DNA of 64,000 nucleotides, from IMG/VR virus record IMGVR_UViG_3300007538_000020, positions 1 to 64,000 of that record; one strand, written 5' to 3'. The DNA comes from a virus. Under the pieces are notes generated by a model. That model was not told the origin of the DNA. It was given only the letters and a program-made list of their open reading frames with translations, and made no database searches. The position numbers and the translations under genes are program-made. Of the stretch, positions 1 to 64,000 are shown in pieces; position 1 is the stretch's first letter; every line of letters begins with the position of its first letter.

Positions 1-340
1 CATACTATACCCCTAAGAAAATGTGATTTTCTTTAAAACATGTAATTACTTACTGTCCATTTTAACCTCAAACTTCAGTCGTACCGTACGTATCTAAGAT
101 TAAATAATCATCTTAGTTCACCTTCGAGGGGCCATCTCTATCAACCCTATAGGCTTATTCCCTCCTACAACCTTATATTAAGGCAATTTTTAGATCTATC
201 GGGGACAACTTCAGACTATGTATATTACTTTGAGGATATAATGTAAAACCTTGTCCTATCAACCCAACTTCTGTTCCTCTTTCTGTACTTTAGTAAAGTA
301 TGACGCTATGGTATTTAAGCTAAAGGAAGTAATTGATCTA
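1..340 (-). ncRNA. Leftward noncoding leader or structured RNA of unknown family
   Basis: No reading frame of useful length with a start codon was found on either strand. The stretch is less AT-rich than the DNA to its right. It lies immediately downstream, in the leftward direction, of a promoter-like element at 344-375. It can form local stems, for example CTAAGAT with ATCTTAG near 94-116. It could be an independent small RNA or the 5' leader of a leftward gene outside the window. I do not recognise an RNA family in it. Confidence 0.4.
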
Positions 341-343
341 CTG

Positions 344-375
344 CAAAGATAAGAAAAAAAAATTAAACTACCAAA
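344..375 (-). promoter_or_regulatory. Bacteroidetes-type promoter firing leftward
   Basis: Read on the minus strand, TTTG (372-375) is followed after 20 bases by TATCTTTG (344-351). This matches the known Bacteroidetes primary-sigma pattern of TTTG near -33 and TAnnTTTG near -7. Transcription would start near 337-340 and run out of the window to the left. AT-rich DNA gives chance matches, but having both boxes at a suitable spacing makes this the best promoter candidate seen. Confidence 0.5.
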
Positions 376-574
376 TTTTTAGTCACTTTTTTTTAATATT
401 TTTTAAAATTTTTTTGAAACCCTCTGATATCAATAGTTCTATAAAAATTTTTTTTATATTTTTTTAGATTTGTGAGAGAATAAACGGGTGTACCACCTTA
501 TATTCAACCCGCACTCGGTCGGGGCAGAGGGGGAATACCCCCTCAACATTATTCATTAAACAAACTTTAGAGCT
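376..574 (+). promoter_or_regulatory. Divergent intergenic region and leader of the first rightward gene
   Basis: Long T and A tracts are followed by a TAnnTTTG match (TAGATTTG, 465-472) without a clear TTTG at -33. Then comes a G/C-rich leader containing a 7-bp hairpin, GAGGGGG (527-533) with CCCCCTC (538-544), around an AATA loop about 30 bases before the start codon. It probably holds the promoter and a structured 5' leader for the gene at 575. Confidence 0.4.
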
Positions 575-859
575 ATGAGCACATTCAAATTAGTACGCAA
601 AAGTGCTACCTCAAACGGTAGGTTTTGCTTGAAATTCGTCGGTACAGTTAACCGTGGTTTCGGCCACGATACCACTACGCTTTATGCGTACGTATCAGAG
701 ACCGAAATGGAGGTCGACGACGAGATTGACATTCAGGTAAACGGCAACGAGGCAGTGGTTGCAGGAGAGTTTACCATGAGCATTGAGAAGAGAGAGTGGG
801 AGACAGAGGACGAAGAGACTGGAGAAGTAAAAGTAATAACCACTAAGTGGTTGCGATAG
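575..859 (+). CDS. Unknown 94-aa acidic protein
   Basis: This is the first rightward gene. It runs ATG to TAG and has no signal peptide or membrane segment. The sequence is rich in beta-forming residues, with an acidic central part and an acidic run EDEETGE before a basic end (TTKWLR). A small beta-barrel or OB-like fold is possible but unproven. Its codons are visibly richer in G and C (GAG, GTC, ACG, TAC) than the small genes that follow. This could mean recent acquisition or selection for high expression. A hairpin lies over its stop codon. Confidence 0.7.
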   Translation: MSTFKLVRKSATSNGRFCLKFVGTVNRGFGHDTTTLYAYVSETEMEVDDEIDIQVNGNEAVVAGEFTMSIEKREWETEDEETGEVKVITTKWLR

Positions 860-872
860 AGAAATCTATCGT
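853..872 (+). terminator. GNRA-capped hairpin over the stop codon
   Basis: CGATAGA (854-860) pairs perfectly with TCTATCG (865-871) around a GAAA loop and overlaps the end of the preceding gene. It has no T-run, so it is more likely an mRNA-stabilising or processing hairpin than a classical intrinsic terminator. Confidence 0.45.
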
Positions 873-881
873 AATGTCTAA

Positions 882-920
882 ATGTATCAGTACTCAGCGT
901 TTTGTTGAGTATTGATATGT
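882..920 (+). terminator. Long hairpin downstream of the first gene
   Basis: Bases 882-898 pair with 904-920, mostly Watson-Crick with some G-U pairs, around a short GTTTT-type loop. The stretch ATGTCTAAATGTATC just upstream is repeated almost exactly at about 917-930 as ATGTCTAGATGTATC. No strong T-run follows. Confidence 0.45.
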
Positions 921-975
921 CTAGATGTATCAATATTTGTTCATAATAATCTTCATTCATATTTAATTTTGGTTA

Positions 976-1086
976 ATTAAATCGTATAATAGAGTATTAT
1001 ACTTTACTATCTACCTGCGTTTATTGTTGAATCATGTAATGCACTGTAGATTAGTAGAGTATAGTATTCTATTGTATGATTTATTG
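976..1086 (+). other. Very long imperfect RNA hairpin upstream of a small gene
   Basis: The 5' arm (about 978-1014) pairs with the 3' arm (about 1046-1085) over nearly its whole length. Most arm differences are C/T or A/G changes that leave G-U pairs. The core arms are 988-1014 and 1046-1073, and a sub-hairpin GTATAATA / TATTATAC (984-991, 995-1002) is an alternative fold. The structure ends about 25 bases before the next start codon, so it may be a leader element, an RNase III site or a small RNA. Confidence 0.55.
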
Positions 1087-1134
1087 ATTAATTAATTAAA
1101 CTTTACTACTTTGAAAGAAACAAACAATACATTT

Positions 1135-1278
1135 ATGCATGCTGACTATGTTAAGATGCGTATTAAGGAAGCTAAGAAAGCTCCTAAGATGAACAATCTT
1201 CGTAAGGAAATTGCGTTGAAACTAACTCAAGGATACAATAAGAGTCCTTTAGAGTATAAATTAAGGTTATTTAAATAA
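1135..1278 (+). CDS. Small basic protein, 47 aa, unknown
   Basis: The frame runs ATG (1135) to TAA with many lysines and arginines (KMRIKEAKKAPKMNNLRKE). An in-frame TTG at 1111 would add eight residues and follows a TTAAAC-type leader, so the start is uncertain. The basic composition suggests nucleic-acid or ribosome contact, but no family is recognised. It is too short for most gene finders. Confidence 0.5.
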   Translation: MHADYVKMRIKEAKKAPKMNNLRKEIALKLTQGYNKSPLEYKLRLFK

Positions 1279-1383
1279 AATAGTTGAGTAATTTGTTGAT
1301 TATGAGTGAATTTGTTGATGCCTGGACCAAAGTCCACATATCTCATCATTCTAAATTAACATAATATTCCTCTAATCTTATTA

Positions 1384-1495
1384 TATAGCCAAACTTACAC
1401 TTGCCAATGGTGTTAATCTAGTAAGAAAAATAAGGAGAAGTCCTTGTTGCGTTTTCTTTGGCTTTATAAAAAGCAGGTCTTTACGCAACGAAAAC
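1384..1495 (+). ncRNA. Structured leader with a possible pseudoknot
   Basis: AGCCAAA (1387-1393) can pair with TTTGGCT (1457-1463), and GTTGCGT (1446-1452) with ACGCAAC (1483-1489). The arms alternate in order, so both stems together make a pseudoknot. A further hairpin AAGGA-GAAG-TCCTT and an ACAC...GTGT stem lie between. The element ends about 30 bases before the next start. It may be a regulatory leader or a separate small RNA of unrecognised class. Confidence 0.4.
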
Positions 1496-1523
1496 TAATT
1501 TTTCAAACAATAAAACAACTACC

Positions 1524-1739
1524 ATGAAAACTTTTGTTATTTGTACAAGAAGTTCAACATTTGCATCACTAATATCAGTAGATGATTGTGGTTTTGTAGT
1601 TAATGGTTTAGATAATAATAAGTTTAAAGATGGTTATTATTATCTTATTCATGTTGACAATACAAATCCAAATATTCCTATTATTAGTAGAATATTTGAA
1701 TTTAAAAAAACTCAAAAATGTAATCTTTTCAACTTTTAA
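1524..1739 (+). CDS. Unknown 71-aa protein
   Basis: The ATG is preceded by AAACAACTACC, the leader form recurring in this region in place of a clear Shine-Dalgarno site. The product starts MKTFVICTRSST and is rich in aromatic residues and asparagine, with a basic tail (KKTQKC). No membrane helix or known motif was found. It lies downstream of the pseudoknot-like leader. Confidence 0.6.
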   Translation: MKTFVICTRSSTFASLISVDDCGFVVNGLDNNKFKDGYYYLIHVDNTNPNIPIISRIFEFKKTQKCNLFNF

Positions 1740-1758
1740 ACATTAAACTTAACTACCA

Positions 1759-2085
1759 ATGAAAGAACAAATAGAATACTTAATAAAAAAATATACCAAA
1801 AGATTAGAGATATATACTTTGGATAAAAATGCAAATTTTTTTCATCAGACTATTGATAAATATACTGAGTTTCTTAAAGATTTAGATGAACTCAAGGATA
1901 TAGCTGAAAAACAAGCATTTGAACATGAATTAGCAACAAAACCTATTTATACTGGTGATGCTGATTTAGATGGATTAGAAGATGATGAAGTTATACGTAA
2001 TATATCTAATATTGAACGTACTCATCAAGCTTTTAAAGATAATAATGCCGATATTGATGAGGATAACATTCCTTATATATATTAA
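1759..2085 (+). CDS. Unknown 108-aa acidic protein
   Basis: It starts 19 bases after the previous stop behind the leader AACTTAACTACCA, so it is probably co-transcribed. The N-terminal half is predicted helical and charged (KKYTKRLEIYTLDKN, KDLDELKDIAEKQ). The C-terminal half is very acidic (DADLDGLEDDE, NADIDEDN). No enzymatic motif is visible. A large hairpin follows directly. Confidence 0.65.
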   Translation: MKEQIEYLIKKYTKRLEIYTLDKNANFFHQTIDKYTEFLKDLDELKDIAEKQAFEHELATKPIYTGDADLDGLEDDEVIRNISNIERTHQAFKDNNADIDEDNIPYIY

Positions 2086-2092
2086 AATCTAA

Positions 2093-2164
2093 TTGGTAGT
2101 TAGTTTTGAATGAGAATGTCTATGTAATATTATTATGTAGATGTTCTCATTCTTTAACTACCAA
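2093..2164 (+). terminator. Long intergenic hairpin
   Basis: TTGGTAGTTA (2093-2102) pairs with TAACTACCAA (2155-2164), and GAATGAGAA (2108-2116) pairs with TTCTCATTC (2144-2152). The inner part pairs partly as well. There is no terminal T-run. It separates two small genes and may act in termination, processing or mRNA stability. Confidence 0.5.
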
Positions 2165-2192
2165 ATTATTAACTGATTATAAAACATAACTC

Positions 2193-2285
2193 ATGAAAAC
2201 TAATCAAATAGAAGAATATGGCTTAACTATATCAGAAAAAACTGGATGCCTAATTAATAGAGCTGTTATTCATTATTTTTTTTAA
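2193..2285 (+). CDS. Possible 30-aa peptide
   Basis: A short frame runs from ATG to TAA behind the recurring leader AAAACATAACTC and starts MKTNQIEEYG. The leader match is the main reason to think it is translated. No homology can be claimed. Confidence 0.35.
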   Translation: MKTNQIEEYGLTISEKTGCLINRAVIHYFF

Positions 2286-2300
2286 TTTAACCTAACTATC

Positions 2301-2537
2301 ATGAAAATATTATTACTTGGATTTGATGATAATGGGGCATCTACATTATGTAAAGCTTTATCATCCAAAATACCAGATTCAGTTGAAGTAAACATTGTTG
2401 AAGTAGAACCAAAAACATTAATGGTTCCAATTAAAGCTCCTGATTTAATGGATGTAGATACTTATGTTTTACCTAATTATGTAAAACCTGGTAAATACAG
2501 TAAAAGAGCTTATAGGAAATCTAATAAAGTTATTTAA
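2301..2537 (+). CDS. Unknown 78-aa protein
   Basis: It has an ATG start behind AACCTAACTATC. The product starts with a hydrophobic strand MKILLLGFDDNG, continues with KALSSKIPDSVEVNIVEVEPKTL, and ends in a basic patch (KYSKRAYRKSNK). The opening resembles the first strand of a Rossmann-like fold, but the protein is too short for a whole domain. No function is assigned. Confidence 0.6.
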   Translation: MKILLLGFDDNGASTLCKALSSKIPDSVEVNIVEVEPKTLMVPIKAPDLMDVDTYVLPNYVKPGKYSKRAYRKSNKVI

Positions 2538-2593
2538 AATATAGAATTAAATTCGTATCTTTAACTAGATATAGAATAGAGTAATTGTTTTTT

Positions 2594-2665
2594 GTAAGTT
2601 TTTTCAAAACCTCAATAAAATATAATAAAAACTTACACGCTAATGCAGCTAAAGATATTATCTTT
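2594..2665 (+). terminator. Hairpins in the 2538-2724 intergenic gap
   Basis: GTAAGTTTTT (2594-2603) pairs perfectly with AAAAACTTAC (2627-2636), and AAAGAT-ATT-ATCTTT follows at 2651-2665. No gene was seen in the 187-base gap. Function could be termination or leader folding. Confidence 0.4.
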
Positions 2666-2724
2666 AAGAGTCCAAAACCTCTATAAATGCAGATGGGTGA
2701 TTTTGAATAATAAATAAAAAGATT

Positions 2725-2823
2725 ATGAAATCATTTTTTAAATCAATACTTATAGGAATAGTAACAGGAACATTGTTCTTTGTTATATTTACATTTTGTT
2801 TTTTAATCATATTCATTATATAA
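2725..2823 (+). CDS. Single-pass membrane peptide, 32 aa
   Basis: The short ATG-to-TAA frame is nearly all one hydrophobic helix after a KSFFKS N-terminus (IGIVTGTLFFVIFTFCFLIIF). Tiny membrane peptides are common in phage early regions. No specific role can be named. Confidence 0.45.
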   Translation: MKSFFKSILIGIVTGTLFFVIFTFCFLIIFII

Positions 2824-2833
2824 ACCTTAATAA

Positions 2834-2983
2834 ATGAAAAGAAAAAACTTTAACAGAAACGTTGTAGCTCGTAGAAAGGTTGCTATGAATAATTTGTTTA
2901 AAAAATTAGATAATCCTGATTTATCAGAATCTGATATTTTAAGAATCAATAATGAAATATCAATTTTAAAAAAGAGATTATGA
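2834..2983 (+). CDS. Small basic helical protein, 49 aa
   Basis: It starts MKRKNFNRNVVARRKVAMNN, strongly basic, then an amphipathic helical C-terminus (LSESDILRINNEISILKKRL). Its stop overlaps the next start as ATGA at 2980-2983, the usual sign of translational coupling. It may bind nucleic acid, but no family is recognised. Confidence 0.5.
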   Translation: MKRKNFNRNVVARRKVAMNNLFKKLDNPDLSESDILRINNEISILKKRL

Positions 2984-3312
2984 TAGTATTATTATTAACT
3001 ATATTTTTTATTTGGTTTACAACTTCTATTATTTGTACATTACTAATTCGTATAAAAGATTATTCAGAAATGAGTAAAATATATAAGAATTTGAAAATTG
3101 AAGATTTTCAAGCAAGAGTTCTTTTAGTAAGAAATAAAGACTGTTCAATTGTTTGGTATCTTGAAAATAATAGTTTTTGTATAAATGATAAAAAAAGAAT
3201 ATACATTCATAACGATAAGTTTTTATTTCTATTTTTACCATTAGATTATTACTGGTGGTTGAAATATAAAAATTGGTTTCAAACAAATTGTTCTGAACTA
3301 ATAAAAGAATAA
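2980..3312 (+). CDS. Membrane-anchored protein, 110 aa
   Basis: The N-terminal segment MIVLLLTIFFIWFTTSIICTLLI is one transmembrane helix. It is followed by an aromatic- and lysine-rich soluble part ending in FQTNCSELIKE. The start overlaps the preceding stop (ATGA). No catalytic motif is visible. It may be an inner-membrane early protein that modifies host physiology, which is inference only. Confidence 0.6.
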   Translation: MIVLLLTIFFIWFTTSIICTLLIRIKDYSEMSKIYKNLKIEDFQARVLLVRNKDCSIVWYLENNSFCINDKKRIYIHNDKFLFLFLPLDYYWWLKYKNWFQTNCSELIKE

Positions 3313-3317
3313 ATTGA

Positions 3318-3418
3318 TTTGATTACATTAGTAAACCAATATAAGAAGCAAAATAAAGATAAGTAATATTATCACAGTAGTTTTTTAGTATTATATTGCT
3401 ATTATTAATGTAATCAAA
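3318..3418 (+). terminator. Long inverted repeat between small membrane genes
   Basis: The 17-base arm 3318-3334 pairs with 3402-3418, with one G-U pair. AGCAA / TTGCT extends pairing inside. It is one of several large hairpins that separate the tiny genes of this region. No T-run follows. Confidence 0.5.
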
Positions 3419-3429
3419 TTTTATTAATT

Positions 3430-3510
3430 ATGAAAAATAAAAATACAATTGTTAATGTAATATTTTTTATAGTATCTTTAACAATTTTAGCAATTATTGT
3501 TTTTACGTAA
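3430..3510 (+). CDS. Possible 26-aa membrane peptide
   Basis: The short frame from ATG to TAA is mostly one hydrophobic helix (VIFFIVSLTILAIIVF) after MKNKNTIVN. Support is only its membrane character and its place in a run of similar small genes. Confidence 0.35.
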   Translation: MKNKNTIVNVIFFIVSLTILAIIVFT

Positions 3511-3522
3511 AATATTCAACTA

Positions 3523-3702
3523 ATGCGTTATTTAAAATTTATACTTTTTATATTAAGTGTGTTTTTATTCTCATATTTAATACTTGTTTTTGTTTATTTT
3601 GATTTTAATGTACTTTCACAAATAGAAAACAGATTAAGTTTTTTAGTTATTTCTGCTTGTATATTATTATATTCATTAATTACTATGGCATTAAATAAAT
3701 AA
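3523..3702 (+). CDS. Two-helix membrane protein, 59 aa
   Basis: ATG to TAA encodes two hydrophobic segments (FILFILSVFLFSYLILVFVYF and FLVISACILLYSLITMAL) joined by a short polar stretch, DFNVLSQIENRL. It lies 12 bases after the preceding peptide. It is holin-sized, but the location among early genes argues against assigning lysis. Confidence 0.5.
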   Translation: MRYLKFILFILSVFLFSYLILVFVYFDFNVLSQIENRLSFLVISACILLYSLITMALNK

Positions 3703-3950
3703 ACCTAACAAAAGAGTTTGTTAGAGCAAAATATAATAAATATTGCCCTAAAATAGAGTGGGTGGATTAAAATAACTCTATTTGAGAATGGACGTTTAGA
3801 TGTAGTATAACGTATATAATTCTGTTCAATAGTTCTTTTTTATATACTTTATTTAATTAATTTTTATTTTGGTTAATTGAACAACGATAATTTTATTTTA
3901 TTTACTAGTTAAAGGTTACTACATACCTTTAATTTTTTAAACTAACTACT
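3703..3950 (+). other. Noncoding leader region with several hairpins
   Basis: No gene was seen. Hairpins include CTAACAAA-AGAG-TTTGTTAG (3705-3724), AAATAGAGT with ACTCTATTT, TGTTCAAT (near 3823) with ATTGAACA (near 3877), and AAAGG with CCTTT near 3912-3931. The motif TTTTGGTTAATT also occurs near 967 beside the other large hairpin, so the two regions may be related leaders. Confidence 0.45.
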
Positions 3951-4133
3951 ATGAAAGAATTAATAGAATTACAAATCTTAATATTAAATAATAAGATTAA
4001 AGCTAATACTGAAGAAATCATTAGCAAAAAACTAACTGATCATCCTTCAAATATTGTTCGATTAAAAGCTAAGAATGATGCTTATAATGAATCTATTTTG
4101 ATGTTTAACCAATTATTGTTAAATCTAAAATAA
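3951..4133 (+). CDS. Unknown 60-aa helical protein
   Basis: The ATG follows TTTAAACTAACTACT, a clear example of the recurring leader. The sequence (LIELQILILNNKIKANTEEII, then NDAYNESILMFNQLLLNL) is predicted all-helical and may form a coiled coil. No known motif. Confidence 0.55.
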   Translation: MKELIELQILILNNKIKANTEEIISKKLTDHPSNIVRLKAKNDAYNESILMFNQLLLNLK

Positions 4134-4142
4134 TTTGATATT

Positions 4143-4478
4143 ATGAAGTCGAATAAATTAGTAATGGTAACTAATATAATTCTTATTGTATTAATTACTT
4201 TATTTTTAAGTTATTGCACTGAAAATAATCACGAAAAGAAAACGATATTAATAACTCCTAATGATACAGAATTATTTATTCTTGATTTAGATAATGATTT
4301 TTTTCTGTTGTTAGAAGATGATTCTATTATATATACTGGTTACGATACCAATATAGTTTTAAATACTATATTAAAAAACAGTGATGATTTTATATTTATT
4401 TCTAATAATTATAAATATTATTATAATTTAAATAAAGATTCAGCTAGAACTGTATTATATAATATCATTAAAAATTAA
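4143..4478 (+). CDS. Putative lipoprotein or membrane-anchored protein, 111 aa
   Basis: The N-terminus MKSNKLVMVTNIILIVLITLFLSYC is a hydrophobic export signal ending in a cysteine. LFLSYC is an imperfect lipobox because the residue before Cys is Tyr rather than Gly or Ala. The remainder is acidic and tyrosine/asparagine-rich. It is probably exported or membrane-anchored; function unknown. Confidence 0.6.
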   Translation: MKSNKLVMVTNIILIVLITLFLSYCTENNHEKKTILITPNDTELFILDLDNDFFLLLEDDSIIYTGYDTNIVLNTILKNSDDFIFISNNYKYYYNLNKDSARTVLYNIIKN

Positions 4479-4509
4479 TAAATTTGTTTTAAACAAAAAA
4501 TCAAAAGCT

Positions 4510-4809
4510 ATGTTTTACGTAGGACAGAGAGTTGTTTGTATCAAAGACCATTCGCTTCGATTTATTAAGAAAGGCGATACCTTTACGGTTTTAGATATAA
4601 ATTCATGTAGTTGTGGAGATATTCATTTATTAGTATTAACCACAAATCACCCTGCTTATCGTTGTGGTATTTGCAATATAATTCATGAAAAGGGGGATTG
4701 GTATGCATCCTCACAACTATTCGCCCCACTAGACGAACAACCCGAACTATCTGAAACCACATCTGAAAACTGGATTGAACGGCTACTACCCGAACCTGAA
4801 TTAGTTTAA
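4510..4809 (+). CDS. Cysteine-rich small protein, 99 aa
   Basis: It begins MFYVGQRVVCIKD, reminiscent of an SH3/KOW-like strand pattern. Then come CSCGDIHLL and YRCGICNII, two cysteine pairs that could bind zinc, and a Pro/Glu-rich tail. Proteins of this general layout are frequent in Bacteroidetes phages and prophages. Several GC-richer codons (GCC, CGA, CTA, GAC) distinguish it from its neighbours, so it may have been acquired separately. Confidence 0.65.
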   Translation: MFYVGQRVVCIKDHSLRFIKKGDTFTVLDINSCSCGDIHLLVLTTNHPAYRCGICNIIHEKGDWYASSQLFAPLDEQPELSETTSENWIERLLPEPELV

Positions 4810-4832
4810 ACATTAATTAAATATTAAAATAT

Positions 4833-5207
4833 GGGGGATATATTAGCATATCGATTGCAATATTGAAGTTTTACAAACAGCCTGTGGATTAACCTATTTT
4901 ACACAGTAAAAATTGATAGGAACTCTTTTTAAATGGCAACTCTAACGTTGTAATTTCTGAGAATAGCGACATTGACGCTATTCTTAATGGGTTTACTGCA
5001 GACCTGGAAACAGAAGCAGTAGAAGCTGAAGAGCTGGCTCTGGTAGCCTAAACTAACTTTTCTTAGTTTAGTAAAACTAAGTGGTGGATGCTTGTCTTCG
5101 GACAGCCCTTTTAGTTTTGGAATTAGACTTTAACTAATTATCCTAAGCTGTAAGTATTTTGTAAAATGAAAGATTGTAAGACAGGGGTTGGAATCCCCTA
5201 TCCTCCA
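4833..5207 (+). ncRNA. ssrA: tmRNA, phage-encoded, with a 38-codon tag frame
   Basis: tmRNA rescues stalled ribosomes by acting first as tRNA and then as mRNA for a degradation tag. The acceptor stem GGGGGAT (4833-4839) pairs with ATCCTCC (5200-5206), with one G-U. The T-arm is AGGGG / CCCCT (5183-5187, 5195-5199). Helix 2 is TTTTACAAA (4869-4877) with TTTGTAAAA (5158-5166). A perfect H-type pseudoknot, CTGTG/CACAG plus CCTAT/ATAGG (4882-4920), precedes the tag. The tag frame opens without ATG at GGC 4935, starts GNSNVV, ends ELALVA, and stops at TAA 5049-5051 inside a 9-bp hairpin (5048-5071). A UUCG-capped stem at 5093-5104 belongs to the downstream pseudoknots. Oddities: the tag is much longer than the Bacteroides GETNYALAA type, and the T-loop reads TTGGAAT. 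CCA is not encoded. The exact resume codon is inferred. Confidence 0.88.
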
Positions 5208-5361
5208 CAGCGTTACTTGATCTAGCTCTAGGAAAGTAACTACTATTGGTAGAAGTTAGCTACACGAATAGTCCTGATGGCTGCTTTATAAGCATAAAAA
5301 GTACTCCATCCACGCAGAGTAGGTGTGCAGATCGATATGAGATCTAAGCTCTGTATTTTTT
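5208..5361 (+). ncRNA. Structured spacer between tmRNA and tRNA
   Basis: No gene was found. Several stems are possible: GTTACTT / AAGTAAC near 5212-5242, ACTATT / AATAGT enclosing GTAG / CTAC near 5244-5275, and a GATC-rich hairpin near 5331-5346. It has a GC-richer, RNA-like composition and ends in a T-run (5355-5362) just before the tRNA. It could be an extra small RNA, a precursor spacer, or a decayed tRNA. Confidence 0.35.
5346..5361 (+). repeat. 16-base direct repeat, copy 1
   Basis: AAGCTCTGTATTTTTT occurs here immediately before the CAT tRNA and again at 5485-5500 after it. The two copies bracket the tRNA. Confidence 0.7.
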
Positions 5362-5362
5362 T

Positions 5363-5449
5363 AGCGGGAATGAAGGCTGGTGGTGATGCCTCAGTAGTCT
5401 CATAAGCTACTAACTTAATTGTGTGTGGGTTCGATTCCCACTCCCGCTT
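5363..5449 (+). tRNA. tRNA with CAT anticodon (Met or Ile2), unusual arms
   Basis: Acceptor AGCGGGA (5363-5369) pairs perfectly with TCCCGCT (5442-5448). The T-arm GTGGG-TTCGATT-CCCAC (5425-5441) is canonical. The anticodon stem GTAGT / GCTAC encloses CTCATAA, giving anticodon CAT. The D-arm is irregular and the variable region is about 14 bases, longer than usual for a Met or Ile tRNA. CCA is not encoded. Whether it inserts methionine, or isoleucine after lysidine modification, cannot be told. Confidence 0.65.
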
Positions 5450-5484
5450 CTATTTATAATTAAACTAAACTAACTATGAAATAC

Positions 5485-5500
5485 AAGCTCTGTATTTTTT
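5485..5500 (+). repeat. 16-base direct repeat, copy 2
   Basis: Exact second copy of the sequence at 5346-5361. Here it overlaps a tiny 12-codon frame beginning at 5476 (MKYKLCIFYLII), which is probably not a gene. Confidence 0.7.
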
Positions 5501-5522
5501 ATTTAATTATTTAAACATAACA

Positions 5523-5645
5523 ATCAATAAAAACTTATTAATTATAAGCATTATTTTCCTAGCTTCATGTGGAAATCCTATCGTTTTTGAAAAAGCAATA
5601 GAAATAATAACAGATTATATGAGAAAACACTCAAAATTAGGTTAA
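5523..5645 (+). pseudogene. Small lipoprotein frame lacking a standard start codon
   Basis: The frame reads NKNLLIISIIFLASC followed by about 25 residues, a clear signal peptide with lipobox LASC. The codon where a start is expected, directly after the recurring leader AAACATAACA, is ATC (5523) rather than ATG. Either ATC is used inefficiently, or the gene lost its start by one substitution. Product about 40 aa. Confidence 0.4.
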
Positions 5646-5701
5646 GAAGATATGCATAATATCACTATTCAATATCATATAATGCATTAACAAATATTAT
5701 T

Positions 5702-5881
5702 ATGAGTAGAACAATAGATTACTGGTTAGAATCTAATGATAGAATAAAATTAGATGAAAAAATAAAAAGATATTTTGATAGATTTCCTAGCAATGCTTAT
5801 GGTACTTATATACTATCAGAAGAAGTAACAGAAAGTGGATATATAAAAGTTACAATAAGAAGAGATAGGAGTTGTGATTAA
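5702..5881 (+). CDS. Unknown 59-aa protein
   Basis: The frame runs ATG to TAA (MSRTIDYWLESNDRIKLDEKI, ending TIRRDRSCD), rich in charged residues with an aromatic middle (RYFDRFPSNAYGTYIL). Its end overlaps the most upstream possible start of the next gene, suggesting an operon. No family recognised. Confidence 0.5.
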   Translation: MSRTIDYWLESNDRIKLDEKIKRYFDRFPSNAYGTYILSEEVTESGYIKVTIRRDRSCD

Positions 5882-5897
5882 TTTAAATTTAAAATTT

Positions 5898-6368
5898 ATG
5901 AGTAAAAATATATGCTTTGCTTATTATGGTGATAATACATTCTTAGGTTGGTATTCTGATACGTTTGGAACTTTAGATAAAAATGTACCTAAAATATATT
6001 CAAATTCTGAAAAACAAATAAGTATTATCAGAAGTAATTTTAATTACAAAATGGATATACTTAAAGGTAAAATAGAAGAACACTTATTTAAAAATTTAAT
6101 TAAATCTAGTAATCATATATTATCTAAATACGATAATATAGAATTACGTATTGTAAAATGTCCTATTTACGATGGCCCTAATCCTAATTTTAATAAAGAA
6201 GATTATATAAAATGGTTAGATACAAAAAAAGAAGGAGAAAAATATAATATACCTACTTGGATTTATGCTAATATAGAAGAAGTAAAAGAATGGGCTAAAA
6301 ATGAACCTACTAGATTTATTGATGTTATAAAATATAATTACAATGAGTTTGTTCAAAAAGAAAATTAA
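5898..6368 (+). CDS. Unknown 156-aa protein
   Basis: ATG 5898 (MSKNICFAYYGDNTFLGWYSD) is preferred. An in-frame GTG at 5874 overlaps the upstream gene and would add eight residues. The product is mixed alpha/beta, with lysine-rich helices and a C-terminal WAKNEPTRFIDVIKYNYNEFV segment. No active-site motif is visible. Confidence 0.6.
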   Translation: MSKNICFAYYGDNTFLGWYSDTFGTLDKNVPKIYSNSEKQISIIRSNFNYKMDILKGKIEEHLFKNLIKSSNHILSKYDNIELRIVKCPIYDGPNPNFNKEDYIKWLDTKKEGEKYNIPTWIYANIEEVKEWAKNEPTRFIDVIKYNYNEFVQKEN

Positions 6369-6438
6369 ACCTGAAGTAATTCACAAAGAAGTTATTGATG
6401 CTAGCAATAATCAAATCACTAATTTAATAAAATATTAA
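6343..6438 (+). CDS. Possible 31-aa peptide
   Basis: A short frame begins inside the end of the preceding gene (ATG 6343) in another phase and encodes MSLFKKKIKPEVIHKEV... to TAA. The overlapping start and basic N-terminus are the only support. Confidence 0.3.
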   Translation: MSLFKKKIKPEVIHKEVIDASNNQITNLIKY

Positions 6439-6500
6439 GTGAGCTAAATAGAACAAATCTTATTATTAACAAACTTTAAACAATTAAAAACGGTATCTTT

Positions 6501-6638
6501 ATGAATCAATTTGTAGAACTAAATGCTTCTCAAGATAATAAAGCAATAAAAGAAAATAAAGTAAAAAACTTGTATAAAAAAGCATTGCTTTATGCTGATG
6601 AACAAGTATTGAAAACAGAAAAAGCTATAAAAATTTAA
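6501..6638 (+). CDS. Small helical protein, 45 aa
   Basis: ATG to TAA encodes MNQFVELNASQDNKAIKENK and then a lysine/leucine-rich helix (NLYKKALLYADEQVLKTEKAIKI). It ends 3 bases before the next gene, consistent with one transcription unit. Function unknown. Confidence 0.45.
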   Translation: MNQFVELNASQDNKAIKENKVKNLYKKALLYADEQVLKTEKAIKI

Positions 6639-6641
6639 AAT

Positions 6642-6860
6642 ATGGAATCACCTATTAAAGGATTGAATTTAAATCCAGCAAGAGAATATAATGAGTCTTA
6701 TGCTGAATATAAAGAGAGAAGATTGAAAAATAAACAGGTGTTATACGGATTTACAGAAAATGTAGTTAATCCTCAAACAGGATTATTTGAAAAAATAAGA
6801 ATTCCTGGTTATTTAAATGTAGGCCCAATATTATTTAAAAAGATATTTGGGGATATGTAA
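6642..6860 (+). CDS. Unknown 72-aa protein
   Basis: ATG start 3 bases after the preceding stop. The sequence MESPIKGLNLNPAREYNESYAEYKERRLKNKQ suggests a charged helix. The second half, GFTENVVNPQTGLFEKIRIPGYLN, looks beta-rich. No known domain recognised. Confidence 0.55.
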   Translation: MESPIKGLNLNPAREYNESYAEYKERRLKNKQVLYGFTENVVNPQTGLFEKIRIPGYLNVGPILFKKIFGDM

Positions 6861-6891
6861 TTTTTAATAATTTTTAAACACTAAATTTTTT

Positions 6892-6987
6892 ATGAAAATA
6901 TTAATGTTAATTTTGTTTGCAATGAGTTTATCTCTTATCTCTTGTACTGATGCTGAAATTGCTAAAATAGGAGGGTATGGAGGATGA
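6892..6987 (+). CDS. Tiny lipoprotein, 31 aa
   Basis: MKILMLILFAMSLSLISC is a classic lipoprotein signal with lipobox LISC (Cys18). Only about 14 residues remain after the lipidated Cys, ending KIGGYGG. Its 3' end overlaps the next frame, which starts at 6977 in another phase. The size and overlap recall Rz1-like outer-membrane lipoproteins, but a partner spanin is not evident here. Confidence 0.55.
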   Translation: MKILMLILFAMSLSLISCTDAEIAKIGGYGG

Positions 6988-7150
6988 ATTTAAAATTGAA
7001 ATGGTAAACTGTGATGGTAGTATTTCTCATACTTGGATAAGTTTAGGTAAAGTATTGAGTGAAGCCAATAGTGATGGTTACTATTTCTACGATAAAGGTA
7101 CTGGTAAACTTATTGAAGTAACTGGTCGCCTTATTATTACAAAATTATAA
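6977..7150 (+). CDS. Unknown 57-aa protein
   Basis: ATG 6977 is preceded by AGGAGGGT, one of the few good purine-rich ribosome-binding sites in the region, and overlaps the end of the tiny lipoprotein gene. The product MEDEFKIEMVNCDGSISHTW... ends KLIEVTGRLIITKL and looks like a compact beta-rich domain. No family recognised. Confidence 0.55.
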   Translation: MEDEFKIEMVNCDGSISHTWISLGKVLSEANSDGYYFYDKGTGKLIEVTGRLIITKL

Positions 7151-7167
7151 CAAATAATTAAAAATAT

Positions 7168-7274
7168 GTTATTACAATAGATACAATGAAAAATACGGGT
7201 TCAAAGCCTGGGTGGTGCGTAGTAAACTACGCATTACCTGAAGCCAAGTTGCGATGGCTATTTATTGTAATAAC
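7168..7274 (+). ncRNA. Cloverleaf-like RNA of unknown class upstream of tRNA-Leu
   Basis: A perfect 12-bp closing stem (7168-7179 with 7263-7274) encloses three hairpins. The first is CGGG-TTCAAAG-CCTG (7196-7210), whose 7-base loop resembles a T-loop. The second is GCGTAG-TAAA-CTACGC (7217-7232). The third is AGCC / GGCT (7242-7259). The order of arms is not that of a normal tRNA, and no anticodon loop is evident. It lies 8 bases before the tRNA-Leu exon and may be part of its transcript. Confidence 0.5.
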
Positions 7275-7316
7275 TTTTTATGCCAGAGTGGTGGAACTGG
7301 TAGACACGCAGGACTT

Positions 7317-8036
7317 TGACTAAAATTGAATAAAATAATTTAAAGTAAATATATGTTTTATAAAAATCATAAACTATATGGCCCTTATAAATCCAAAATA
7401 GATGGAAGAGAAAGAGTTATATTAATATTTGATGATAAAACTAAAAAAACAATTTCTTATCCCAAATATATAGTAGAATGTGAAATAGGTAAAATTTTAG
7501 ATAAAAATGAAACTATTGATCATATAGATGGTAATTTTCTTAATAATAATTTAAATAATCTTAGAATAGTAAATAGAAATGAACATATAAAACAAGATGT
7601 AATTAGAAATAAAGACATTATTGTAAATTGTGTTTATTGTAATAAAGAATTTACTATAAAAGGTTCTAGTATACGTCAGGTAAATAGACGTAATTCAGGA
7701 ACATTTTGTTCTAAATCTTGTTCTGGAAAATACGGATCAGATATACGAAATAATAAGATTAATGAGTTATATATTAATAAAATAGAAATTGATACTTTTA
7801 AGTTAAAAGATTCAATAAAAATTGAGCCTAATATAGGAAACTATATTAGTGGACAACAGAATATCGGTGAAGGCTTAACAGATAATGCTGATGTTAATAC
7901 CGAGGCATAGGGGATAATGCTCCAGCCGTAGAGACTAGATGCTGTTGCACCTAAGTATAATTTATTATATAAGGTGAAGATATAGTCCAGACTACAAACA
8001 AATTACTAATTTGGTAGTGAAAACTATAGTAGTAAG
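7317..8036 (+). mobile_element. Group I intron in tRNA-Leu
   Basis: The intron begins after a T in exon 1 and ends in G (8036), as group I introns do. Core elements lie at its 3' end: P/Q-like TATCGGTGAAGGCTTAA and ATACCGAGG near 7861-7908, R-like AGAGACTAGA near 7930, and a perfect S-type element AAGATATAGTCC at about 7977-7988. It carries an HNH endonuclease frame whose C-terminus overlaps the catalytic core. It is expected to self-splice and to be mobile. Confidence 0.88.
7353..7910 (+). CDS. HNH homing endonuclease of the tRNA-Leu intron, 185 aa
   Basis: An HNH-type nuclease domain occupies roughly residues 50-90. NETIDHIDGNFLNNNLNNLRIVN matches the conserved H-D-G ... N-N-L-x-N-L-R pattern of phage HNH endonucleases. 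Downstream, CVYCNKEF and FCSKSCSGKYG form a possible four-cysteine zinc finger for DNA recognition. It lies wholly within the intron. Its last ~24 codons (GNYISGQQNIGEGLTDNAD) are read from the P/Q region of the ribozyme, so protein and RNA constraints overlap. It probably cleaves intronless tRNA-Leu alleles to promote homing. Confidence 0.88.
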   Translation: MFYKNHKLYGPYKSKIDGRERVILIFDDKTKKTISYPKYIVECEIGKILDKNETIDHIDGNFLNNNLNNLRIVNRNEHIKQDVIRNKDIIVNCVYCNKEFTIKGSSIRQVNRRNSGTFCSKSCSGKYGSDIRNNKINELYINKIEIDTFKLKDSIKIEPNIGNYISGQQNIGEGLTDNADVNTEA

Positions 8037-8149
8037 AAAATCCTGTGAGCAGTAATGTTCGTACGGGTTCGACTCCCGTCTCTGGTACAAGAATCAGCCA
8101 AAAAAAGAGCAACAAAATACATTATAAGAACCATTAAAAGCGTGTTACA

Positions 8150-8299
8150 ATGAATATAGAATTTAGTAACAAAAATAGCAATTATTTGTTACTATTTGAT
8201 GCTATCTTTTGGACTATTGAACCGATAATAGTAGACACTTTAGACCATTGGAAAGTATTATTTAGCAATAGCGACAGGGGTAAAATAGAAAAGATTTAA
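8150..8299 (+). CDS. Small protein, 49 aa, unknown
   Basis: The ATG-to-TAA frame starts MNIEFSNKNSNYLLLFDAIFW and ends KVLFSNSDRGKIEKI. It is 20 bases before the membrane-protein gene, with similar composition, so the two may be a unit. No motif. Confidence 0.4.
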   Translation: MNIEFSNKNSNYLLLFDAIFWTIEPIIVDTLDHWKVLFSNSDRGKIEKI

Positions 8300-8318
8300 G
8301 AACCATAAAACTAAAAAA

Positions 8319-8765
8319 ATGATAGCAATAGCACACATAACCGTATTTTCAGTACTGTACGCAGTAGCATTTGCGTTTAGGAATTATTGGCAAAAGGTAG
8401 AGAGGGATAGTAGGGTTAACTTAGGTGGCAACCACTATCAAAACAAAGGCATAGAGGCTAACAAGCTATGGCACTCATGGCAATTTGTAATACAACTCGA
8501 AGTAGGTATAGCCATAGGACTGGTACTAATAGCACTAGACTATAACTGGTTGCAAGCCTTACTAGGTGGCTTGCATTACGGATTAATTTTTTGGGTAGTA
8601 TTTGACACTATTACAGGATGGAAGCTAACAGGCGACCCGTTATATTTAGGCACTACTTCTAAACTAGATGTACTCACCAAAAAGTACTTAGGCCGTGTTG
8701 GTACATTTATAGCGAAGTTACTGTTAGTTGCGGTGGTAACTATTATTTGGTTTTTAACGTTTTAG
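8319..8765 (+). CDS. Multi-pass membrane protein, 148 aa
   Basis: About four hydrophobic segments are visible: residues 1-19, one around 62-78 (VIQLEVGIAIGLVLIAL), one around 83-98 and the C-terminal FIAKLLLVAVVTIIWFLTF. A conserved-looking NHYQNKGIEANKLWHSWQFVIQ stretch is polar and may lie in a loop. Codons such as GGC, CTA, GTA and ACC give a clearly different composition from neighbours, pointing to separate acquisition. Similar small integral membrane proteins occur in Bacteroidetes phages and prophages. Function unknown. Confidence 0.7.
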   Translation: MIAIAHITVFSVLYAVAFAFRNYWQKVERDSRVNLGGNHYQNKGIEANKLWHSWQFVIQLEVGIAIGLVLIALDYNWLQALLGGLHYGLIFWVVFDTITGWKLTGDPLYLGTTSKLDVLTKKYLGRVGTFIAKLLLVAVVTIIWFLTF

Positions 8766-8804
8766 TGGTATGAGCCAACCCATAAACATAACACTACTTA
8801 TAAT

Positions 8805-8876
8805 TTCTTCATAACTCAATAGCTAGAGTACTACACTTTTAATGTAGGAATCCAAGTTCGAGTCTTGCTGGGAGAA
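8805..8876 (+). tRNA. tRNA-Lys(TTT), partly degenerate
   Basis: D-stem ACTC / GAGT, anticodon stem CTACA / TGTAG with loop CTTTTAA (anticodon TTT), and T-loop TTCGAGT are all present. The acceptor stem TTCTTCA / TGGGAGA contains several G-U pairs and one C-A mismatch, and the T-stem has one C-C mismatch. It may be functional but weakened, or in early decay. No CCA is encoded. Confidence 0.7.
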
Positions 8877-8904
8877 CAATTTTATAAAAATATTAAACAT
8901 AACA

Positions 8905-9090
8905 ATGAAAGAATTTATTAAAATACAGGGTGTTATAGTAAAATTAAATCAAATAAATTATATAGTAAAAGATGAAAATAAAAGATTTCATATAAATTTT
9001 CTAAATGGAACTAATACAACTATTACATTTGACAATCAAAATGAATGTTTACTAACATTTAATTTAATTTCCAAATATTTAATAGAATAA
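8905..9090 (+). CDS. Unknown 61-aa protein
   Basis: The ATG follows TTAAACATAACA, the recurring leader. The product (MKEFIKIQGVIVKLNQINYIVKDENKRFHINFLNG...) is a compact beta-rich domain with a threonine-rich strand TNTTITF. It resembles short domains repeated in the following small genes, but no named family is recognised. Confidence 0.55.
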   Translation: MKEFIKIQGVIVKLNQINYIVKDENKRFHINFLNGTNTTITFDNQNECLLTFNLISKYLIE

Positions 9091-9120
9091 TAAATACAAT
9101 AATAATAAATTTACATTACA

Positions 9121-9291
9121 ATGATAATTAAAAAAAACAACAACGAATATGAAATACAGATAGCCGACAAAACCTTCAACATAGCAACTAATAGTGATCA
9201 GGTTATATTTACAAAAGAAATGGTAAATATAATAAGATTACCTAAAAAGTTTATAAAAGAAATTATTTTAGTATTAAACCATTTAATTTAA
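9121..9291 (+). CDS. Unknown 56-aa protein
   Basis: ATG to TAA encodes MIIKKNNNEYEIQIADKTFNIATNSDQVIFTKEMVNIIRLPKK.... It has a size and strand pattern similar to the preceding 61-aa protein, and the two may be distant paralogues. It is followed closely by the next gene. Confidence 0.5.
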   Translation: MIIKKNNNEYEIQIADKTFNIATNSDQVIFTKEMVNIIRLPKKFIKEIILVLNHLI

Positions 9292-9297
9292 TCAATT

Positions 9298-9606
9298 ATG
9301 ATATCTTTAAATATTAACCAAAAAAGTATTGAAATTAGCTTTTTTCATACCAATAATAATAATGAAAAAAGTACGAAATGTAATGTTAGAGTAAACAATC
9401 ATGATTATTTTGAAATAGCAAAAGTTCATTATAAAGATACTTTTTGTAGGGCTGCTGGAAGAAGGTATTCTTTGGCTAAAACTCTCAGAACAACAAATCT
9501 TAACAAAGAAGAAAGAAAATTTGTTTGGTTCGAATATTTTAAACAAACAAATAAACCATTGCTTGCTGAATCCGTTATGGCTAAATTTGAATTACAATGG
9601 GACTAG
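9298..9606 (+). CDS. Unknown 102-aa protein
   Basis: ATG starts 6 bases after the previous stop. The sequence runs MISLNINQKSIEISFFHTNNNNEKST, then an arginine-rich middle (CRAAGRRYSLAKTLRTTNLNKEERKF) and ends LLAESVMAKFELQWD. It is probably a small alpha/beta protein. No motif supports a function. Confidence 0.6.
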   Translation: MISLNINQKSIEISFFHTNNNNEKSTKCNVRVNNHDYFEIAKVHYKDTFCRAAGRRYSLAKTLRTTNLNKEERKFVWFEYFKQTNKPLLAESVMAKFELQWD

Positions 9607-9641
9607 TAATGCAAGATGATATAACTGGCTAGTTACTGCTC

Positions 9642-9720
9642 AAAGGATTAGTTTAACATGAAAAAAACAGTTAAAGTAAAGAAACTTTAAAAGACATGGG
9701 TTAAAGTCCCATATCCTTAT
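9642..9720 (+). pseudogene. tRNA-like relic
   Basis: A T-arm-like hairpin ATGGG-TTAAAGT-CCCAT, a D-stem-like GTTT / AAAC and an acceptor AAGGAT / ATCCTT are in tRNA order. The middle arm, however, has a 7-bp stem with a 6-base loop and the D-loop lacks GG, so no anticodon can be assigned. A decayed tRNA is the simplest reading. Confidence 0.35.
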
Positions 9721-9724
9721 TTTT

Positions 9725-9798
9725 GTTCCCGTAGCTCAGCTGGATAGAGCATCTGCCTTCTAAGCAGAGGGTCACAGGTTCGAATCCTGTCGGGAATA
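9725..9798 (+). tRNA. tRNA-Arg(TCT)
   Basis: Complete cloverleaf. Acceptor GTTCCCG / CGGGAAT, D-arm GCTC-AGCTGGATA-GAGC, anticodon stem TCTGC / GCAGA with loop CTTCTAA (anticodon TCT), and T-arm ACAGG-TTCGAAT-CCTGT. It reads AGA, the main arginine codon here. The 3' CCA is not encoded. Confidence 0.95.
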
Positions 9799-9966
9799 CT
9801 ATTTATTAATTAATAATAAAATCATGAAAGTATGATTTATTAAAAGAAACATTACCTTATAATCCTCAAAATATTATTGAGGCTAAACAGGAAATGATTT
9901 CATATTAAAATGGATTAGAAGAATTAGAAACTTTGTTGAAAGAAGATTTCTAATCTTTATTTCATA

Positions 9967-10040
9967 GCTCTCTTAGCTCAGTTGGTTAGAGCAGTGGACT
10001 CATAATCCATTGGTCGTTGGTTCAAGTCCAGCAGGGAGCA
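9967..10040 (+). tRNA. tRNA with CAT anticodon, probably tRNA-Ile2
   Basis: Complete cloverleaf. Acceptor GCTCTCT / AGGGAGC, D-arm GCTC-AGTTGGTTA-GAGC, anticodon stem GTGGA / TCCAT with loop CTCATAA, and T-arm GTTGG-TTCAAGT-CCAGC. From memory of the E. coli sequences, the GACTCATAATC and TGGTTCAAGTCCAGCAGGG parts resemble tRNA-Ile2 more than elongator tRNA-Met. Ile2 needs lysidine at the first anticodon base and reads AUA. CCA is not encoded. Confidence 0.9.
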
Positions 10041-10432
10041 CATCGATTAAAATATAATCTATTTACTTATGTTTCCAGACATATATAACACCAACACAGA
10101 GAGAACATTATACTTGTTATTATAAAATTGTTTATTATAATAAATGATTTAATAATAAGGACTATAATTTCAGATTCTTGAGGTAGTTATATAAGGACAG
10201 TAAATAGTGTGGCAGCAGTTGGTTATTATCAATTGCCTTAACTATTAGTTAAGTAATTATACTATGTAGACATTTTCTATGTATTATAATATTGTGCGGG
10301 GATAGGTACTGGATATACCTATTCCAATATTTAATCAAATTTATTTTATGGATCCTTAGATGAACAGTATTAATCAAAAAAACAATTAAAAACAATTAGT
10401 AACTTTTTATTGAATTAAATTAATTAAGAAAA
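10041..10432 (+). other. Noncoding gap with hairpins
   Basis: No convincing gene or tRNA was found in this 392-base stretch. Visible stems include an ATACATAG-type hairpin near 10259-10290, GGGATAGGTA pairing with TACCTATTCC near 10298-10327, and several short palindromes. It may hold the promoter and leader for the following genes or an unrecognised RNA. Confidence 0.4.
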
Positions 10433-11011
10433 ATGAATCTAAATTTTAAGAAAGTAATTCTTGCAGCAAAAATTACATTAATAGAAGACAAAGATAGTTC
10501 TATAGTTTTCAATAAAGAAAACAATACACTGTCTATTAAGAATAAAGAAGAAGAATTATTAGAATCAGAACAGAGAGTGACACCTTATCTTTGCTCTTTA
10601 GATAAGTATTCTACAATGGTTAATAGAATTAAAAAAATATTACCAGAGTTTAATACTAATATCTTAAAAGAAGTAAAAGATAAGATTCTACTTGAACAAT
10701 TATCTAGTAAATTAACAAATGATTTATTGGATAATAGAATTCAATTAGATACTTTATTCTCTATTATGATTAGCTCAAGAGGAGTATTTACAAGAATTAT
10801 GAATTATTATGACGTTAATATGTCTAAAAATTTAATAAAAGATATTGTTCTTCCATATCTTAAAGAAAACTTTATTCCTGATTTAAGTGATGAAGAAATA
10901 AAATCTTTTGATGAACATCTTAAAAACGCATTAATAAATAATAATTTGAGAATTAAGAAAGTTGTAACTAATTTTAATAAAAAAGTTACTGAAAAAGAAG
11001 AAACAAAATAA
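10433..11011 (+). CDS. Unknown 192-aa protein
   Basis: It starts MNLNFKKVILAAKITLIEDKDSSIVF and is a charged, largely helical protein with a lysine-rich end (NFNKKVTEKEETK). No membrane segment, signal or catalytic motif is visible. It is followed 62 bases later by an abundant-looking small protein gene and may share its transcript. Function unknown. Confidence 0.75.
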   Translation: MNLNFKKVILAAKITLIEDKDSSIVFNKENNTLSIKNKEEELLESEQRVTPYLCSLDKYSTMVNRIKKILPEFNTNILKEVKDKILLEQLSSKLTNDLLDNRIQLDTLFSIMISSRGVFTRIMNYYDVNMSKNLIKDIVLPYLKENFIPDLSDEEIKSFDEHLKNALINNNLRIKKVVTNFNKKVTEKEETK

Positions 11012-11072
11012 TTATATTAAACAATTTTTTATTACTTTAACAATTTTAACAAATCTTTAAAACAAACAAATC

Positions 11073-11507
11073 ATGAAATTATTAAAAGTTCATTCAGTAT
11101 CAGAAGTAAAAGTATCATCAGATAGCCGTAATTACATTACTGTTCAGTTTACCCAACCTGGTGAAATGGTAGAAGTAGAAGGTAAAAAAGTTCTTGTAGA
11201 ATCTAACAGAAATCCTATTGGTAGGAATTTGTGGGAACAAGGACCTGAACAACCTGATGGTTCATTTTCTAAAGGTGATGCTTTGTACCAAAAAGTACTT
11301 AGTAAAGAAACCAAATTTGTTGCTGGTACAGTAGAAACTGTAGAAACTGAACCTTACCAAATTGGTGACAGGGAAGTTACTACTTTTAGTGCTGTTGTAT
11401 TCAGTAATGAAACAATGAGTCAAATTCTGAAACGTCAGGGTTTAACCCGTAAAGGTGAAGCTCCTGTTATCGTAGAAGAATTGGAACAGGCTAATGCAGC
11501 TGATTAA
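11073..11507 (+). CDS. Unknown 144-aa beta-rich protein
   Basis: The product MKLLKVHSVSEVKVSSDSRNYITVQFTQPGEMVEVEGKK... is rich in Val, Glu and Thr with many predicted strands and an acidic tail (IVEELEQANAAD). Codons are GC-richer (GTA, GAA, CCT, CGT) than neighbours, hinting at strong expression. It ends at a good terminator, so it heads or forms a short transcription unit. An OB-fold or other nucleic-acid binder is possible; no direct evidence. Confidence 0.7.
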   Translation: MKLLKVHSVSEVKVSSDSRNYITVQFTQPGEMVEVEGKKVLVESNRNPIGRNLWEQGPEQPDGSFSKGDALYQKVLSKETKFVAGTVETVETEPYQIGDREVTTFSAVVFSNETMSQILKRQGLTRKGEAPVIVEELEQANAAD

Positions 11508-11541
11508 TAATTTATAGTTATTATAAATTAACATAAATAGG

Positions 11542-11583
11542 AGTACTGGTGTAGATTAATTTCTACATCAGTACTTTATTTTT
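11542..11583 (+). terminator. Intrinsic terminator
   Basis: The 14-base arm 11542-11555 pairs with 11562-11575 with one G-U pair, and a T-rich run (TTATTTTT) follows. It lies between the stop at 11507 and the next gene at 11596. Confidence 0.8.
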
Positions 11584-11595
11584 AAAAAGTATAAA

Positions 11596-12066
11596 ATGAA
11601 AAACACTAGACAATCAGTCTTTGAAACTAATAGTAGTAGTACACATAGTATATGTGTTGCTAAAGGGCAATTAATTGATATACCTATAAAAATAGAATTT
11701 AATTTTGGTGAATTTGGATGGGAAGAGGATACTTTGTCAAGTTTAAATGAAAAAGCTAGTTATTTATATACAGGTATTGTAAATTACTTTCCAGAGTATT
11801 TATCTAAATTAACTGAAATTTTAAAGTCAAACGGAGTAAAAGAAATTATTTACAGTGAAAAAAAAGAAGGATATTGGGATAATGGATATATTGATCACGG
11901 CTCTGAATTAAGTAATTTCTTAAATACTATTATGAATTCTGAAGATAAATTATTATCTTTTCTTTTTTCTCCTTTATCATTTATTCGTACTGGTAACGAC
12001 AATGATGATAGTGATATTAGTATAATTGTAAGTTATGAATATGATGAGTACTACAAAGGTAACTAG
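11596..12066 (+). CDS. FETNSSSTHS-motif protein, 156 aa
   Basis: The N-terminus MKNTRQSVFETNSSSTHSICVAKG carries a motif I recognise from many phage and bacterial proteins of unknown function (R-x-x-V-F-E-T-N-S-S-S-T-H-S). The rest is acidic and aromatic with no known domain. Its end overlaps the radical SAM gene by about 32 bases, so the pair is translationally linked. It may be a substrate or partner of that enzyme; this is inference from overlap only. Confidence 0.75.
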   Translation: MKNTRQSVFETNSSSTHSICVAKGQLIDIPIKIEFNFGEFGWEEDTLSSLNEKASYLYTGIVNYFPEYLSKLTEILKSNGVKEIIYSEKKEGYWDNGYIDHGSELSNFLNTIMNSEDKLLSFLFSPLSFIRTGNDNDDSDISIIVSYEYDEYYKGN

Positions 12067-12919
12067 TTATATAAACGGTAATACCAAAGTATCTATATTT
12101 AGTGATGGTACAAAAATTCGTGAATTTGAAGGAGAACCTAAAGTTATTCATCCTGAAAGTATTGATGTAAAAATTACAAACTATTGTGATTTAGGTTGTA
12201 AGTATTGCCATGAAAGTTCAACAACAGAAGGGAAACATGCTGATTTAGATAAACTGTTAGAAGTATTATCTGTACTTCCGGCTGGAGTAGAATTAGCTAT
12301 TGGAGGTGGTAACCCATTGTCACACCCAAAGTTACAACCTTTTTTAGCTGAGTTGAAAACTAGCGGATTTCTGGTAAACATCACTGTTAATCAAGGGCAT
12401 CTAAAAACATACATGCCTTTATTAATAAAGTTATTAGAACAAGAACTTATTTACGGTATTGGTATTTCTATAACTTCTAATAATTTTAAATACGTAAAGG
12501 AGTTAAATAAATATTCAGATAATATAGTATATCATTTAATTGCAGGAATAAATAATATTAATGTCATAAATGACTTAATAAAATTAGGTAACCCTAAAAT
12601 ACTACTTCTTGGTTATAAATTATTTGGTTTTGGTACAAAATATTATACACAAAACGTAAAAGCTAATATAGATGTATGGAAAAAAATAATAAGAAATTTA
12701 TTAAGAAATGTAACTATATCATTTGACAATTTAGCTTTAGAGCAACTAGATGTAAAGAAACATTTTACTAAAGAAGGTTGGGAAGAATTCTATATGGGTG
12801 ATGATTTTAAATTTACTATGTATATAGATGCAGTTAATCAGAACTATGCACAAACTAGTAGAAGTTTAGAACGAACAAGTTTTTCTAAAATTTCTTTACT
12901 TAAATATTTTAATTTATGA
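12035..12919 (+). CDS. Radical SAM enzyme, 294 aa
   Basis: The [4Fe-4S]-binding motif CDLGCKYC (Cys51, Cys55, Cys58) follows IDVKITNY. A glycine-rich AIGGGNPLSHP segment near residue 90 matches the GGE-type SAM-binding motif. These define the radical SAM superfamily, which generates a 5'-deoxyadenosyl radical for difficult chemistry. The C-terminal third is less conserved, and I see no SPASM-type cysteine cluster. In-frame ATGs at 12041 and 12044 are alternative starts. It overlaps the FETNSSSTHS gene. Substrate unknown: peptide or nucleotide modification are both open. Confidence 0.88.
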   Translation: MNMMSTTKVTSYINGNTKVSIFSDGTKIREFEGEPKVIHPESIDVKITNYCDLGCKYCHESSTTEGKHADLDKLLEVLSVLPAGVELAIGGGNPLSHPKLQPFLAELKTSGFLVNITVNQGHLKTYMPLLIKLLEQELIYGIGISITSNNFKYVKELNKYSDNIVYHLIAGINNINVINDLIKLGNPKILLLGYKLFGFGTKYYTQNVKANIDVWKKIIRNLLRNVTISFDNLALEQLDVKKHFTKEGWEEFYMGDDFKFTMYIDAVNQNYAQTSRSLERTSFSKISLLKYFNL

Positions 12920-13247
12920 AAAAACAATTTAAACCAGAAATGATAATCATTTTAGATTAGTACATAAATGGGGAGATGATTTAACTTTCTTTAATAGATT
13001 TAGTGTAGAAAGTCTCAATTTCTTATTTTATTTTGTTTTATTTATTTTAATAAATGCTGTTATAGGTGCTATTAATTATTATTATTTTAATATGAATTAT
13101 AAAGTATTAATTCCTTTATTATTACTTACTTCTACTTTTACAGTTTGTTTATTTTTACTTTTTTCTATTAAAATAGACTTTAAAAACTTTGAAGAAAGAA
13201 CAACTGAAAGAAATTATAATTCTATTACAACAAGATTAAATAGATAA
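12916..13247 (+). pseudogene. Frameshifted two-helix membrane protein
   Basis: ATG 12916 overlaps the preceding stop (ATGA) and encodes MKKQFKPEM before reaching TAG at 12958-12960. Another phase, open from there to TAA 13245-13247, continues with HFRLVHKWGDDLTFFNRF and two transmembrane segments but has no start of its own before an internal ATG near 13092. A single-base shift near 12940-12950 would join them. It may be a real mutation, programmed shifting or a sequencing error. Confidence 0.5.
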
Positions 13248-13249
13248 AA

Positions 13250-13639
13250 ATGTATATAATAATATTACTAATAATAGGTATCATTATTTATTTTTACAAG
13301 GAAATAGTTTTATTCTTTATAAAACAAAATGATAAAGTTAATTTAATAAATAATGATGATGTATTAGAATTAATACATCAAATAGTAATTGATGAAAAAA
13401 CAGAAATACTAGAAATAAGATATAAGATTAATAATGGCATTAATATAAAACAATTTACATTATACAACGAAAATCATCCTACAATTAAAGATTTAATAGT
13501 TATAGAAAAACATAAATTTGTTAATTCTAATATAACTAATGAATATTTAGTTGTAAGTTATAACGATGTTTATGTAAGTAGTTCTTATGTTAATAAGAAA
13601 GCCTTAAAAATAATAAATTACTTAGAAAACTATAAATAA
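13250..13639 (+). CDS. Membrane-anchored protein, 129 aa
   Basis: It starts with a transmembrane helix, MYIIILLIIGIIIYFYKEIVLFFI. A soluble domain of mixed strands and helices follows (LELIHQIVIDEKTEILEIRYKIN, YLVVSYNDVYVSSSYVNK). The next gene begins at its last base (TAATG), so they are coupled. No catalytic motif. Function unknown. Confidence 0.65.
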   Translation: MYIIILLIIGIIIYFYKEIVLFFIKQNDKVNLINNDDVLELIHQIVIDEKTEILEIRYKINNGINIKQFTLYNENHPTIKDLIVIEKHKFVNSNITNEYLVVSYNDVYVSSSYVNKKALKIINYLENYK

Positions 13640-14304
13640 TGTTAAATTATTATTTGAAAGTAGAAATATCATCTGAAGACTTTCTTTATATAAACTGTAA
13701 AACAAGTATATGTAAAAAAGTCAAAGGTGAAGAAATTGTTTTAGATTCTTATATATACTCTGTAAATAAAAAGAAGTTAGACTTAATAAGAGATATTAAA
13801 GAAACTAGAATAAATGATATTAAAAATGAAGAAGAAAAAATAAAAATTGTAACTGAATACTTAAATACTCTATTAATTAAGAAACATAACCTATTATTGG
13901 TTTGTGAAGAAAATAAAAATCAGTTTCCTATTTATACTGATTTAGATGTTGATCAGTTAATCAATACTTATTTACCATCTTTAACTGGCTTTGAAAAAGC
14001 TAATGTGAAATTAATAATTAATAAATTATTTCTTTCTACAATTTCTAAATATTTGGATTTAAATAAGTTAGTTATTTCTGTTAGAAAACATATTCACACT
14101 CAAATCAAAGATTTAGGTGAAAAAATAAGATTAAATAAGAGTAATAAAATGGATTATTTAAGTAAAGCTAAACTCTCAGAAAAAGAAGCTAAAACAGTGA
14201 ATTTATATATACTTAACTTTGAGAATAATTATAAAATGAGAGGATTAGTTAAAGCAAATGGTATTATAAAAAAATACCTAAACAATAATTTTAGTGAATC
14301 TTGA
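13639..14304 (+). CDS. Unknown 221-aa protein
   Basis: It is coupled to the preceding gene by a TAATG overlap. It has a beta-rich N-terminus (LNYYLKVEISSEDFLYINCKTSICKKVKGEE) and a long lysine-rich helical C-terminal half with KLSEKEAKTVNLYILNFENNYK. No membrane helix and no motif of a known enzyme family. Confidence 0.7.
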   Translation: MLNYYLKVEISSEDFLYINCKTSICKKVKGEEIVLDSYIYSVNKKKLDLIRDIKETRINDIKNEEEKIKIVTEYLNTLLIKKHNLLLVCEENKNQFPIYTDLDVDQLINTYLPSLTGFEKANVKLIINKLFLSTISKYLDLNKLVISVRKHIHTQIKDLGEKIRLNKSNKMDYLSKAKLSEKEAKTVNLYILNFENNYKMRGLVKANGIIKKYLNNNFSES

Positions 14305-14340
14305 TGAATTTTGGTTTTGTATAACCAAAAAAAATCAAAA

Positions 14341-14661
14341 ATGTTAAACAAAGAGATTTTAGAAAAATTAAAAAAAGTAAAAGTAAAAGTTCTTAGAAAT
14401 AAGTTTACAGGACAAGCTTTAGGCGTATCTTATACTGAAGAAGGTTTAATGCTTATTTCTAATAAAAAAGGTAGATTATTAGCATATAAAAATGCCTATC
14501 TTAAAAGAGAAAATGATAAAGTAATAATAGTCGGAAACACTTCTAGAAATCCAAATGTGATTATAGAAGATTTTAAACCAAGAAGATTTAATAATCCAGA
14601 GTTTAATAAACACGAAATACTTTGGATTGATAAAGCTTTAAAATTACATTATAACTTATGA
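14341..14661 (+). CDS. Unknown 106-aa basic protein
   Basis: ATG 14341 (MLNKEILEKLKKVKVKVLRNKFTG) is preferred over an in-frame TTG at 14311. The protein is highly basic, with beta segments GVSYTEEGLMLISNKKGRLLAYKNAYLKREND. It may be a small nucleic-acid-binding or ribosome-associated domain, which cannot be shown. Its stop overlaps the next start. Confidence 0.6.
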   Translation: MLNKEILEKLKKVKVKVLRNKFTGQALGVSYTEEGLMLISNKKGRLLAYKNAYLKRENDKVIIVGNTSRNPNVIIEDFKPRRFNNPEFNKHEILWIDKALKLHYNL

Positions 14662-15266
14662 AACAAGTAAAATGTGTTAATCCAAAAAACTATAGATTAA
14701 CAGTTGATAATGAGTATTCTGTTGAAGATACAAATGATGATTTTTATTTAGTAATTAATGATAACGGAAAACAAGTTAGATACTCTAAAGATTTATTTGA
14801 AGATGTTATTCTAGAAGATACAATAGAACAAATATTAGAAAGAGTTAGTTTAAATCCCAATAGAGTTATTAACAGTTTTTCTATTGATGGTAATAATATC
14901 ACATTTAATAATACAACTCTTTTAGGTTGTTTTGATAACACTCATTTGAGTTGTGGTATTGGTTTTATAACTAATATAAATGAGGCTTATAATAGAATAC
15001 ATACTGCTTTAATAGATTATGTTAATGAAAATAGAAGTGATTTAGTACAACAAGTATTTAAAAAATTATTTAAATTAAATGTAGAAAGAATTAATCAACC
15101 TAAATTGTTTTATCTATCTTCAACTAATACTAATTACATTCATTTTGAAGCAATAGATTCAGTATTAAGTCAATTTACTGTATCAGGTATTACAGGTCAT
15201 AATCCTAATAGCGGAAATGAAATTAAACTTTGGGTTATGACAAAAGAAAGTATTTTAAATAATTAA
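14658..15266 (+). CDS. Unknown 202-aa protein
   Basis: It overlaps the preceding stop (ATGA) and starts MKQVKCVNPKNYRLTVDNEYSVEDTNDDFYLVINDNGKQVRYSKDLFEDV, an SH3-like pattern seen at the start of several phage proteins. The C-terminal part is mixed alpha/beta. It lies 31 bases upstream of ribonucleotide reductase and may be co-transcribed with it. Function unknown. Confidence 0.7.
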   Translation: MKQVKCVNPKNYRLTVDNEYSVEDTNDDFYLVINDNGKQVRYSKDLFEDVILEDTIEQILERVSLNPNRVINSFSIDGNNITFNNTTLLGCFDNTHLSCGIGFITNINEAYNRIHTALIDYVNENRSDLVQQVFKKLFKLNVERINQPKLFYLSSTNTNYIHFEAIDSVLSQFTVSGITGHNPNSGNEIKLWVMTKESILNN

Positions 15267-15297
15267 ACAAAATTGAAAATAAACAAAATAATAATAA

Positions 15298-17901
15298 TTG
15301 GATTTACTAAATTATTTTAAAGGAGATACTTTAGCGGCTGATGTATGGAAAGCTAAATATGCAGATAAAAAAGAAGTCACTCCAGATGATATGCATAAAA
15401 GATTAGCTAAAGAATTTGCTAAAATTGAAAATAATTATATAGGAAAAGAACATTCAGGTTCATGTTTACCTTCTATATTTAACAAATATAAAAAGAAACT
15501 ATCTGAATATGGTAAATCAAGAAAGGATTTAGATGAACAAGCTATTTATAATTTATTTAAAGATTTTAAATATATAATACCTCAAGGTAGTATAATGGCT
15601 ACTTTAGGTACTAGTAAAATAGCAAGTTTATCTAATTGTTTTTTAGTAGATTCTCCTAAAGATTCCTATGGTGGGATACTAAAAACTGATGAAGAATTAG
15701 CCCAATTAATGAAGCGTAGAGGTGGTGTTGGTGTAGATTTATCTACTTTAAGACCAGCAACTACTGAAGTTAATAATGCAGCAGGTTCTTCTACAGGAGT
15801 AGTATCCTTTATGGAAAGATATTCTAATACAACAAGAGAAGTAGCACAAGATGGTCGTAGAGGTGCTTTAATGTTGTCAATAGATGTTAATCATCCTGAT
15901 ATCTTAGAATTTACTAAAATTAAAAGAGATTTAACTAAAGTTACTGGGGCTAATATATCTATTAAACTCAATAAAGAGTTTATGAATTCAGTAAAAAATA
16001 ATGAAGATTATATACTTAGATTTCCTTGTGATGGAAGTTTAAATCCTTTGAGTATCGATTATCGAAATATTGAAGAAATTCCTTTTAATGAATTAATTCA
16101 TATAAAAGAAACAAATACTTACTATAAAAAAATAAAAGCTAAAGAACTTTGGGATGAAATAATTAAATCAGCACATGGTGTAGCAGAACCAGGTTTAATG
16201 TTTTGGGATAATATGATAGAGTATTCTCCTGATGGAGTTTATTCTGAATATAAACCATTAGGTACTAATCCTTGTGGTGAAATTCCATTACAACCTTATG
16301 ATGCTTGTCGTTTAATGGCTATAAATTTATATTCTTTTGTAAAAAATCCATTTACTAAAGATGCTAAATTTAATTATAAAAAGTTATATGAAGTAGCTTA
16401 TGAACAACAAAGATTAGCAGATGATTTAATTGATTTAGAATTAATACAAATAGATAAAATAATAGATAAAATACACAAGGATCCAGAACCATGGGAAGTA
16501 AAAGAAAGAGAATTTAATTTATGGAATAAGATACGAAATACAGCGAAAGCTAGTAGACGTACTGGTTGTGGTGGTACTGCTTTAGGTGATGCTTTAGCAG
16601 CTTTAAATCTTAAATATGACTCTGATGAAGCATTAAAAGTTATAGAAGAAATATCTAAAACTAAAATGAAAGGAGAATTAGATTGTACTATAGATTTAGC
16701 TATTTTAAGAGAACCTTTTGATAATTGGAATAGCAATTTAGAATACACTAAAGATTTTAAAGTTAAGGGTAATAATTCTTTTTATACTTTTATAGCTAGA
16801 GAATATCCAGAACAATATAGTAGAATGTTATTACATGGTCGTAGGAACGTTTCCTGGAGTACTTATGCTCCTACTGGTACAGTTTCTTTAATGACTCAAA
16901 CATCTAGCGGTATTGAGCCTGTATTCATGGCATATTATAAAAGAAGAAAGAAAATTAATCCTAATGATAAAGATGTTAGAGTAGATTTTGTAGACCAAAA
17001 TGGAGATTCTTGGCAAGAGTATTTTGTAGTACATCCTAAATTTAAAGATTGGTATAATAATTCTGATTTAAGAGGGTTAAAAGGTGCTTATTTCGATTCT
17101 ATTAATTGGACTGAAGAAGGCATAAGTAAAGTATATAAAGAATCTCCTTATTATAATGCTTGTGCTAATGATATAGATTGGACTAAAAGAGTTGAAATCC
17201 AATCTATAATTCAAAAGTATACTACACATAGCATTAGTTCTACTATTAATTTACCTGAAGATGTATCATTAGATTCTGTATCAAAGATATATCTTAAATC
17301 TTATGAACTAGGATTAAAAGGTATTACTGTATATAGAGATGGTTCTAGAAGTGGTGTATTAGTATCTAATAAAGAAACTAAAGATAACCAATTTAAACAA
17401 CACGACGCTCCTAAACGTCCAAAACAATTAAAAGCTGAAGCACATTCAGTTAGAATTAAAGGAGAACTATTCAATGTATTAGTAGGTCTATATGATGATA
17501 AACCTTATGAAATATTTTGTACTAGTGATGGTGACTCTAATTTAAAAGGTGAAGGAACTTTAACTAAACAAGCAAGTGGTAAATATTGCTTTAAATTAAA
17601 TAATTCTGATTTAGATAACTGTATTGTAGATACTTTAACTGATGAACAAGAAACTATTACCAGATTAGTAAGTACATCATTAAGACATGGTTCTAACATT
17701 AAATTCATAGTAGAACAACTTAATAAAACTAAAGGAGATTTGACTTCTTATTCTAAAGCAATTTCAAGAATATTGAAACGATATATTTCTGATGATGAAG
17801 AAATATCATCTAAAGAAACTTGTGATAATTGTGGAAGTACTAATTTAGTTAGAGAAGAAGGTTGTTTAAAATGTGCTGATTGTGGAAGTAGTAAATGTTA
17901 A
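15298..17901 (+). CDS. nrdJ: Class II (B12-dependent) ribonucleotide reductase, 867 aa
   Basis: This enzyme makes deoxyribonucleotides using adenosylcobalamin. GTNPCGEIPL places the thiyl-radical Cys326 and Glu328. Cys114 (LSNCF) and Cys337 (DACRL) match the known disulfide pair, with the same 11-residue spacing from the radical Cys as in Thermotoga NrdJ. SWSTYAPTGTVSLM, SSGIEP and GLKGITVYRDGSRSG are further family signatures. The C-terminus has a zinc ribbon (CDNC...CLKCADC) with a last SSKC likely acting as redox tail. Start is TTG, as no suitable ATG precedes. No separate small subunit is seen, consistent with class II. The enzyme depends on host cobalamin but not oxygen, fitting anaerobic gut hosts. 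Confidence 0.95.
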   Translation: MDLLNYFKGDTLAADVWKAKYADKKEVTPDDMHKRLAKEFAKIENNYIGKEHSGSCLPSIFNKYKKKLSEYGKSRKDLDEQAIYNLFKDFKYIIPQGSIMATLGTSKIASLSNCFLVDSPKDSYGGILKTDEELAQLMKRRGGVGVDLSTLRPATTEVNNAAGSSTGVVSFMERYSNTTREVAQDGRRGALMLSIDVNHPDILEFTKIKRDLTKVTGANISIKLNKEFMNSVKNNEDYILRFPCDGSLNPLSIDYRNIEEIPFNELIHIKETNTYYKKIKAKELWDEIIKSAHGVAEPGLMFWDNMIEYSPDGVYSEYKPLGTNPCGEIPLQPYDACRLMAINLYSFVKNPFTKDAKFNYKKLYEVAYEQQRLADDLIDLELIQIDKIIDKIHKDPEPWEVKEREFNLWNKIRNTAKASRRTGCGGTALGDALAALNLKYDSDEALKVIEEISKTKMKGELDCTIDLAILREPFDNWNSNLEYTKDFKVKGNNSFYTFIAREYPEQYSRMLLHGRRNVSWSTYAPTGTVSLMTQTSSGIEPVFMAYYKRRKKINPNDKDVRVDFVDQNGDSWQEYFVVHPKFKDWYNNSDLRGLKGAYFDSINWTEEGISKVYKESPYYNACANDIDWTKRVEIQSIIQKYTTHSISSTINLPEDVSLDSVSKIYLKSYELGLKGITVYRDGSRSGVLVSNKETKDNQFKQHDAPKRPKQLKAEAHSVRIKGELFNVLVGLYDDKPYEIFCTSDGDSNLKGEGTLTKQASGKYCFKLNNSDLDNCIVDTLTDEQETITRLVSTSLRHGSNIKFIVEQLNKTKGDLTSYSKAISRILKRYISDDEEISSKETCDNCGSTNLVREEGCLKCADCGSSKC

Positions 17902-17927
17902 TTTTTAAATTTTAATAATTTTTAATA

Positions 17928-18917
17928 ATGAATGAATATGTTAAAAAAAATGTAAAAGATTATTTATGTACTTATTATCAATGTTTCAACGATCCAGTTG
18001 ATAAATATTTAAGAGTATTTGGTAATTTAACTAATTGTCATGAAGACTTTAGATGTACTAGAATAAAAGATGTAAGGCATATTTTCTTTAAGTTAAGTAA
18101 ATCAGTATTAACATCAGAATTATTTAATATTTTATTTAATAAATTAGTTAAAGAAGGACATAACGTTTCAATCGATGATAACTTATTTATAATAATTTAT
18201 GAATCTTCTGATTCTAATCATTATAAATGGTTTTTATTTGAATTATCACGATCTATTATATTGAATTACTATATATTAGATAAAATAAAGAATTCAGATA
18301 AAAACTTGTTATTAAAAGTAACAAAAAGATATAACGTATATAATACTTTACAGTTTTTGTTTTATTATTTAAGTTCTTTTGGAAATAACAATTTTATTCC
18401 TAAAAATATGTATTATAGTACTATTAGTATTAAAATATTTTTGTTACATAATTATGTTTTTGGTCTATCTGATATGACAAATTTAAGTCAATATAGTTAT
18501 CAATTTAAACCTGATATAATTACTTATAATACATATATACAGTTATTACAAACAATACGTAATAATGCTGTATTAAGTTTTAATCACAATAGTAAAAAAA
18601 CTATTGTTAATAAAATTAACTTATTAATTAAAAAGAAATTAATAATAACTGATAACAATCCATTATTTTCTAATATTAAAGAAGTATTGTTAGATACTAG
18701 AAAAAAAAGTACAAAAGAAAATATTACATTGGATAAAAACACATCAAAATTGTTATATGATGATGTTGAACAAGAATCTAAAATATTAAGAAAAAAATAT
18801 TTGCCTATAAAAAAAATAACTTCTATAGAAGAAGCGGAATTATTTTATAGACAATATAACAAAGACTTTAAACAATTATTAAACAAGTTTATTAAACACT
18901 TAAAATATTTTAACTGA
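17928..18917 (+). CDS. Unknown 329-aa protein
   Basis: It starts MNEYVKKNVKDYLCTYYQCFNDPVDKYLRVFGN and is strongly helical, rich in Lys, Asn, Tyr and Leu, without membrane segments or known motifs. The region DMTNLSQYSYQFKPDIITYNTYIQLLQTIRNN is helical. It starts 27 bases after the reductase stop and its own stop overlaps the next start (TGATG), so it belongs to the same unit. It shows no TROVE, terminase or polymerase motif. Confidence 0.75.
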   Translation: MNEYVKKNVKDYLCTYYQCFNDPVDKYLRVFGNLTNCHEDFRCTRIKDVRHIFFKLSKSVLTSELFNILFNKLVKEGHNVSIDDNLFIIIYESSDSNHYKWFLFELSRSIILNYYILDKIKNSDKNLLLKVTKRYNVYNTLQFLFYYLSSFGNNNFIPKNMYYSTISIKIFLLHNYVFGLSDMTNLSQYSYQFKPDIITYNTYIQLLQTIRNNAVLSFNHNSKKTIVNKINLLIKKKLIITDNNPLFSNIKEVLLDTRKKSTKENITLDKNTSKLLYDDVEQESKILRKKYLPIKKITSIEEAELFYRQYNKDFKQLLNKFIKHLKYFN

Positions 18918-20086
18918 TGAGAAAACCTATTATTGGAATTGTTGGTAAAAAAATTATTAATTCTAAAGGAGGTTTCAGTTATGGAATTCCTGGTCCTTAT
19001 TGGCGTTGGTTATCAATGTTCGGAAGAGTTAAAATGATTAACTTTGATGAATATGATGATACTATAGATGTTCTTGTATTACCTGGTGGTGCTGACGTTT
19101 ATCCTTTAAGATATAAGGAAATACCTCAAATAGAAACAGGTTATCCTGATATTTATATGGAATATTTTGATATTGAAATATTACCTAAATATGTAAATAA
19201 TCCGAGTATTCACATTTTTGGTATTTGTAGAGGTTTACAAACTTTAGCTGTTCATTTCGGTTTAAAATTAGACCAGGATATATCTCAGGAATATTCAGAT
19301 ACATCAAGAGATAAAAGAGTAGATACACTTGAATTTGTTTCATTAAATTTACTACAAGTAAATCTTCAAAAACATTTAAAGAAAAATAAGAAATATCAAG
19401 TTAATAGTTTACATCACCAAGCTGTTAATGATTCTGAATTTATAGTTGAAATTCAAGAAGGTTTAGCGACTAATAATGATATTGTTCTTGTAGCAAAAAA
19501 TAAAGATTTTGGTAATGTTGAAATATTAGATTTTAGTAATTGTACTAAATTAAAATATTATTCAAAATCTATTGTTGGAGTTCAATATCATCCTGAAGAA
19601 TTACTTGATGATTTATATTCTAATTATACATTAAGAACTATGTGTAATATTGCTGTTACTAATACAAAAAATAAAAATACAAGTAGAGAACAAGAATTAG
19701 CAGAAGTATATCATAAAGAAGTAGAAAGAATTAAAAGAGAAAAAATAGTAAAAGATGTATTTAACTCTATGTCTGAAGAGCCTGCAAGTATACCTATACC
19801 TGATAATTCTAAAGATTCACTTAATTTTACTTATTATAGTAATGAAAGAGGTGAATTTATTAAACATCCTACTTTAGAAACAGATATAGTTAAAAAAGAA
19901 AATAAAGAAGAAGAAGTAGATTTAGATTGGTTAGATGAAAAGATTGATGATACAGATGGTAATGAAGTAGAACCAACTCTTGAAAAAGAAATTAATGAAG
20001 TACCTTTAACTGAAGATTCTCTTAAAAAATCAATTGAAACTATTTTTGATAATACAAGAAAAAATAAAGTAAAAAAGATTAATTAA
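18917..20086 (+). CDS. Class I glutamine amidotransferase-like (peptidase C26) protein, 389 aa
   Basis: The N-terminal ~240 residues are a class I amidotransferase domain. LPGGADV (54-61) forms the oxyanion region, FGICRG gives nucleophile Cys104, SLHHQAV is at 164-170 and GVQYHPEE gives His225 and Glu227. The SLHHQAV element is typical of gamma-glutamyl hydrolases of the PuuD/C26 type. These release glutamine or glutamate from gamma-linked compounds. The C-terminal ~150 residues are acidic and probably disordered. It sits 18 bases upstream of an amidoligase gene, a pairing known in phage amidoligase systems, and could edit or supply ammonia for its ligation reactions. Confidence 0.88.
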   Translation: MRKPIIGIVGKKIINSKGGFSYGIPGPYWRWLSMFGRVKMINFDEYDDTIDVLVLPGGADVYPLRYKEIPQIETGYPDIYMEYFDIEILPKYVNNPSIHIFGICRGLQTLAVHFGLKLDQDISQEYSDTSRDKRVDTLEFVSLNLLQVNLQKHLKKNKKYQVNSLHHQAVNDSEFIVEIQEGLATNNDIVLVAKNKDFGNVEILDFSNCTKLKYYSKSIVGVQYHPEELLDDLYSNYTLRTMCNIAVTNTKNKNTSREQELAEVYHKEVERIKREKIVKDVFNSMSEEPASIPIPDNSKDSLNFTYYSNERGEFIKHPTLETDIVKKENKEEEVDLDWLDEKIDDTDGNEVEPTLEKEINEVPLTEDSLKKSIETIFDNTRKNKVKKIN

Positions 20087-20104
20087 TTAAACTAACAAAA
20101 CAAT

Positions 20105-20923
20105 ATGTTAACAATTGACAAAATAGGTTCTGATATGGAAGTTTTTGTTAAAGACATTCATACAGAAGATATAACACCAATTATAGGTTATTTAGGAGGT
20201 ACAAAATACGACCCTAAAGAAATAGAACCTGGTTTTTTTGTACAAGAGGATAATGTTGCAGCAGAATATAATATTCCACCTTGTAACAATAAAGAAGAAT
20301 TTGTGAATAATTTATTTAAAGGTTTAAATATTGTTGAAAAATTAGTAGCTGAAAGTGATTTAACAATAAGCTACAAAGAAACACATGAATTTAAACCTTA
20401 TGAATTAACAGACCCTAAAGCATTAGAAATAGGTTGTGAACCAGATTATAATGCATGGACAAATAAAATTAATAAAAAGGTTCAAGGTCACGAAACAAAT
20501 ATCAGAACTTGTGGAGGACATATTCATATTTCTTTTAAAGAAATTGACCAATTAAATACACCTAAAACAGAAAAGTTTATAATTAATTTTTGTAAAGCTT
20601 TAGATTTATTCTTAGCTGTTCCTTTATTAGCTTACGAAAGTGATAGTAATAGAAGACAATTATATGGTAAAGCTGGTTCTTACAGGAATAAAGTGTATGG
20701 ATTTGAATATAGAACTTTAAGTAATGTATTTTTAAAAGATAGGAAATTAGCTGAATTTGTATATGATGGTATATTTAATGCTTATAATTATTGTCTAACT
20801 ACAACTATTGATGATGAAAGAATCAGAGATATTATAGACAATAATAAAAAGATAGAAGCTACTATTTTATGCGAAGTGTATAAATTACCTATTCCTAATG
20901 AAATAGTATATGACAACAAGTAA
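20105..20923 (+). CDS. PhiEco32-like amidoligase (COOH-NH2 ligase type 2), 272 aa
   Basis: A family signature runs through the protein: IGSDMEVFVKD near the start, QEDNVAAEYNIPP near residues 48-60, EIGCEPDYNAWT near 115-127, and RTCGGHIHISF near 140-150, where the histidines and acidic residues are presumed metal/ATP ligands. These are hallmarks of the phiEco32-like amidoligase family, relatives of glutamine synthetase that form amide bonds from ATP. It directly follows the C26-type amidotransferase gene and overlaps the next gene. Substrate unknown. Confidence 0.88.
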   Translation: MLTIDKIGSDMEVFVKDIHTEDITPIIGYLGGTKYDPKEIEPGFFVQEDNVAAEYNIPPCNNKEEFVNNLFKGLNIVEKLVAESDLTISYKETHEFKPYELTDPKALEIGCEPDYNAWTNKINKKVQGHETNIRTCGGHIHISFKEIDQLNTPKTEKFIINFCKALDLFLAVPLLAYESDSNRRQLYGKAGSYRNKVYGFEYRTLSNVFLKDRKLAEFVYDGIFNAYNYCLTTTIDDERIRDIIDNNKKIEATILCEVYKLPIPNEIVYDNK

Positions 20924-21257
20924 GTTCTCTGAAGGTTCTAAAGTAGAACTTTATAGAGATCATCAAAATAAGAAAGGTTATTTTGGGGAAGGAGTTTTAA
21001 TAAGACTCCTTTCTCAAGGATTACCTTATATGATTGATGATAAAACAGACCAATATTTTGTTTCACATTTATGGAGTATTCAGGTATTGAATTCAAATCA
21101 TTATACAAAAGGACAAAGAATTCAATTAAGAATAAGAGAACCTTATTATAATAACAAAGTAGAAGATAAAGAAGACGATGAAGAAGAAACTAAAAATGAT
21201 TCTTACAATGCTATAAATGATAATTTTATAGAATTTGATGGTGTTGAATCATTTTAA
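20910..21257 (+). CDS. Unknown 115-aa protein
   Basis: It overlaps the end of the amidoligase gene by 14 bases. The N-terminal half, MTTSKFSEGSKVELYRDHQNKKGYFGEGVLIRLL, looks like an SH3-like barrel. The C-terminus is acidic (NKVEDKEDDEEETKND). The tight overlap suggests joint expression with the ligase. A role in its pathway is possible but unproven. Confidence 0.65.
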   Translation: MTTSKFSEGSKVELYRDHQNKKGYFGEGVLIRLLSQGLPYMIDDKTDQYFVSHLWSIQVLNSNHYTKGQRIQLRIREPYYNNKVEDKEDDEEETKNDSYNAINDNFIEFDGVESF

Positions 21258-21285
21258 ATAATGAATAAAAAGTAAATAAGTATAA

Positions 21286-23208
21286 GTGTTTAAATATTAT
21301 AGTTATGATATAGAAATAATGAAAAACTTCTTTTCAATAACGTTTATAAACAATCAAAATACCAAAGAAAAACAAATATTTATAATATCTAAAAATAGAA
21401 CAGAAGAATTTAATAAATCTAATTTCTTAAGTTTAAAGAAATTTGTTATTAATAAAAATTATAAAATTAAATTATCAGGATATAATAATGCTTCTTTTGA
21501 TGATATAATATTAAATTATATTCTAATGAAAGAAGAGTTTGATAATGATAGTTTTATTAATGATATATTCTACTATTCTGATTTAGTAATTAAAAATAGT
21601 AACTTAGGTATACTATACTATGATGAATCAACTAGAAATAGTATATTATTTAATAGAAATAATAAATACTATATTTCTATAGATTTGATGAAAATTTATG
21701 ATTCTTTGGATTCTAAGAGAATAAGTCTCAAACAAGTAGCTATTGCCTTAAAATGGCCTAAAATACAAGATATGCCTTATTCTTTTAAGAATTCTATTAC
21801 TCTAGAACAAGAAGAAGAAATCATAGATTATAATGTTAATGACACTTTAATAACAAATAAACTCTTACATAATTCTCTTGATATTCTAAAATTAAGAGAT
21901 TTAGTTTCACATAAATACAATATTAATGTATTAAGTGATTCTAAAAGTAAGATTGCAAATAAAATATTATCTAGTTATTATTCCAAAGAAACAGGTTTAG
22001 ATTATAAAGATTTTAAAGGAGAAAGAACTTTCAGATCTTTTTTTAGATTAAAAGAATGTATATTTCCTAATATTCAATTTAAATCTGAATTTTTTAATAA
22101 AGAATTAGAATCTTTAAAAGAAATAGTTATTGATGGAGAAAATACCAAATCTCCTTTTGATAAAACAATAACCTTTGATGGTGTAACTTATACTCTTGGT
22201 GTAGGTGGATTACATTCTCAGGATAATGCAGGTTATTTTGAATCTAATGATAAAGAAGATATAATAGATGCTGATGTTAGTTCTTACTATCCTAGAATAA
22301 TGATAGAATATGGAATTAAACCAGAACATTTATCTAATAAGTTTTTAGATATATTAAAAACAATAACAGAACAAAGATTAGAGGCTAAGAAAAATAAAGA
22401 TTCTATTACAGCTGATTCATTAAAAATCGTTATTAATAGTACTTTTGGTAAATTAGGTTCTAAGTTATTATGGCTTTATGATCCTAAAGCTATGATAGAA
22501 GTAACTATTAATGGTCAATTATTTTTATTAATGTTAATTGAAGAATTAGTTCTTAACGGTATAAAAGTAATATCTGCTAATACTGATGGTATATTGTCAA
22601 TAGTACCTAAAGATAAGAAAGAATTATATGATTCTATATGTAAAAATTGGCAAAAATATACTTCTATGGATTTAGAATTTATTAAATATAATAAATACAT
22701 TAGAAGAGATGTTAATGCTTATATAAGTATAGAACAAAATACAAATAAAGTTAAAACTAAAGGAATATTTAATAACACAATAGATATAGAAAAAGGTTAT
22801 GATAAACCTATAGTATCTATTGCTTTATATAATTATTATGTAAATAATATTCCTATAGAAGAAACTATATATAATCATAAAGATATTTATGATTTTTGTA
22901 TTTCTCAAAAGATAGGTAGCCAGTTTAATATGGTTACAAGAGATATTAAAAATGGTACTATACAAGAAAAAAAGATACAAAAAACTAATAGATTCTTTGT
23001 ATCTAAAGGAGGTATATTAATACAAAAAAAGAAAAGTGATAATAAATATGATAGTATAGTTGCTAAAAAATCTCTTACTTTATTTAATGATTATTATGAA
23101 GTAGAAGATTTTAAAGACTATAGAATAGATTATAAATATTACATAAATTCTACAAGAGACATTGTTAATTTAATTACACCAAATATTGTTCAGAAAACTT
23201 TATTCTAA
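21286..23208 (+). CDS. Family B DNA polymerase, 640 aa
   Basis: This is the replicative polymerase. Exonuclease motifs are Exo I YDIEI (Asp8, Glu10), Exo II GYNNASFDD (near 65-73) and Exo III YNVNDT. Polymerase motif A DADVSSYYPRIM lies near residue 327-338, motif B KIVINSTFGKLG near 381-392 and motif C NTDGI near 432. At 640 residues it is compact for family B, without obvious large insertions. The chosen start is GTG (21286) because the exonuclease motif begins only seven residues in and no ATG precedes it. Many crAss-like phages carry PolB or PolA, so it fits the assignment. Confidence 0.93.
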   Translation: MFKYYSYDIEIMKNFFSITFINNQNTKEKQIFIISKNRTEEFNKSNFLSLKKFVINKNYKIKLSGYNNASFDDIILNYILMKEEFDNDSFINDIFYYSDLVIKNSNLGILYYDESTRNSILFNRNNKYYISIDLMKIYDSLDSKRISLKQVAIALKWPKIQDMPYSFKNSITLEQEEEIIDYNVNDTLITNKLLHNSLDILKLRDLVSHKYNINVLSDSKSKIANKILSSYYSKETGLDYKDFKGERTFRSFFRLKECIFPNIQFKSEFFNKELESLKEIVIDGENTKSPFDKTITFDGVTYTLGVGGLHSQDNAGYFESNDKEDIIDADVSSYYPRIMIEYGIKPEHLSNKFLDILKTITEQRLEAKKNKDSITADSLKIVINSTFGKLGSKLLWLYDPKAMIEVTINGQLFLLMLIEELVLNGIKVISANTDGILSIVPKDKKELYDSICKNWQKYTSMDLEFIKYNKYIRRDVNAYISIEQNTNKVKTKGIFNNTIDIEKGYDKPIVSIALYNYYVNNIPIEETIYNHKDIYDFCISQKIGSQFNMVTRDIKNGTIQEKKIQKTNRFFVSKGGILIQKKKSDNKYDSIVAKKSLTLFNDYYEVEDFKDYRIDYKYYINSTRDIVNLITPNIVQKTLF

Positions 23209-23375
23209 TGAGTTCAGAAAATATAAAAGATATTGATGCTTTATATGAGAAATTAAACTATTATAATAGGATGCATTGTGTAGTTAAATCCAGAGAGATA
23301 AAAGCTAAAATGATGCAACTTAAATTGAATATAGAAAAAGAGATAATTAGGTTAGAAAAGAAATTTGGAAAATAA
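23208..23375 (+). CDS. Small coiled-coil protein, 55 aa
   Basis: ATG 23208 overlaps the polymerase stop (TAATG). The product (MSSENIKDIDALYEKLNYY..., ending NIEKEIIRLEKKFGK) is a charged helix likely forming a coiled coil. Its end overlaps the TTG start of the helicase gene. It may be a helicase or polymerase accessory factor by position only. Confidence 0.5.
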   Translation: MSSENIKDIDALYEKLNYYNRMHCVVKSREIKAKMMQLKLNIEKEIIRLEKKFGK

Positions 23376-24522
23376 AAGAGAAATAAGACATAAAGAAGCG
23401 TTTGACAAATGGTATGAAAATAATAAAAAAGGATTAATACAAGCTGCAACTGGATTTGGTAAATCTAAAGTAGCTATTAATATCTTAAAAGAAGAAGTAT
23501 CTAATAATAAAAAGTTGAAGGTATTGTTATTATCTCCAACTCATAGTATTTTAGAAAACTGGAAATCAGAATTTGAATATTGGAAATTTGATTATAATAA
23601 ATATAAGATTGATTTCCAATGTTATCAAAGTGCTTATAAATTTAAAGATAATCATTATAACTTAGTTATAGCAGATGAAATACATAATAGTTTAGATAAT
23701 GAATATGAAGCTTTCTTTCATAATAACACTTATGATTCTATTCTATCTTTATCTGCTGAAGTACCTAAAGATAAATTATTTAATTTAACTAAGATATCTC
23801 CTGTTGTATATAATTATTCTTTAAATCAAGGTATAGAAGATGGTTTCATAGCTCCTTTTGATGTGTATGTTATATTACATACATTAGATGATAAAAATAA
23901 ATACATTCAATCAGGTAGTAAAAAAGTTACTTTTTTTACTACAGAATTAAAGCAATATAAATACTTAACCAGTCAAATATTTGCTGCCAGATTCGCTAAA
24001 AATGTATTTTATGAAAGAAAATTATTAGGAGATAGAATGAGGTTAGTATATAACCTTGAATCCAAAGATAATTCTTGTAAGATATTAATAGAAGAATTAG
24101 CTAAAAGAGGAGAATTCACTCTAGTATTCACTGAATTGTCTAAATCATTAGACAGATTAACAGAGAACGGAATTCACTCTAATAAATCAGAAGAAGAAAA
24201 TAATAAGATAAAACAACAATTTATAGAGAATTCTATTAATACAATAGGTTCTTGTAAAATGTTAAAAGAAGGAGTAACATTATCTACTGTAAATAATATT
24301 ATCTTACATAGTTTTAATTCTAAAACGCTAAACTTTATACAAAGAATAGGTAGAGGATTAAGATATGAAGAAAATAAAAAAGCAAAAATATTTATATATA
24401 AAACCTTAAATACAGTAGAAGAAAAATGGTTTGAAAATATGATTAAATCAACTAACTTTAATATAAAATACTTATCTACTAGTTCAGTTGATTTTAAAAA
24501 AGACTTACAAAATATATTATGA
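23365..24522 (+). CDS. SF2 (DEAD/SNF2-like) helicase, 385 aa
   Basis: Superfamily 2 motifs: Walker A AATGFGKSK (residues 27-35), motif Ia LLLSPTHS, motif II DEIH (104-107), motif III-like SLSAE, and motif VI FIQRIGRGLR near the C-terminus. The size matches compact phage helicases (UvsW/SNF2-like) that remodel forks, R-loops or recombination intermediates. The start is TTG, overlapping the small coiled-coil gene. It lies between polymerase and DnaB-like genes. Confidence 0.9.
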   Translation: MENKREIRHKEAFDKWYENNKKGLIQAATGFGKSKVAINILKEEVSNNKKLKVLLLSPTHSILENWKSEFEYWKFDYNKYKIDFQCYQSAYKFKDNHYNLVIADEIHNSLDNEYEAFFHNNTYDSILSLSAEVPKDKLFNLTKISPVVYNYSLNQGIEDGFIAPFDVYVILHTLDDKNKYIQSGSKKVTFFTTELKQYKYLTSQIFAARFAKNVFYERKLLGDRMRLVYNLESKDNSCKILIEELAKRGEFTLVFTELSKSLDRLTENGIHSNKSEEENNKIKQQFIENSINTIGSCKMLKEGVTLSTVNNIILHSFNSKTLNFIQRIGRGLRYEENKKAKIFIYKTLNTVEEKWFENMIKSTNFNIKYLSTSSVDFKKDLQNIL

Positions 24523-25172
24523 GCAAAGAACAAACTATAAAGGATTTTAGTAGATTATGTTTGGAGATGGAGTTAAGTCCTAATAGTTTGGTGTACATGT
24601 TTAATACTATAGATGATAGTATAAATGTAAGATTTAATGAATATTTAGAAAATATAAGTATAAATGAATTAGCTTTAAAAGGATATATAATTATAAAAGA
24701 TTATACTAATCCTTATAATTATACTATAAGTAATAAGTTTAATTCATTTGTTAATAAAATTGAAGTAAAAGAAGTAACTCCTATTTTAGAAAAACCTATA
24801 GTTGCTGAAAAAAGTATTAATCAAGTTAATCAATCTACAGATAAAGTAGAAGATTGGATTGAAGAATATAGAACTTTATTTGCTCCTGCAAAGACTAGTG
24901 GTGGTAGACCTATAAAAGGTAATAGAGATAATTGCATTTTTAAAATGAAAAAATTAATTAAAGATGCAAAAATAACAAAAGAAGAAATTATGGAAGCTAC
25001 TCAAGCTTATATGAGAGAAATGAAAAAACAAAATTATCAATACACTCAATGTGCTGATTATTTTATTTTCAAAGGTTCTGTAACAAATTCTAATTTATTA
25101 TCTTTTATAGAGAATTTAAGAGAAAATCCAGTATCAAATATTAATCAGGAAGATGATGATGAATGGATTTAA
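24519..25172 (+). CDS. Unknown 217-aa replication-block protein
   Basis: It overlaps the helicase stop (ATGA) and the start of the DnaB-like gene. The C-terminal half is basic and helical, GRPIKGNRDNCIFKMKKLIKDAKITKEEIMEATQAYMREMKK, followed by a conserved-looking YTQCADYFIFKG. Position between helicase genes suggests a replication initiator, loader or organiser, but no motif proves it. Confidence 0.7.
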   Translation: MSKEQTIKDFSRLCLEMELSPNSLVYMFNTIDDSINVRFNEYLENISINELALKGYIIIKDYTNPYNYTISNKFNSFVNKIEVKEVTPILEKPIVAEKSINQVNQSTDKVEDWIEEYRTLFAPAKTSGGRPIKGNRDNCIFKMKKLIKDAKITKEEIMEATQAYMREMKKQNYQYTQCADYFIFKGSVTNSNLLSFIENLRENPVSNINQEDDDEWI

Positions 25173-26163
25173 GAATTTATTCAAAGCCACTTTAAGTAAT
25201 ATTAAAGAAGGTCTTATAGGAAAAAATAAAGGTTTAGAATTCAATAAAGATAACTTACTTGAATATTTACCTAATATTCAAAAAGGAACTTATTACGTAA
25301 TTGGAGGGGAAAGTGGATCTGGTAAAACAAGTTTTGTTGACGATGTTTTTGTATATTCTCCTTTAAAAAACTTAATAGAAACTAATTGTGATCTTAATAA
25401 AATATCTATATTATATTTTTCATTAGAAATTGATCCTGTTATAAAAACTGCAAAGTTTATAGGAAGAAGAATGTTTGAAAAATATAAAAGAGAATTAGAT
25501 ATAAATATTATTTTATCCAGAGGTAACTGTAAGTTAAGTGAAAGTTTCTTAAGTAAAATAGAAGAAGAAGAAGAGTTCTTTGAAAAGTTAAATTCCAGAA
25601 TAAAATATGTAACAAAAGGAGCTACTCCTTCTGGTATAAAAAAAGAAGTAGAAATATACTTAAAAGAATCTGGAAAGATAGATGATAACGGTAAAATAGA
25701 TAAAGACCATTACTTTATAATTATTGTAGACCATTTAAATTTAACTAAAAAAGAAACAGGTTTAAGTAAGAAAGAATCTATAGACGAAATTAGCAATTAT
25801 TTCGTTCAGATAAGAAATGAAATAGGAGTTATTCCAATTGTTATTCAGCAATTGAATAGAAATATGGTTAGTAATTCAGCTAGACTAACTAAGAATATGT
25901 ATGAACCTAAATTAGCTGATTTTAAAGAAACAGGAACTACTCAAGAAGATGCTAATGTTGTAATGGCTGTATTTAATCCATTCATTTATAAAATAGCTGA
26001 ATACAAAGGTTATGATATAAAAAAATATAAAGATAATTATAGATTTATAACATTTCTAAAAAATAGAGATGGTAAAAATGAAGGAGGAGTTTCTTTCTAT
26101 TATAATGGAAAAATAGGTTTATATACTGATATTGAAAATAAAGATAATACTTTATTAAATTGA
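25153..26163 (+). CDS. DnaB-like replicative helicase, 336 aa
   Basis: A RecA-fold ATPase with Walker A GGESGSGKTS (50-59), LYFSLEIDP typical of the DnaB H1a region, Walker B YFIIIVDHLNL near 187-197, and the QQLNRN motif (DnaB H3-like). FKETGTTQEDANVV near the end is the conserved DnaB arginine-finger-region pattern (G-S-x-x-I-x-x-D-A equivalent). It has only the C-terminal helicase domain, lacking the usual DnaB N-terminal domain. It overlaps both neighbours, in a typical crAss-like replication order. Confidence 0.9.
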   Translation: MMMNGFKNLFKATLSNIKEGLIGKNKGLEFNKDNLLEYLPNIQKGTYYVIGGESGSGKTSFVDDVFVYSPLKNLIETNCDLNKISILYFSLEIDPVIKTAKFIGRRMFEKYKRELDINIILSRGNCKLSESFLSKIEEEEEFFEKLNSRIKYVTKGATPSGIKKEVEIYLKESGKIDDNGKIDKDHYFIIIVDHLNLTKKETGLSKKESIDEISNYFVQIRNEIGVIPIVIQQLNRNMVSNSARLTKNMYEPKLADFKETGTTQEDANVVMAVFNPFIYKIAEYKGYDIKKYKDNYRFITFLKNRDGKNEGGVSFYYNGKIGLYTDIENKDNTLLN

Positions 26164-26864
26164 ACAATTTAGAATTACCAAAAGCTAAAGTAAAAGCAAG
26201 TAAAAAGAATCCAAAAATATTAATATTATATGGAAGTCCTAAAGTAGGTAAAACTACTCTATTAAGTCAATTAGATAATTGCTTAATAATTGATTTAGAA
26301 AATGGAAGTAATCACGTAGACGCTTTAAAAATTAATGCATCTAACCCTGAAGAATTATATAAAATAGCACAAAAAATTAAAGAGTCTGGTAAGCCATATA
26401 AATATGTAGCTATTGATACTATTACCAAACTCGAAGAATGGTGTGAAGAATTAGCAACAAAAAAATATAAAGAAAGTCCTATTGGAAAAAACTTTCAAGG
26501 TGTTAGTGTACTAGAACTTCCTATGGGAGCTGGTTACAAATGGCTTAGAAACTCTTTTTCTCAATGGACTGATTTATTATCTGATTTAGCAGAAAATGTA
26601 ATATTTATAGGTCATTTAAAAGACAAATTTATTGTAGATAAAAGTGGTAAAGATGTTGCTGCTAAAGACCTACAATTAACAGGTAAGATACGAGATATTA
26701 CTTGCGCTAATGCAGATGCTATAGGCTATGTTTATAGATTTAAAAATGATATATGGGTATCATTTAAATCTCAAGATGATGTAGTTTGTGGAGCTAGACC
26801 AGACCATTTAAAAGGAGAAAATTTTGTATTTAATTGGAATAAAATTTATATTGATGAAAATTAA
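26160..26864 (+). CDS. Sak4-like RecA-fold ATPase, 234 aa
   Basis: It has Walker A GSPKVGKTT (25-33), CLIIDLENGS as a strand after it, Walker B YVAIDTITKLEEW near 80-92 and FIGHLKDKF downstream. This is the layout of phage Sak4-type single-strand annealing proteins and related AAA domains, often encoded near an ssDNA-binding protein as here. The start is TTG within a TTGA overlap with the preceding gene. Likely role: recombination or fork repair. A general phage NTPase annotation would also be defensible. Confidence 0.82.
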   Translation: MNNLELPKAKVKASKKNPKILILYGSPKVGKTTLLSQLDNCLIIDLENGSNHVDALKINASNPEELYKIAQKIKESGKPYKYVAIDTITKLEEWCEELATKKYKESPIGKNFQGVSVLELPMGAGYKWLRNSFSQWTDLLSDLAENVIFIGHLKDKFIVDKSGKDVAAKDLQLTGKIRDITCANADAIGYVYRFKNDIWVSFKSQDDVVCGARPDHLKGENFVFNWNKIYIDEN

Positions 26865-27891
26865 ACAAATAGCATCCAAACTATTGGAATGTAACAGTCC
26901 TGATGAATTAAAACAAACTTTAGAAAATTATTATAATAGAAAATTTGCAGGAAAAAAAATTTATTCTCAGTTTGTTTTTAATAACAAACAAAATAAAAAA
27001 AATATATTTATAACTGATAAAACCTGTAAATTAATTAACAATTTATCATTAATGAATTTTAAAGCAGGAAATTATGCACCTGATTTAATATTCAATAGTA
27101 GTATTGAAATAGAACCTATAACGTATACTATTAACTCTATTAAAGTTGATTTTATGTTTTATCATGCTCCTGCTTATGAGTTTGTTAATAATAAATATGA
27201 ATCACAACTATTTAATTGTTTTTTAAGGGATACTACTGTAGAAGAAGTTAAGAAAAAAGCTACAAATGGAGATAGTACCAGAGTAAGTTTTATTAAAAAT
27301 ATTATAGTGTCATTAGATACTATTGAATTTCCAGAAGCGTTTATTGGTATGGAGTTTTGTACTTTAGTAGACTATTGTGAAACATCTCTATTAGAAGTAT
27401 CTGATTTCTTCAAAGATAGTATAACTAACGAAAAAAATATTAATATCAAAGAAGTATTAAATAATCAACAAGATAATGCTTTCTTACAATTATTACCTAA
27501 GAATAAGGATATAAAAATAGGAAGTAATCTTATAAAATTACTTAATATTGATATTAATAAAGAATATATTGGTTTTAGTTTAATAGTAGATGAAAATAAT
27601 AATAATAAAATATCTGTTTTCAAAACAGATAACCCTCTTCACGGATTTAAAGTTAATGATGGATCTAAGATAAATAACAACAAATTGTATGATAAACTAG
27701 TAAAGTTTTTCCCTCCTTTATCAAGGATATATGTTAAGTCTTATATTCCATTTGTAGATTTTTGTGATGAGAATGAATATTATTATTACTATTTAGAAAA
27801 TGAAAATAAAAAGGAAGTTGTAAAAAAAAGAACTTCTAAGAAATTACAAGGAACATCTGATATTAAAAAGAATTTAACAATGCTTGTTTAA
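26854..27891 (+). CDS. Unknown 345-aa protein
   Basis: ATG 26854 (MKIKQIASKLLECNSPDELKQTLENYY) overlaps the end of the Sak4-like gene and is preferred over an in-frame ATG at 26824. The protein is rich in Asn, Lys and Phe with a tyrosine run (EYYYYYLENE) and a basic end (VVKKRTSKKLQGTSDIKKN). No catalytic motif recognised. It lies between recombination ATPase and putative SSB genes, so it may act in replication or recombination. Confidence 0.7.
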   Translation: MKIKQIASKLLECNSPDELKQTLENYYNRKFAGKKIYSQFVFNNKQNKKNIFITDKTCKLINNLSLMNFKAGNYAPDLIFNSSIEIEPITYTINSIKVDFMFYHAPAYEFVNNKYESQLFNCFLRDTTVEEVKKKATNGDSTRVSFIKNIIVSLDTIEFPEAFIGMEFCTLVDYCETSLLEVSDFFKDSITNEKNINIKEVLNNQQDNAFLQLLPKNKDIKIGSNLIKLLNIDINKEYIGFSLIVDENNNNKISVFKTDNPLHGFKVNDGSKINNNKLYDKLVKFFPPLSRIYVKSYIPFVDFCDENEYYYYYLENENKKEVVKKRTSKKLQGTSDIKKNLTMLV

Positions 27892-27918
27892 CTTGTAATT
27901 AAAAAAAATTAATTATTA

Positions 27919-28521
27919 ATGAGTAACATAACCTTTAAAACTAGTGGTGTTGAAGTAAGCGAAAATACCTTTGAATCGCCTTATATTTCTTATGGTATTA
28001 ATGAAGTTAGGATTAGTTCTGTAGATTATTTAGAATCTGCACAGAATACTCCTGGAATAAGGTTTAATTTTGAAACGTTGGAAGTATATCCTCAATTGGA
28101 TAATTCTCCAAAAACAACTAATCATGTTTATTATCTTAAAACAGAGATAAATAATAAAATATTTATCGAAAGAGTTATCCTAATGGCTAACGCTTTAGGA
28201 ATAAGACAAGAACTTGATTCTTTGGGTGAAGAGAATCTTTCTATGAAAGACTATGTTTCTGGATTAAATGATATTTTTGCTGGTAAAGAAGCAAGAATAA
28301 AATTTAAAGGAAAAGAAGTAGCGGGTAAAGAAGGTAAAAATAATTGGTTTAAAGCTGAATTATCTATGGATAAAAGGTTTATTGAATCAATAGATGTACC
28401 TTTGGAACAAAGTAAATTAACGTTTGATGAAAATAACAAATATGACGTTGATAAACTTGAGAAATTAGATACTAATTCTCCTGTTACAAACGAAACATCT
28501 TCTTCTAGCGGACTTTACTAA
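27919..28521 (+). CDS. Putative ssDNA-binding protein, 200 aa
   Basis: The sequence has strand-rich features typical of an OB-fold: GVEVSENTFESPYISYGINEVRISSVDYLE, PGIRFNFETLEVYPQ and KEGKNNWFKAELSMDKRFIESID. The tail PVTNETSSSSGLY is flexible but lacks the classic acidic SSB end. The call rests mainly on this pattern and on position downstream of a Sak4-like ATPase, a common pairing. A terminator follows. It ends the replication sub-operon. Confidence 0.6.
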   Translation: MSNITFKTSGVEVSENTFESPYISYGINEVRISSVDYLESAQNTPGIRFNFETLEVYPQLDNSPKTTNHVYYLKTEINNKIFIERVILMANALGIRQELDSLGEENLSMKDYVSGLNDIFAGKEARIKFKGKEVAGKEGKNNWFKAELSMDKRFIESIDVPLEQSKLTFDENNKYDVDKLEKLDTNSPVTNETSSSSGLY

Positions 28522-28542
28522 TATTGAACATTGAGTATTATA

Positions 28543-28574
28543 GTAGGGGGGTATTTAATTATACCCCTCTATTA
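28543..28574 (+). terminator. Hairpin terminator
   Basis: AGGGGGGTAT pairs with ATACCCCTCT across a short TTAAT-type loop, followed by an AT-rich run. It lies between the putative SSB gene and primase. Confidence 0.7.
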
Positions 28575-28592
28575 TATTATTAATATTAAAAA

Positions 28593-29603
28593 ATGTTTAA
28601 AACAAAAAATGTAATAGTAAACGAAATAGGATATAGTAAAGAAAATATTTTAAAATTAATTCCTCAAGAAGATATATTTAAAAGATATTTTGGTGAATTC
28701 ACAACAGGATGTGCATATAACTCTCCTTTAAGAAAAGGAGATAGTAATCCATCATTTAATATTTATTATTCTGATGGAATATTATTATATAAAGATTTTG
28801 CTCATTCTACTGGTGATTGTTTTAAATTTGTACAAGAATTATATGGATTATCTTATAAAGAAGCTATTAACAAAATATTAACTGATTTTGAAATAGATAA
28901 AACTAAAGTGGTAATTCCTAATAGATCTTTTACAAATAAAACTAAAGTAAAAGAATCAATATGTTTACAAATAGAAAAAAGAGAATTTTCTGAAAAAGAT
29001 ATTAATTACTGGAAACAATTTTATATATCTAGAAATACTTTAGATTATTATAAAGTTTATAGTGTTTCTAAAATATTCAGAAATAAATACTTATTTTTAA
29101 GTATAAATAAAGATGTATTATGTTTTGCTTATTTAGTAAACAATAACTTTAAAATATATTTTCCTTTAAATGAGAAATATAAATGGTATAGTAATATAAG
29201 ATTTTATAGTATTAAAGATATACAAGGGTTTGAACAATTAGATTTATATGAGAATAAACCTAAAAAAGAATTATTAATTATTACAAAATCACTGAAAGAT
29301 GTAATGGTTTTTTATGAATTAGGTATAGATTCTATTGCTATAAGTAGTGAATCTGTTACTTTAAGTAAAGAATACATTGATTATTTGTTAGAATATTATA
29401 ACAATATTATAATAAATACTGATAACGATGAACAAGGTAATAAGATAATTCAATCTTATAAAGATACTTATAAAGATTATATTAATATAACTTATTTTCA
29501 AATACCAACAACAGCAGGAACTAAAGATCCTGCTGAATTTGTTAAAAAATACGATTTACAAACTTTAAAAAATTTAATTATCAATGGACGTAACAGAATA
29601 TAA
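28593..29603 (+). CDS. DNA primase (CHC2/Toprim type), 336 aa
   Basis: The N-terminal region (residues ~30-95: YNSPLRKGDSNPSFNIYYSDGILLYKDFAHSTGDCFKFVQELYG) resembles the DnaG N-terminal fold, though the full cysteine set of a zinc finger is missing. The Toprim domain has LLIITKSLKDVMVFYELG and the acidic metal-binding INTDNDEQGNK. The usual first Toprim Glu is replaced (TKSLKD). I recall the same change from related phage primases. It would make RNA primers for the DnaB-PolB replisome. Its end overlaps the GGCT-like gene. Confidence 0.85.
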   Translation: MFKTKNVIVNEIGYSKENILKLIPQEDIFKRYFGEFTTGCAYNSPLRKGDSNPSFNIYYSDGILLYKDFAHSTGDCFKFVQELYGLSYKEAINKILTDFEIDKTKVVIPNRSFTNKTKVKESICLQIEKREFSEKDINYWKQFYISRNTLDYYKVYSVSKIFRNKYLFLSINKDVLCFAYLVNNNFKIYFPLNEKYKWYSNIRFYSIKDIQGFEQLDLYENKPKKELLIITKSLKDVMVFYELGIDSIAISSESVTLSKEYIDYLLEYYNNIIINTDNDEQGNKIIQSYKDTYKDYINITYFQIPTTAGTKDPAEFVKKYDLQTLKNLIINGRNRI

Positions 29604-29976
29604 AACGATAGCTGTATATGGCACTTTGAAATCTGATAAAGGTAACAGAAGTGTTATGAGAGGAACTTTAATTGGTAAAGGATTAACCAAAGAAAAATAT
29701 GCTATGTTTGCAAGTGGTATTCCTTATTTGGCTAAAAACATTCCTCAAACAAATATTACAGTAGAATTGTATAAAGTTCCTGTAGATGAAGTAAAATATT
29801 TAGATAGGTTTGAAGGCCATCCTACTTTCTATGAGAGAACACCTATCAAAGTATTGTGTAATGAAGAAGAAGTAGATGCTGATATTTATTTTACAAAAGA
29901 TTTTGAAAAATTCAAATCTGTTGACGAAGTTCAGTATTATACTCAAATTCGTAATATAAGTGATGGAATATTCTAA
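29584..29976 (+). CDS. Gamma-glutamylcyclotransferase-like (AIG2/GGCT) protein, 130 aa
   Basis: YKTIAVYGTLKSDKGN (residues 5-20) matches the substrate-binding Y-G-T-L loop of the AIG2/GGCT fold. ELYKVPVDEVKYLDRFEGHPTFYERTPIKV matches the second conserved block (L-D-x-x-E-G-x-P-x-x-Y-x-R). This family cyclises gamma-glutamyl amines, releasing 5-oxoproline, and is known beside amidoligase and ATP-grasp genes in phage. It overlaps primase upstream and uracil-DNA glycosylase downstream. Confidence 0.85.
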   Translation: MDVTEYKTIAVYGTLKSDKGNRSVMRGTLIGKGLTKEKYAMFASGIPYLAKNIPQTNITVELYKVPVDEVKYLDRFEGHPTFYERTPIKVLCNEEEVDADIYFTKDFEKFKSVDEVQYYTQIRNISDGIF

Positions 29977-31707
29977 TATATATAAAAAATTAATACAAAC
30001 TAATTGGTATAATATTCTGGAAGATTTCTTACTTTCTAAAGATATGGATAAAATAGTATCTCATATTAAAGAAAGAAGTAAACAAACAGATATATATCCT
30101 AAATCAGAAGATTTATTTAAAGCATTTAATTATTTTGATTTCTTTGATTTAAAAGTAGTTATATTAGGACAGGATTAAATATTATTTTTTATTATTTTTA
30201 TAATAAATTATTTATTTGTATATTTGTAGTATGAAAAATACTACAGTAAACCAAATACTAGATTTCCATTCACAAGGAAAAACAAACATTGAAATATTAG
30301 AATTGATTAATGATGATACTATAAGTATAAAAAATATATGCTCTCTTATTAATAGAAAAGGATTAAATAGTAATAAACATAAAGAGATAACAATAACCAA
30401 TGAATTAAATAATTTAATAATTGGAAGTATGTTAGGAGATGGTCATATAACTAAAGAGAAAAACTATAATAGTAAATTATCATTAGCACATTCTATTAAA
30501 CAAGAAAGTTATTTAAAATATAAATTTAATATTTTAAAAAAATATGAATTAGTTAATAAATTTTGTAAATATAAAATTCATAATAATAGATATAAAAATG
30601 GATTTATAGAAGAAGTGAGATTTAAATCAAAAGCTCATCCTATATTTTCTAATTATAGAGATATATTTTATAAAAATAATGTAAAATATATTCCTAATAA
30701 AATAGAAGAGTTAGATGAATTTGGATTATCTATATGGTATTTCGATGATGGAAATAAAACAAAATATGGATATCAATTAAATACTCAAAATTTTACTATA
30801 ACAGATATTAAAAAATTATCATTATTATTAAAAACAAAATTTAATATTAATAATACTATTCATAAAAATAAAACAATTTATATTTTATCAGATTCTAAAG
30901 ATATTTTAACAAATATTTTAAATAAATATTCAATTCCTTGTGTAGATTATAAAATACATAGAAAGACGAGTCCTGTATAAATTGGGTGAATTCGGTGAAA
31001 GTCTAGAAGTAGATAACCCCGAGCCAAGCTAAGTTTAGGTTAAAAGAACTTAGAAGGTGTAACGCATAGTAAATGAGCCTAACAATAATTTTACCACGAG
31101 CGCCCAACATTTTTAATAAAAAATGATGATGTATGCTGAACTGTAGATATAACAATTATGAAACTACAGAATTTAAAGATAAAAAACTTTAAAGATAACA
31201 ACATTGCCATATCATACTCCTAATGTAGCAGATGGTTTATGTTTTAGTTCTAATCTAAAACATATAGTACCACCTAGTCTTAGAAATATTTTAACTGAAA
31301 TGTATAATGATATTTATAATAAAAAACAATTAGATATTAAAGCTAATCCTAATTTGGAATATTTAGCTAAACAAAACGTTTTATTATTAAATACAGCATT
31401 AACAGTTGAAAGAGGTTCGCCTGGTTCTCATACAGAATTATGGAAACCATTTACTAATTATGTTTTAAATAAAATTAGTGATAGAAAAACAGATAATATA
31501 GTAATCTTTTTATTATGGGGAAATAAAGCGAAAGAATATAAACCTATAATAGAAAAAAATAACTTTAATATCATATATGAAGCAGCTCATCCATCTCCAT
31601 TTTCAGCATATAATGGTTTCTTTGGATGTAGACATTTTAGCTCTGTAAATGAAACATTAAGGTTTTATAATGAAAATAGTATTAATTGGATTGATGAAAT
31701 TAATTAA
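29963..31707 (+). CDS. ung: Uracil-DNA glycosylase, split by an intron
   Basis: Exon 1 is 29963-30175 and exon 2 is 31207-31707. Exon 1 ends ...VVILGQD and exon 2 begins PYHTPNVADGLCFSS, so splicing rebuilds the catalytic GQDPYH water-activating loop of family 1 UNG exactly. Exon 2 carries LLLNTALTVERGSPGSH and the DNA-intercalating motif HPSPFSAYNGFFGCRHF. The joined product is about 237 aa, normal for UNG. Without splicing, TAA at 30176-30178 truncates the protein before the active site. UNG would remove uracil from DNA. GTG 29960 is an alternative start. Confidence 0.92.
30176..31206 (+). mobile_element. Group-I-like intron in the UNG gene
   Basis: The 5' boundary follows T30175 and the 3' boundary follows G31206, as in group I introns, and the exons join in frame. 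After the endonuclease frame, elements such as GAATTCGGTGAAAGTCTAG, AACCCCGAGCCAAGC, GAAGGTGTAACGCATAG and CCACGAGCGCCCAAC (about 30988-31110) resemble P/Q/R parts of group I cores. The S element is less clear, with GTAGATATAACA near 31144. Length is 1031 bases. Group I is likely; the subgroup is not assigned. Confidence 0.82.
30231..30980 (+). CDS. LAGLIDADG homing endonuclease of the UNG intron, 249 aa
   Basis: Two LAGLIDADG-type helices are visible: NLIIGSMLGDGHIT and ELDEFGLSIWYFDDGNKTK, each with the acidic metal-binding residue after a glycine or aspartate. They make a pseudo-symmetric single-chain nuclease. The N-terminal ~60 residues resemble a helix-turn-helix (VNQILDFHSQGKTNIEILELI). 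ATG 30231 is preferred over a TTG at 30216. A TATATTTG box (30219-30226), like a Bacteroidetes -7 element, lies just before the ATG, but no -33 box was found. It should cleave intronless UNG alleles. Confidence 0.88.
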   Translation: MKNTTVNQILDFHSQGKTNIEILELINDDTISIKNICSLINRKGLNSNKHKEITITNELNNLIIGSMLGDGHITKEKNYNSKLSLAHSIKQESYLKYKFNILKKYELVNKFCKYKIHNNRYKNGFIEEVRFKSKAHPIFSNYRDIFYKNNVKYIPNKIEELDEFGLSIWYFDDGNKTKYGYQLNTQNFTITDIKKLSLLLKTKFNINNTIHKNKTIYILSDSKDILTNILNKYSIPCVDYKIHRKTSPV

Positions 31708-32476
31708 TAAATATAATCCTAAATTAGGAATAGAAGCTTTTAAGTTTGGAATAAAATATGCAGCATGTTTAAAAGGTGAAAATGATGAATTTTATAATAT
31801 AACAGCTTTTGCTACATGTAAAGATTTATTTCCAGACATTTACTGGTATGAATACAAAGGAAAGAAAGAGAAAAAAGAAAAATATATATATGGTTACGAC
31901 TTATTATATACAGAAGAATATGTAAAAAATGATATTAATCATATTTGTTTACAATTAAATAAAGAACAGTTTGAATTATATAATAAGAATTTAGAATTTT
32001 ATACTGATTTTTGTAATAAATATTTGAAATATTTTAATGTAAAAGGAGAAATTAAAACCTTTGTAATTGAGAATGAAACTAAAGATGAATTTAATTATGT
32101 AATGTGTGAATTTCCAAAACACTTATGTGATAAACATTTTTTAGCTTCTATGTTAATATTAGTATTGAGAAATGGAATATATCTAAGTAAAAAGAGAATA
32201 TCTTTTAAACTCTATATTTTAGATTTAATTTCTATAGGTACAGAAATAGAGAACCAAAACAAAAAATCTACTATAATAACTATAATAAGAGATTATTATT
32301 ATTTCAAAAATATTATTAAAGTTTTATCTTTATTAAGAAAACATAAGAAGCATATAAAATCTTATTATAATTTTAATTATATAGGAGATTCCCATGGATT
32401 TGGTGTTGTTAATATTTCAAATAATTTAGCGGATGAATCAAAATTTAAATACGTAGTAAATGAAAGTTTCATATAG
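31694..32476 (+). CDS. Unknown 260-aa protein
   Basis: ATG 31694 (MKLINKYNPKLGIEAFKFGIKYAACLKGENDEF) overlaps the UNG end and is preferred over an in-frame ATG at 31670. It has aromatic-rich segments, KDLFPDIYWYEYKG, and a C-terminal SHGFGVVNISNNL. The end overlaps the ATP-grasp gene start. No motif recognised. The tight coupling suggests it could belong to the ATP-grasp/amidoligase module. Confidence 0.65.
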   Translation: MKLINKYNPKLGIEAFKFGIKYAACLKGENDEFYNITAFATCKDLFPDIYWYEYKGKKEKKEKYIYGYDLLYTEEYVKNDINHICLQLNKEQFELYNKNLEFYTDFCNKYLKYFNVKGEIKTFVIENETKDEFNYVMCEFPKHLCDKHFLASMLILVLRNGIYLSKKRISFKLYILDLISIGTEIENQNKKSTIITIIRDYYYFKNIIKVLSLLRKHKKHIKSYYNFNYIGDSHGFGVVNISNNLADESKFKYVVNESFI

Positions 32477-33254
32477 AATAAAAATAAGAAGTAGACATCC
32501 TAGTCATAGTGTCTTAAGAAAAAATTTACCTAAATTAGGTTTTACTAGTATTGTTAGATTAGGCAGTACTACAGAATTACTAGATAAATCCAAAGTAGAA
32601 TTAAATTCAATAGAATCAATAAGAACTAGTAGTAATAAACTACTAATGAAAGAAGCTTTTACAAAACATAATGTTAAAACAGCAGATTGGTTTAAATTAA
32701 TTGATATAAATAAAGAAGAACTTCCTTTCGAATATCCTATTGTAATAAAAAACATTTATGGAAGTAGAAACACAGGTAATCACTTTATTTCTAATAGAGA
32801 GGAATTAGATTCTTTTTTAAGTAAAAGTATTAATTTAAACAATTATATTGTTGAGAAATATTATAATTATAATAAAGAATATAGATTACATGTAAATAAA
32901 CATACTTGTTTTTATACTTGTAGAAAAATGTTAAAGACTGATGCTAAAAATAGATGGTTCAGAAATGATTCTAATTCTATTTGGGTTTTAGAAGAAAATG
33001 AATTATTTGATAGACCAGCTAATTGGAATGAAATAGTTAATGAATGTATAAAAGCTTTAAATGCTGTTGGATTAGATTTCGGAGCAATTGATTTAAGAGT
33101 ACAATCAAATAAAGATAAGAAAGAAAATATAAGACAAAATCCTGATTTTATAGTTATTGAAACAAATAGTGCTCCTAGTTTTGGAAATATAACACAACAA
33201 AAATATTTAGAAGAAATACCTAAAATGTTAATTAACAAATACAACAATAGATGA
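32460..33254 (+). CDS. ATP-grasp ligase, 264 aa
   Basis: YPIVIKNIYGSRNTG is the ATP-grasp lysine and flexible-loop region, NYIVEKYYNYNKEYRLHV contains the conserved E-K-Y and R-x-H strands, and ALNAVGLDFGAIDLRVQ plus VIETNSAPSFG give the Mg-binding D-x-x and E-x-N residues. ATP-grasp enzymes join a carboxylate to an amine through an acyl phosphate. Genes of this kind occur beside amidoligases and amidotransferases in phage. It overlaps both neighbours, including the class II amidotransferase. Confidence 0.9.
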   Translation: MKVSYRIKIRSRHPSHSVLRKNLPKLGFTSIVRLGSTTELLDKSKVELNSIESIRTSSNKLLMKEAFTKHNVKTADWFKLIDINKEELPFEYPIVIKNIYGSRNTGNHFISNREELDSFLSKSINLNNYIVEKYYNYNKEYRLHVNKHTCFYTCRKMLKTDAKNRWFRNDSNSIWVLEENELFDRPANWNEIVNECIKALNAVGLDFGAIDLRVQSNKDKKENIRQNPDFIVIETNSAPSFGNITQQKYLEEIPKMLINKYNNR

Positions 33255-35407
33255 TTTTAAGTAATATTTTATTAACGCTTTTATTTTGGTATAGTTTGAT
33301 AACTTTTATAAGTTTGATGTTTACTAAACCAAAATATAATACCTTTAATTGTGGGTTATTTGGATACATAGGTCCTAAAGCTGATGTAATGGCTTTAAAA
33401 ATACTGGGCTTATATAATAATGATAGAGGAGGAGACTCATGTGGTTTTGCTTTAAAAACCGATAATTTAGATGATTTTATTATTGATAAAGGTTTTGATA
33501 GTAAAAAAGACTGGGGAGATTTTATAGTTTCATCTGAATTATGTAATTATGAAGATGAAACAGTTAAAGTTTTCTTAGGTCATACTAGAAAAGCTTCAAA
33601 GTTTTATTCTAAAGAGAAAGAAACACATCCTTTCTTAATACAAAATCAAGATACAAATATAGATATAATAGGAGCACATAATGGCACTATCCATAATATG
33701 ACTGATTTATTAACTAAATATGATATGTCAGATGTTAAAGACATAATGGATTTAGATAGTTATCAATTATTTTCTATATTAAATACTAAGAATTATTCTG
33801 TATTAAAAAACTACGAAGGAACAGCTACTTTAACATGGACTTTTCCTAAAGAAAATGATTCTTTGTATATATATAAAGGAGCTTGTTTAGTTGAACAATG
33901 GAATAATACAACCAAAAAACATGAAGAAGTATTAGTAGAAGAAAGACCATTATATTATGTTAGAATAAATGATGGTTACTATTATTCTTCTTTATACATG
34001 TCTTTAAAAGCTTGTTTTCCTAATAATAAAGTAGAATGTTTTCCTACAAACAAAGTTATTAAACTTTATTTAAACAAGGATAATAAAGTAATAGTAAGTT
34101 ATCCTAAAACTTCTGATGTAGATAGAAGTGATAACAAACAAAATGCTAATACTGGTAGAAAAAGAGTTGTTATTACTAATGTAAATAACAACATAAACAC
34201 TTATTCTAGCGCTGCAAAGCAGACAGCCCTTCCATGGGAGAAAGAAACGGAAAAAACAGAAAGCTCGAAGAAGACGAAGATGATTCAAGATTTCAGTTCT
34301 TTAAAAAATATTTTTGGAACTGGAATTAGTATTTTGTCAGAGCCTAAGTTAGATGTTTTAGACACAACTATTCATTTAGACCGAGTTGTGTATTGGAGGG
34401 GTAGGTACTATAAAAATGGTCATTTGTGTCATGGAACATTTACATTAGATAAGTTCGGATATAAAAAAGATTCACCTTTATTTAGTCAATATCAAGGACC
34501 TAGAATTTATTATTTTATTTTAGGTATGTTGGTAACTGAATCTGATTTTGGAAAATTATATAATGTCAACACAGATAGTGCTATTAAAAACAAAGTATTT
34601 GTAACTGATTCTTGTTATATAGATGTAGCTTTTATGAAAGATTGTTTAGTATCAGGTCATTATTATTCAGATACTACTTATGATTTTATAGAAACCCATA
34701 GTAATTATGGATATGAACTATTTAGTTCAGATGGATTTAATGAGAAAGAAATTGAATACAAACCTTTATTTTCAAATAGAGTATATAAGATTTCATCAGA
34801 TGATAAAGTATTAGGTTTAATGGAAGATATGTTTGATTCTTATATTGTTGTAAAAAAGGATTCTAGTCCAGGGTGGCTAAAGAAAACTGTACAATATTCA
34901 GTATCTTCAGCTAGTACAGAATTTATTTACTTAAATGGTTCTAAAAATCAAAATATGATTATTACAAATGACGATAATGATAATACCAAATCTAACTCTA
35001 ATTCTGATTTCAATCCTACTGAATTAACAGAAGATGTAAAAGATGTAGAAGATGCTCCATTCGATAAAGATATGGAAATGATTTATGACGATAAAAATTA
35101 TATGGAAGGAATAGCGTTAGAATTAAAAAGAGAAATTTGTGATAAATATATTTCATTTGTAGAAACAGAAATAGACAATTTTATAAAAGAAATAGAAGAA
35201 GCTAATGAAGAAATTGTCTATGCTACAGTTAATAAAGATGAAGATTTGGAACAAGTAGATTCTACTTTAAATCGTTTTATTAAAGATTTAAAGCAAGCTA
35301 AACTTTACTTAAAAGAAAGAATGAATTCTGCTATGAAAAATAGCGAGTTTATTGATTTGAATATAGAAGATAAGAATAGCAAACAGGAAATTCTTATTAA
35401 TGATTAA
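33251..35407 (+). CDS. Class II glutamine amidotransferase with N-terminal extension, 718 aa
   Basis: CGLFGYIGPKADVMALKILGLYNNDRGGDSCGFAL (Cys34 onward), VFLGHTRKAS and IDIIGAHNGTIHNMTDL match the glutaminase domain of class II (Ntn-type) amidotransferases, as in GFAT and PurF. In this class the catalytic Cys must become the N-terminal residue. Here it is Cys34, after a hydrophobic segment (ILLTLLFWYSLITFISLMF). ATG 33317 (Met23) would leave an 11-residue leader, like the PurF propeptide. The remaining ~450 residues are unassigned, with an acidic coiled-coil end. It would supply ammonia for a ligation reaction. Confidence 0.85.
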   Translation: MILSNILLTLLFWYSLITFISLMFTKPKYNTFNCGLFGYIGPKADVMALKILGLYNNDRGGDSCGFALKTDNLDDFIIDKGFDSKKDWGDFIVSSELCNYEDETVKVFLGHTRKASKFYSKEKETHPFLIQNQDTNIDIIGAHNGTIHNMTDLLTKYDMSDVKDIMDLDSYQLFSILNTKNYSVLKNYEGTATLTWTFPKENDSLYIYKGACLVEQWNNTTKKHEEVLVEERPLYYVRINDGYYYSSLYMSLKACFPNNKVECFPTNKVIKLYLNKDNKVIVSYPKTSDVDRSDNKQNANTGRKRVVITNVNNNINTYSSAAKQTALPWEKETEKTESSKKTKMIQDFSSLKNIFGTGISILSEPKLDVLDTTIHLDRVVYWRGRYYKNGHLCHGTFTLDKFGYKKDSPLFSQYQGPRIYYFILGMLVTESDFGKLYNVNTDSAIKNKVFVTDSCYIDVAFMKDCLVSGHYYSDTTYDFIETHSNYGYELFSSDGFNEKEIEYKPLFSNRVYKISSDDKVLGLMEDMFDSYIVVKKDSSPGWLKKTVQYSVSSASTEFIYLNGSKNQNMIITNDDNDNTKSNSNSDFNPTELTEDVKDVEDAPFDKDMEMIYDDKNYMEGIALELKREICDKYISFVETEIDNFIKEIEEANEEIVYATVNKDEDLEQVDSTLNRFIKDLKQAKLYLKERMNSAMKNSEFIDLNIEDKNSKQEILIND

Positions 35408-35418
35408 TTTTTTAAAAT

Positions 35419-37065
35419 ATGTCTATTATAATAAATGAAGACGTTGATATTGATATGAGTAATTTAAAAGTTGTTAGTGTTAGTGGTAAAGAAATTCCAA
35501 GAACAAATGCTATTAGAATTAAAGGAAGATGGTATGAAAGAAATGTAGATTGTTTCATGATTCCTAATATTGGAAACAAAATAGGAAAAAATGGAAAAGA
35601 CTATATGTGGCATATTAAGAATAATGGTATAATTGATTTGGATTTTGAAAAAAATGAATATAGAAGAATTAGTGATATGCTTAAAGAAGGCAAAGTAAAA
35701 GGTTATATAAATAAAAAACTTGACGTTGCTTACTTTACTATTAATCCTAATTATTCTGTATTGATTAAAGAATCTTTGGGAGACCCTGGTTTATATTGTT
35801 TAAATAAAGAATTAATAGAAAACAATCCTAAATTTGTAGAAGATTTAGTAACAGGAATATATTATGTAAAAGATAATATTAATTCTTCTTTACTAAAAAA
35901 TATTACAAAGAAAAGAATAGACCATAACCAATATCCTGAAGGTTTAACCTATAATGCTGACCCTAATAATATACTATATCTAAAAATTATAGAAGAGCAT
36001 ACTAAATACAAAAATAGTATGAAACCTTCTAAAAACGTAAAAATAATTGCTAATAACTTATTAGAAAATTATTCTTTTGGTGTTGAGTTTGAAACTATAA
36101 ATGGAACTATACCTAAGAATCTTTGTTCTATGTATGGTATAGTACCACTTAGAGATGGTTCTTTAAAAGGTCCTTACGGAGAAGGTATTGAATTTACAAC
36201 AGTACCTTTAAGTGGAGCTGTTGGATTAGAAATCCTAAAAAATCAAACTTACGAATTATCTAAAAGATGTGAAATATCTCATAATTGTAGTATGCATTTA
36301 CATATATCTGGTATACCAAAAACAAGATATAATGCGATGGCTGTTTATAAGTTATTTTATCTATTAGAGGAAGAGTTCTTTGGTTTAGTTCAACCTTATA
36401 AAGAGAATCCTGGAAAACTATGTTCTGATTGGAAAAAGTTTTCTTCAGACATAAGAGACAATTATTGTAGCAAATTACCTAAATTTAGTTTTTTAAATAA
36501 AACTGTATCTGAATCTGAAGCTATAAATTATTTTAAAGATTTATTTATATTTTTAGCTGACCATTCAGAGATAACAAAAGAAAGTAGTATTTATAATTTT
36601 GAAGCTTATGTACATCCTAAGAATAGAAAATGGTTGATTAATAGTAGATATTATTGGGTTAACTTTGTTCCATTTGTATTTAATAGAAGTGAAACTATAG
36701 AGATGCGTTTACATACGCCAACTCTTAATTTTACTAAAACAAGTTGTTGGTTATTTATAAATTTAGCTGTATTAAAATTTGCAGAAAATAATGCTAATCT
36801 TATTTTAAATAAAGATTTTAATAAGATTACATTAGAAGATGTAGTTAAAGGATATCTAACTGACTTCGGAAATACTAAATTAAGTAGAACAGAAGAAGAA
36901 AACTTAATAATAAAAGATTTTGTTGATTACTTATTGGCTTATATTAATAATAGAAAAGAGTTATACTTTAGCAATAAAGAAAAGAAATTATATTACGATA
37001 AAAAAGAATTTGTTGACGATAATACATTTTCGTTGAAACATAAAAGAATGAATAGTCTTTATTAA
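35419..37065 (+). CDS. Amidoligase, 548 aa
   Basis: The central part matches the amidoligase (COOH-NH2 ligase, glutamine-synthetase-like) family: YSFGVEFETINGTIP around residue 210-225, PLRDGSLKGPYGEGIEFTT (acidic metal/ATP ligands), CEISHNCSMHLHISG (histidines of the catalytic barrel) and a later WVNFVPFVFNRSETIEMRLHTPTLN (arginine). The N-terminal ~200 residues are unassigned. It follows the class II amidotransferase by 11 bases. This is a second, unrelated-in-detail amidoligase besides that at 20105. Confidence 0.85.
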   Translation: MSIIINEDVDIDMSNLKVVSVSGKEIPRTNAIRIKGRWYERNVDCFMIPNIGNKIGKNGKDYMWHIKNNGIIDLDFEKNEYRRISDMLKEGKVKGYINKKLDVAYFTINPNYSVLIKESLGDPGLYCLNKELIENNPKFVEDLVTGIYYVKDNINSSLLKNITKKRIDHNQYPEGLTYNADPNNILYLKIIEEHTKYKNSMKPSKNVKIIANNLLENYSFGVEFETINGTIPKNLCSMYGIVPLRDGSLKGPYGEGIEFTTVPLSGAVGLEILKNQTYELSKRCEISHNCSMHLHISGIPKTRYNAMAVYKLFYLLEEEFFGLVQPYKENPGKLCSDWKKFSSDIRDNYCSKLPKFSFLNKTVSESEAINYFKDLFIFLADHSEITKESSIYNFEAYVHPKNRKWLINSRYYWVNFVPFVFNRSETIEMRLHTPTLNFTKTSCWLFINLAVLKFAENNANLILNKDFNKITLEDVVKGYLTDFGNTKLSRTEEENLIIKDFVDYLLAYINNRKELYFSNKEKKLYYDKKEFVDDNTFSLKHKRMNSLY

Positions 37066-37073
37066 TAACAATA

Positions 37074-37439
37074 ATGCCAAATAATAAAACAAGAGGAAGT
37101 TCTTTTGAAAGATACTGTATCAATAAACTTAAAGAATTAGGTTATGATAAAGCTGTTTCAAGTAGAGCTGAATCTAAAAATAGAGATAACCTCGGAGTGG
37201 ATATTTGTTATACAGAACCATTTAATATTCAATGTAAAACTTTATCAAAGAACATTGATATTTATGATGTTATAACAAATATGCCCTCTGAGGAATCTAT
37301 GATTAATATGATATTCTATAGAAAAACAAAAAAAGCTAAAGTTAATTTTGTTACACAAGGAGAATATGCAATATTACATTTAAATGATTTTTTAACCATA
37401 ATGAAAATATTAAATAAATATAAAAAAATTGAGTTATAA
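37074..37439 (+). CDS. PD-(D/E)XK nuclease-like protein, 121 aa
   Basis: KTRGSSFERYCINKLKELGYDKAVSSRAESK is the N-terminal helix with the family Glu, and NLGVDICYTEPFNIQCKTL gives the D ... Q-x-K catalytic core. The size and pattern suit a Holliday-junction-resolvase-like or restriction-endonuclase-fold protein. Role likely in phage recombination or branch clearance before packaging. Its stop overlaps the next gene. Confidence 0.8.
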   Translation: MPNNKTRGSSFERYCINKLKELGYDKAVSSRAESKNRDNLGVDICYTEPFNIQCKTLSKNIDIYDVITNMPSEESMINMIFYRKTKKAKVNFVTQGEYAILHLNDFLTIMKILNKYKKIEL

Positions 37440-38457
37440 AACAAAAGATTTAATAAGTCAAAGTGATTTAACATTACTAAGTTTTAGTCCTTTAGCTTAT
37501 TATAATAAAAAGAATTTAAATCCATTAGAAGAAGTATCTAAATCTTATTTTGATTTAGGTAGTTTAGTAGATGCTTTATTATCAGAACCACAAGAAGTAA
37601 TAGATAAACAATTTGCAATTGATTCTAATATAAATAAACCTTCTGATAAATTACTGGATTTATGTAATCAAATAGTTAAAGAAGTATATGAATATACTAA
37701 TTTATTAGGTATTAGTAATCCTAAATTATTAGAAGATCCATTAATAATATTAGATGCTAGAGAAAAAACTGGATATAATAAAAATTTAAAAGAAGATACT
37801 CTTATTAATAAGGTATTAGAATATAAAGATTACATGTTATTTAAATTAGAAAATTATAATAAAGTAATAATTGATTCTAATACTTATAATAAAGCACATG
37901 AAATAGTTAATAGTTTATTAACTAATGATAAGATTAGTAAGATATTAGATAATTGTAAACAAAAACAATTAGAAATATATTGGAATTATAATGAAGAAGA
38001 TTGTAAATCTAAATTAGATTTTGTAAAAGTAGATGAAGTAAATAAAGAAATAAACATATATGATTTAAAAACTACTTCTGATTATGTTTATAGCTTTCCT
38101 AAATCTATTATAAAATTCAGATATGATTTACAAGGAGCATTTTATGTTAGTGCTCTTTATGAATATTATTCTAATAATCCTGAATTATTAAAAGATGATT
38201 TAATTAAGTATACTTTTAATTTTTATTTTATAGTTGAATCAACAAGTTATCCAGGAACACCTTTACTATATAAACTATCTGAAAAAGATTTAAGTTGTGG
38301 TGTATCAGGTGGTATTTTAAAATCTAATAAAATAAAATTAAAAGGATTTGTCGAATTAATTGATGATTTAAAATGGCATAAAGAAAATAATCTTTGGGAA
38401 TATCCTAGAGAAGTATATGAAAATAACATGGAAATAGAAACAAATATTTATGAATAA
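37429..38457 (+). CDS. PD-(D/E)XK exonuclease (RecB/Cas4/exonuclease VIII-like), 342 aa
   Basis: SQSDLTLLSFSPLAYYNKK at the start, SYFDLGSLVDALL near residues 38-52, CKSKLDFVKVDEVNKEINIYDLKTTSD near 195-220 and FRYDLQGAFYVSALYEYY near 232-250 match the family order of RecB-type nucleases, in which D and K of LDxV ... DLKT are catalytic and the Q-x-x-F-Y helix is typical. The start is TTG overlapping the upstream nuclease gene. It probably acts with the Sak4-like protein in recombination. Confidence 0.88.
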   Translation: MSYKTKDLISQSDLTLLSFSPLAYYNKKNLNPLEEVSKSYFDLGSLVDALLSEPQEVIDKQFAIDSNINKPSDKLLDLCNQIVKEVYEYTNLLGISNPKLLEDPLIILDAREKTGYNKNLKEDTLINKVLEYKDYMLFKLENYNKVIIDSNTYNKAHEIVNSLLTNDKISKILDNCKQKQLEIYWNYNEEDCKSKLDFVKVDEVNKEINIYDLKTTSDYVYSFPKSIIKFRYDLQGAFYVSALYEYYSNNPELLKDDLIKYTFNFYFIVESTSYPGTPLLYKLSEKDLSCGVSGGILKSNKIKLKGFVELIDDLKWHKENNLWEYPREVYENNMEIETNIYE

Positions 38458-39010
38458 CAATTATAATTATAGTAGTAAATTCTTACTTCCTTTTTTAAGA
38501 CCTAATTATGGAATGTTATTTAATGCTTTTAATTTAAAAAATTGTTATATCGGAGATGAGAGATTTGTTCCTAAAGAAAAGAATCGTTTATATTTACTTT
38601 TTCATCCTAAACCTAATGATTTAAATGAATTTAAAAAAATACTTCAAAACAAAGGTATACCAAATATGGAATTTTATTATCCAACAAATAATATTTTAGA
38701 ATATGTTGTTGTATGTAATTTTCCAAAAGATTGCTTTTATTATTTAAAAGAATTTATACAAGGAAGATATTCTAAAATTAAGCAAACAGATATTAACAAA
38801 TACTTTCCAAGAATGGTTAGAAACGTATACGGAGATTCTATTATATCTCCTACTTGGGAAATATTAGTTAAATCTAAAAGATTAAAGAAACAATTAGAAC
38901 AAGATTTAGAAGTAGAGATAGATGATGAACAGGAATTATTCAGTATTCCTTATAACAATAGAGAAATAATCGAACAAAGTAAAACAAAATTATTTAATTA
39001 TGTCGAATGA
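38450..39010 (+). CDS. Unknown 186-aa protein
   Basis: ATG overlaps the exonuclease end and the stop overlaps the next start. The sequence starts MNNNYNYSSKFLLPFLRPNYGMLFNAFNLKNCYIGDERFVPKEKNRLYLLFHPKP, is beta-rich and ends in an acidic region and IPYNNREIIEQSKTKLFNYVE. No known domain. Overlap suggests co-regulation with nuclease and nucleotide genes. Confidence 0.65.
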   Translation: MNNNYNYSSKFLLPFLRPNYGMLFNAFNLKNCYIGDERFVPKEKNRLYLLFHPKPNDLNEFKKILQNKGIPNMEFYYPTNNILEYVVVCNFPKDCFYYLKEFIQGRYSKIKQTDINKYFPRMVRNVYGDSIISPTWEILVKSKRLKKQLEQDLEVEIDDEQELFSIPYNNREIIEQSKTKLFNYVE

Positions 39011-39809
39011 GATAGGATTGAGATTTAATAAAGATAAGATTAGACATGATTTATTACCACCTTTTGCTATTAATGAAGTAGCTAAAGTATTAACATTTGG
39101 AGCTACTAAATATGAACCCAGAAATTGGGAAAAAGGATTAAGTTGGACAAGTACTTTAGCTAGTTTAAAAAGGCATTTAAATCTTCTTGAACAAAGAGAA
39201 GATTATGATAAAGAATCTAATATGTTACATGCTGCTCATATAGCTACTAACGCATTAATGTTATTAGAGTTTTATAAAATAGCTCCTCAATTTGATGATA
39301 GACCGCTAAGAACTTTAGATCAACAATTTACCTTAGATATAGATGATGTTATATGTAGTTGGATGGATGCTTGGACAGATAGATTTAATCTTCCAAAAAC
39401 TAATAACTCCTGGTATTTTGATAGAAATATTCTAGATAGATTTAAAGAATTAGCTAATAATAAAGAATTAGATGAATTTTATTTATCTTTAAAACCTTTA
39501 ATTGATCCTAAAGATTTACCATTTGAACCTCATTCTTATGTAACTAGTAGACCTGTTGATTCTGAAATAACAGAGAAATGGTTAGATATGCATGGGTTTC
39601 CAACAAGACCTGTTATAACTGTAGGATTAAATGGTTCTAAAGTAGATGCTATTAAATCTACAGGATGTAAAATACATGTTGATGATAGTTATCGTAACTA
39701 TCTAGATCTAACTAAAAACGGAATCTGTTGTTATTTATTTGATAGACCATGGAATCATAAATACGATGTTGGTTTTAAAAGAATATATTCTTTAAATGAT
39801 TTAAAATAG
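39000..39809 (+). CDS. Fusion: DUF5664 (dATP/dGTP diphosphohydrolase-like) and HAD phosphatase, 269 aa
   Basis: Residues 5-93 (GLRFNKDKIRHDLLPPFAINEVAKVLTFGATKY, EPRNWEKGLSW, RHLNLLEQRED and NMLHAAHIATNALMLLEF) match DUF5664 proteins, MazG-like enzymes linked to dATP/dGTP hydrolysis in some phages. From about residue 110, FTLDIDDVICSW gives the HAD Asp113-x-Asp115 pair, with SYVTSRPVDSE, TVGLNGSKVDAIK (lysine) and HVDDSYRNYL (acidic pair) as the other HAD motifs. Together it may hydrolyse dNTPs and dephosphorylate the product. Confidence 0.83.
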   Translation: MSNEIGLRFNKDKIRHDLLPPFAINEVAKVLTFGATKYEPRNWEKGLSWTSTLASLKRHLNLLEQREDYDKESNMLHAAHIATNALMLLEFYKIAPQFDDRPLRTLDQQFTLDIDDVICSWMDAWTDRFNLPKTNNSWYFDRNILDRFKELANNKELDEFYLSLKPLIDPKDLPFEPHSYVTSRPVDSEITEKWLDMHGFPTRPVITVGLNGSKVDAIKSTGCKIHVDDSYRNYLDLTKNGICCYLFDRPWNHKYDVGFKRIYSLNDLK

Positions 39810-40051
39810 TGAATATAAAAAATTTATTTTATGTTCCTATTAAGTTAGAAAGTATCTATAAAAGTAAATTCTCTAGTTTTAAATATGATTATATATTATA
39901 TTGTAAATATAGAAGTGATTACGTTATAGATACTTTCTTAACTAAAAAACAAGTTAAAGATTTAATAGGAATAGATAACTACAAATTATTAATTAATAAA
40001 AAACAAAATAAATTTAATATTCACTATAAACAATTAAGAAATTATGAGTAG
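39809..40051 (+). CDS. Unknown 80-aa basic protein
   Basis: It starts with GTG overlapping the previous stop (TAGTG) and reads MNIKNLFYVPIKLESIYKSKFSSFKYDYILYCKYRSDYVIDTFLTKKQVKDL. It is basic and aromatic with no motif. Its end overlaps the next start, so it belongs to a tightly packed series of small genes. Confidence 0.5.
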   Translation: MNIKNLFYVPIKLESIYKSKFSSFKYDYILYCKYRSDYVIDTFLTKKQVKDLIGIDNYKLLINKKQNKFNIHYKQLRNYE

Positions 40052-40343
40052 TAAAAAAATATTATCAGCACAAGATAAATTAAATAATTTATTAAAAGAT
40101 AGTAATTATAGATGTAATTTTGCAATGAAATCAGGTTTAAATATTTATATAACTAGGTTTAAAAATAAATTAGATGATGCTATTATAGTTACAACTTCTA
40201 ATTTAGAAAGTGATGTTAATTATCTAATAGCTAATTATAATAAAGCAACAAGAAAAAAAAGAATACAAAGATTAAAGAAATTAGAAGAATTCTATAATGC
40301 TTATGAAGATAAAATAACAGATATATTAAATGAAAGTAATTAA
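40044..40343 (+). CDS. Unknown 99-aa protein
   Basis: ATG overlaps the previous gene. MSSKKILSAQDKLNNLLKDSNYRCNFAMKSG is followed by a lysine/arginine-rich helix, YNKATRKKRIQRLKKLEEFYNAYE. It overlaps the next gene. No motif. A helical nucleic-acid binder is possible. Confidence 0.55.
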   Translation: MSSKKILSAQDKLNNLLKDSNYRCNFAMKSGLNIYITRFKNKLDDAIIVTTSNLESDVNYLIANYNKATRKKRIQRLKKLEEFYNAYEDKITDILNESN

Positions 40344-40539
40344 AGAATATAAGTTTCCATCTTTATATAAAGTAGTTACTTTAAGAAAGAACAATATAAT
40401 GACAGTAAAAACTGTAAAGTATTATACCTTAGATGGTAAAACAGAAGTTAATTCAAATTATTATCATAAACTTGATAACGAATTGAGTAAAAAAGAAAGA
40501 GAGTTTTTATTAAAAAAAAATCTAAATAATGAGACGTAA
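40330..40539 (+). CDS. Unknown 69-aa protein
   Basis: ATG overlaps the previous gene's last codons. The product MKVIKEYKFPSLYKVVTLRKNNIMTVKTVKYYTLDGKTEVNSNYYHKLDNELSKKERE is beta-rich and basic and overlaps the next gene. Function unknown. Confidence 0.5.
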   Translation: MKVIKEYKFPSLYKVVTLRKNNIMTVKTVKYYTLDGKTEVNSNYYHKLDNELSKKEREFLLKKNLNNET

Positions 40540-41065
40540 ATTTAATGTTGGTGATTTTGTTACAATAAATGCTAAAGGATTTAAACTAATTAAAGATTTA
40601 CCAAATGCTTTAGAAATTTATAATCAAAAAACAAAAGTTCAAATTGTTGAGTATGTAAATAGATATGATTATAATCCTTATAAAGTATGTATAAATAATA
40701 AATATATTTATTTTAAATCAGATGAATTAGATAAAATAGAATTAAAAGGAGATATATCAATAGATACTAAAGTAAAAAACAAACAAAATTATTTAGACTT
40801 AAGTAGAAAACTACAAAAGTTAAAAGTAAATAATGAAGAGTTAGAAGAATTAAAAAAACAAAATGATTCAGAAATTTTAGAAATTGAAAATAAATTAAAA
40901 TTTCTAAGAGATTTTGGATTAGGTTCTTTTGATGATAAACAATATAGAGGTATTACTAAAATAACAGGATTTATTTCAAAGATTAATTTTATTAGTAATC
41001 CTAATCAAAGAATGTCACTTTACAATGAATTAATTAAACATTGTAAACAAATAAAAATTGAATAA
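40529..41065 (+). CDS. Unknown 178-aa coiled-coil protein
   Basis: The N-terminus MRRKFNVGDFVTINAKGFKLIKDLPNALEIY resembles an SH3-like fold. Residues ~95-130 (KVNNEELEELKKQNDSEILEIENKLKFL) form a coiled coil. The end DKQYRGITKITGFISKINFISNPNQRMSLYNELIKHCKQ is helical. It may be a multimeric adaptor; no family is recognised. Confidence 0.6.
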   Translation: MRRKFNVGDFVTINAKGFKLIKDLPNALEIYNQKTKVQIVEYVNRYDYNPYKVCINNKYIYFKSDELDKIELKGDISIDTKVKNKQNYLDLSRKLQKLKVNNEELEELKKQNDSEILEIENKLKFLRDFGLGSFDDKQYRGITKITGFISKINFISNPNQRMSLYNELIKHCKQIKIE

Positions 41066-41085
41066 AATATAATAAATTTAACAAA

Positions 41086-41415
41086 TTGAATTTAAACGAT
41101 TATCAAACATTTGTAAAAGAAATTTCAGTATATCCTAATGTAGGTGAAAATATAATATATCCTGTATTAGGATTATGTGGTGAAACTGGAGAAGTAGCTG
41201 AAAAGATTAAAAAAGTTATCAGAGATAACAATGGTGTTATTACAAAAGAAAAGCAGATAGAAATAGGAAAAGAATTAGGAGATGTTATTTGGTATATAGC
41301 TGCTATTTGTAATGAATTAAAACTTGATTTATCTGATGTTCTTTTAGCTAATATGGAGAAATTAAATTCCAGAAAAGATAGAGACAAATTACAAGGTAAC
41401 GGAGATAATAGATAA
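41086..41415 (+). CDS. MazG-like nucleotide pyrophosphohydrolase, 109 aa
   Basis: GLCGETGEVAEKIKKVIRD and KELGDVIWYIAAICNEL carry the E-x-x-E and E-x-x-D metal-binding residues of the all-alpha NTP pyrophosphohydrolase (MazG) fold. It is a single-domain form. The start codon is TTG. It would cleave unwanted NTPs or dNTPs, or lower host ppGpp as proposed for phage MazG. A second MazG-like gene lies at 44860. Confidence 0.9.
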   Translation: MNLNDYQTFVKEISVYPNVGENIIYPVLGLCGETGEVAEKIKKVIRDNNGVITKEKQIEIGKELGDVIWYIAAICNELKLDLSDVLLANMEKLNSRKDRDKLQGNGDNR

Positions 41416-41420
41416 TAGAT

Positions 41421-41750
41421 ATGAACTTAATAATATTATTTGTAATAGCATTTATACAAAATATGGTTTTTACTTGGGTAAGTAGAAGTCGTAATAGTGG
41501 TAATGTAAATAAACATATGATTGCTTCTATATGTAGCAATTTAATTTGGTTTATATGTAACTTTTTTATACTTTTTCCAGAAATATTAAAAACAGTACAA
41601 GAAGGAAGTATATTAGATAGAGTTTTAGTTTTAATAATTTATACTATAGCAACATCGTTAGGTTCTGTAGTAATGATGAAAGTAAATTTAGGACATTGGT
41701 ATATACCTTTTTTAACTGAAAATGGAAAAGATAAAGTAGGAGAAAGATAA
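41421..41750 (+). CDS. Membrane protein, 109 aa, possible holin or conserved phage membrane protein
   Basis: Three hydrophobic segments are visible: 1-16 (MNLIILFVIAFIQNMV), 37-55 (ICSNLIWFICNFFILF) and 68-88 (VLVLIIYTIATSLGSVVMM). TWVSRSRNSGN at ~18-28 resembles a motif seen in a conserved phage membrane-protein family. It precedes other membrane and coiled-coil genes, so it could be the holin of a lysis cassette, but no direct proof. Confidence 0.6.
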   Translation: MNLIILFVIAFIQNMVFTWVSRSRNSGNVNKHMIASICSNLIWFICNFFILFPEILKTVQEGSILDRVLVLIIYTIATSLGSVVMMKVNLGHWYIPFLTENGKDKVGER

Positions 41751-41774
41751 TGAATATATTTATAATAAGTAAAA

Positions 41775-42134
41775 ATGAAATTAAATAAATCAGAAATAGA
41801 AGCATTAGCTAATAAAATATATGATGAATATAATGTAGAGAGAAACAAAACTATTAAAGCTGAAGAACAATCTGCTTTAGAAAAATATAAAAAAACCAAA
41901 CAGTATTCTTTAATAGAACAATTAAAAAAAGAATTACCAGAAGGAATAGATTTATATTTTAAAAAACAAGGATTGAGTAGAGATTATCCTTATATGTTTG
42001 ATATAAATTATACTATTAAATCAAGATATATGAGTTTAAGTGCTATAAAAGATGCTATAGTTTTAGCTCAATTAGATAACTCTAATATTAATGACATTAT
42101 AGCTACTGTAAAAAAACAATTAATAAGTAATTAA
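41775..42134 (+). CDS. Unknown 119-aa helical protein
   Basis: It starts MKLNKSEIEALANKIYDEYNVERNKTIKAEEQSALEKYKKTKQYSL and is nearly all charged helix with a short middle LYFKKQGLSRDYPYMFD. It may be a structural or adaptor protein. No motif. It lies within the membrane-protein cluster. Confidence 0.55.
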   Translation: MKLNKSEIEALANKIYDEYNVERNKTIKAEEQSALEKYKKTKQYSLIEQLKKELPEGIDLYFKKQGLSRDYPYMFDINYTIKSRYMSLSAIKDAIVLAQLDNSNINDIIATVKKQLISN

Positions 42135-42164
42135 TAAAACTTTAATAATTTTAAATTTTAATGT

Positions 42165-42416
42165 ATGATTGGTTTTTTAATATGTTTATTACTCATCCTT
42201 GGATTTTTTTATTTAAAAGATTGGGATGAGTCTGAGATGCTTAAATCTAGTTTGTTATTTAAGATATCTTCTTTAGAACATAAATTAATAGCAGAGAAAT
42301 ATAATAATGAAGTGTTACAAAAAGAATTAACACTTAAAAAGAAAGAAATAAAACAACTATATAAAACTATAGAAGAGTTAAATAAAAACAACATTGAAGA
42401 TATTTTATTAGAATAA
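42165..42416 (+). CDS. Membrane-anchored coiled-coil protein, 83 aa (spanin-like layout)
   Basis: One N-terminal transmembrane helix (MIGFLICLLLILGFFYL) is followed by a long coiled coil (LLFKISSLEHKLIAEKYNNEVLQKELTLKKKEIKQLYKTIEEL). This is the topology of inner-membrane spanins (Rz-like). No partner lipoprotein is obvious, so the call is structural only. It is 2 bases upstream of the next gene. Confidence 0.5.
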   Translation: MIGFLICLLLILGFFYLKDWDESEMLKSSLLFKISSLEHKLIAEKYNNEVLQKELTLKKKEIKQLYKTIEELNKNNIEDILLE

Positions 42417-42417
42417 A

Positions 42418-43056
42418 ATGAATGATGAAGGAATAAATATAAATATTAAAGATTCTTTGGATAATAAATATACTCCTTGGTTTTTAATAGCTATTTTAAT
42501 AATAGTAATAATACTAATGAAACAATGTGATGGTGTTAAAAAAGTAGAAGACTTTGTATGTAATTGTGATGAAAGTTATTATGAGTTAAGAACTGTATAT
42601 AGAGATACAGGTTCAGTAGAAAAAATTTACATACCAGAAAGAGATACTTTATTTGATACTGTTTTATTAGATAGATTTATTACTATTCCTCAAGAAGTAG
42701 ATACCCAGGCTATAATAGAAGATTACTTTAGAGTATATACTTGTAGAGATAGTTTTTTAGCTAATGATATTAAAGCTTATCTATATGATACTATAGGTAT
42801 GAATAGAATATTATCAAGAAAGTGGGAACTTCAAAACTTGAGAGAAACATCTATTATACAACCAATTAAGAAACCCAAGTTTCAAGTTTATGTTGGTATG
42901 GGATTATCTAGTAGACATAAACTACCTATAAGAGCTGATATAAATCCTTCTTTAGCATTTAAAACTAAAACAGATTTATTATTAACTTTTAATTATGGAG
43001 TATTTGAAAATAGAATACAGGCAACTGTATATTATAAAATTAAGTTTAGAAAATGA
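42418..43056 (+). CDS. Membrane-anchored protein with beta-rich C-terminus, 212 aa
   Basis: A transmembrane helix near residues 20-36 (WFLIAILIIVIILMKQC) is followed by a periplasmic-looking domain with repeated acidic and arginine motifs. The end FQVYVGMGLSSRHKLPIRADINPSLAFKTKTDLLLTFNYGVFENRIQATVYYKIKF looks like amphipathic beta strands of an outer-membrane type. It spans from inner membrane toward the outer membrane and could be a unimolecular spanin-like or envelope protein. Unproven. Confidence 0.5.
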   Translation: MNDEGININIKDSLDNKYTPWFLIAILIIVIILMKQCDGVKKVEDFVCNCDESYYELRTVYRDTGSVEKIYIPERDTLFDTVLLDRFITIPQEVDTQAIIEDYFRVYTCRDSFLANDIKAYLYDTIGMNRILSRKWELQNLRETSIIQPIKKPKFQVYVGMGLSSRHKLPIRADINPSLAFKTKTDLLLTFNYGVFENRIQATVYYKIKFRK

Positions 43057-43181
43057 TAGAAATATTAAATTTTATTTTTAGTAGCTTTTGGATATGGTTA
43101 GGAACTTTTTTACTTTTAGGAGTAATTAGTTTAGGAATTTATAACTTATTCGGAAGTATTATAAAAGCAATAAGAAGATGA
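43053..43181 (+). CDS. Small membrane protein, 42 aa
   Basis: ATG overlaps the previous stop (ATGATAG) and the stop overlaps the next start. It encodes one hydrophobic helix (FWIWLGTFLLLGVISLGIY) with a basic end (IIKAIRR). It may be an accessory to the neighbouring membrane proteins. Confidence 0.5.
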   Translation: MIEILNFIFSSFWIWLGTFLLLGVISLGIYNLFGSIIKAIRR

Positions 43182-43912
43182 GCACTTTCGTAATAGGAGA
43201 TATTCATGGAAATTTAAAATCTTTAAATCAGATTTTAGAAAGAGCTAACATAACCAAGGAGGATACATTGATCTTTCTTGGTGACTATGTTGATAGATTT
43301 CCTGAAAGCGCAGAAGTAATACATAGATTAATTGAATTACAAGAAACTAATCCTTGTATATTTATAATGGGTAATCATGATATTTGGCTTAAAGATTATT
43401 TAAATAAAGGTATAGCTCCTAATTTATGGATAACTCAAGGAGGAAGAGAAACTATAGAATCTTATCAAAAATATTTTGACAATAAAGAATTTATAGAAAT
43501 GCACCGTAAGTTTTTAAATAATATGAAACCATATTATGTTGATAATAAGAATAGAATATTTGTTCATGGAGGGTTTACATCTTATAGAGGTATAGAACAT
43601 GAACCTTATCATACTAATTATTATTGGGATAGAACTTTAGTTCAATTAGCTTATTATTATTCTAAGTTATTAGAAAAAAATGATAACACTCCAATACCTA
43701 AAATATTAAATACTTTTAATGAACTATATTTAGGACATACTAGTACTATAAGTTGGAATGATGAAAATGGTGAACCAATAACTACTCCTATAAAAATGTA
43801 TAATGTTTGGAATTTAGATACAGGAGGGGGGTATAAAGGTAAACTAACAATAATGAATATAGACAGTAAAGAATACTGGCAATCTGATAATGTAGAAACT
43901 TTGTACACATGA
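43178..43912 (+). CDS. PP2A-like metallophosphatase, 244 aa
   Basis: Calcineurin-type motifs: GDIHGN (residues 7-12), GDYVDR near 35-40, GNHD near 67-70, HGGF and H around the LGHT segment. This order matches bacterial/phage Ser/Thr protein phosphatases (lambda PPase type), with bound metals in the active site. It may alter host phosphoproteins or nucleotides. The start overlaps the preceding gene and the stop overlaps the next. Confidence 0.9.
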   Translation: MSTFVIGDIHGNLKSLNQILERANITKEDTLIFLGDYVDRFPESAEVIHRLIELQETNPCIFIMGNHDIWLKDYLNKGIAPNLWITQGGRETIESYQKYFDNKEFIEMHRKFLNNMKPYYVDNKNRIFVHGGFTSYRGIEHEPYHTNYYWDRTLVQLAYYYSKLLEKNDNTPIPKILNTFNELYLGHTSTISWNDENGEPITTPIKMYNVWNLDTGGGYKGKLTIMNIDSKEYWQSDNVETLYT

Positions 43913-44082
43913 AAAGATTAAAATCAACTATTTTTATACTTGCTATAATTATGTTATTATCAATAATTATTTTAATAATATTAAGTTTTTATCAAATAGT
44001 TAATGTGGGAGTTGCTGGTATAATATCTATAGCATTAATTTATATAAGTTATTTTTTACTTGAAACACATAAAAAATTATAA
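43909..44082 (+). CDS. Two-helix membrane protein, 57 aa
   Basis: ATG overlaps the phosphatase stop (ATGA). Two hydrophobic segments (TIFILAIIMLLSIIILIILSF and VGVAGIISIALIYISYFLL) are joined by a short loop. It is directly followed by the next start. Function unknown, holin-sized. Confidence 0.5.
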   Translation: MKRLKSTIFILAIIMLLSIIILIILSFYQIVNVGVAGIISIALIYISYFLLETHKKL

Positions 44083-44406
44083 ATGAGTCTTAAACAAGAT
44101 TTAATTAAGTTATTAGCTAATAACAAAATAGAAGTTAAATACACAGATGTTATAATAAACAATTATAATACTACAGGATTAAATACAATTGATTTATTTT
44201 TTAGATATAAAGAAGCTAAAGTTTTTTATTTATATACATGGTATACTAAAGGAAATACAGTTAATGCTAAATTAACTATAGATAATATGAATAAATTAAA
44301 TGCTTCTGATTTAGAAAAAATAAATCATATTTTATTTGCTTCTAAAGTGTTAATAGAACAAGAAGTAAAAACAATTAAAGATGGACAACAACAACATATT
44401 GTCTAA
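44083..44406 (+). CDS. Unknown 107-aa protein
   Basis: MSLKQDLIKLLANNKIEVKYTDVIINNYNTTGLNTIDLFFRYKEAKVFYLYTW is followed by a helical C-terminus and the tail DGQQQHIV. It overlaps the next gene. Alpha/beta, no motif. Confidence 0.55.
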   Translation: MSLKQDLIKLLANNKIEVKYTDVIINNYNTTGLNTIDLFFRYKEAKVFYLYTWYTKGNTVNAKLTIDNMNKLNASDLEKINHILFASKVLIEQEVKTIKDGQQQHIV

Positions 44407-44860
44407 ATTAGAAAAACTAGATGCTATATTATCTCATATAAATAATGTAAGAGATAATTGTTTAAAGTTAGGTAAATATCTAATTAAAAATAATAGAGAA
44501 CAATTAGGTTTATTGCTAATAGCTAATTCTCAAATACATGATCATTCTAAATTTTTTGGAATAGAATGGGATAATATAGCAGATAGACATGGTAATCCAG
44601 AATTAATTAAAGTAACAGTATTCCATCATAATCATACTAATATGCATCATCCAGAATATTGGGGTAGTATTCATAATATGCCTGATGTATATTTAGCTGA
44701 AATGGTTTGTGATTGGAAAGCTAGAAGTAATGAATTTGGAGGAGATTTAATTGATTGGGTTACTAATAAAGCTACTATTAGATTTAAATTTACTTTAGAT
44801 GATTTAGTAGGAATTAAAATAAAAGAATTTTTAAATATAATATTAGAAAAACAATTTTAA
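44381..44860 (+). CDS. HD-like / DUF5662-type protein, 159 aa
   Basis: Histidine/aspartate-rich motifs QIHDHSKFFGIEWDN, FHHNHTNMHHPEYWGSIHNMPDVYLAEMVCDWKARSNE match a family (DUF5662) common in phages. They resemble a metal-binding HD-type hydrolase site. It probably acts as a small metal-dependent phosphohydrolase, but activity is not established. It overlaps both neighbours, next to a MazG-like gene, consistent with nucleotide metabolism. Confidence 0.75.
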   Translation: MDNNNILSKLEKLDAILSHINNVRDNCLKLGKYLIKNNREQLGLLLIANSQIHDHSKFFGIEWDNIADRHGNPELIKVTVFHHNHTNMHHPEYWGSIHNMPDVYLAEMVCDWKARSNEFGGDLIDWVTNKATIRFKFTLDDLVGIKIKEFLNIILEKQF

Positions 44861-45156
44861 TGAAAAAAGCTAAATTAAAAGTAATAAAAACATTAATAGA
44901 AACTAATGATTTGAATTATAATAAACTTAAAGCAGCAGAAGAACTTCAAGAATTATCATTAGCTTTAACTCAACAACTTTTAAAACCTACGAGAATAACT
45001 GATGAAGCAGTTATAGATGAAATAGGAGATGTTTGGATTAGGATGCAAATTCTTATGAAGTTATATGATAAGAAAAAAGTTAATGATAGAATAGTTTATA
45101 AGTTAAATAAATTTTCTGAATACTTTGATAAAAGATTATATAAAGGAAGTATTTAA
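44860..45156 (+). CDS. Second MazG-like pyrophosphohydrolase, 98 aa
   Basis: AAEELQELSLALTQQLL and VIDEIGDVWIRMQIL give the E-E-x-x-E ... E-x-x-D metal-binding pattern of MazG-like proteins. It overlaps the DUF5662-like gene at the TAATG. It is the second such enzyme in the window, the other being at 41086. Confidence 0.8.
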   Translation: MKKAKLKVIKTLIETNDLNYNKLKAAEELQELSLALTQQLLKPTRITDEAVIDEIGDVWIRMQILMKLYDKKKVNDRIVYKLNKFSEYFDKRLYKGSI

Positions 45157-45167
45157 TAATAAAAAAC

Positions 45168-45650
45168 ATGAAATTAAAAACAAACAGTTGGCATAGTAGA
45201 TATTATATGTATTTCTACGATTTGCGAGATTTTGAATTACCAAAAGATTATTGTACATATTTTTGGAAGTTGTCTTTTGCTATTCTTTTATTTATATTAC
45301 CTCTATTATCTTTACCAGCATTATTATTTGTATTTTTGTTTGATAAAAGAAATATAGATAGAATTTCTTTAAAAGAATGTTTACTAATGACTTTTTTTGG
45401 AAATATAATATTTTCTGTTTTTGGTATTGTAGGATATGAGTTTTATAGTGATTTTTATCATGCTTTAATGGCATTTCTTATAATAATAGGTATTTTAATA
45501 TTTATTATTCTTGGTGCTGTTGGATATATGTTCGTTACATCAGAAGAGTTAAAAGAATCAATATCCGATGTAGTTGAAGATAATCTAATATATAAGAAAT
45601 ATAAATCATTTAAAGAAAAGAATTGTCCTATAATAGAATGGGATAAATAA
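45168..45650 (+). CDS. Membrane protein, 160 aa
   Basis: Four hydrophobic segments are visible between residues 30 and 125, such as LSFAILLFILPLLSLPALLFVFLF, LMTFFGNIIFSVFGIVGYEFY and ALMAFLIIIGILIFIILGAVGYMFV. The ends are charged. It is the last gene of the rightward block, just before the terminator. Function unknown. Confidence 0.65.
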   Translation: MKLKTNSWHSRYYMYFYDLRDFELPKDYCTYFWKLSFAILLFILPLLSLPALLFVFLFDKRNIDRISLKECLLMTFFGNIIFSVFGIVGYEFYSDFYHALMAFLIIIGILIFIILGAVGYMFVTSEELKESISDVVEDNLIYKKYKSFKEKNCPIIEWDK

Positions 45651-45663
45651 TTAATATAAACAA

Positions 45664-45702
45664 TAAAAAAGTCCGTTGAAACCAATCAACGGACTTTTTT
45701 TT
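45664..45702. terminator. Bidirectional terminator between converging blocks
   Basis: GTCCGTTGA (45671-45679) pairs perfectly with TCAACGGAC (45686-45694), flanked by an A-run before and a T-run after. It therefore works as a terminator for both the rightward block (stop at 45650) and the leftward block (stop at 45721). Confidence 0.93.
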
Positions 45703-45720
45703 ACCCCTATCAATTAATGT

Positions 45721-48700
45721 TTATCTTGTATATCTTGAATCTAAATTTAGATTTTCTAATTCTTCTAATCTTTGAATATGATTAACAACAGGAATTACTT
45801 TTTTAACTTTTCTAACAAAATTAGATTTATCTTTATTGTAACCAGTTTTAATTTTATCTTCTCCTTGTATTGCTCTTATAGCTGCTGGAATTAATTCATA
45901 TACATCAACTATACTCTTTGTAACAGGACTAATATCTCTTAAAATTTTAATCTGAGAAACAGGAGATACAAAGAAAGATAATTCCCCTTCAATTCTCATA
46001 GATTGATTAGTTATAAAAGTTAATAAAGCTACTTTCTCATCATCATCATCTAATTCTATTGATTTTAATATAGAAGATGCAGCTATTAAAGTTAGAATAA
46101 GTCTAAGTTCAGCTACATTCTTTCTCATATTCTCCTGATCTATTTCACTTAATCCTTCAAAAGAATTAGATTTATATAATCTAAAACTAAGTTGACTTAA
46201 TATTTCAGTTCCTAACATTTTAACATAATTAACTAAATCAGTATTTTTATAAGTATCCATAGCACTTATCCATCTGCCTTTCATAGTTCTTCCTAACCTT
46301 TCATCATAATATTCTTTACCTATTCTCGCAGATATAGCTTGAGGTAACCATCTTCTAAATATCATTATCATTCTTCCCCATGTTTGTGATTTAATCTTTA
46401 TAGGAGAATCAGGATCGTAGTTACCATGTACATATTTATTTATTTGTTGTATCTTTTTGTATAACTCAAATTTGTTTTGAGATCCATCGCCATAATTATA
46501 ATCAGGAAACTCATCTTTTTTAAATTTTCCGTTATCGTCAAAAGCATCGAATAAAGTGTGTTCTTTACCATTTTTATCTTTTAATTTGATATTCAACATA
46601 GTAGCTATCATAGTTTGAGATTGTACAAACTTCTCTGTATGTATTTGAGCAAAGAATAATACATCTCCCATTTTTTTACCTATACTACCTGATTCATAAA
46701 AAGTATCTGTAGCATCTTTAACTAAGTTAAATTCTTTAGCTAAGTTATATACTTTACTATTAGGTTTTACAATACTAGTTGCTAATAAAACAGCTCTTCT
46801 TAATTGTGATTCTGTATAATCAACATTACCTGCAGCATGTATAAAGTTAGATATAGTACCAAATAAAGTATTAGTTACAGCAGAAAAAGCATTAAAAGAT
46901 AACCCTTTTAATCTGGTATAATCTATAAACCTATCAATTATATTACCTATAGTAATTTTTCTTACTTCTCCTTCAACTTCTACAGTACCTATTTTAGAAG
47001 TATGATCTTCTCTATGTTTATCATATAACATAGAATCAATATAATATTCTAATTGGTCAATTGATTGTTTATTACCATTTAAGAGTTCAATCATCTCACC
47101 ATACTTATTAGTTTTATTCTTTCCTTCTACTTCTATTCTCTCTTTTAAAGTTTTAAATATATTTCTAGCTATTATGATAGGATCTTCTACAGCAGCTTTA
47201 TATTCATAAGAATAAGACATTACTGCAAAAGCATTTAATACTTTTTCTAAATCATAAGATTTTTCATCAGCATTTAATTTACCAGATACCATATATACTG
47301 GTATTTTCTTTTGTGGTCTACCTGTTAATGGATCTTGTAAAGAATAATCTTTAACAGCATCTAATGGTTCTGAGAAATACTTAACAAAAGCAGGACCTAA
47401 ACCTCTAAAGATATCTGTCATTTTCTTTTTACTAAGTTCATGCAACATAGACCTTTTCAATTCAGGTATAAAATTAGATTGCATGTTTACTGGAAGAACA
47501 CCTTTTCTTTCATCTAATTTAGTAACAAAATAATTATAGAATCTTTGTAGTTCTGGAGTATTCTCTATTTTAGTATATCTATCATCTTTCCATAAACTTT
47601 CTTTTGGTTTATATTCTATATATAAATATTTTTTCTTACCATTTGTAGGATTGTGTTCTTTTATCCATTCTGTAAATAATGCTTCATTAACATTACCATC
47701 TACATCAGTATATAATAATTTAGCTTCACTTTTAGCTTTATTATATTTATCATTATCTACAATTATATCTGTATTCTCTTCTAAAAATTTATAATACTTA
47801 TTCCATTTTTTAGTTTCTTTAGCTTCTTTTAAAAGTTTAGAACGTATATCATAAAATTCTTGTTTAATATTAGTTATGTAATTACCTGTTAAATTACCTT
47901 TATTATCTTTCTGTACAAATAAATCCCATAATTTTTCATCTTTAATATTATTAGCTTTAGCCCATTCTTTTAATAATTTAACTTCTTTAGAAGTTTCTTC
48001 TTCAAATTCTTTAGCTGACTCATAAGCAGAAAATGAAGCTCTATCTAATAACTCATATATTTTTCTAAACAATGGTATTTTAGATACAGATATATCTAAG
48101 AACTGAGCTTCAAAGAAATTAGTTTCTGTTGGATTTATAAATAAGTTTCTAGGATCATGAGGATTAGAAATAAAAATATCATTTAAATAGTTATTTATGT
48201 ATAATTTATTTACATTATCTAATAATCTACTTGCTTTATCAGATATTAAAGATAAGTTTTTATTTAATTCTTCATCTTCATATTGTATAATTTTAGATAA
48301 ATTTCTCCACGCACTTAAATAGTCATTAGCAATAGCATATAAATCTTCTTTTTCTTCTCTAGATAAACTGGTAAAATTATTAAATAATTGTTCTACTTTA
48401 TCTACTTGTGATTTTGCTAAATCTTCTATTAATCCTATATCTCTTGTTTTAACTAACTTTTTAATATAGTTCTCTATTGCTGTTATTCTCGCATTTATTT
48501 TGTTATTCTTTGTTTCATTTCCTTTTACTCTTTGAGATTTAAGAACATCAATTACTTTTTGTTGTCTTCTTATCTCATCGTCAATTGCTTTTACACCAGT
48601 CTTTTTACCTGATATAGAATATAAAGTATCAGTACTTAAAAAATTTCTTATATCAAAGGATGTTCCTTCTAATAAATAAGAAGATGATTCTTTTAATACT

Positions 48701-49524
48701 TCGTTTAATTGTTTTTCAAATAACTCTTCGTTACTATTTTTAAATATACTTTTAATATACTTTAATATTCTTTGTATTATATTATCTGTTTTAGTATCAG
48801 ATTTATTTTTGTTATTATGGATATAATTATTAATTAATTTACCCATAGTTTCTTTAACTAATAACTCTTCGTTATTATCATATTCATTAGAATATGTTTC
48901 TAATACATTATTATATTCAGTTGTATTTTTAGATAATTCGTATAATCTATTATATAAAGTAGGATTTTTAACTTTTAACATTTCTACTAAAAAGTGAGCA
49001 GCTTCTTCTCCTAGTACTGTACTATCTAATTTATCCTTAGATACTTTAATAACTTTATTTAGAATATCTGCTAAAGCATCTGCTTTTAAATTCTTTCTTG
49101 TAGTTAAATTATCAACAACTTCTACCGATATATCATTGTTATTTAAAAAGTTAGTTATTATATCTAATAATTTAGATTCTGTTTTATCAACAGTCTCTTC
49201 TTTTGTATCCATTGATTTTTTAATAGGATTAAAAGGAGGAATCTCTTTATCAAAAGATGGTGATAAAGAATAAAATATATTATTCTTATTATCAACTTTT
49301 TTAAATAACTCTTTATTAGGAACAGCTTTAGTTCCATTATTTTCTTCATAGAACCATTTACCTTCTATATCATATCTTTCTATTCCGTTTTGAGTTAATA
49401 GTTTATTAACCTCTCTAAACTTCTTTAAATCAGTAATATTTAGATAAGGGTCTATTACATTATTTCTTTTCAAATAATCTTTAGCGTTAGCTTCTGCTGT
49501 TTTATAAGGTAATTTACAAGACAT
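45721..49524 (-). CDS. Large unknown, probable virion-associated protein, 1267 aa
   Basis: This is the last gene of the leftward block, 23 bases downstream of the giant polymerase gene. It is long, charged and mostly helical, with a possible metal-site fragment LGEEAAHFLVEML near residue 170 and basic coiled-coil stretches such as VDEIRRQQKVIDVLKSQRVKG. The C-terminal third is more hydrophobic and mixed (GLSFNAFSAVTNTLFGTISNFIH). Position in crAss-like phages suggests a virion or ejection protein that enters the cell with the RNA polymerase. No domain identified. Confidence 0.7.
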   Translation of the reverse strand: MSCKLPYKTAEANAKDYLKRNNVIDPYLNITDLKKFREVNKLLTQNGIERYDIEGKWFYEENNGTKAVPNKELFKKVDNKNNIFYSLSPSFDKEIPPFNPIKKSMDTKEETVDKTESKLLDIITNFLNNNDISVEVVDNLTTRKNLKADALADILNKVIKVSKDKLDSTVLGEEAAHFLVEMLKVKNPTLYNRLYELSKNTTEYNNVLETYSNEYDNNEELLVKETMGKLINNYIHNNKNKSDTKTDNIIQRILKYIKSIFKNSNEELFEKQLNEVLKESSSYLLEGTSFDIRNFLSTDTLYSISGKKTGVKAIDDEIRRQQKVIDVLKSQRVKGNETKNNKINARITAIENYIKKLVKTRDIGLIEDLAKSQVDKVEQLFNNFTSLSREEKEDLYAIANDYLSAWRNLSKIIQYEDEELNKNLSLISDKASRLLDNVNKLYINNYLNDIFISNPHDPRNLFINPTETNFFEAQFLDISVSKIPLFRKIYELLDRASFSAYESAKEFEEETSKEVKLLKEWAKANNIKDEKLWDLFVQKDNKGNLTGNYITNIKQEFYDIRSKLLKEAKETKKWNKYYKFLEENTDIIVDNDKYNKAKSEAKLLYTDVDGNVNEALFTEWIKEHNPTNGKKKYLYIEYKPKESLWKDDRYTKIENTPELQRFYNYFVTKLDERKGVLPVNMQSNFIPELKRSMLHELSKKKMTDIFRGLGPAFVKYFSEPLDAVKDYSLQDPLTGRPQKKIPVYMVSGKLNADEKSYDLEKVLNAFAVMSYSYEYKAAVEDPIIIARNIFKTLKERIEVEGKNKTNKYGEMIELLNGNKQSIDQLEYYIDSMLYDKHREDHTSKIGTVEVEGEVRKITIGNIIDRFIDYTRLKGLSFNAFSAVTNTLFGTISNFIHAAGNVDYTESQLRRAVLLATSIVKPNSKVYNLAKEFNLVKDATDTFYESGSIGKKMGDVLFFAQIHTEKFVQSQTMIATMLNIKLKDKNGKEHTLFDAFDDNGKFKKDEFPDYNYGDGSQNKFELYKKIQQINKYVHGNYDPDSPIKIKSQTWGRMIMIFRRWLPQAISARIGKEYYDERLGRTMKGRWISAMDTYKNTDLVNYVKMLGTEILSQLSFRLYKSNSFEGLSEIDQENMRKNVAELRLILTLIAASSILKSIELDDDDEKVALLTFITNQSMRIEGELSFFVSPVSQIKILRDISPVTKSIVDVYELIPAAIRAIQGEDKIKTGYNKDKSNFVRKVKKVIPVVNHIQRLEELENLNLDSRYTR

Positions 49525-49547
49525 TTAATTGATATTTTATTTTTATA

Positions 49548-52500
49548 TTAAAAAGGAGGAGGACCACAATCGTCACCTTCTACCATATCTTCATCAGTTA
49601 TTTGATCTCTTAGATCGTCTATAGTTAATTGACTTGGGTCTAATAAAGATCCAAATGGAGAACTAGTAGGAAGTAAATCAGAATTTAAAGTAGGTGTTTC
49701 TTCTTTATTTATAGGAACTTCTACTGCTACTTCATTAACAGATTTAGTTAAAAAAGAGTTCATAGAATATTCATTATTTAATTGATTTACTTTTTCAAAT
49801 ATTCTATGAGTATCTGTTTCATCATATATCATATATAATTCACTTCTTCTTTTTTCTTTATTATACAGTTTAACAAAATCTGTTACTAATAAAGTATCAG
49901 GAGTAGTATTTTTAGTTATATCTATAGATACAGTTCTCTTATCTTTTGAAAATCTACCATTAACTATTTCAGGAGCTTTATTAGGATTGTTTCTAAAGAA
50001 TTGTTGGACAAATAATTTAGACATCTTTATCTCATTAATAGGATTATTATTTAGTATAGAATAAAACTCTTTAGAATTATAAGCATCTCCAAATCCAATA
50101 GATACTAAATACTCTATAGGAATAATAGAACTCAATCCATTAGAACTTCTTAGACCACCTGTTGTTAAATAAGAATAAGCTATTAAATCTTTAGCTAATA
50201 AAGCTTCTTCTGCATTATCAGAAGATAACATATCAGCTACAGTTTTCATACCATAAATTCTTTCAGTTGATTCTAATTGGTTTGTATTTAAAGTAATCTT
50301 ATCTACAAATAATTCTTTATTATCAGCTAACTCAATATTCATTCTTTGCATTAACCAATTATCAGGATTATCTGTTTTATATTTTAATAACCTGGCTCCT
50401 ATTCCTTTAAGAATATTTTTTCTATATTCATCAAAAGTTACTTCTGTAGAATAAAGATTATTTTTCTTATAAGTCATTAAGAATTGAATTAATGCTTTTT
50501 TAACATCTCTACTTAGTTTTTGAGATAACTCATCACTACCTAAAGATTTTAAAATATCAGCATTAATATCATAAAACAACTTACTATTATATGGATATAA
50601 ACTATTATTGTTATATAAACTTATAACAGGTCTATAAGCTTTATCCATTAACTCACCTGCAAATGTTTTAGTATAAAAATCATCTACATTTCTAAATGGT
50701 AAAGCTTTAACAGCTTCTTCTGAAAGTTGAGTACTCTCTCTATATTTATCTGATAGATTTATGTTTTTAACTAAATCAGTAAAGTTTTTACCTACTGATT
50801 GAGTATCTATATTTAAACCATTTATAACTTCAGTTAATTTAGCAGCTGTATTACTATATTGCATATAAGTATGTAATATTTTTAATTGAGCTTCATAGAA
50901 TAATATCTTTTGTTGATTATTTAAAGATTCTAAATTTTTATTAATTTTTAAATTATTCTCTAAACCTTTTTTAGAAAATATACCAATATCAGTAGCTGTA
51001 AATGGTTTACCTTTTAATTCTTTTATTTTATTATTAAAATAATTTATAGTTTGTATTTCAGCTTCTTCTTCATAAGTAGTCTTTACATACTTATTTAAAC
51101 TTGATTTACTAGCTTTTAAAATTTCAATATATTTAACAATAGCAGGTTGTTTTAAAAAGCCTACAATCAAAGATAAATCATCTATACCAGATATTGCTAT
51201 ATACATAGCTGTAGGTAATGTTTCTATATTTAAATTAGCTTTATTCAACTGTTGCTCTTTAGCGTTATCCACAGCAGCAGATTGGAATATCTGTAGTATA
51301 TCTGATATATAGGTATTGTTAACAACACCTCTTATTTTATTAAGTTTAAATAATCCAAATAATTCTTTATTATTATAAGAACCTGCTTTGTCTAAATCAA
51401 CATCAGTATATAATTCATCTGAATCATCTTTTTTAAATTTAACTCCTTTTATAACATCATTTGTTTTTAAAGCAAAATTAGTATACTGAGCTTGAGAAAA
51501 GAAAGTAGAAAATAAAGAAGTAATACCAACTGCTGTTTTACCTACTACGTTAGATTCGAAATAAGCATCTTGTGTTACTGAAGAAAAAGGACTTATTACT
51601 TCTGTTTGTTCATCATATTGACTATAGTGATCATTCACTTCTTTTAACACATCAATTTCGTTTGGCTTCAACATTCTTTCTAATAACTTAGGATTAGTAA
51701 GAACATCTAAGTACATATCTATTATCTTATTCTGTCTGGCTTTTAAAGTATTCTGAGCAGCAGGTGATTGTTCTTTAAAGGTTTCAAAGTCAGGAATATA
51801 TTTTTTATTTATCAATTCATTTATTAAAGATTTTTTACTTGTTATATAATCCTCTTCTATTTCTTTAAATTCTTTATTTAAAAATAAAGTCTTAACATTT
51901 AATAACTCTATTTTTTCTCTTATTTCATCTTCTTCTTCTCTAGTTTTAGCTTCTTCTAATTGTTCAGCATAATCTTCTAATAGACGTTGAGTATCTTTAT
52001 TACTCTTTATTGCTTTCTCATACTCTTTCTTATAAAATGAGAATGTTTTGAGTTTTGATTTATTCTCTCTTAAATATAAAGCTAATAACTCTTCTACTTT
52101 TTCAACATACCTATTCTCTACATCTTTCTCATCTAAAGATTCACTATATTTAACTACTTGTTTAGTTATAGGATCTACGTTTTTAAAATAAATATATAAT
52201 TTATCAACGTCAAAGTCAGATCCCATTCTCTTCAACATCTCAGGAGAAACTACAACTAAGTCTCCCATAGAAGGAGGTAAGAATCCTTGAATTTTTAATG
52301 GAACCATTAAGTTATGTCCTTGGTTAGGAATCCTAAAACCAACTACTCTTAATAATTCTTCAGGTATATTATTAATATCGCTAAAATAACTTTTAAAGAT
52401 ATTTGGTAAATATATTCCTTCAGGTAATGTTCTAGCTTCTTCATTAGATTTTTGATTAAACCTTTCATTTAAAATATCAGATAAAGCTCTAGCTTGAGAT

Positions 52501-55500
52501 ATATCTGTAGTAGCAAATTGATCAGTTAATGTTTTACCTTTAGCTTTTTGATATAAATCTTTTTCTAAATCTGGATTTTCATTTAAATATTGTTCCCATA
52601 AAGATTTATAAGCTTGGTAAGACTCTTCTTTAGTCATTTTATTTAAAGGTGCTTTACCTTTACCTAATTTCCAATCGTTACCTTGAACTCTATATCCTTT
52701 AACATCTAATTGATATGCTTCCTCTATAGTTCTACCATCATTTAATTTAGCATATAAAGCACTAAATCTTTTATCTCCTTTAGAAGAAACTTCATAATTA
52801 TTTTTATTTTCTTTTTTATATCTACTCCAATCTATTTTTGTTTCTGATTCAATAGATAAGGTATCTAATGAATTACTATTATCTCTAATATACTGAATCT
52901 TATTTTTTGCATTTTTAAATAATTCTGATTCTGTATCTATTACTTTATTAAATGCAAAGTTAGAAGCTTGAACAAATGATTTACCACTCATCTTCTGTTT
53001 TACTAATTTATTAGTAAAAATAGATAATAAGAGTGATTCTATTTGTTCAGAGTAAGGTGTTAAGTATAAAGGAATTAAGAATTTATTATCAAGTGTTTCT
53101 AAAGCTTGTAAAAAGTTTTCATCAAATCCTCTTGACTCAGCTTCTCTTAATATTACTTCTTTAAATTTATCTATATTATTTATTTGATACCTTTTAGTTT
53201 CAGGATCATAATAAGACTCTAAAGTAGCTACTATTAAGTTTCTATAATTCTCTTGTACTGTATATAAGTGTAAGTCTTCGAACAATGCTTTTTTCTCTTC
53301 TGCATTAGCATCAAATTCTTTTAAAGCTTCAAAGAGAAGTTTTCTAGCCTGAGAAACTAAGTTTACTTTATTTTTCTCTGCATCGAAAGGAACTTCTTGC
53401 TGTAGTCTCATACCACTCCAAGGAAGAACATTTATGTTATCGGGATCTAAATCTAATAACTCATAGTTTTCATTTACAATTGGTTGTATACCTTGTGAAC
53501 CTATCTTAGAAGCAGATTCAAAAAATAGTATATCTACAGGATTATCTTTATTTTCCATTTTATCCTTTAACTCTTTTAATTGAGTAAAGTTATTATTATT
53601 AACTAATTCGTTAATCAATGGAAATGCTGAGAACTTAATATATTTAGGTACATATACTTTTAAAGTATCATCCCATACATCCTCCACGTATACAGGTTTC
53701 AGAGGTCCTAATACTTTGTATAAATCTTTATTAGATAGTTTTTGATTATTTCTTATCTTATTAATAATTCTCTTATAATCTTTATCTAATCTACCTAAAC
53801 CATCTAACATTTTTTCATAAGTATCTAAGGTTACTATTGCCTGAGCATCAGTACCATTCATATCTTTAGAATACTCTTCAACTAATTTATCATAAGTTTT
53901 CTTATCTTTAACAATTGATTTTAAGTCTTCTAAAAATTTATCTTTATTTTTTAAAGGATAATAAATATCTTTAACGATAGCAGCTCTAAATGAACCTTCT
54001 AAAAAGAAGTCTAAACCAGGAGCTAAGTTTTTAGCAGCTCGTTTTGAAGCATCATCAAGGTTTTTAGTAAAAGCTAAATCGTTATCCATCAAACTAGAAT
54101 ATACAATTTGAGATAATAAACTATTATATATATAACTATCTAATAAGTCTATATCTTTATCTTTTTGTTTAGAATAATTTACATCAATATATTTAGATAA
54201 TATATTTCCTTTATTATTTACTAAATTAAGTTTTTGTAATTGTTTTATTTTTTCTTCTTTAAGCTTAATGAAAATATCATTTAAAGCATTTAATATTTGT
54301 TCCTTATGTACTTCTGGATTATATAAAGGATCAGTTAATAAGAAAGTAGAGTTCTCTGTAGATAAACTTGTTTTATTTAAAGTTGGAAATATTACAAATT
54401 TAAAAGCTTCCCCATCTTTACTTAATTTATCTTTTTTGTAATGATAGTTTAAAACTAACTTTGATTCTAATCTCTTTTTTAGAGCTGGGTCAGTTGTAGT
54501 TTTTATAGCATCTATTAATCTATGAGCTTCTCTTATTCTATTAAACTCTGATATATAAATACTATATAAGTTATTTAAAGATTCAGAATCTAATCTATTA
54601 TTAACAAAAGATACTCTAAACTTAGGCATTTTAATAAAAGGAATAGTAGGTTTATCTGACTGAGTAGGAGATATAAACCAACCTGTACTATTACCTTCAT
54701 TCATAAAACCAATCAATTTAGTTATCTCTCTTTCTTGAGGAGATAAGTTTTTAAATGGTTTACCATTACCATAATCTCCTATTTTATTAAAGTTAGAGAA
54801 TATAGCATATTCAAAATTAGTAGAATTCCACTCACCTGAATTTAATTTCTGTGTAATAAAACTATCTTTATGAAAAGGACTATTATTTAAAGCTAATCTA
54901 AAAGTAGAATTAGCATTAAATAAATCTCTCATTTTTTTAGATAAAGCGTGATTAGCAAAAACAGAATAAATGTTTTTACCCTCTTCGTTTCTAAACATAG
55001 TTGAGTAAACGTTATTATTAGTTAATAATTCAGCTAATGATAACATTTTAATATTGTTACTTTCTTTAGAAAAAGGATTATTATCTATCGCATTATCACC
55101 TTCTTTTATTGATTCTAATGATTCAAATATTCTATAAACAGAAGATAAGAATTTAGTAGCAGTGTATTTTCTATTAATTAATTGAGGACTATTAACAATT
55201 ATACTTATAGTTTCAGGACTAATATCTATACCTAAATCTTTTAATAATGGTCTTAAATAAGATAATTTAACTTCAATACTCTGCTGATTATCTTTTATAA
55301 TTCTATAATTCTCTAATATTTTATTTATTCTTTTTAAATCATAAACTAATTGATTATTAGAATATTTTACATTCTTATTTAAATTTGTATTTTTAAAGTT
55401 TTCATACCAATTAGTTATTATTAATTCATTAGCTTCTCTTCTATTAGAATAAATAAATCTTAATGTATTATTATTGTCATTTTTAGTAAACTGAGCTGTA

Positions 55501-58500
55501 ACAAATTTAGCATGTTGTTTACTAAAGTTAGACATGAATTCTTTATAAACAGCAACAGAGTCTTGATTTTTAGAATTCTTAAACTCATTTAATTTCTCAG
55601 CTATGTAATGATACATTGAATTATATCTACCTAATTCTTGTAACCTATCATATATTTCTTCTATAGGAACATTAGATAAGTTTAATACTAAGTTATTATA
55701 TACTACATCATAAGGTAGATAAGATGTCATGTTGAAAATATTAACTTTATTCTCAAACGCACCTTTAGTATTCTTTATTCTTTCAGGAATAAAAGCTAAA
55801 AACTTTTTCATTCTGGCAGAAGCTGAATCTTTTGGATTAACCTGAAATGCTTCTCTACCATAAGATTCTGAACCAATAGAATCTAACTCTAAATCTTCAT
55901 CATACTCATCTTCTAATAATTCAGAGTATGTTATGATTTTATCAAGACTTTTTATATAAGCAATAGATTTTTCTACTATTTTTTTGAAAGTAGGATTATT
56001 AAAATCATTTGCTAGAATAGATTCATATCTTTCTAATATAGGATCTTCTGAATCTAGTAATTCTATTTCTTCTTTAGTTTCTAATAATATATTTTTTAAT
56101 TTACTAACAGCTTCATCTATTTTTTTATCTGGATTACGTAGAATAAAATCCAATAATACTTTACTTGATGATTTTAATATTTCATCAGTTTCGAAAATAG
56201 ATAATTCAGGAACTAAGAAGTTTTCATATAAATCATATGATTTTTCTTCAGAGTTTAATTTATTATTAGAATATTTGTTATCATAGTTTAATATATCAGA
56301 TACATGCTTATCTACTAATTCATAAATAGAATTATTTTTAGTTGATATACCAAATAAAGATTTAATAAAATCTATAAACTTATCAAATACAGATTTATCT
56401 TTATCAGTATTTTTTAATCTTTCTTTAAACTCTTTATTAGAAAAAGCTTCTGATAAGAATTCATCTATTGATGATAAAGCATAATTGAACTTATCATCTT
56501 TTATTTTCTCTTTAGCTTCTTTGTATAATTGTTGTAGATCTTTATTACCTGTGTGTTTATGTAAAGCAGCGTGTAATAATTCGTGTACTATTACATATTC
56601 TATATCTCTTGAAGACTTTTTAATAGCTTTAGTATTAATAAGAATTGTATTAGTATTAGCATTATATTTAGCTATCTTTTTATCCTGAGCATAGTAATAT
56701 TTAAAGGTAGGTAAATTACCTTTTAAGTTATTTAATATCTTATCATAAATAATACTTAATTCAGGATCTTTACTAATTAGTTCTGGTAATACATCATATT
56801 CATTACCTACTAATTTAGTTAATTGTCTTATGTTATGTATATTACCTAATTGTGAATTGAAAGTAACACTAGAATCTATAAAAAATAAGTCATTAGGATT
56901 TTCTACATCATCTAAATCGATTACTTTACCTAAAGGATTTGTTTTACCAGATGATTTACCTTTAGGAGGAGTTTTAGGTGGAGTTTTAGGCTTAGGCTTA
57001 GGCTTAGCTTTTGGCTTAGGTTTAGCTTTAGGTTTAACTGATTTAGTAGCAGGTTCGTTTTTGTTAGTTAAAGCTTTATTAATATATGCTTCGGCAAACT
57101 CTCTTATATTTTTAAAACCTTGTTTATCTTTTTTATATTCAGCTAAAATGCTAGGATATTTCTTAGCAATATTTCCTACAGCTTTTTCAGTTTGTACATA
57201 TTCTAAATCTTCATTTGTAAATTTAGTATTTTCTGTATCAGGTATTAGTACTTCTTTATTATTAGGTTTATAAGTAGATTCTTCTTTTTTAGAAGTTTCA
57301 TCTATAACTTTAAATGATATTACTGGTTGTAAGTTATAATACTTTTTACCAGGATTACTTTCACTATAAGGTAAACCTTTAACATTAGTTGTTAAGTTTC
57401 TACCAAGAAACTCTCTATTACTTATTTTACCTTTATAAACTAATTGGTTATTATCAAATTCCATATTGATATAATCACCTTTAAGTATATTATATCTAAG
57501 GTTAGATAATAATTCTCTTATTTTAGATTCATCTTTATTAGTAAAATATTCAGTAGTCCATCCTCCTTTAGAAGACTTAGTAGTGAATATTCTAATTTCT
57601 TTTGTTTTACTATCTCTAACTACTTTAAAGTTATTAGAGTTATTACCATTATAAACAATATAATTCAATAGTTTTGAAGCAGAATTAATTTCCGCAGGAA
57701 AACCTAATTTAGCTAATTCTGTTGGGTTATCATATCTATCCCAATTTTGTAATATATATAGAGCTTTTTCTATAGCATTTTGATCTAATTGTCTAGGAAC
57801 AACAGCCCATGGCATTAATACTTTTTTATTAGGATTTTTAGAACCTCTTGCGAAAGTAGGTATTAATGCGAATACAGTACCTTTTTTAAATTTATTTACA
57901 TTACTAACATCTATTTCACTATCAGATAAATCTGGGTTACCTATTATTTGTAAAGCATTAACATCATCTGCATAACCAAATGCTATATCAGAATCTAATG
58001 TTTGACCATCTCCTAACTTTTCTACTAAACTACCATAGTTATCTGTTTTATTAAACACACCATTATTCTTATCAGTTATTTCTATAGTAACTGGATTATT
58101 ATTAGTTACTAAACTATCAAATAATTTAGTTCTTAATTCTAATAATTGTTTCTGAGCTTCTTTAGTATTTTTTTCACTTATTAATCTTGCTATGTTAGGA
58201 TCTATTCTATCTAAACTAGTTACTTGATTTTGGAAAGCATGTACATAAGCTACTTTCTTATTATTAGAATCTACTATAACATAAGGAATCTTATGTAAGT
58301 TTTTAGAGTTTATCTCTATATTATTCTCCTTAGCATATTCCTCATCTATAATAATTGAAAATCTCTCACCTGGTAATATCTTATCTCTATCTAATAAATC
58401 ATTGTTTATTAAATTATTAATAACAAGATTACCATTTTCATCATAGACATCTTCTAAATCTTCATTTTTTTCTATATGAAGATAAGCAAAGGTTATGATA

Positions 58501-61019
58501 TTTCCTTTTTTATATTTTACATCTTCTTCTTCATATACACTTTCATTATCTTCTAAAACAGATTCTTCTGTTTGACCACTAGTATCTATTACATCTGGGT
58601 CTGTATTTAAAGTAGGTTTAGTTTTAGTTTTAGGTTTAGCTTTAGCTTTAGACTTAGGAGGAGTCTTTGGTTTTTTACTTAACTCTTTTTCTAAATCTAT
58701 TACGCCTTCAGAAATTAATGTAGCAGCTTCAGCGAATAAGTCCTCATACTTATTCATTAAATCAATTTCTTCTTGTGTTAAATCTACACCTTTGAGTTGT
58801 TTGTCTATTATTTCTAATATTCTTCTTTGAGAAGGTTTTTCGTCAGTAGATGTTGTTGCATCTGATTCTTCTTCTGTATCTGTTTCTGATTCTTTTTGAG
58901 ACTGTTTAAAGTTTTCATACTTTAAATCTATTTCCTTTTTCTTATCTTCTGAAAGATTAGGATACATTAGTTTTAACTCTTCAAATAATTTATCTACAGT
59001 ATCAGCATCATTATTATTAATAGCTTCATCAAAAGAAATTTCTTTTTCTTTAATTACTTTATCAAAAGCATCTTTAACTTCTTTCTCTCTTTGGTCATTA
59101 ATATCTTTTTCTCTTTTAGTGGCATACTCAGAATCTTTTAATTTTCTATAATTATCTGTGTTGTTAGTTACTTGTATTTCAGATGCTAATATATTAGCTA
59201 CTTTTTTCTGTACATCTCCATCTATCTCATCTATTAAAAAATCAACTTCACCAAAAGGTTTATTAGTATCTTCTTTTATTTTTTCTTGTAAAGATTTTAA
59301 TTCTCTAGAATTAGATTCTAATTTAGATTGTAAAAATTCTATATCTTTTTCTGATAAATTCTTTCTGGTATCTTCCTCAGATAATACACCTTCAATTACT
59401 TTATTTTCGTTTAATAATTGATTACCTCTTATTACAGAATCTTTAATTAAATTATCTACATTAGATAAATTAGCTTTACTATATATATCAAATAAAGATG
59501 CTTTAGCTTTAGTTATAGTTTCTTTGTTAAGAAGTATATTAGCTAAGTTATTAAAAGCTTCTAATCTAACATTAGTTAATGAACCATCAAATTCATTAGT
59601 TACTTTATTCCAAGTATTTTCTATAATGTCTACTGCTTTTAGATATTCTCCTTTTTTATTTTTAATAACATTAGGATCTAATCCAGCTGCAACAGCTTCT
59701 TCCTCTGTCATATTGAACATCTCATCTAAAGTAGCTTTAAACTGTTCAATAGTTCCTTGTTCAGCATTATGAAATGCTAAGTTATATAACATTTTCTTTT
59801 GAAGTTGTTCATATTTAACTTCATCATTATTAGCTATAGCTTCTTGCATTTCAGCATAAAGTTTAGAATTTTTATTAAAAATATCTTTAACTTTATCTTT
59901 ATTTTTATTAGCAAATGCCATTGCTTTTTCTTCTTGCTGAGCATATGTAGGAGCACCTTTTATCTTTGATATAGCATCATTCAATTTTTGTCCTCCAGCC
60001 TCAAAAGCAACACCACCAACTGCACCTAATAGACCTGCTGTTAAACCTTCATCAGAAGTTAAATAATCCATAAACCTACTAGATATAGTAGTATCATCTT
60101 GAATATTTAAAGCATCTCTTTCATTATCTTTTGCTATAAAATCCATTAAAACCTCTTCACCATATTCACCAGCAGCGTTCATAAAATATTCTTTTCCTCT
60201 CTTTTTAATCCAAGGAGAAGCAGCATCAGCAAATCTAGAAGCAGTTTTAATTCCTCTCATTAAAGTATAGTATTGAGGAATTTCAAACATTAAATTTATT
60301 TTAGATTGGTATACTATATCCATAGCTTCATTTAAAGCTACTTCATTAGAAACACCTTGACTTAATAATGATTTATAAGTTTGAGAAGCATTTTGCATAG
60401 CTTCTACGTAATTCATTGAATAAGCACTAGTAAGAGCACTACCAAATTTAGTTGCGTTAGCTCCTAGTTTTAAAGCTTGTAATCCTAAAGAAGTAGCTCT
60501 ACCAATAGCCATACCAGGAACCATATAACCTAATGATTCTAATACAGTATCACCATTTCTCATCCACCATTCAAAAGATAATGGGTCAAACTCTTCACTA
60601 CCAGGAATAGATCTACTGAACTCTGGAAGTTCTTCATCTAATTTATCTTTTAATCCTCTTACTGATTCTGATACAGTGTTTGTAAAATCTCTTTCTAATC
60701 CTAATATTTCAGGAATATCTAATAGAAAACCTATTGATTCTGGTATAGTTAAAGCAGCCTTACCTATACCTCTTAAAGTCATATTACCTAATTTAGTTAG
60801 TCTAGATTGCTTTTCATTCAAATCTTCCATTATAGTAGAAGATGTAACATTGTTATAGTTTACACCATATTTATCTGCATACTTCTGTATTACAGGATCT
60901 AAAGTTACACTGTTAGGGTCTGGAAAATTAACCCTATCTATTTTAAATTGTTGTTTAGGATCTTGTAGAGGATCTAAACTGTTGTTAAAATTTATATCTT
61001 TAAATATACTGTTAGCCAT
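49548..61019 (-). CDS. Giant virion RNA-polymerase-like protein with metalloprotease motif, 3823 aa
   Basis: A single frame encodes a giant multidomain protein. SDFDVDK at residues 2934-2940 (Asp2935, 2937, 2939) matches the D-x-D-x-D metal-binding loop of double-psi beta-barrel RNA polymerases, and FRIPNQGHNLMVPLKIQGFLPPSMGDLVVVSPEML upstream fits the same barrel. IVHELLHAALH has the zinc-protease motif H1479-E-x-x-H1483. Two Pro/Lys-rich linkers lie near residues 781-800 and 1325-1360. The N-terminal ~400 residues contain hydrophobic, alanine/glycine-rich segments possibly for membrane passage. crAss-like phages carry such giant polymerases in the virion to transcribe early genes. The protease may process this or neighbouring proteins. 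Confidence 0.85.
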   Translation of the reverse strand: MANSIFKDINFNNSLDPLQDPKQQFKIDRVNFPDPNSVTLDPVIQKYADKYGVNYNNVTSSTIMEDLNEKQSRLTKLGNMTLRGIGKAALTIPESIGFLLDIPEILGLERDFTNTVSESVRGLKDKLDEELPEFSRSIPGSEEFDPLSFEWWMRNGDTVLESLGYMVPGMAIGRATSLGLQALKLGANATKFGSALTSAYSMNYVEAMQNASQTYKSLLSQGVSNEVALNEAMDIVYQSKINLMFEIPQYYTLMRGIKTASRFADAASPWIKKRGKEYFMNAAGEYGEEVLMDFIAKDNERDALNIQDDTTISSRFMDYLTSDEGLTAGLLGAVGGVAFEAGGQKLNDAISKIKGAPTYAQQEEKAMAFANKNKDKVKDIFNKNSKLYAEMQEAIANNDEVKYEQLQKKMLYNLAFHNAEQGTIEQFKATLDEMFNMTEEEAVAAGLDPNVIKNKKGEYLKAVDIIENTWNKVTNEFDGSLTNVRLEAFNNLANILLNKETITKAKASLFDIYSKANLSNVDNLIKDSVIRGNQLLNENKVIEGVLSEEDTRKNLSEKDIEFLQSKLESNSRELKSLQEKIKEDTNKPFGEVDFLIDEIDGDVQKKVANILASEIQVTNNTDNYRKLKDSEYATKREKDINDQREKEVKDAFDKVIKEKEISFDEAINNNDADTVDKLFEELKLMYPNLSEDKKKEIDLKYENFKQSQKESETDTEEESDATTSTDEKPSQRRILEIIDKQLKGVDLTQEEIDLMNKYEDLFAEAATLISEGVIDLEKELSKKPKTPPKSKAKAKPKTKTKPTLNTDPDVIDTSGQTEESVLEDNESVYEEEDVKYKKGNIITFAYLHIEKNEDLEDVYDENGNLVINNLINNDLLDRDKILPGERFSIIIDEEYAKENNIEINSKNLHKIPYVIVDSNNKKVAYVHAFQNQVTSLDRIDPNIARLISEKNTKEAQKQLLELRTKLFDSLVTNNNPVTIEITDKNNGVFNKTDNYGSLVEKLGDGQTLDSDIAFGYADDVNALQIIGNPDLSDSEIDVSNVNKFKKGTVFALIPTFARGSKNPNKKVLMPWAVVPRQLDQNAIEKALYILQNWDRYDNPTELAKLGFPAEINSASKLLNYIVYNGNNSNNFKVVRDSKTKEIRIFTTKSSKGGWTTEYFTNKDESKIRELLSNLRYNILKGDYINMEFDNNQLVYKGKISNREFLGRNLTTNVKGLPYSESNPGKKYYNLQPVISFKVIDETSKKEESTYKPNNKEVLIPDTENTKFTNEDLEYVQTEKAVGNIAKKYPSILAEYKKDKQGFKNIREFAEAYINKALTNKNEPATKSVKPKAKPKPKAKPKPKPKTPPKTPPKGKSSGKTNPLGKVIDLDDVENPNDLFFIDSSVTFNSQLGNIHNIRQLTKLVGNEYDVLPELISKDPELSIIYDKILNNLKGNLPTFKYYYAQDKKIAKYNANTNTILINTKAIKKSSRDIEYVIVHELLHAALHKHTGNKDLQQLYKEAKEKIKDDKFNYALSSIDEFLSEAFSNKEFKERLKNTDKDKSVFDKFIDFIKSLFGISTKNNSIYELVDKHVSDILNYDNKYSNNKLNSEEKSYDLYENFLVPELSIFETDEILKSSSKVLLDFILRNPDKKIDEAVSKLKNILLETKEEIELLDSEDPILERYESILANDFNNPTFKKIVEKSIAYIKSLDKIITYSELLEDEYDEDLELDSIGSESYGREAFQVNPKDSASARMKKFLAFIPERIKNTKGAFENKVNIFNMTSYLPYDVVYNNLVLNLSNVPIEEIYDRLQELGRYNSMYHYIAEKLNEFKNSKNQDSVAVYKEFMSNFSKQHAKFVTAQFTKNDNNNTLRFIYSNRREANELIITNWYENFKNTNLNKNVKYSNNQLVYDLKRINKILENYRIIKDNQQSIEVKLSYLRPLLKDLGIDISPETISIIVNSPQLINRKYTATKFLSSVYRIFESLESIKEGDNAIDNNPFSKESNNIKMLSLAELLTNNNVYSTMFRNEEGKNIYSVFANHALSKKMRDLFNANSTFRLALNNSPFHKDSFITQKLNSGEWNSTNFEYAIFSNFNKIGDYGNGKPFKNLSPQEREITKLIGFMNEGNSTGWFISPTQSDKPTIPFIKMPKFRVSFVNNRLDSESLNNLYSIYISEFNRIREAHRLIDAIKTTTDPALKKRLESKLVLNYHYKKDKLSKDGEAFKFVIFPTLNKTSLSTENSTFLLTDPLYNPEVHKEQILNALNDIFIKLKEEKIKQLQKLNLVNNKGNILSKYIDVNYSKQKDKDIDLLDSYIYNSLLSQIVYSSLMDNDLAFTKNLDDASKRAAKNLAPGLDFFLEGSFRAAIVKDIYYPLKNKDKFLEDLKSIVKDKKTYDKLVEEYSKDMNGTDAQAIVTLDTYEKMLDGLGRLDKDYKRIINKIRNNQKLSNKDLYKVLGPLKPVYVEDVWDDTLKVYVPKYIKFSAFPLINELVNNNNFTQLKELKDKMENKDNPVDILFFESASKIGSQGIQPIVNENYELLDLDPDNINVLPWSGMRLQQEVPFDAEKNKVNLVSQARKLLFEALKEFDANAEEKKALFEDLHLYTVQENYRNLIVATLESYYDPETKRYQINNIDKFKEVILREAESRGFDENFLQALETLDNKFLIPLYLTPYSEQIESLLLSIFTNKLVKQKMSGKSFVQASNFAFNKVIDTESELFKNAKNKIQYIRDNSNSLDTLSIESETKIDWSRYKKENKNNYEVSSKGDKRFSALYAKLNDGRTIEEAYQLDVKGYRVQGNDWKLGKGKAPLNKMTKEESYQAYKSLWEQYLNENPDLEKDLYQKAKGKTLTDQFATTDISQARALSDILNERFNQKSNEEARTLPEGIYLPNIFKSYFSDINNIPEELLRVVGFRIPNQGHNLMVPLKIQGFLPPSMGDLVVVSPEMLKRMGSDFDVDKLYIYFKNVDPITKQVVKYSESLDEKDVENRYVEKVEELLALYLRENKSKLKTFSFYKKEYEKAIKSNKDTQRLLEDYAEQLEEAKTREEEDEIREKIELLNVKTLFLNKEFKEIEEDYITSKKSLINELINKKYIPDFETFKEQSPAAQNTLKARQNKIIDMYLDVLTNPKLLERMLKPNEIDVLKEVNDHYSQYDEQTEVISPFSSVTQDAYFESNVVGKTAVGITSLFSTFFSQAQYTNFALKTNDVIKGVKFKKDDSDELYTDVDLDKAGSYNNKELFGLFKLNKIRGVVNNTYISDILQIFQSAAVDNAKEQQLNKANLNIETLPTAMYIAISGIDDLSLIVGFLKQPAIVKYIEILKASKSSLNKYVKTTYEEEAEIQTINYFNNKIKELKGKPFTATDIGIFSKKGLENNLKINKNLESLNNQQKILFYEAQLKILHTYMQYSNTAAKLTEVINGLNIDTQSVGKNFTDLVKNINLSDKYRESTQLSEEAVKALPFRNVDDFYTKTFAGELMDKAYRPVISLYNNNSLYPYNSKLFYDINADILKSLGSDELSQKLSRDVKKALIQFLMTYKKNNLYSTEVTFDEYRKNILKGIGARLLKYKTDNPDNWLMQRMNIELADNKELFVDKITLNTNQLESTERIYGMKTVADMLSSDNAEEALLAKDLIAYSYLTTGGLRSSNGLSSIIPIEYLVSIGFGDAYNSKEFYSILNNNPINEIKMSKLFVQQFFRNNPNKAPEIVNGRFSKDKRTVSIDITKNTTPDTLLVTDFVKLYNKEKRRSELYMIYDETDTHRIFEKVNQLNNEYSMNSFLTKSVNEVAVEVPINKEETPTLNSDLLPTSSPFGSLLDPSQLTIDDLRDQITDEDMVEGDDCGPPPF

Positions 61020-63945
61020 TTAAAATATTGTTTATGTATTTTTGTGTTTCAAGAGGTAAAGCTGTTATATCTTTTTTATCGTATTTAATCCATTTGTCCA
61101 CATTACCTGTTCCCCAGTTATAAGCTGCTAAAGCTAAAACTTTGTCTCCTTTATATTTATCTAATAATGCTTCTAAATAATCTCTTCCTAATCTATATTG
61201 ATGTTTTATTTGTTCTTCAGCTGATAATTGTTCATAATTATCAGGAAGAGGTTTAATATTAAAACCAGGATTTTTACCTGTAGCTGACATTATTTGTGTT
61301 AGTCCAAATGCTCCTTTTTTAGAAACAGCAGATGGATCATAATTACTTTCTTGTTTCATCAAAGGTATCATTAATTCAGTAGCCATATTTTGATATATAT
61401 TATCTTTATTATTAGTTATAATTCCTGTGCTATCTTCTGTATTATCTTCGTTATCAAATATAATAGCCATTATGTTTTCTTTAGTAGGAACTATATCAGC
61501 AAATTTATCTTCAGTAGTTTGATTATTTGTTTGATTATCAGTTACTTTTTTTTTTTCGTTTTCAGCTGCCTGATTAAAGTTTTCTAAAAAATACTGAATT
61601 TGATTAGGAGAAAAACCATGTTGTTGAAGACCTTGTATAAAATAAGCTCTTTTTTGTTCAGCATCTAAATAAGGATTAGGTAATATTTCTGTTTCTAATT
61701 TATTTAAATCATAGAACATATTTAAAGCATCTAAAGTAGTATTAGCTTTTACTGTTATACCTTTATAAGTAACATCTAATTTACCTCCACTATCTTGATT
61801 ATTAAAAATATCTCTTGATAATTCTATTTTAGTATCTCCAACTTTAAATTCTGCGTATGTTCCTAAAGAATTTCTTAATTGATTTTCCATACTTTGAATA
61901 TATGAATAATCTAATTGACTTTGTAAACCTATTTCTTGTAACAATCCTACATCTTCAATAGGATATTCTATTTTAAGCTTATCATTAATAGCTATATCAG
62001 CCATCCATTTATTATCACCAGGATCATAAGTAAGAGCAAAACTAGCATTATAAAAATTATCAACATTTAATTTATCATCATCAACTTTATCTTTTTCACT
62101 TGCTTGTGAATTTTCATATAAAAATTTATTAACTAATTTTTTCTCATCTTCAGTTAAAGGTCTATTATCAGTAGTTCTAATTTCGTTAGAAGGATTAAAT
62201 GCTAAAGCAGTTTTAATTGTACTTATAACTCCTTCTCTTGCTCTTTTAGTATCTGGATTAAAGCCAGCAGGTATAACAAAAGATAAAGTAGAAAAAGAAG
62301 TAGCTTGTGTTAAATTATTTAATTTACCTACTATTTCTTTATACTGAGGAGAATAATTACTTAAATATTCATCTCTTTTTTTATTAGCGGCTTCTATTGT
62401 TTTATCACTTAGCTTTAAATCTTTTAAATCACTTCTTAATACAACATTAGTAGCTAATGGATAATAACCTGGTTTTATTTCTTCGAAACTGTCTACTACT
62501 TTTACAGGATGTGGCAGTAAAGGATTACCTGCATTACTTCTTTGTGCTCTATATAAAGTAATAGCTTCTTCTTCTAAAGCTTGTTCATAAACTTTATCAG
62601 CATTTTTTAATACTTCTGGATGTAAATCGCCATTTTTTAATTGTCTATTTAAATCTCCTAAAATTTGTTTTACTCCATTGTAAGTACTCCAATCTTTTTC
62701 TCTAATAGAATTTATAGGTAAAACAGAGTTAGCGTAAAAGTTATTATATGTTTGTTGTTGAGCTTGACTTAGATTATCATAATCTAAACCAGATACAATT
62801 AAAGATGTAAATCCTTTTCCATTATCTACATATTCAAAATTAACGTTAGGTATTTCTAATCCTTTATCTTGAAAAGCAGTTGTATATTGTGTACTTATTT
62901 CACTTATATATTCTTTATCTCTTTGTTCATTTGTTTCTGATAAAGCTTCTAAGTGTTTAGTCATTCCTTGAAAAGTATTAGCTGAACTTGGTAATAAAGG
63001 TTGTTGAGTTCTACTAGTAGCTATAGATGTTAAACTAGCAAAAGTACTTTCACTTGCTTTTTTACTACCACTACCACTACCATCTTTAGAAGGAGATACT
63101 TTTTTATTCATTTGTTCTGTTACAGAATGTTCATACATTCTTATTAAATTAACTCCTAAAACATCTTCTCTATATTTATTAATATCATATTCTAATCCTA
63201 AATCTTTTTCATAAGAAGCTTTTCTAAAAGCAAGACCTTCACCTTGACCTTCAAATAATGTATTAGTATATTCTTTATTATCACCTGTGATAAAATTAAG
63301 TAACATATCTTTATCTATGTATTCTTCTTGACCATATTCTCCTTCTTGATAATAATAAATTTCTCCATCTTCGGATTTACCTATTTTAAGGTCTGGAAAA
63401 TATGTTTTAATTTTTTCTAAAGAAGGTTTTAATAAATTGAAATGCCCTTGATATTCTTTTATCCAATCAGTTTTAGGTGTAAATTCATACCAAGATGGAT
63501 CAAAATCTTCACCTTTTTTTGTTTGTATATAATTTCCACTTTTATCTAAGTAATTAAATACAGCTCCTTTATTCTCTCTATTTATTTTTTCAGCTTCAGA
63601 TCTATATTTCTCATCATATAATATATTCTTATATTCAGGATTATTAGAAATCTCTCTGGCTAATGATTTTATGTTAGCCATTGCTTTAGATGAATTACCA
63701 GTTTTTTGAAGCTCTGTTAATATAGATTCTATTTGAGGATTATATTTCTCTTTAAACATAGTAGCTCTTTCACTAGTTCTATAACCTCCTTCAGGAAGTA
63801 GTTTAGCTAGTTCATCTGCAGTAGTATTAGCTTTATCAAAATCTGTTTGTTTTTGATTTAATGCTATAATAGCTTCTTTAAAAGGAAGCTCTGGTACTGG
63901 ATTTGGTATGTTATCTATTGATGGTAATTTAAAAAATCTAGCCAT
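61012..63945 (-). CDS. Large virion protein with C-terminal lytic transglycosylase, 977 aa
   Basis: The last ~120 residues match an SLT-type transglycosylase: MKQESNYDPSAVSKKGAFGLTQIM with catalytic Glu866, and LALAAYNWGTGNVDKW. Such domains cut peptidoglycan during DNA entry. The N-terminal ~840 residues are mixed, unassigned and rich in Asp, Glu, Lys and Asn. It overlaps the giant gene by 8 bases at its end, so the two are co-translated. Most likely a virion-carried wall-degrading and ejection protein. Confidence 0.85.
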   Translation of the reverse strand: MARFFKLPSIDNIPNPVPELPFKEAIIALNQKQTDFDKANTTADELAKLLPEGGYRTSERATMFKEKYNPQIESILTELQKTGNSSKAMANIKSLAREISNNPEYKNILYDEKYRSEAEKINRENKGAVFNYLDKSGNYIQTKKGEDFDPSWYEFTPKTDWIKEYQGHFNLLKPSLEKIKTYFPDLKIGKSEDGEIYYYQEGEYGQEEYIDKDMLLNFITGDNKEYTNTLFEGQGEGLAFRKASYEKDLGLEYDINKYREDVLGVNLIRMYEHSVTEQMNKKVSPSKDGSGSGSKKASESTFASLTSIATSRTQQPLLPSSANTFQGMTKHLEALSETNEQRDKEYISEISTQYTTAFQDKGLEIPNVNFEYVDNGKGFTSLIVSGLDYDNLSQAQQQTYNNFYANSVLPINSIREKDWSTYNGVKQILGDLNRQLKNGDLHPEVLKNADKVYEQALEEEAITLYRAQRSNAGNPLLPHPVKVVDSFEEIKPGYYPLATNVVLRSDLKDLKLSDKTIEAANKKRDEYLSNYSPQYKEIVGKLNNLTQATSFSTLSFVIPAGFNPDTKRAREGVISTIKTALAFNPSNEIRTTDNRPLTEDEKKLVNKFLYENSQASEKDKVDDDKLNVDNFYNASFALTYDPGDNKWMADIAINDKLKIEYPIEDVGLLQEIGLQSQLDYSYIQSMENQLRNSLGTYAEFKVGDTKIELSRDIFNNQDSGGKLDVTYKGITVKANTTLDALNMFYDLNKLETEILPNPYLDAEQKRAYFIQGLQQHGFSPNQIQYFLENFNQAAENEKKKVTDNQTNNQTTEDKFADIVPTKENIMAIIFDNEDNTEDSTGIITNNKDNIYQNMATELMIPLMKQESNYDPSAVSKKGAFGLTQIMSATGKNPGFNIKPLPDNYEQLSAEEQIKHQYRLGRDYLEALLDKYKGDKVLALAAYNWGTGNVDKWIKYDKKDITALPLETQKYINNILNG

Positions 63946-64000
63946 TATCCTTCTAATTTTTTACCTTTATATGTAATGTTACCTAATGCATCAATATCAA
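63945..64000 (-). CDS. C-terminal end of another leftward gene (partial)
   Basis: The minus strand encodes DIDALGNITYKGKKLEG and TAA, which overlaps the start of the transglycosylase gene by one base (TAATG). The rest lies outside the window. It is presumably another virion or structural protein of the same leftward operon. Confidence 0.6.
   Translation of the reverse strand, partial: DIDALGNITYKGKKLEG

Follow-up and report, generated by a model that had tools for sequence, protein, structure and literature searches.

Phage-borne tmRNAs are well known, with 402 of 18,146 phages reported to carry one (PMC9004378; see also PMC4131195). Why phages carry them is an open question; replacement of the host tmRNA, recycling of host proteins and titration of SmpB have been proposed. 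The tag is usually a short, interchangeable degron. Reviews give a range of 8-35 residues (PMC3968760, PMC6133939), with 10 the most frequent value in a collection of 97,179 sequences (PMC11915505). Host-type tags were read here from Bacteroidota-type tmRNAs on IMG/VR contigs, not from host genomes. The pattern GExNYALAA occurs at 12 IMG/VR loci, of which 11 encode ordinary tmRNAs in one piece whose tags, GENNYALAA or variants of it, are 9 aa long; these RNAs have a glycine resume codon and a canonical PK1. A full-text literature search returned no listing or passage that describes a crAss-like tmRNA (not every match was opened), and tmRNA was not seen mentioned in two main crAss papers (PMC7886860, PMC10136315). 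Supplements and the tmRNA database were not covered and may already contain some of the sequences.

The window analysed here is a stretch of 64,000 nt from an IMG/VR phage record of 94,981 bp (IMGVR_UViG_3300007538_000020), a virus of bacteria. The phage meets Crassvirales criteria and is crAss-like by its terL (phrog_6681), portal (phrog_6547), major capsid (phrog_11589) and DNA polymerase (phrog_1252). The best terL hit is to phi14:2, a Cellulophaga phage in the family Steigviridae of Crassvirales (33.6%), with Flavobacterium Fpv phages also among the nearest, and its DNA polymerase B is closest to Crassvirales. A one-piece tmRNA (phage ssrA) occupies window positions 4833-5207, and very likely (probability about 0.88) it is a functional phage tmRNA of the Bacteroidota type which works with host SmpB and bears an extended degron. 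Its parts are as follows, each read from the sequence unless another basis is given.

4833-5207, + strand: one-piece tmRNA, mature span, CCA not encoded
4833-4839, + strand: acceptor stem, 5' strand GGGGGAU, including the G3 that forms the alanine identity pair with U70
4846-4847, + strand: D-loop G18-C19, C19 pairing with T-loop G56
4868-4881, + strand: helix 2, 5' strand GUUUUACAAA + CAGC, pairing with 5147-5150 and 5158-5167; relatives covary
4882-4920, + strand: PK1, H-type pseudoknot, laid out as in Bacteroidota-type tmRNAs
4882-4886 / 4902-4906, + strand: PK1 S1, 5 bp, CUGUG/CACAG
4893-4897 / 4916-4920, + strand: PK1 S2, 5 bp, CCUAU/AUAGG
4930-4934, + strand: resume-codon determinant UAAAU (U-5, A-4); UAAA[UC] or UAAUU in 82/82 relatives
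4935-5051, + strand: tag frame, 38 codons GNSNVVISENSDIDAILNGFTADLETEAVEAEELALVA, resume GGC 4935, last codon GCC 5048, UAA 5049-5051
4958-4986, + strand: 11-bp hairpin within the tag frame (4958-4968/4976-4986); Rfam alignment
5048-5071, + strand: 9-bp hairpin CUAAACUAA/UUAGUUUAG, containing the stop codon
5072-5119, + strand: UUCG-capped hairpin, standing where PK2-PK4 are expected; Rfam match and fold
about 5121-5137, + strand: hairpin AAUUAG/CUAAUU, also in the place of PK2-PK4; Rfam match and fold
5147-5150 and 5158-5167, + strand: helix 2, 3' strand GCUG and UUUGUAAAAU; sequence and covariation in relatives
5183-5199, + strand: T-arm AGGGG-UUGGAAU-CCCCU, with G56 at 5190, not C56
5200-5206, + strand: acceptor stem, 3' strand AUCCUCC, followed by discriminator A 5207

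The acceptor is a 7-bp stem of alanine type with G3.U70, a pair that marks the substrates of alanyl-tRNA synthetase. ACAG follows the discriminator in the window, and relatives likewise end ACNN. The tRNA-like domain has a T-arm and T-loop, a reduced D-loop, no D-stem, no anticodon arm and an elbow pair, which meets the tmRNA criterion. Helix 2 is 14 bp with an internal loop, GUUUUACAAACAGC being paired to GCUGUAAGUAUUUUGUAAAAU. Between the end of PK1 and the resume GGC are 14 nt, the final five of which are UAAAU; the canonical PK1 at this short distance 5' of the resume codon is inferred from sequence alone. In the place of PK2-PK4 are two hairpins, and pseudoknotting of these has not been shown. 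Rfam aligns the hairpin at 4958-4986 to the one 3' of the tag in standard tmRNA. An earlier note, written without database searches, had called a tmRNA here from a tRNA-like domain, helix 2, an H-type pseudoknot directly 5' of the tag and a stop codon in a hairpin. On re-reading of the sequence the call and all four parts of the anatomy held, with coordinates exact to the base.

The Rfam model RF00023 matches the window RNA over its full length at 33.2 bits (E = 1.6e-11), under the gathering score of 47, and ARAGORN makes no call. The earlier note had proposed both searches and had named the lack of a model hit above threshold as refuting; the result came out so, and is outweighed by the relatives and the architecture. 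The Rfam cut-off and the ARAGORN call are taken here as detection limits and not as a biological definition, and the window RNA fails both. The cut-off also rejects the phi14:2 tmRNA (46 bits), which ARAGORN accepts. As RF00023 E-values are lax, with tRNA-length matches of up to 35 bits in whole bacterial genomes, the case rests on full-length architecture and relatives rather than on the E-value. An alanine-type acceptor with G3.U70, a T-arm and helix 2 come together once in the window and in 0/100 dinucleotide shuffles. On both strands of about 600 kb from related phages this combination was not found elsewhere, and a looser scan of that DNA gave only the window copy. A separate search with a T-arm pattern had 31 chance matches, none with tmRNA ends. 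The unconstrained MFE fold recovers the acceptor, T-arm and helix 2 (z = -3.98, 0/100 shuffles as good). The pairing tests were script-based, without a covariance model of the full RNA. A relaxed ARAGORN run, which gave many false calls, was disregarded.

The negative ARAGORN result and the sub-threshold Rfam score could also suggest that this is no tmRNA, merely a tRNA-like element beside an ordinary small protein gene. That explanation is all but excluded. The tag frame has an in-frame UAG at 4917 and no AUG, GUG or UUG from there to 4935, and an ordinary protein gene was rejected for want of a start codon. Helix 2, PK1, the resume context and the stop hairpin are all there, and homologous RNAs of cultured phages score as tmRNA, that of Fpv20 with Rfam and those of phi14:2 and Calle_1 with ARAGORN.

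One reason for the ARAGORN miss and the low Rfam score is the elbow pair, which is swapped from G19-C56 to C19-G56. G19-C56 is present in 58/60 aligned rows, the exceptions being the window, where a T-loop UUGGAAU and a D-loop GC give a swapped yet complementary pair, and one IMG/VR locus, L237, where D-loop CUGAUUUU and T-loop UUUGAUU give A19-U56. The elbow pair thus covaries, and the compensation of a tertiary pair on two independent occasions speaks for tRNA-like folding under selection.

The earlier note had also asked for comparison with crAss-like genomes and knew of no described crAss-like tmRNA. The comparison found tmRNAs both in cultured relatives and on IMG/VR contigs, and the statement is partly corrected by phi14:2, a member of Crassvirales whose tmRNA ARAGORN calls. 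Against RF00023, Flavobacterium phage Fpv20 scores 58.2 bits and Cellulophaga phage phi14:2 46 bits, and related sequences are also present in Cellulophaga phages phi38:1, phi40:1 and Calle_1. Among the records of the latter three only the RNA of the Calle phages is annotated as tmRNA; one tmRNA is also reported in PMC8776804. The tmRNA genes of Fpv20 (NC_031912.1, 84536-84950) and phi14:2 (NC_021806.1, 4031-4502) are unannotated in the public records, and the phi14:2 region was formerly annotated with spurious ORFs, since removed. Read from the codon after UAA[AU][UC], the tags are 35 aa (Fpv20), 38 aa (phi14:2) and 30 aa (Calle_1) long. ARAGORN calls the last two tmRNAs but starts their tags too late (GSSVQKLAMVA and AQIEANMEAVNAILNLEVAVGV; L164, L168), and tag lists based on ARAGORN are therefore wrong for these long-tag RNAs.

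Fpv20, phi14:2 and Calle_1 have a pre-tag sequence in common, AGAGAUAACUGN{2,8}ACUAAGGUGA, and no fewer than 120 IMG/VR contigs contain it. Of the loci, 80 were examined, which with the three cultured phages make up the long-tag set (L163, L164, L168, L169-L248). Loci were chosen by the RNA upstream of the tag, the tag itself not being a selection criterion, and a tag frame follows in 82/83 RNAs; the remaining contig ends within the tag. G3.U70 is present in 73/73 relatives with both ends available, and the UAAAU, UAAAC or UAAUU ahead of the resume codon keeps U-5 and A-4 throughout. There are 60 distinct tags, 59 of them complete, with lengths of 24-49 aa (median 35) and 25 longer than 35. 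The portal family of the window phage (phrog_6547) is found in 35/36 contigs searched. The long tag is no one-off, and characterises a large set of aquatic phages. One locus, L200, has a 49-aa tag without ANM which ends RQVAIAA.

Within the set the acceptor stems are perfectly paired in 13 different forms and the T-stems in 22. Helix 2 covaries across 43 distinct strand pairs, strands pairing with their own partners at a mean of 10.3 bp compared with 7.1 +/- 0.2 for randomly dealt partners (maximum 7.85 in 1000). The tags share a core, Q..ANM..V[FH][SN][LI][LI], and Q..ANM..V is present in 58/59 complete distinct tags. Across 52 distinct cores Q, A, N and M are invariant, yet Q, A and N are each spelled by more than one codon (A = GCU 42, GCA 7, GCC 2, GCG 1; N = AAC 29, AAU 23). 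Core pN/pS is 0.39 in frame, whereas the two alternative frames give 0.70 and 0.99. The long tag is thus kept as protein sequence by in-frame purifying selection in a large phage set; the pN/pS comparison counts related sequences as independent, ignoring kinship, and is descriptive.

This conservation bears on a rival reading, in which the extension is a functional peptide that docks tagged proteins to a host or phage partner (an adaptor, a protease, the membrane or RNA polymerase) and so redirects trans-translation. In its favour are Q..ANM..V in nearly all complete tags, four residues invariant over synonymous changes, and the low in-frame pN/pS. Against it, the window tag itself is without the core, the degron end is conserved with degradation as the simplest fate, and no partner has been identified, the peptide matching only tmRNAs in databases. 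The balance of this evidence tips slightly away from docking. A bolder form remains possible, namely that the extended tag is a conserved functional peptide and not merely a longer degron, which in Bacteroidota would supply a handle that host tmRNA cannot and give the phage its choice of partner or fate. Under the preferred reading of an extended degron, the extension may be a second recognition element or a longer handle for proteolysis. The function of the extension is undetermined, and the reason for the length and conservation of the tag is left open.

The window RNA itself is a divergent cousin and not a member of the Q..ANM set. It shares with the set a helix 2 ending CAGC/AAGCUGUA, a GUAAGAC that precedes the T-arm, the same resume context and a 3' end without encoded CCA. 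Its tag also has the traits of the set, being far longer than the 9-aa host-type tag with a GN start and a hydrophobic VA end. The set's pre-tag motif AGAGAUAACUG...ACUAAGGUGA, which is also missing from the 11 Bacteroidota-type tmRNAs, is absent from the window, where CUGUG/CACAG-CCUAU/AUAGG stands instead. The window tag begins GN, ends ELALVA and has a charge of -9, the most acidic seen (family median -2). The Q..ANM core is missing from it, and the profile HMM built from family tags does not recognise it, giving 0.3 bits and placing it at rank 1869 of about 4,930 sequences scored. In global alignment with one family tag, L223 (GNTNNSVVSLEDNAQIAANMNVVDSILNGVINLFSSREELAMVA), it scores 57, where shuffles give 18.7 +/- 6.7 and 0/2000 reach the score; with the ends held fixed, 11/2000 do. 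No match was found by tblastn with the window tag. A search with the tag of mycobacteriophage ET08 was likewise empty even though ET08 does encode it, and tblastn is therefore uninformative for peptides as short and biased as these. Pfam and PDB gave no match to the tag, and the peptide has no database match apart from tmRNAs themselves. The 38-codon acidic frame from GGC 4935 to GCC 5048, ending ELALVA, had been described as unusually long beside short Bacteroidota tags, and all of this held (38 versus 9 residues, the latter from the Bacteroidota-type tmRNAs on IMG/VR contigs). The further suggestion of a different degron or a carrier tail did not fare so well: the ending is a retained degron, which leaves the carrier tail without evidence.

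Close relatives of the window RNA were not found with the exact tag DNA, the exact 3' end or whole-region blastn against phages, and some 50 phages with related DNA polymerases, a good part of them only fragments, gave no full-length match. Near-identical IMG/VR contigs (L003, L004, L011) stop short of the tmRNA, and the window RNA therefore rests on one contig. The points against the main reading are thus the score under the Rfam cut-off, the ARAGORN miss, the lack of a closer relative, the missing core and the unresolved PK2-PK4. A decayed relic of a captured host tmRNA, now functionless, would be in keeping with the low score, the unusual T-loop, the single contig and the polymerase-close relatives that are without the RNA. 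Such a relic is very unlikely, as the helices are all intact, the elbow pair is compensated, 38 codons are open, and the homologous class is widespread and under selection.

How a functional tmRNA of this kind would act can only be inferred, from expression and charging through SmpB binding and tagging to degradation. Host alanyl-tRNA synthetase is predicted to charge the RNA via G3.U70. A SmpB gene was not found in the window phage and is absent from 21/21 relatives searched, and supply of SmpB by the phage itself was rejected. As the phage encodes none, host SmpB, EF-Tu and RNase/CCA-adding enzymes would serve the phage RNA. The RNA would enter ribosomes stalled on truncated mRNA, the frame would switch to GGC 4935, and alanine plus a 38-residue tag ending ELALVA would be added before release at UAA 5049. 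The hydrophobic-A-V-A/A-A C-terminal ending would retain the protease degron, and the 25-30 residues ahead of it may be a phage addition to a 9-residue host-type tag. Alternatively, the RNA could be a decoy that titrates SmpB or blocks host trans-translation rather than performing it; such a role has been put forward for a molecule of mycobacteriophage DS6A that consists of the tRNA domain alone (PMC4131195). The intact SmpB-binding tRNA-like domain and the absence of a phage SmpB would allow this. The decoy is unlikely, in that it needs no tag, yet the resume signal, open frame, degron ending and, in the relatives, the protein sequence of the tag are all kept.

Additional information can be garnered from the region 3' of the tmRNA. 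Window positions 5208-5345 are non-coding with several hairpins and match no Rfam family. Beyond them a tRNA-like gene lies at 5363-5450, with acceptor AGCGGGA/TCCCGCT, anticodon loop CUCAUAA (CAU), a variable loop of ~13 nt and a perfect T-arm; ARAGORN misses it, and it matches the tRNA-Sec model weakly (28.3 bits). It is flanked by a 26-nt direct repeat, 5336-5361 / 5475-5500 (TATGAGATCTAAGCTCTGTATTTTTT / TATGAAATACAAGCTCTGTATTTTTT, 88%), which may be a processing or transcription signal.

Relative to the literature searched, the tag length, its protein-level conservation, the swapped elbow pair and the wide extent of the long-tag set are new. A tag four times longer than the Bacteroidota-type tag departs from the usual short degron, and its conservation as protein across a large set of phages offers a way to test what it does. 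Cultured hosts make such tests feasible, with Flavobacterium psychrophilum for the Fpv phages and Cellulophaga for phi14:2 or Calle. ARAGORN and Rfam miss such tmRNAs or mis-start their tags, and counts of phage tmRNAs and lists of tags are in consequence too low and partly wrong.

Among known systems, the DS6A molecule (PMC4131195) is likewise a phage-borne tmRNA-like domain but has no tag frame. Pelagic myophages such as Melnitz (PMC9004378) likewise encode tmRNAs and are aquatic; their genes are permuted and two-piece, whereas the window gene is one-piece. The mycobacteriophage Bxz1/ET08 tmRNA is also phage-borne, lies beside tRNA genes and has a long acidic tag, ATDTDATVTDAEIEAFFAEEAAALV (25 aa), which is a precedent among phages; it differs in host phylum, shorter tag and alanine resume codon, with no sequence relation seen. 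Standard Bacteroidota tmRNA (RF00023; for example L289-L296 and L298-L300, with GE[NTSE]NYALAA tags) resembles the window RNA in being one-piece, with a G3.U70 alanine acceptor, a helix 2, an H-type PK1 that immediately precedes the tag, GGC for glycine as resume codon, a stop in or near a hairpin and an A-rich hydrophobic tag end. The window RNA departs from it in a tag of 38 rather than 9 residues, the swapped elbow, the hairpin in the tag frame and the score under the family cut-off. The long-tag phage tmRNAs have their own pre-tag motif and the Q..ANM..V core, whereas the window RNA is without that core and its PK1 is canonical. They resemble the window RNA in having tags that begin GN, GK, DN or DK and end [V/L/I/M]AA or MVA, the same resume context, the CAGC/GCUG helix 2 end, no CCA, and the phrog_6547 portal.

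Follow-up and report, generated by a model that had tools for sequence, protein, structure and literature searches.

Studies of ancient descent from cyanobacteria to plastids have used the tRNA-Leu(UAA) intron as a marker. In phages, the introns known up to 2014 were all located in protein-coding genes, despite the many tRNA genes that phages carry (review by Hausner et al. 2014, PMC3984707), and the many group I introns of crAss-like phages were likewise found in protein genes (Yutin et al. 2021, PMC7886860). Introns in phage tRNA genes were described in the Lak phages and reported as the first of their kind by Devoto et al. 2019 (PMC6784885), whose main text calls them 'enigmatic' and assigns no ribozyme class. 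A literature search, which most subscription papers lay outside, found no earlier report of a phage tRNA-Leu(UAA) group I intron.

Here we analysed a stretch of phage DNA of 64,000 nucleotides (referred to as the window; positions 1 to 64,000 of IMG/VR record IMGVR_UViG_3300007538_000020), in which a tRNA-Leu(UAA) gene is interrupted. Its intron has in common with the cyanobacterial and plastid tRNA-Leu(UAA) introns (IC3, e.g. Anabaena) the insertion site U34|A35, the terminal G, a GAG guide pairing with CUU and the P3-P9 layout. It differs from them in P6 (GGC/GCC against GCC/GGU), in the closing pair of P7 (A-U against C-G), in a 500-nt P1 loop containing an HNH open reading frame (ORF), and in belonging to another clade. 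We consider it very probable that this is a mobile, self-splicing group I intron, spread by HNH homing and belonging to a phage clade. The mechanism is known; the member is new.

The complete record is a phage genome of 94,981 bases whose terminase, portal and major capsid proteins fall into PHROG families of crAss-like type (phrog_6681, phrog_6547 and phrog_11589). The terminase matches crAss-like and other Bacteroidota phages (best match Cellulophaga phage phi14:2, 33.6% over 96%) and the polymerase matches crAss-like phages, in agreement with the initial annotation of a Bacteroidetes-type phage. The same phage carries a second group I intron at 30179-31205, which splits a uracil-DNA glycosylase gene (exons 29960-30178 and 31204-31707; PF03167, E=2e-11 for exon 2) between ..VVILGQD and PYHTPNV... 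This second intron contains a LAGLIDADG ORF (30216-30980; PF03161, E=6e-34) and a partial ribozyme match (30960-31135, 31 bits).

An interrupted tRNA-Leu(UAA) gene with a covarying group I core

In its ordinary mode ARAGORN missed the tRNA-Leu(UAA) gene in the raw window; in intron-permitting mode it proposed the 720-nt intron at this place unprompted. Excision of 7317-8036 left two exons that form a clean class II tRNA-Leu(UAA), called by ARAGORN as tRNA-Leu(taa) of 87 bases (the tRNA body plus one 3' base). The exons pair at 7/7 positions in the acceptor stem and 5/5 in the anticodon stem; the spliced anticodon loop is CTTAAAA, the discriminator is A, a long variable arm is present and CCA is not encoded. 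U7316 precedes the 5' splice site and G8036 is the last base of the intron, and moving the cut either broke the loop or displaced these U/G boundary bases. The initial annotation had given exactly these intron coordinates and this loop, and had proposed tRNA finding after in-silico splicing as a check; the ARAGORN run and the exon pairing bear it out. The features of the locus are as follows.

7282 to 7316, plus strand: 5' exon of tRNA-Leu(UAA), comprising the acceptor 5' strand, D-arm, anticodon 5' arm and C32 U33 U34 (called by ARAGORN after in-silico splicing; pairs with the 3' exon)
7317 to 8036, plus strand: group I intron, 720 nt (ARAGORN; covariance model match)
7353 to 7910, plus strand: intact ORF of 185 amino acids for a putative HNH homing endonuclease (PF13392, phrog_14913)
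7816 to 8036, plus strand: ribozyme core (covariance model R1; helix mapping)
7824 to 7826, plus strand: internal guide GAG (sequence, and the invariant GAG of the 33-intron alignment), with predicted P1 pairing
7827-7836/7841-7851: P2
7854-7859/7942-7947: P3
7864-7869/7898-7903: P4
7873-7874/7893-7894: P5
7904-7906/7925-7927: P6
7933-7937/7983-7987: P7
7948-7957/7968-7976: P8
7991-7995/8029-8033: basal P9, read separately from the 45 pairs counted below
8014-8018/8023-8027: P9
8037 to 8087, plus strand: 3' exon, comprising A35 A36 A37 A38, anticodon 3' arm, variable arm, T-arm, acceptor 3' strand and discriminator A (called by ARAGORN after in-silico splicing)

A covariance model, R1, was built from 33 other short introns at the tRNA-Leu(UAA) site, cyanobacterial introns included and the window left out. 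It matched 7816-8036 over its full length with 129.7 bits (E=1e-38), and the 3' end of the match falls exactly on the predicted splice site, G8036; the uniformity of this terminal G across the family is by construction, the set having been collected with G there. Together with the pseudoknotted P3/P7 core and P4, P6, P8 and P9, this match identifies the insert as a group I intron, as had been proposed. The group I model check named in the initial annotation gave a divided answer, however: R1 matched strongly, whereas RF00028, the general group I model of Rfam, gave 34.3 bits (E=7e-7) in a local search of the window, below the gathering cut-off of 50 bits, at which Rfam finds no intron in the window. 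With RF00028 run over the whole record of 94,981 bases nothing was found. The curated cut-off is a detection threshold and not a defining property of group I introns, and among four test loci it passes only a cyanobacterial one (L102) and misses the other three (L091, L043 and L215), so the low score reflects a limit of the model. Introns at the tRNA-Leu(UAA) site remain unannotated because their RF00028 score falls under the cut-off, and the recovery of only the cyanobacterial locus would explain the silence of the literature.

Of 45 pairs counted in the window, 43 are standard, and all pairs of P3, P4 and P7 are intact; there is no insertion between P7 and P3 such as IA has. Compensatory changes were observed in 34 of 40 pairs in the alignment of the 33 short introns. 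When the P7 pseudoknot was added, 94.4% of cells paired across the family and 35 of 45 pairs changed on both sides, with P7 kept in 100%; 500 shuffles and slid pairings all fell far short. The covariation test gave the same result when repeated within the window's own clade. At basal P9, alignment columns 291/331 hold C-G in 17 rows and U-A in 7, and the window has U-A (7993/8031).

The HNH reading frame in the P1 loop

As the initial annotation had stated, an HNH endonuclease is encoded within the intron: the ORF matches HNH_3 (PF13392, E=3e-7, above cut-off) and phrog_14913 (E=8e-24). Its HNH_3 motif occupies residues 41-78 and is followed by a zinc-finger-like part of the form C-x2-C / C-x3-C. 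If GAG at 7824-7826 pairs with CUU (C7314 U7315 U7316), putting a U-G pair at the splice site, the P1 loop holds about 500 nt, most of which is the ORF, and P1 itself consists of three pairs; with so short a helix closing so large a loop, efficient splicing may need help. The 3' part of the ORF overlaps P2-P6 of the ribozyme and ends in TEA followed by the stop codon, encoded by the P6 motif GAGGCATAG (7904-7912; GAG GCA TAG). The endonuclease ORFs of two other phage introns of the same clade (L220 and L215), which are of other endonuclease types, also end in TEA. Since GAGGCATAG provides the endonuclease stop codon in several clade members, ribozyme and ORF appear to be under a double constraint.

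The HNH protein is a predicted homing endonuclease, and an intronless phage allele (L006) has an anticodon region nearly identical to that of the window. The intron might instead splice but be immobile, its ORF being a relic or having another role (e.g. maturase). In favour of this, an ORF of at least 120 amino acids is present in 12 of 103 bacterial introns at the same site, among the matches listed, so that the site persists without homing in most bacterial copies. Moreover, close relatives of the HNH protein were found neither in viral contigs nor in phage records, where distant relatives reach 43% at best; a comparison with PDB gave no useful match. The HNH motif is nevertheless intact, with the two family E-values given above, and the change of endonuclease types at the same place within the clade fits active mobility. 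We regard immobility as unlikely.

Same-site introns and the phylogeny of the ribozyme

Loci of the same kind were searched for with a pattern in which the tRNA-Leu 3' exon comes after a P7 strand; it matched 76 viral contigs and at least 119 times in bacterial genomes. A test for complementary exons retained at least 151 loci interrupted by an intron at exactly the U34|A35 position, 48 viral (the window included) and at least 103 bacterial. Phage tRNA genes, formerly believed to lack group I introns, regularly house them. Several ARAGORN isotypes for these introns (Phe, Tyr, Stop and others) were wrong, because other cuts score better, and the exon-pairing test was used in their place. The bacterial loci with both exons paired span many phyla, and tRNA-Leu(UAA) group I introns were seen far beyond cyanobacteria, in genomes and MAGs of Acidobacteriota, Planctomycetota, Bacillota, Pseudomonadota, Bacteroidota, Bdellovibrionota and Chloroflexota (L088-L206). 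The U34|A35 position is the classic one, as first annotated, but its range is far wider than the 'cyanobacterial and other bacterial' introns with which it had been compared. In Bacteroidota, the general tRNA-Leu intron pattern was found in 4 of 198 genomes, one a likely chance match. In Pelagibacter phage HTVC120P, the gap between two annotated capsid CDS (1366-1561) is itself a ribozyme belonging to this family (157.6 bits), so the two capsid proteins are probably one spliced gene.

A first tree of 97 ribozyme cores placed the window with a phage tRNA intron and the DnaB intron of Kolpuevirus 'frurule' (100/99), apart from the cyanobacterial and Bacteroidota tRNA-Leu introns. A search of viral contigs for the P6 signature, taken from the window and one other phage intron (L001), yielded 12 more, so the extra clade members come from viral contigs only. 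In the enlarged tree, built on 205 columns and with unsettled bootstraps, the window is sister (98/85) to two phage introns in tRNAs with anticodon UCA (L217/L220), at 81% identity (over 183 columns for L220). Its clade contains 14 rows (100/99), all from phages, and is so far phage-only as judged from the sequences sampled; none of 395 genomes of Bacteroidota, the bacterial group covered by that search, has the P6 signature.

Two rows of the clade lie in tRNA-Leu(UAA) genes, four in UCA tRNAs (one of them, L210, only tRNA-like) and eight in protein genes, mostly at the P-loop GK(S/T) of DnaB-type or AAA ATPases. The helicase P-loop introns have the same ribozyme clade and P6 signature as the window; that of 'frurule', a crAss-like phage, is 80% identical over 115 nt but has a protein-coding host gene and a GIY-YIG endonuclease. 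The UCA-tRNA introns, whose ribozymes are the nearest to that of the window, likewise cut after position 34 and carry an ORF similarly placed and running into the core, but they sit in a different tRNA, and their endonuclease is of the PD-(D/E)XK type (PF11645; L220 and L048) or is lacking (L210). GIY-YIG endonucleases were found in L001 and L216, and an HNH endonuclease of another type than the window's in L215, where UGA is read as Trp. It is highly probable, as part of the whole explanation, that introns of this clade have transferred between U34 of tRNAs and the P-loops of helicase genes, changing endonuclease type.

The anticodon-UCA phage tRNAs, which would read UGA and may be connected with UGA recoding, lie at 6208-6910 (L048), about 3630-4300 (L217) and about 2100-2830 (L220); the tRNA-like L210, at about 6760-7010, has an 8-bp acceptor. 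Spliced L048 and L217 form a cloverleaf with a long variable arm, and ARAGORN made no call on the spliced UCA-type tRNAs. The 3' exon CAAAACCG of L048, L217 and L210 at first suggested an insertion in the D-loop of tRNA-Trp, a reading that was rejected because the 5' exons of L048 and L217 give a class II fold with anticodon UCA.

The intron could also have been taken, with its tRNA gene, directly from a tRNA-Leu(UAA) intron of a bacterial host, of Bacteroidota or cyanobacterial type. Site and ribozyme family are common to the bacterial introns and the window, introns of the Sediminibacterium type have a similar 3' end and an exon context (GCAGGACTT/AAAATCCTG) like the window's, and other phage introns, e.g. 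those of Lak, do group with those of the host family. Constraining the window to group with rows from cyanobacteria, Chitinophagia or Bacteroidales, however, costs 56-63 log-likelihood units (AU p 0.041, 0.023 and 0.044, respectively), its nearest rows are phage introns in other genes, and the clade's P6 signature was missing from the Bacteroidota genomes searched. The phylogeny of the core against bacterial tRNA-Leu introns, which had been suggested as a check, hence does not place the window among those sampled (AU p 0.02-0.04); direct descent from cyanobacterial or sampled Bacteroidota introns is disfavoured, and we consider such uptake distinctly improbable. Still less credible is a decaying copy that no longer splices, in a dead tRNA gene: the RF00028 score under the cut-off, the 2 of 40 model pairs that are non-standard in the window and the overlap of the ORF with the core would suit it, but P3, P4 and P7 are fully paired, the terminal G is in place, the tRNA exons pair perfectly, the ORF is open and the codon read by this tRNA is the one that the phage uses most for leucine.

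For the family as a whole the picture is different. Phage and bacterial labels change 13 times on the tree, compared with 32 times when the labels are shuffled; starred branches require at least 10 of the 13 changes. The tRNA-Leu introns of the Lak megaphages, which infect Prevotella, have a ribozyme of the window's family at the same U34|A35 site, but unlike the window they group with Prevotellaceae introns (100/100 in both trees), although short bacterial contigs might themselves be phage. Since phage and bacterial introns interleave and Lak groups with Prevotellaceae, exchange is likely across the whole family. The question of transfer between phages and bacteria, raised by the initial annotation, is thus answered differently at the two levels, since the nearest relatives of this particular intron are phage introns. 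In two Lak phages (L003 and L004; MK250029 and MK250020), R1 matches twice within the tRNA-Leu gene at about 870-1610, which apparently carries a group I intron in its D-loop (GGT|AGACACG) in addition to that at U34|A35.

Proposed mechanism and implications

The intron is predicted to splice from the tRNA-Leu(UAA) precursor in the guanosine-dependent manner of group I. In the precursor, the CUU ending the 5' exon would pair with the intron GAG as P1, and the P3-P9 core would fold round the P3/P7 pseudoknot. Guanosine would cut after U34, the freed 5' exon would attack after G8036, and the exons would be joined into a normal tRNA-Leu(UAA). The spliced tRNA would read UUA, which accounts for 75% (plus strand) and 81% (minus strand) of the leucine codons in large ORFs, or 70-80 per 1000 codons. 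Because UUA is the phage's main leucine codon and is read by the interrupted tRNA, loss of splicing would probably cost the phage. The probable target of the HNH protein, whose ORF lies in the P1 loop, is the anticodon region of intronless tRNA-Leu(UAA) genes; repair of the cut would copy the intron in. Other viral tRNA-Leu genes have an insertion at the identical position.

A broader proposal, which we put forward tentatively and hold to be more doubtful than not, is that phages keep their own tRNA-targeting group I lineage, which swaps endonucleases and jumps between U34 sites (Leu-UAA and UCA-type) and helicase P-loops, and also that phages, rather than vertical descent, are a main carrier seeding tRNA-Leu(UAA) introns across bacterial phyla.

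These findings correct the published view that phage introns are confined to protein genes (Hausner et al. 2014, PMC3984707), and they suggest why those in phage tRNAs were missed: the Rfam cut-off and ordinary tRNA finding both fail on them. They also raise the puzzle of what role a splicing tRNA for the commonest leucine codon has during infection. Because this insertion recurs in numerous phages and bacterial phyla, with phage and bacterial copies interleaved, horizontal traffic of tRNA-Leu(UAA) introns via phages becomes directly testable.
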